Source of the DNA: JBFLXN01 sp040755715 [NCBI: Candidatus Edwardsbacteria bacterium]
Lineage (GTDB): Bacteria > Edwardsbacteria > AC1 > JBFLXN01
NCBI GenBank assembly: GCA_040755715.1
Contig: JBFLXN010000095.1
Location: forward strand, 1 to 10,569
DNA: 10,569 nucleotides
Direction: 5' to 3'
Shown: piece by piece, positions 1 to 10,569 of the stretch
How the letters are laid out: each line of letters opens with the position of its first letter
Numbering within the stretch: the first letter of the stretch is position 1
Notes under the pieces: generated by a model
What the model was told of the DNA's origin: nothing
The model's database searches: none
The model's input: only the letters and a program-made list of their open reading frames with translations
Made by a program: the position numbers and the translations under genes

Positions 1-1
1 A

Positions 2-391
2 AGAGAGATAGAGGGCAGGAATGTAAAGGCACTATTTGATATAGGCTCTTTACCTACATATGTTATTAGAAACTTCTTAGAAGGTGTCCCCATCCGTTTG
101 CTGTCTGAACCTTATAGAATGGCATTGAGAGGAAGAGTGATAGAAGTAAGGGAATACTGTGCTGTTGAAGGCAAGATAGAAGGGTATGCCTTTGATACAA
201 AGGCGATTCCAATTGATGATTTAGGGAAGGTGGATGGAAGAGAAATTGATATCCTTATTGGTGCCTTGACTATGGAGGAACGGGAGATTAGTGTGAACCC
301 TAAAGATAGTACACTTGATTTATCAGGGCTTAAAAGGAGAGAGTTTACTGAATTTTTAGAATTTGAATCAGGGTTAGAGAGTGGAAGTTAA
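2..391 (+). CDS. Retropepsin-like aspartyl protease, 5'-truncated by window edge
   Basis: The reading frame is open from base 2 to the TAA at 389-391, giving about 129 visible residues. A TTG at 98 could be called as a start, but the homologous-looking sequence continues upstream of it, so the gene almost certainly begins before the window. The segment ALFDIGS (about residues 10-16 of the visible part) matches the family's catalytic ALVDTGA/S position. IDILIGALTMEE, about 75 residues later, matches the second conserved beta strand of single-domain retropepsin-like proteins. The second residue of the catalytic triad is Ile rather than Thr or Ser, which is unusual and may mean altered activity. 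The C-terminus is rich in charged residues. No substrate can be inferred. The next gene follows after 22 bases with a strong Shine-Dalgarno, so the two may be co-transcribed. The fold call is fairly secure; activity is not. Confidence 0.7.
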   Translation, partial: REIEGRNVKALFDIGSLPTYVIRNFLEGVPIRLLSEPYRMALRGRVIEVREYCAVEGKIEGYAFDTKAIPIDDLGKVDGREIDILIGALTMEEREISVNPKDSTLDLSGLKRREFTEFLEFESGLESGS

Positions 392-413
392 ATAGTCAGC
401 GAGGAGGTAAGAA

Positions 414-734
414 ATGACTTGGATGCAAATCTTGGCTCAAGGAGCAATCATTGCTACTTTTTTTGCTTTTGGAATTGCTCTGGCAGCGTATTTCAATGGA
501 AAGCACATTAAGGCTGGTGTCTCGGAAATCGCAAAGATAATAGAAAGACTTGAAAGGGGCATAGAAGGAATTGAAAGGGGCATAGAGGAAATCGGAAAGG
601 GCATAGAAGGAATTGGAAAGATGATAGAGGAAATGAGAAAGGATACTGCGGAGATGTTGCTAAAAATGGATGAGCGGGCAGAAGAGAGACATCGGGAAGT
701 AGTTGAACTCATTGCTAAGATCAAAACAGGATAG
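414..734 (+). CDS. Small membrane-anchored coiled-coil protein
   Basis: This 106-residue protein has no recognisable named family. Residues about 4-27 form a single hydrophobic segment rich in Ala, Phe and Ile. Residues 43-77 form five seven-residue units of the type IEGIERG, IEEIGKG and IEGIGKM, with Ile at the repeated hydrophobic positions and Glu, Lys and Arg elsewhere. That is the pattern of a parallel coiled coil. The C-terminal 30 residues are charged and helical. An inner-membrane anchor with a cytoplasmic or periplasmic helical rod is the simplest reading. A strong Shine-Dalgarno, GAGGAGGT at 401-408, lies five bases before the ATG. The gene follows the protease-like gene closely, but a functional link is only inference. 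It ends eight bases before a promoter for the B12 locus, and no terminator is visible between them. Confidence 0.72.
   Translation: MTWMQILAQGAIIATFFAFGIALAAYFNGKHIKAGVSEIAKIIERLERGIEGIERGIEEIGKGIEGIGKMIEEMRKDTAEMLLKMDERAEERHREVVELIAKIKTG
552..635 (+). repeat. Four tandem 21-bp units inside the coiled-coil gene
   Basis: Units at 552-572, 573-593, 594-614 and 615-635 share the pattern GAAAGGGGCATAGARGGAATT with a few changes, and decay in the last copy. Each unit encodes exactly one heptad, so copy-number change would lengthen or shorten the coiled coil without shifting frame. Confidence 0.85.
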
Positions 735-742
735 TTTTTTTC

Positions 743-772
743 TTGACACCGTTGTAATAGTTTCGCTATAAT
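743..772 (+). promoter_or_regulatory. Sigma70-type promoter for the btuFCD transcript
   Basis: A perfect TTGACA at 743-748 and a perfect TATAAT at 767-772 are separated by 18 bases. Transcription would start near 779-780, just upstream of the cobalamin riboswitch at about 795. The -35 box lies only eight bases after the stop codon of the preceding gene. Confidence 0.88.
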
Positions 773-794
773 CATATAAAATTGAATAGAGAAG

Positions 795-1015
795 AGGTGC
801 TCCAATGTTACCCGCCTGTGTCGGGCAGGCATCGGAGAGAATAGGGAATCCCGTGAAAAACGGGAACAGCCCCGCTACTGTAACCCCGCCCTTTCCCTAA
901 AAAGAAAAGGAAAACCTTTTTGACGAGGAACTAAAGCCACTGTCTTGCACTTTTTTTTCAAAAGTGCAGACGGGAAGGCAGTCAAAAAGGGCGGGGAAGT
1001 CAGGAGACCTGCCTC
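795..1015 (+). promoter_or_regulatory. Cobalamin riboswitch aptamer, canonical copy
   Basis: The RNA leader carries the conserved segments of the cobalamin (B12) riboswitch in order. AGGTGCTCC (about 795-803) pairs with GGAG at 834-837. GGGAATCCCGTG follows at about 844-855, CGGGAACAGCCCCGCTACTG at 861-880, GCCACTG at 936-942, GGGAAGGC at 972-979, and the B12 box AAGTCAGGAGACCTGCC at 997-1013. CCCCGCCCTTT (884-894) pairs perfectly with AAAGGGCGGGG (986-996), closing the inner arm. A peripheral hairpin, TGCACTTTT/AAAAGTGCA at 946-968, sits between GCCACTG and GGGAAGGC. Another GC-rich hairpin occupies 811-830. Binding of a cobalamin would be expected to repress the downstream uptake genes. Confidence 0.95.
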
Positions 1016-1020
1016 TTCAG

Positions 1021-1046
1021 TAGGGGTTCAAAATTTTGAACCTCTA
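1021..1046 (+). promoter_or_regulatory. Hairpin just downstream of the B12 aptamer
   Basis: This 26-base inverted repeat runs from TAGGGGTTCAAAA into TTTTGAACCTCTA with a single G-U pair. It begins eight bases after the B12 box and overlaps the place where a post-aptamer hairpin would form. It may be part of the expression platform. No U-run follows it, so it is not itself a terminator. Confidence 0.5.
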
Positions 1047-1088
1047 CCTATCGTTTGCCTTCGAGGGAAGGAGATGGATTTGATTATT

Positions 1089-1130
1089 TCCCAATCTTTT
1101 GTTACCTCGAAGATTGGGATTTCTATTTAT
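1089..1130 (+). terminator. Candidate riboswitch-controlled intrinsic terminator
   Basis: TCCCAATCTT (1089-1098) and AAGATTGGGA (1110-1119) form a perfect 10-bp stem with an 11-base loop, followed by the U-rich tail TTTCTATTTAT. CTTCGAGG at 1059-1066 is exactly complementary to CCTCGAAG at 1105-1112, which overlaps the loop and descending arm. That pairing could serve as an antiterminator. The arrangement suggests transcriptional attenuation of btuFCD. The stem is only moderately GC-rich and the U tract is interrupted, so strength is uncertain. Confidence 0.55.
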
Positions 1131-1248
1131 GTTAAGAAGATACCACGAAAGCACGAAATCAGAAAAAAATAATATGCTGATAAGGTCGTATGGGAATACA
1201 GAAGGAAAATGTTTCATACATATCAGCATTTCACCCTATTACCGCCGT

Positions 1249-2160
1249 ATGTTTTCTAGACTTCCATTCATTCACTGTCTATCTTGTCTTTTTCTTGTAT
1301 TAGTCCTTCTCTCCTGCACTCAGGAGAAGCAAAGGGAACCCAGTTTTTTTCTTGTTGATGACCTGGGAAGAGAAGTCTATTTTGCCAAAGTCCCGCAACG
1401 CATAATTTCATTAGCCCCAAGCATTACGGAAATAATCTCCGCTCTTAACGTTGGAGATAGATTAGTCGGTGTGACTTCTCACTGCAACTACCCACCTGAG
1501 GCAAAAACAAAATTTAAGGTTGGCGATTTTGCTAATCCCAACCTTGAAAGAATTGCGGTTCTGAAACCCGATTTAATCCTTTTGACTTCTCAAGGACAGA
1601 GCCAGCTTTTAACAAAACTTGAAGGACTGAAATTAAATAATTTTGTGATTCAAGCAGAATCGGTAGAAAAAATCTATCATTCTATAGAATTATTAGGAAC
1701 AATTTTAGGGAAGAGAACAATTGCCGATAGTTTAGTTCAGGAAATGAAACAAGGATTTGCTCAACTTGATAGTTTGGTAAGAGCAGAAAATTTAACAAGT
1801 CCTCGGCCAAGAGTCTTTTTTGAATTAAGTGACAATCCCCTGATGACGGCTGGAGAAAATTCGTTCATTGGTGAACTTATTCACCGCGCTGGCGGAATGA
1901 ATATCGCCACTGATTTGAGTCAATCATACGCAGTTATCAATTCCGAGCGAGTGATTGAGGCTAATCCTCAAGTAATCATTATGGCACATCCTGTAAGTGA
2001 CAAAAGAGAAATCGCAGAACGAATTGGCTGGAGTAAGATATCTGCAATAAAAACTGGCAGGGTTTATTTCAACCTTGACTTAGACCTTTTGATGCGACCG
2101 GGACCGAGAGTAGTCCAAGGCGCAGAAGAACTCTTCAGGTGTTTCTATTTACACAGATGA
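1249..2160 (+). CDS. btuF: Cobalamin-binding periplasmic lipoprotein BtuF
   Basis: This is the substrate-binding protein of the B12 ABC importer, 303 residues from the ATG at 1249. The N-terminus (Arg4, hydrophobic run 11-21, then LLSC with Cys23) is a lipoprotein signal, so the mature protein is probably anchored by a lipid at Cys23. The Fe/B12 periplasmic-binding fold is seen in VPQRIISLAPSITEII (about 48-63), GDRLVGVTSHCNYPPEA (69-85) and GDFANPNLERIAVLKPDLIL (92-111), followed by the long linking helix and a second lobe ending in a PRVVQGAEEL helix. Other in-frame starts exist at 1174 (ATG) and 1099 (TTG). The TTG lies inside the proposed terminator loop, and 1249 puts the signal peptide right at the N-terminus, though no clear Shine-Dalgarno precedes it. 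The B12 riboswitch upstream and cob genes downstream favour corrinoid over siderophore. The last codons and stop are embedded in a dispersed repeat. Confidence 0.9.
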   Translation: MFSRLPFIHCLSCLFLVLVLLSCTQEKQREPSFFLVDDLGREVYFAKVPQRIISLAPSITEIISALNVGDRLVGVTSHCNYPPEAKTKFKVGDFANPNLERIAVLKPDLILLTSQGQSQLLTKLEGLKLNNFVIQAESVEKIYHSIELLGTILGKRTIADSLVQEMKQGFAQLDSLVRAENLTSPRPRVFFELSDNPLMTAGENSFIGELIHRAGGMNIATDLSQSYAVINSERVIEANPQVIIMAHPVSDKREIAERIGWSKISAIKTGRVYFNLDLDLLMRPGPRVVQGAEELFRCFYLHR

Positions 2161-2195
2161 TCACAGATAAAAAGACACAAATCAACACAGATATT
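2152..2195 (+). repeat. CACAGAT-type dispersed repeat overlapping the btuF stop codon
   Basis: Positions 2152-2173 match 8132-8153, inside the second riboswitch, at 21 of 22 bases. The btuF TGA stop at 2158-2160 lies inside the match. Further CACAGAT/ACACAAAT words continue to about 2195. The same word family recurs in other spacers of the window. Confidence 0.7.
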
Positions 2196-2234
2196 TCTCT
2201 CATGAAATCTTGCCACTTCGGAATTTGAATAAGC

Positions 2235-2341
2235 AACCACGGATTTCACGGACTCGCCCGTCCCGATTTCATCGGGACGCCCGAGGGATTAAATGGATTA
2301 AAAAATATTAAAATCTGTGAAAATCTGTGTCCTCTGTGGTT
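2235..2341. repeat. Composite palindromic repeat between btuF and btuC
   Basis: AACCAC (2235-2240) and GTGGTT (2336-2341) are the outer arms. Inside lies the palindrome TCCCGATTTCATCGGGA (2261-2277), flanked by CTCG/CGAG. The second half contains two tandem AAATCTGTG words. A related element lies at 7635-7763 with the same outer arms and the shared words CTCGCCCG and CGAGGGATTA. The element runs to within 11 bases of the btuC start, so btuC has no visible Shine-Dalgarno. It may be a folded spacer within one transcript or a remnant of a small mobile repeat. Confidence 0.7.
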
Positions 2342-2351
2342 CCATATCTTG

Positions 2352-3314
2352 ATGCATAAAAAAGGGAAATCTATAACACCCATCTTCGTATTTCTTTTCT
2401 GCCTACTGCTAATTGTTGCTATCGCTTCTCTTCTAATTGGACCGGCTTCGTTTTCTTTTTCCATTGTCTGGCAATTGAGATTTCCCCGGCTTCTTCTGGC
2501 TATCTTAGTTGGCAGCACTTTAGCCATTTCAGGAGGGGCATTGCAAGGCATCCTGCGCAATCCTCTGGCTGACCCTTACATCCTGGGTATTTCTTCCGGA
2601 GCGGCTTGTGGAGCTTCTTTCGCCCTCATTAGTGGTCTTAAAGTGGGTCTTTTGGGTTCCCTTTTTGTCCCTTTGATGGCTTTTACTGGTGGAGTTTTTA
2701 CAATTTTCGTTGTCTATCACCTGGCAAAAGTCGGCACCAAAATACCGTCAGATACCCTTTTGCTTTCTGGAGTGATTATCGGTTCATTCTTCGCTGCCCT
2801 GATTATGTTAATAATGGCCTTAGCCAGACGGGAACTAGTGGAAATCATTTACCTTCTGATGGGAAACCTCGGTATTATTTTTTATGAAAGAACAATTCCT
2901 CTTTTTGTGGTTGTGGCGGCAATTGCGTTCTTTACTAATATTATTATCTTCTCGCATTCGCGTGATTTGAATCTTTTTTCCTTAGGCGAAGAGGAAGCCC
3001 AAGAATTAGGGGTAGAAATTGAAATGGTAAAACGAAGAATCTTCTTTGTCACTTCACTGAGTATTGGAGCAATGGTTTCTTTAAGCGGTGCTATCGGTTT
3101 TATCGGACTGGTGATACCTCATCTGGCGAGGATATTAGTTGGTCCTGATTATCGATACCTAATTCCGACTTCCTTTTTGATGGGCTCAAGTTTGTTAATC
3201 ATTGCTGACACTATGGCAAGAACCATCTGTCCTTTTGAAATCCCGGTTGGTGTTATTACCGCTCTTTTCGGTGTGCCATTTTTCATCTATCTTTTGAGAT
3301 TACGGAAAAAGTAG
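2352..3314 (+). CDS. btuC: Cobalamin ABC transporter permease BtuC (FecCD family)
   Basis: This is the membrane subunit of the importer, 320 residues from the ATG at 2352; the TTG at 2349 is less likely. It has FecCD-family hallmarks: RFPRLLLAILVGSTLAISGG followed by LQGILRNPLADPYILGISSG (about residues 40-85), and the cytoplasmic coupling segment SLGEEEAQELGVE (about 210-222). Later come GAIGFIGLVIPHLAR (about 245-259) and the C-terminal EIPVGVITALFGVPFFIYLL. Length and hydrophobic profile suit the family's roughly ten membrane helices. BtuC works as a dimer with BtuD and receives substrate from BtuF. Sequence alone does not separate B12 from haem or siderophore permeases; the riboswitch and neighbours do. 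It follows btuF after a 191-base repeat-filled spacer with no terminator, so it probably shares the transcript. Confidence 0.92.
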   Translation: MHKKGKSITPIFVFLFCLLLIVAIASLLIGPASFSFSIVWQLRFPRLLLAILVGSTLAISGGALQGILRNPLADPYILGISSGAACGASFALISGLKVGLLGSLFVPLMAFTGGVFTIFVVYHLAKVGTKIPSDTLLLSGVIIGSFFAALIMLIMALARRELVEIIYLLMGNLGIIFYERTIPLFVVVAAIAFFTNIIIFSHSRDLNLFSLGEEEAQELGVEIEMVKRRIFFVTSLSIGAMVSLSGAIGFIGLVIPHLARILVGPDYRYLIPTSFLMGSSLLIIADTMARTICPFEIPVGVITALFGVPFFIYLLRLRKK

Positions 3315-3405
3315 TAGGGTTGAAACCACGAATGAACACTAATAGATACTAAGAGAAACTTATAGAAATTGATAGAAATTTGTTGAAACTTACGGGAATT
3401 TTAAG
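3315..3405 (+). other. btuC-btuD spacer with degenerate repeat words
   Basis: This 91-base AT-rich spacer starts with AACCACGAATGAACAC and continues with loosely repeated words (TAGATACTAAGAG, TAGAAATTGATAGAAATTTG). It resembles the ACCAC-type repeats elsewhere in the window but lacks the closing arm. No promoter, terminator or clear Shine-Dalgarno is visible. Confidence 0.45.
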
Positions 3406-4194
3406 ATGATTACTGTAAAAAATCTCAATTTTGCTTACCATCAAGAACCTGTTCTAGAGAATCTGACTTTTTCCGTTCAAGATGGTGAGTTTTGCGGATT
3501 GATTGGACCGAACGGTTCTGGCAAATCTACTTTACTTAAATGCCTTTGTGGGATTCTAAAACCGCAAAACGGCGAAATTTTCATTGGCCAAAATAATCTT
3601 CTTTCTCTCAAATCAAAAGAAATTGCCCAAAGAATCGCAGTCGTGCCACAGGAAAGTCACTTTGCTTTTAATTTTACTTGTTATGAAATTGTTCTCTTTG
3701 GTAGGTCACCTTATCTTAAAGGATTACAGAGTGAAAGAAGAGAAGATCATGAAATAGCCCTGGAGGCTCTGAGATTGACCGGTGCTCTGAAACTGGCTGA
3801 CCATTCAATCAATGAGATTTCCGGAGGCGAACGGCAGAAGGTAGTAATTGCCCGAGCATTGGCACAAAATCCCAAAATTTTGCTTTTAGACGAACCAACT
3901 TCCCATCTTGACATTGACCATCAATTAGAGATTCTGGAACTTCTAAAGAGACTAAATCAGCAAAAAAATCTGACTGTTATTTTTGTTTCACATGATTTAA
4001 ATTTAGCCAGTGAATATTGTCAACGATTAATTCTTTTAGACGGAGGACAAATCAAAGCAGTTGGTTCGCCTGAAGAAATCATCCGATCTGATTTGATTTA
4101 TGAAGTCTACGGAGTTTCTGCGGTAATTCAAAAAAATCCACTCAGTGGAACGCCCCACCTCTGGGTAGCACCTAAAAGTCGTTCTATAATCTAA
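3406..4194 (+). CDS. btuD: Cobalamin ABC transporter ATP-binding protein BtuD
   Basis: This is the cytoplasmic ATPase of the importer, 262 residues, the usual length for FepC/BtuD/HmuV-type subunits. All nucleotide-binding motifs are intact: Walker A GPNGSGKST (34-42), Q-loop Gln82 in VPQES, signature ISGGE (138-142), Walker B ILLLDE (158-163), D-loop SHLD (166-169) and switch His196 in VSHD. The C-terminal tail after about residue 215 has the GSPEEIIRSDLIYEVYGV segment typical of iron-complex/B12 ATPases. It would drive the BtuC dimer. The start at 3406 lacks a strong Shine-Dalgarno, but the N-terminus MITVKNLNFAY aligns naturally with the family. A receptor fragment follows after 27 bases. 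Confidence 0.93.
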   Translation: MITVKNLNFAYHQEPVLENLTFSVQDGEFCGLIGPNGSGKSTLLKCLCGILKPQNGEIFIGQNNLLSLKSKEIAQRIAVVPQESHFAFNFTCYEIVLFGRSPYLKGLQSERREDHEIALEALRLTGALKLADHSINEISGGERQKVVIARALAQNPKILLLDEPTSHLDIDHQLEILELLKRLNQQKNLTVIFVSHDLNLASEYCQRLILLDGGQIKAVGSPEEIIRSDLIYEVYGVSAVIQKNPLSGTPHLWVAPKSRSII

Positions 4195-4221
4195 AAAAAA
4201 CGCGAATAGGAGAGATAGAAA

Positions 4222-4383
4222 ATGGCATCGTTCCTTTTGTTGTTTCTTCTACAGGTTAGCGCTGAGATAGACACTACTAAAATTCCTATTTATCAATTAA
4301 AGCCAATTATCATCACGGCCCGGCGTATTCCAGAAGATTTCTATAAGAGTCTGCGAACTATCACTGCTAAACCTGCCCGTTGA
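4222..4383 (+). pseudogene. N-terminal remnant of a TonB-dependent receptor
   Basis: A good Shine-Dalgarno, AGGAGA at 4208-4213, precedes the ATG at 4222. The frame encodes only 53 residues and stops at TGA 4381-4383. The N-terminus (MASFLLLFLLQVSA) is a short export signal. LKPIIITARRIPEDFYKSLR (about 26-45) has the form of a TonB box, comparable to LPEVVVTATRTP in the intact receptor at 8496. A plug and 22-strand barrel should follow but are absent in every frame, because cobU begins at 4440. The most likely reading is a receptor gene that once closed a btuFCD-btuB operon and was cut by deletion or by insertion of the cobUTSC block. A genuine small exported peptide is possible but less likely. 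Confidence 0.72.
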
Positions 4384-4439
4384 GCAGGGAAGCAGAGCTA
4401 ACGGTCGGGGCGGTCAGGAGCGTAAGTGAGACATATTTT

Positions 4440-5006
4440 ATGGATGGAAAGATAATTTTTGTGCTTGGTGGTGCAAGAAGTGGAAAGAGTTCATTTGCCA
4501 TGGCTGAGGCATTGAAGATTAACGGTAGAAAGGCATATATCGCCACGGCAGAAGCACTTGATGAAGAGATGAAACAGAGAATAGAAAGACACAAAATAGC
4601 TCGCGGCCCTGGGTGGGATACCTATGAAGAGCCATTGGAGATTGCCGAAGTTATTAAGAAAATAGAAGGTAAATATAGGGCAATAGTTATTGACTGTCTC
4701 ACGCTCTGGCTTTCTAATTTGATGTGCAGAACACAGAATAAAGAGCAGAGAGCGCAGACTATGGAAACAGACATCCAGAGATTTTTGGATAAACTAAAAA
4801 TGTTTAGAGATGATTCATCTTGTACTCTTATTTCTGGGTTCCGTATCCTGTTCATCGTCTCAAACGAGGTAGGCATGGGAATAGTGCCAGAAAATGAATT
4901 CGCAAGAAAATTCAGGGACACGGCCGGATTTTTAAATCAGAAGATAGCAGAGATAGCGGATGAGGTATATTTTGTTACAGCAGGAATACCATTAAGAATA
5001 AAGTAG
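4440..5006 (+). CDS. cobU: Adenosylcobinamide kinase / AdoCbi-phosphate guanylyltransferase CobU
   Basis: This bifunctional enzyme phosphorylates adenosylcobinamide and transfers GMP to give AdoCbi-GDP. It has 188 residues from the ATG at 4440, close to the family length. It shows the P-loop GGARSGKS (10-17) and RIERHKIARGPGWDTYEEP (48-66), whose His51 fits the family's guanylylated histidine. Also present are IVIDCLTLWLSNL and the long C-terminal signature IVSNEVGMGIVPENEFARKF...NQKIAEIADEVYFVTAGIPL. The segment before VSNEVG (SSCTLISGFRILF) looks about ten residues longer than usual. An upstream in-frame TTG at 4380 would add residues overlapping the broken receptor and is not preferred. 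No close Shine-Dalgarno is seen. It is the first of four genes in biosynthetic order. Confidence 0.95.
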   Translation: MDGKIIFVLGGARSGKSSFAMAEALKINGRKAYIATAEALDEEMKQRIERHKIARGPGWDTYEEPLEIAEVIKKIEGKYRAIVIDCLTLWLSNLMCRTQNKEQRAQTMETDIQRFLDKLKMFRDDSSCTLISGFRILFIVSNEVGMGIVPENEFARKFRDTAGFLNQKIAEIADEVYFVTAGIPLRIK

Positions 5007-5036
5007 AAGCTGTTCAAACACTCAAAAAGAGGAATT

Positions 5037-6140
5037 ATGAAACTCGAAGAGATTTTAAAAACTATTGTTTCGGTTAATGAAAAATTCTACGAATTGGCTC
5101 AAAGACGGCTTGATAATCTCACAAAGCCACAGGGAAGTCTTGGAAGACTTGAGGAGTTTGCCAGAAGGCTTGTCGCAATCACAGAAAACAGCATACCTGG
5201 CCTTGATAAGAAAATTATCTTCACTTTTGTAGGTGACCATGGAGTCGCAGAAGAAGGGGTTTCTGCATATCCAAAAGAGGTCACGAGGCAGATGGTATTC
5301 AATTTCCTCAATGGAGGTGCTGGAATCAATGTGCTGGCAAAACATGCAGGGGCAGAGGTGATTGTCGTTGACATAGGAGTTAATTTTGATTTCACCCAAT
5401 CCTTTTGGAAAAGGGAAGCTGAGGAAGATTTAAAGGAAAGCAAGGGGGGATTATTTATCTCAAAAAAGGTTGTCAGAGGTACAAGGAATATCAGAAAAGG
5501 ACCTGCTTTAACAAGAGATGAGGCTATAAAATGCATAGAGGTTGGGATAGAGCTTGCCAATGAATATACAAAAAAAGATTATAAAATCTTTGCTACAGGT
5601 GATATGGGTATCGCAAATACAACTCCGTCATCTGCAATAGCCAGCGTTCTAACAGGTAGACCTGTATCAGAGGTAACAAGTAGAGGTACAGGCATAGGAG
5701 ATGATGCATTAAGAAACAAGATTGAGGTAATTGAAGATGCAATCTCTATCAATAAACCTGACCCAAAAGACCCGATTGATGTTCTTTCAAAGGTCGGCGG
5801 CACTGAAATTGGAGGTATTGCTGGACTAATTATCGGCGCAGCCGCAAACAAAGTTCCTGTTGTCATTGACGGCTTTATATCCACTGCCGGAGCGTTAATA
5901 GCCTATTGCCTTGAACCGAAGACAAAAGACTATACCTTTGCAGGACACAACTCTGTTGAGATTGGACATAAGGCGATGCTTGAAAAGATTGGGTTGAGGT
6001 CCATTCTTGACCTAGATTTAAGGCTCGGTGAAGGCACGGGCGCGGCACTGGCAATGTCTTTAATAGAGGCAGGACTTAAGATTTATAAAGAGATGGCAAC
6101 CTTTAGTGAGGCGGGGGTATCGAAAAAGAATAACCAATAA
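5037..6140 (+). CDS. cobT: Nicotinate-nucleotide:dimethylbenzimidazole phosphoribosyltransferase CobT
   Basis: CobT activates the lower-ligand base, making alpha-ribazole phosphate from nicotinate mononucleotide and 5,6-dimethylbenzimidazole or another base. The product is 367 residues, close to the usual 350-360. Clear family signatures are [20 protein letters not shown] (about 27-46), [22 protein letters not shown] (63-84), [26 protein letters not shown] and GTGIGDDAL. The C-terminal [20 protein letters not shown] contains the expected catalytic Glu, at about residue 332. GAGGA sits just before the ATG. The extreme C-terminus (SKKNNQ) is encoded by the start of a repeat-like spacer and may be a recent change. 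The lower-ligand specificity cannot be read from the sequence. It lies 30 bases after cobU. Confidence 0.96.
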
Positions 6141-6186
6141 CCAAATTACAATAACCAGACATTTTGGAATTTGATCATTGGAATTT
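6131..6186. repeat. AACCAAT/TTGGAATTT repeat spacer between cobT and cobS
   Basis: ATAACCA-type words repeat three times at 6130-6158. TTGGAATTT occurs twice, at 6164-6172 and 6178-6186. This word family differs from the ACCAC/CACAGAT repeats that fill the spacers around the btu genes. It overlaps the last codons of cobT and ends just before the cobS ATG. Confidence 0.55.
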
Positions 6187-6189
6187 AAT

Positions 6190-6987
6190 ATGAGACAATT
6201 GGTTCTTGCCTTTCAATTTCTTACAATTATACCTTTAAAGGTTAAAGGTGATATTTCTGAAAAAAAGATATCTCAATCAGCCGCCTTTTTCCCTATGGTA
6301 GGTGCATTTCAAGGTCTGTTAGCCGTTCTAACCGCTTCATTGTTAATAAAGTTATTTCCTTTAGAAATCACAAGCGGACTAGTGATTTTGATATTAATAA
6401 TCAGCAACGGAGGCTTTCACTTAGATGGACTTGCCGATACATTTGATGCCTTGGCTGTAAAATCAAGTGGAGACAAAACAATTGATAGAAACAAAAGACT
6501 CTCCGTGATGAAGGATGGCGCCACAGGCGCCATTGGTGTTATTTCTATAGTGATGACTATTCTGCTAAAGCTTTTACTGTTAAATAGCATCTTTCATCAC
6601 TGTCCACTGTCTACTCTCTACTTTCTACTGTTTTTAATGCCAGTGTTTTCCAAGTGGGTAATGATTCCTGCGATGTATCACGGAATATCTGCAAGACAGG
6701 AGGGGCTGGGTAGAATATTTCTCAATAACATCAGGCTAAACTTGGTTATATTCTCATCTTTATTAACGATTATTTTTTGTTTATTGATTGCCGTAATTGA
6801 CCGATTGGGAGAGTTAATATTATTTCTTATCTTGTTTGCTATGTTATATATATTTAGTTTTATCTCAGTAAAATTCTGCACCAGAAAGTTTGGCGGACTG
6901 ACCGGAGACAGTCTCGGGGCAATAAGCGAAATCTCAGAAATACTATTTTTAATGATGACCTCAATATGGTTACAACACTTTATCTAA
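6190..6987 (+). CDS. cobS: Adenosylcobinamide-GDP ribazoletransferase (cobalamin synthase) CobS
   Basis: This integral membrane enzyme joins AdoCbi-GDP to alpha-ribazole phosphate (or alpha-ribazole). It has 265 residues from the ATG at 6190; a TTG at 6178 would add four. Metal/substrate motifs are GGFHLDGLADTFDAL (about 74-88), MKDGATGAIG (107-116) and GLTGDSLGAISEISE near the C-terminus, all typical of the family. There are several hydrophobic helices throughout. Between KLLLLNSI and MPVFSKW lies FHHCPLSTLYFLLFL, encoded by a low-complexity CTACT-rich stretch at 6597-6630. This loop looks longer than usual and may be an in-frame repeat insertion. The gene overlaps cobC by 22 bases, implying coupled translation. 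Confidence 0.94.
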   Translation: MRQLVLAFQFLTIIPLKVKGDISEKKISQSAAFFPMVGAFQGLLAVLTASLLIKLFPLEITSGLVILILIISNGGFHLDGLADTFDALAVKSSGDKTIDRNKRLSVMKDGATGAIGVISIVMTILLKLLLLNSIFHHCPLSTLYFLLFLMPVFSKWVMIPAMYHGISARQEGLGRIFLNNIRLNLVIFSSLLTIIFCLLIAVIDRLGELILFLILFAMLYIFSFISVKFCTRKFGGLTGDSLGAISEISEILFLMMTSIWLQHFI

Positions 6988-7622
6988 TCAGACATGGTGA
7001 AACAGAAGGTGCAGACGCACCTAGCTACAAGGGAACAATTGATGTGCCGCTTTCAGAAAACGGTATGAAACAGATGAAATTGGTCGCAAGATACATAGTT
7101 CAACATTATTCAAAATTAAACAATATTGAACTATCTAACAGAATCGGACCATCAAAACTAAGTGCTGTCTACTGTTCCGATTTGAGCAGAGCAGTGAGAA
7201 GTGCTGAAATTATTGCTGAACCACACGGGCTTATCCCTGTTATTATTACTGAGATTAGAGAGCGAAACTTTGGAATATGGGAAGGTATGGCATTTACAGA
7301 AATAAAAGAAAAATATCCCACAGAGTTTGAGTCATGGACTAATAATCCTTTGAAATATAGTCCTATTGGCGGGGAGAGTACCTTAGCCATAAAAGAAAGG
7401 GTGATGGAGGGACTAGATAGGATACTAAATAATCATCATGGAGAAAATATTGCTGTAGTCTCTCATGGCGGAGTGAATAGGATCATCCTCTGTCACTTTC
7501 TCGGAATGCCACTGGAGAATATTTTCAGGATTGAGCAGGACTATGGTGCATTGAATATCATAGAGCTCTGGGATAAATATCTGGTCGTTAAACTAATTAA
7601 TGGAATAATCAGTTCTTCCTGA
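6966..7622 (+). CDS. cobC: Alpha-ribazole phosphatase CobC (histidine phosphatase family)
   Basis: A 218-residue cytosolic histidine phosphatase. LIRHGET (7-13) carries the phospho-accepting His10. Arg75 lies in YCSDLSRA, the acid Glu99 in IRERNFGIWEG, and the second catalytic His167 in VVSHGG. Position next to cobS and the NFGIWEGM signature argue for alpha-ribazole-5'-phosphate (or adenosylcobalamin-phosphate) phosphatase rather than phosphoglycerate mutase. The loop between the first helix and YCSDLSRA (about residues 45-66) is longer than in compact family members. The ATG lies inside the end of cobS. No promoter is visible, so it should be the last gene of the cobUTSC unit. Other broad-specificity phosphatases share these motifs, so the substrate rests on context. 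Confidence 0.9.
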   Translation: MVTTLYLIRHGETEGADAPSYKGTIDVPLSENGMKQMKLVARYIVQHYSKLNNIELSNRIGPSKLSAVYCSDLSRAVRSAEIIAEPHGLIPVIITEIRERNFGIWEGMAFTEIKEKYPTEFESWTNNPLKYSPIGGESTLAIKERVMEGLDRILNNHHGENIAVVSHGGVNRIILCHFLGMPLENIFRIEQDYGALNIIELWDKYLVVKLINGIISSS

Positions 7623-7634
7623 AGAAGTCTATGA

Positions 7635-7763
7635 AACCACGGTCTCGCCCGTGTGGGCTACGCCTAAGGGTCTACGACCGAGGGATTAGACGGATTATAC
7701 TGATTTTGTATTGCCCAAATTTCAACGAATTATGATTCCCTCAATCTGTCAAAATCTGTGGTT
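7635..7763. repeat. Second copy of the ACCAC..GTGGTT composite repeat
   Basis: Outer arms AACCAC (7635-7640) and GTGGTT (7758-7763) enclose CTCGCCCG, a GC-rich variable middle (GGGCTACGCC...GGGTCTACGACC), and CGAGGGATTAGACGGATTA. Near the end comes TCAATCTGTCAAAATCTGTG. The layout matches 2235-2341 but the central palindrome has been replaced. It fills the spacer after cobC; no intrinsic terminator is evident. Confidence 0.65.
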
Positions 7764-7826
7764 AGAAGAGATTTCTCAGAAAGAACTAAGTGGTACCAAA
7801 GAGATAATAAACACAGAGTATCACAA

Positions 7827-7991
7827 ATGGTAAAGCTAACCTCTGTTTATTTCAAATTTTTAAATCAGCGAAACAAAAAAATTTTTCAACTACGAAAGCG
7901 AGGTGCATCCTTAAAATTTTTATCATCCAAGTTTGATTTAAGCATTCGTCAGATAAGTCGCATCATAAACACAATGTCAAAAAGTGTCTAA
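7827..7991 (+). CDS. Small helix-turn-helix protein, possible gene remnant
   Basis: The ATG at 7827 gives 54 residues. The frame is open back to a GTG at 7758, but that codon lies in the arm of a repeat, so the longer form is doubtful. Residues 18-48 (KIFQLRKRGASLKFLSSKFD followed by LSIRQISRII) read as two helices and a turn of the kind found in resolvases, transposases and sigma-factor region 4. The protein is strongly basic. There is no clear Shine-Dalgarno and no second domain, so it could be a tiny DNA-binding regulator or a transposase fragment. It lies between cobC and the second riboswitch promoter, with its stop ten bases before the -35 box. A role in B12 control is not shown. Confidence 0.4.
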   Translation: MVKLTSVYFKFLNQRNKKIFQLRKRGASLKFLSSKFDLSIRQISRIINTMSKSV

Positions 7992-8000
7992 AAATGTCTA

Positions 8001-8030
8001 TTGACAGGAAATATGAAATTTTACTAAAAT
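8001..8030 (+). promoter_or_regulatory. Sigma70-type promoter for the btuB transcript
   Basis: TTGACA at 8001-8006 and TAAAAT at 8025-8030 are separated by 18 bases, the same spacing as the first promoter. A start near 8037 would put the cobalamin aptamer at the very 5' end of the RNA. This makes the receptor an independent transcription unit from btuFCD. Confidence 0.75.
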
Positions 8031-8072
8031 TAAATAATAAAACCGGATAGGCAAAGGAAATCTCCGTGCCTG

Positions 8073-8098
8073 TCCGCCGTAGCAACAGCGAAGGCGGA
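8073..8098. repeat. TCCGCC..GGCGGA hairpin repeat in the aptamer P3-side loop
   Basis: TCCGCC (8073-8078) pairs with GGCGGA (8093-8098) around a 14-base loop. It sits between the CCGTG and CGGGG halves of the aptamer helix, where the first riboswitch has only a short A-rich loop. It looks like a dispersed GC-rich palindrome of the kind common in some candidate-phylum genomes (recollection, not searched). Confidence 0.6.
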
Positions 8099-8131
8099 AG
8101 AATTCGGGGTGCTGCCGCGCAACGGTGATAT

Positions 8132-8213
8132 CACAGATGACCACAGATAAAAATCGCAGATTAGCACAGATATCTGCGCTAATCTGTCTCTTAATCTGTG
8201 CTAATCTGTGGTT
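8132..8213. repeat. About 80-base palindromic repeat inside the riboswitch
   Basis: Outer arms ACCACAGAT (8140-8148) and ATCTGTGGT (8204-8212) are perfect complements. An inner near-perfect palindrome runs CAGATTAGCACAGAT (8157-8171) into ATCTGCGCTAATCTG (8172-8186) with one G-U-type mismatch. Bases 8132-8153 match the btuF tail at 21 of 22. Because it folds on itself, it could extend a peripheral helix without breaking the aptamer core. Confidence 0.82.
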
Positions 8214-8287
8214 AAGCCCGGTCTATTGTCTATTTTGGGAAGTACCTTCGCCAGGAGGGGAAGACAAAGAGAAAAAATTGCATCTAT

Positions 8288-8325
8288 AACCCCAACTGCT
8301 GAAGGTAAAGGGGGTTTTTTGTTTT
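8288..8325 (+). terminator. Intrinsic terminator of the second riboswitch
   Basis: AACCCC (8288-8293) pairs with GGGGTT (8311-8316), followed by the U tract TTTTTTGTTTT (8315-8325). The loop contains GAAGGTA (8301-8307), exactly complementary to TACCTTC (8243-8249) between GGGAAG and GCCAGGAG of the aptamer. That gives either a loop-loop contact or an antiterminator pairing. It lies about 170 bases before the receptor gene and should abort transcription when cobalamin is abundant. Confidence 0.82.
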
Positions 8326-8340
8326 AAGAAAAAAAATCAC

Positions 8341-8488
8341 AAAAAGGAGGAGGTGAGAAAAACTTAATAAACTCAACAAACCCAATAAATCCGCAGAAAC
8401 CGCAGAATATTTTTTAGATTCCGCAGAATGTGAATCAGCGTAATCTCCTTTCAAAATCAGCGTAATCTGCGTAAACTAAAAAGGAGGA
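8341..8488. repeat. btuB leader insert bracketed by an 11-bp direct repeat
   Basis: AAAAAGGAGGA occurs exactly at 8341-8351 and again at 8478-8488, where it is the Shine-Dalgarno of the receptor. The 126 bases between hold repeated words: CCGCAGAA three times and (A)ATCAGCGTAATCT twice. No ORF of note is present. The layout could reflect insertion of a repeat element with duplication of the ribosome-binding region. The upstream copy precedes only a four-codon GTG frame. Confidence 0.55.
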
Positions 8489-8495
8489 AAAGCAA

Positions 8496-10418
8496 ATGCA
8501 GAACCCCAAAATCTCTCTCATCTTAGTAGCGGGATGTCTCTTTTTCATAACTACTGGTTTTGCTCAACAAACGCCCACCACAAACACGGCGGACAAGCCT
8601 GATACCCTAAAGCAAAAACAAGATACTCTTTCTCAAATCCTACCAAAGCCAAAGTATGTCTTGCCTGAAGTCGTGGTCACGGCTACCAGAACACCAATAG
8701 TAGAAAAAGTCGCTCCAGCCAGTGTGTCCGTATTGGCCCCTGAAGAATTAATTCCTGCTCAAAATGTTGCTACCGCTTTATCACAAACTCAGGGTGTCAG
8801 TTTAGGCCGGTATGGTGGACTCGGAAGCGAAACTTCGCTTCTCCTCAGAGGCGCCTCTATGGAAAGTGTGCTTTACCTGCTGGACGGCATCCCCTTAAAT
8901 TCAGCGCAAAATGGTAGTTTTGATTTGAACAAACTATCCAGCAACTTTCAGAAGATAGAGGTAGTTCGAGGACCCGCTTCCCATTTATATGGAGCCAATG
9001 CTGTGGCTGGTGTCGTCAACATCATCACAGATAACCCCCCAACTGAAAAAGCCTATTCCAAAGTGACATTTGAAAAAGGTAATTACGGAAACCAGTTTGT
9101 TCAAGGTGAGCTAGAAAAAAACCTCACTAAATATGCCCACTTCTCAATTTTGGGAAGTTGGAACAAGACCGACGGTCAGAGGGTCAATTCTGATTATGAC
9201 GGCAGTAATTACTCTTTAAAATTGCTAATAGAACCAATTAGCGACTGGCAGGTCAGGATTAGATATCAGGAGTATAAATCCGAAAATGGAGTGCCTGGTA
9301 GTACTGCATACCAGACTCCTGCTGACCGACAAAAAGACCGCCAGCAAGATGTCCAGTTCAAGCTCTCATACAAAGAAGATGTTTACTGGATAACAGCATC
9401 TCAAAGTCTCATTGAAACTCGTTTTTACGATGCTCTATTTAACACTACTACACGCCATTTCACCCGCCAGTCTGCAGGCGAATGTCAGATTTCACTTCCG
9501 TTGCTTCCCTCTGGTAAGACTGTTTTCGGCGGTAGCTATCAGCCGATTAAAGGCGAAAGTGATGTTACCAATAATCACAACCTGCACCAGGTTGCGGGTT
9601 TCCTCAATCAACAATATCAGCCAATTGAAAAGTTACTGGTAGTGGTTGGAGCTCACTACGGTCATCATTCTATTTACCGAGATCAGATATCACCTTCTAT
9701 CTCGGCTAGCTATGAGGCAAGGCCAACTTTGTCAGTTTACGCTTCCTGTGGAAAAGCTTTTCGGGCTCCCACCATCAATGACCTCTACTGGAAAGACGAC
9801 CTTTGGATGATGTATGGGAACCCTGATTTGAGGCCCGAAACTAGTATTCAAATTGAAGGCGGATGGAAAATGGAAAATCCCTCGCTTAAATCTTCACTCT
9901 CGCTGTTCCAGCGGAAAACTAAAAATATGATTAATTGGCAGGAGCAACCGGACTTTTCTTGGAAGGTTATGAACATAGACAAGGCAAAGGCTCAAGGTGT
10001 AGAATTGATGATGGACTACAAAATCCTCGCCTGTCTGACAGTAAGTGGGAACTATACTTATTGTAAGGTAAAGGAGGATAGTGCTAATGGTCGACTCTTA
10101 CCATATCGGCCACTAAATGTGGCGAACTTTTCACTGGCTATAAATGATTATCAGATTACCAAAGGACTTCAGTTAGGTTGGAAATTCCAGACGCAATATA
10201 CGGATATGCAAGTAGTCTCTTACCCCAGCATTTGGGGGACTGGCAAGACCTTACCTCGCTATATAGTCAGCAATCAGACATTATCTTTAAAAATTAGGGA
10301 TGCCCGGCTGTATTGGAAAGTAGAGAATCTGTTTAATGCAGCATATCAGACCCGCGACAGTTATCCTATGCCCAGGAGGTCGTATGCCTTTGGGATTTCC
10401 TGGGAATTCTGGGATTGA
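8496..10418 (+). CDS. btuB: TonB-dependent cobamide receptor, BtuB-like
   Basis: This outer-membrane receptor of 640 residues would import corrinoids using TonB energy. A strong Shine-Dalgarno (AAGGAGG, 8481-8487) lies eight bases from the ATG. The signal peptide is MQNPKISLILVAGCLFFITT, probably cleaved after GFA (residue 23). A Thr/Lys/Gln-rich linker (24-52) leads to the TonB box region EVVVTATRTP (58-67). The plug domain (about 70-178) includes LYLLDGIPLN and IEVVRGPASHLYGANAVAGV. The remainder is a beta barrel with alternating residues, the KAFRAPTINDLYW and NPDLRPETS motifs (about 425-450), and a C-terminal VENLFNAAYQ..YPMPRRSYAFG strand. It ends in WEFWD, so the usual terminal aromatic is followed by extra residues. 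Length is near E. coli BtuB. Substrate is inferred from the riboswitch and neighbours. Confidence 0.9.
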   Translation: MQNPKISLILVAGCLFFITTGFAQQTPTTNTADKPDTLKQKQDTLSQILPKPKYVLPEVVVTATRTPIVEKVAPASVSVLAPEELIPAQNVATALSQTQGVSLGRYGGLGSETSLLLRGASMESVLYLLDGIPLNSAQNGSFDLNKLSSNFQKIEVVRGPASHLYGANAVAGVVNIITDNPPTEKAYSKVTFEKGNYGNQFVQGELEKNLTKYAHFSILGSWNKTDGQRVNSDYDGSNYSLKLLIEPISDWQVRIRYQEYKSENGVPGSTAYQTPADRQKDRQQDVQFKLSYKEDVYWITASQSLIETRFYDALFNTTTRHFTRQSAGECQISLPLLPSGKTVFGGSYQPIKGESDVTNNHNLHQVAGFLNQQYQPIEKLLVVVGAHYGHHSIYRDQISPSISASYEARPTLSVYASCGKAFRAPTINDLYWKDDLWMMYGNPDLRPETSIQIEGGWKMENPSLKSSLSLFQRKTKNMINWQEQPDFSWKVMNIDKAKAQGVELMMDYKILACLTVSGNYTYCKVKEDSANGRLLPYRPLNVANFSLAINDYQITKGLQLGWKFQTQYTDMQVVSYPSIWGTGKTLPRYIVSNQTLSLKIRDARLYWKVENLFNAAYQTRDSYPMPRRSYAFGISWEFWD

Positions 10419-10448
10419 ATTGCAACGAAGTTACTTACCTTGCCGTCT

Positions 10449-10499
10449 AGTGCTGTGTGACATAAATTCCGTAACTTTTTTCGGGAGTCACACAGCACT
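10449..10499. repeat. Large inverted repeat downstream of btuB
   Basis: AGTGCTGTGTGAC (10449-10461) and GTCACACAGCACT (10487-10499) are perfect 13-bp complements. Inside, TTCCG (10467-10471) can pair with CGGGA (10482-10486) around a T-rich loop. No U-run follows, so a terminator role is uncertain. It starts 31 bases after the btuB stop and may act as a 3' RNA end-stabilising hairpin or be a dispersed repeat. Confidence 0.75.
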
Positions 10500-10505
10500 T
10501 TCACA

Positions 10506-10522
10506 TCCCGATTCTATCGGGA
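10506..10522. repeat. TCCCGATTCTATCGGGA palindrome
   Basis: A 17-base palindrome with 7-bp arms. It differs at two central bases from the palindrome at 2261-2277 inside the btuF-btuC repeat, which supports a family of mobile or amplified short hairpins. Confidence 0.7.
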
Positions 10523-10528
10523 TATGAC

Positions 10529-10561
10529 ATTCCGAAACTTGCCACTGGCAACTTTCGGAAT
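10529..10561. repeat. ATTCCGAAA..TTTCGGAAT nested palindrome
   Basis: ATTCCGAAA (10529-10537) pairs with TTTCGGAAT (10553-10561). After one mismatch, TTGCC (10539-10543) pairs with GGCAA (10547-10551) around a three-base loop. The spacer at about 2210-2227 contains CTTGCCAC directly joined to TTCGGAATTT, a shortened version of this element. Confidence 0.75.
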
Positions 10562-10569
10562 TGTAACCC

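Follow-up and report, generated by a model that had tools for sequence, protein, structure and literature searches.

A class-II-like btuB leader that is very probably a cobalamin riboswitch with two inserted palindromic repeats of unrelated types

The leader at positions 8043-8258 of a Candidatus Edwardsbacteria contig (analysed over a stretch of 10,569 nucleotides, the window) is very probably a cobalamin riboswitch that is broken by two unrelated palindromes. The preferred reading, with a probability of about 0.8, is a class-II-like btuB riboswitch followed by a terminator, into which two palindromic repeats have been inserted as peripheral arms while the B12 pocket has been spared. The leader is homologous to this class, the inserts fit exactly at peripheral positions, insertions at the same sites are found in other leaders, and the core is conserved with a covarying P1. 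The case suggests that repeats dispersed in a genome can be turned into components of functional RNA structures.

Gene context and riboswitch class

The window contains a cobalamin cluster with btuF-, btuC- and btuD-like genes, cobU, cobT, cobS, cobC and a gene for a BtuB-like receptor. A canonical cobalamin riboswitch is present at 778-1030, upstream of btuF, and is the sole cobalamin match of RF00174 in the window (94.1 bits). The interrupted leader region (8042-8270) is located between cobC and btuB, and the features described here between 7827 and 10418 are all on the forward strand. A sigma-70-like promoter (TTGACA-18-TAAAAT, 8001-8030) agrees with the consensus at 11 of 12 positions; five promoter-like sites are found in 7600-8520, compared with 2.2 in shuffled sequences. 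An intrinsic-terminator-like hairpin (AACCCC..GGGGGTTTTTT, 8288-8325) was recognized from its sequence and fold; a terminator scan with a loop limit of 8 did not list it, and leader L130 has a terminator-like hairpin at the corresponding position. The presumed regulated gene (8496-10418) encodes a BtuB-like TonB-dependent receptor, which matches the NCBIfam family TonB-B12 (TIGR01779) with an E value of 4.2e-58, below the curated cut-off. The order of promoter-like site, leader, terminator-like hairpin and btuB-like gene is as expected for a riboswitch. A BtuB probe for close relatives in the genome contigs gave no match.

The initial annotation had aligned the leader with the canonical riboswitch at 795-1015, which is not supported, as the leader fits a shorter class. 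With the inserts in place, RF00174 gave no match up to E 10 on 7950-8400, 8040-8131 or 8214-8290 (gathering threshold 31.5 bits), and no match of RF01482 (AdoCbl, threshold 50 bits) was obtained for the candidate leader. Membership in RF00174 was rejected, since the canonical switch was found at 778-1030 whereas the leader had no match, whole or in pieces. The palindrome also gave microRNA-like Rfam matches (mir-3622, 35.7 bits, E 6.2e-05, gathering threshold 78), which were dismissed as hairpin artefacts.

In the phylum of G003 (the genome of L074, Candidatus Omnitrophica), some weak, short RF00174 matches are located just 5' of btuB-like genes. One short architecture is shared by 16 of the 20 leaders fetched from such sites, consisting of the P1 5' strand, AGGAA, P4, CTG..GCAACGGTRA, the P6 arm, AGYCCGR, the P1 3' strand, an AGTA motif and the P13 hairpin. 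The candidate leader contains the parts of this architecture in the same order. Such switches can escape Rfam: a single one of these 16 relatives reaches the gathering score (L116, RF01482, 63.4 bits), 11 score below it and four have no match at E <=0.05.

A covariance model of the short class, R1, was built from 12 aligned leaders without large inserts, with the candidate excluded and with 20 pairs set by hand and then checked; one training leader, L119, has a 16-nt L4 and was later counted among the nine leaders with L4 inserts. The candidate is the top match of R1 in the window (28.0 bits, E 3.6e-7), followed by the canonical switch with 13.2 bits. The alignment begins at 8090, inside insert 1, and is incorrect towards the 5' end, where the P1 strand is mispaired with sequence of insert 1; 8090 is therefore not the true start. 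On the two leader pieces, R1 gives 21.5 and 16.7 bits with displaced alignments, and on held-out interrupted leaders it gives 100.6 bits (L124), 65.5 bits (L120), 63.2 bits (L134) and 40.5 plus 22.9 bits (L133). The proposal that a cobalamin aptamer core is broken by two unrelated repeats at peripheral positions is supported, and a model of the right subclass finds the leader.

Judged by sequence and pairing only, the leader is a short, class-II-like btuB leader and not of the canonical architecture: it has the class II four-way junction P3-P6, with P4, P5, the P6 base and a closing helix, and it lacks the P8-P12 extension, with only insert 2 between the strands of the P6 base. For class IIb, GGAA in J3/4 and UCU in J6/3 are described in the accessible part of PMC11260477. 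The window reads GGAAA and GGUCUAU at these positions, in agreement with class IIb, but the consensus of the relatives is UCG instead of UCU, and an assignment to this subclass is therefore tentative.

Several further observations concern the surroundings of the leader. The palindrome CCCGCCTGTGTCGGGCAGGC at 812-840, in the P2 loop of the canonical riboswitch at 778-1030, may be another repeat, and more palindromes (TTCCGAAACTTGCCA/TGGCAACTTTCGGAA and CATCCCGATTCTATCGGGATATG) follow btuB at 10451-10561. After btuD, an ORF at 4222-4383 stops after 53 codons and by eye has a start like that of TonB-dependent receptors (signal peptide, PIIITARRIP); it is possibly a btuB remnant, and a tblastn search with it against the collected loci gave no match. 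The genes cobU, cobT, cobS and cobC (4440-7622) are closest to Nitrospirae-type records, with CobT reaching up to 78% in L013, in a set of loci that was collected with CobT and is biased accordingly. The CobT probe found at least 339 relatives, of which 80 were kept, and the best among the matches listed are from Nitrospira or Nitrospirae. Unlike cobUTSC, btuFCD and btuB show no Nitrospirae-type closeness among the collected loci, and this difference suggests that cobUTSC may have been acquired by horizontal transfer. R1 matched none of 198 genomes at E <=1e-4 in the phylum of G011 (the genome of L002, Nitrospirae), a set without a positive genome and thus uninformative.

Aptamer core, inserts and folding

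The P1 5' strand CCGGATAGGCAA (8043-8054; alignment A2) is in the same register as in alignment A1, and it forms ten P1 pairs in the parse with the P1 3' strand TTGTCTATTTTGG (8226-8238), as judged from a constrained fold and the pair types. J3/4 is GGAAA (8056-8060), of which GGAA is invariant in the 12 training leaders and in A2. P4 (8062-8109) consists of five base pairs between CTCCG (8062-8066) and CGGGG (8105-8109), and its loop L4 holds insert 1. P5 and L5 (TGC CGC GCA, 8113-8121) are complementary to L13 through L5, and the P5 pairs are standard in all 12 rows of A1. The segment at 8123-8128 comprises the P6 base CGG, whose partner is CCG at 8218-8220, together with the TRA that is conserved in the internal loop of P6. 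The 3' base of P6 and J6/3, AGCCCGGTCTA (8215-8225), are conserved in A1 and A2. The P13 hairpin CCTTC-GCCA-GGAGG (8245-8258) has a loop-side CGC that can pair with GCG of L5, corresponding in sequence to the L5-L13 kissing interaction. Among the segments earlier taken as conserved, GGAAAT..CCGTG corresponds to J3/4-P4 and CGGGGTGCTGCCGCGCAACG to P4-P5-P6 of a cobalamin aptamer, and TCTATTG lies in J6/3 and the P1 3' strand. GGGAAG and GCCAGGAG are not P7 and J6/3 of a canonical switch; in the shorter class, these segments form the spacer and the P13 hairpin.

The GC-rich hairpin at 8073-8098 and the CACAGAT palindrome at 8132-8213, which the initial annotation had placed between conserved aptamer segments, are both present there and each folds on itself (-14.4 kcal/mol for 8070-8100 and -37.2 kcal/mol for 8132-8213). 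Their boundaries as insertions are better drawn at 8070-8100 (insert 1, 31 nt, including the 26-bp palindrome TCCGCCGTAGCAACAGCGAAGGCGGA) and at 8129-8214 (insert 2, 86 nt, the distal P6 arm). Insert 1 lies within L4, after GTG, and insert 2 is distal to the conserved TRA/AG internal loop of P6. The 38-nt L4 of the window equals 7 + 31 nt; without insert 1, the flanks CTCCGTGC and AATTCGGGG join to the 7-nt loop TGCAATT, as in L116 and L135, and an L4 of 7 nt is found in 58 of 82 parsed leaders by automatic count. The P6 segment of 86 nt compares with at most 34 nt in 60 of the 82, and the fold of insert 2 has a z score of -7.5 against 100 mononucleotide shuffles. CACAGAT occurs 12 times in the window, compared with 1.24 expected (shuffle maximum 6), and seven of these copies are outside insert 2, one of them in btuB. 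A second copy of insert 1 was not found among the 20 largest of 44 direct repeat families in the window. Genome G025, which carries leader L130, has 26-bp elements of the insert 1 design at five places, such as TCCGCCGTAGCTTTAGCGAAGGCGGA. A loose pattern of insert 1 is found in 22 of 22 genomes and its reversed control in 21 of 22, exceeding the pattern in four; as the two behave similarly, information comes only from the specific 26-bp forms.

Insert 1 is located in L4, the T-loop hairpin, and T-loops may tolerate insertions such as this one. In class II, the junction is held by a T-loop contact between L4 and L6, and P13 docks on L5, according to the accessible part of PMC10907184. The unconstrained minimum-energy fold of the leader lacks P1, and the P1 5' strand GGAUAGGCA is instead paired to the insert 1 edge sequence UGCCUGUCC; cmsearch on 8037-8131 also pairs P1 with this edge. 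The energy gap in favour of the unconstrained fold over the native one is 7.9 kcal/mol, and 10.0 in a shorter construct. Among the insert-free members the same gap has a median of 8.4 (quartiles 7.4-10.1, maximum 20.0), in a comparison of 73 of the 82 leaders that excluded the four J4/5 members, L143, L144, L147, L172 and L182. The gap of the window falls within this range, and the thermodynamic argument against function is thereby weakened. It was also observed that the insert 1 edge TGCCTGTCC (8043-8075 region) resembles the P1 3' strand and is able to base-pair with the 5' strand of P1, for which it could act as a trap or as a new switching partner.

Core conservation was compared between the 30 insert-bearing and the 52 other leaders. 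The two groups have 1.07 and 1.00 mismatches in 25 core positions, respectively, and the window has two. P1 covaries in the insert-bearing leaders, in which 91.9% of the P1 cells are paired (76.0% in shuffles, maximum 80.0%), compared with 92.1% in leaders without inserts (78.0% in shuffles); in the window, all nine fixed-register P1 positions are standard pairs. The L5-L13 complementarity is 9.72 over 82 leaders, against 9.00 (sd 0.19, maximum 9.55) in 300 permutations, with an automatic L13 that is mis-set in some leaders, for example L119, L157 and L158. The shuffle tests of P1 and L5-L13 take no account of kinship, and leaders with a conserved core are selected by the survey. CGC is present in L13 of 22 of 25 leaders that have GCCGCG or GTCGCG in L5, and of six of 31 that have GCCCCG. 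This conservation and covariation point to a working aptamer that has probably been retained.

Insertions in related leaders

At E <=0.01, R1 matches 105 of 384 genomes in the phylum of G003, and 80 further leaders were fetched from part of these matches. Of 101 sources parsed (100 loci and the window), 82 were kept; 16 gave no parse (L125, L126, L131, L132, L146, L149, L159, L161, L207-L209 and L211-L215), and L152, L156 and L160 were dropped as failed or belonging to other classes. Only leaders with a recognisable core are recovered in such a survey, and decayed insert-bearing copies would therefore be missed. By length, 30 of the 82 leaders bear inserts: P6 exceeds 40 nt in 22, a threshold set after the distribution was seen, L4 is extended in nine and J4/5 in four. 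Five leaders have inserts at two sites (L148, L155, L157, L210 and the window). The automatic P4 search misplaced P4 in L144, L147 and the J4/5 members, and the lists of nine L4 and four J4/5 members were set by eye. In L172 and L182, a long P4 results from a wrong upstream GGAA and was not counted; L143 is wrong in the same way and counts through its P6.

Among the 22 long P6 segments, 12 have a folding z score below -5 and that of L157 has -5.0 (100 mononucleotide shuffles). Those of L138, L145, L150 and L155 do not stand out from shuffles (z -1.2 to -1.7). One and the same P6 position is occupied by different repeat types in different genomes: by eye, CACAGAT is found in L133 and the window, CACGAAT in L143, L154, L158 and L210, AGTAGG in L120, L134, L141 and L151, TAGCGTATAGCG in L136 and L147, and other types also occur. 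Two tandem hairpins of a TCCCGAA..TTCGGGA type were observed between P4 and P5 in four of the 82 leaders (L157, L210, L155 and L153), and a hairpin pair of another sequence is at this place in L238. In the phylum of G005 (the genome of L059, Elusimicrobia), R1 matches 70 of 198 genomes at E <=1e-4. The 30 best loci were examined, of which three gave no parse, and extended L4 hairpins were found in, for example, L237, L239, L246 and L249.

Further copies of the inserts were searched for in whole genomes. Of four tested inserts, those of L133, L134 and L157 have several further copies in their own genome and that of L154 has one; as some palindromes were matched on both strands, match counts overstate the number of places. 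For the L133 insert, 30 further matches were obtained in its own genome, compared with none in five others. The L134 insert has nine further matches in its own genome G002, and the query matches 24 times in G163 and 12 times in G267 (counts that include their own leaders), three times in G108, twice in G053, once in G069 and not at all in G156 and G139. As G053 and G069 were intended as controls, this repeat type extends beyond the genomes that carry the insert. The CACGAAT-type query of L154 gives one weak further match in its own genome, the own leader plus one match in G166, the own leader only in G384 and none in G279. For the J4/5 insert of L157, four further matches are found in its own genome G334 and eight in G323 (the genome of L153), several of them at E 0.002 to 0.006, and none in five other genomes, including G179 and G384, whose leaders carry a J4/5 insert. 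A repeat or palindromic nature is proven for only part of the long inserts.

Relatives without the inserts, as anticipated in the initial annotation, exist. A small helix-turn-helix ORF of 54 aa (7827-7991), which matches Pfam Mor with an E value of 0.0002, under the family cut-off, is located upstream of the leader and serves as a synteny marker. This ORF was observed 5' of the btuB leader in the window and in seven other loci (L130, L140, L168, L174, L179, L189 and L201). By tblastn, its identity is 75.6% in L130 (41 aa) and 66% in L140 (47 aa), and it also precedes five other leaders. L130 has neither insert. L140 is without the CACAGAT arm, and its P6 is TACCACAATTTTGTGGTTA; it carries its own, different L4 insert ending in GGCGGACAGG, the reverse complement of CCTGTCCGCC, which is the start of the window insert. 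This suggests that the L4 insert of L140 may be an event separate from insert 1 of the window. L133 has a CACAGAT arm of the same type at the P6 position of the window. Among the relatives of G040, R1 matches six of 39 genomes, with 40.5 bits in G040 and at most 29.6 bits in the five others; a close empty-site relative of L133 was accordingly not obtained among the 39 searched.

Explanations and known systems

According to the preferred reading, the leader would consist of P1, P4, P5, P6, J3/4 GGAA, J6/3 and an L5-L13 kissing hairpin, followed by the terminator. One palindromic repeat would have been inserted in the apical loop of P4 and an unrelated one would have replaced the distal P6 arm. 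Both would fold as autonomous hairpins directed away from the four-way junction, so that the B12 pocket would be spared and the repeats would serve as peripheral arms. Transcription from 8001-8030 would produce an RNA whose four-way junction binds B12, and binding would favour L5-L13 docking and P13, allowing the terminator at 8288 to form and lowering btuB expression. The inserts may be neutral or useful.

It is rather unlikely that the repeats broke the riboswitch and that btuB is now constitutive or controlled in another way. Such decay would agree with the location of insert 1 in the T-loop hairpin L4, with an edge that can trap the P1 5' strand and that is also paired with P1 by cmsearch on 8037-8131. 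However, the window has two core mismatches in 25 and standard pairs at all nine fixed-register P1 positions, and it has retained the L5-L13 match, the promoter-like site and the terminator-like hairpin. The undiminished core of the 30 insert-bearing leaders among 82 also argues against decay, though the survey selects for the core.

Little probability is given to the inserts having evolved in place, in which case their likeness to repeats would be incidental or the repeats would derive from riboswitch arms. The Elusimicrobia hairpins (L237, L239, L246 and L249) indicate that L4 tolerates hairpins, and an origin in place would also suit the L154 insert with its one further match, the short L4 extension of L119 and the P6 segments of L138, L145, L150 and L155, which are not clearly better than shuffles. 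It is countered by the 30 and nine further own-genome matches of the L133 and L134 inserts, by the seven of 12 CACAGAT copies in the window that are outside insert 2, and by the different repeat types at the same P6 position. That GC-rich palindromic intergenic DNA merely mimics aptamer segments by chance would fit the missing Rfam cobalamin match and is hardly credible given the E value of 3.6e-7 with an independent model, the exact 7-nt L4, the relatives sharing the upstream ORF and the location of the leader before a btuB-like gene.

Beyond the preferred reading of peripheral insertion, a wider proposal is put forward tentatively, namely that palindromes dispersed in genomes act as a supply of peripheral RNA domains that can be drawn on again and again. 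The P6 arm, and likewise L4 and J4/5, might repeatedly be replaced by the palindrome type of the host, perhaps through hairpin replacement via short homology, with some inserts gaining a role in folding or switching. A possible stretch of such homology, shared by the former P6 stem and the arms of the repeat, is seen when L140 (TACCACA..TGTGGTTA) is compared with the window (TATCACAGAT..ATCTGTGGTTA). These leaders bear on how structured RNAs acquire peripheral helices, as they provide many natural cases in one riboswitch class. Insert-free relatives exist, the core is conserved, and the two or three outer positions concerned are shared by unrelated sequences, among them several proven repeats; tolerance, hotspots and gain of function are therefore directly testable.

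No report of dispersed repeats inside a cobalamin riboswitch was found in searches of open-access literature, with subscription papers largely outside the search. The class II cobalamin riboswitches (RF01482 AdoCbl, in clan CL00101 with RF00174) share with the leader the four-way junction P3-P6, GGAA in J3/4, the lack of a P8-P12 extension and the L5-L13 kissing, as described in the accessible parts of PMC10907184 and PMC11260477. Unlike these riboswitches, the leader carries repeats in L4 and P6 and has no Rfam match. Upstream of the pneumococcal trp operon, a BOX element located between two T-box riboswitches is a mobile repeat joined to riboswitch RNA, in an arrangement that is apparently still regulatory according to its authors; there, the repeat is between aptamers and not inside one (PMC3049150, accessible part). 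The STRR repeats in the RNase P RNA of heterocyst-forming cyanobacteria are reportedly also short repeats in a functional structured RNA, but they are tandem repeats and the RNA is not a riboswitch (Vioque 1997). Also related in kind are the Rickettsia palindromic elements in tmRNA and M1 RNA, in which a palindromic repeat is fused into a conserved structured RNA (PMC2229807, accessible part); the hosts are housekeeping RNAs and not a ligand-sensing leader. In contrast to the Rickettsia elements, several repeat types are found here at the same two or three sites of a single class of riboswitch, in many genomes.
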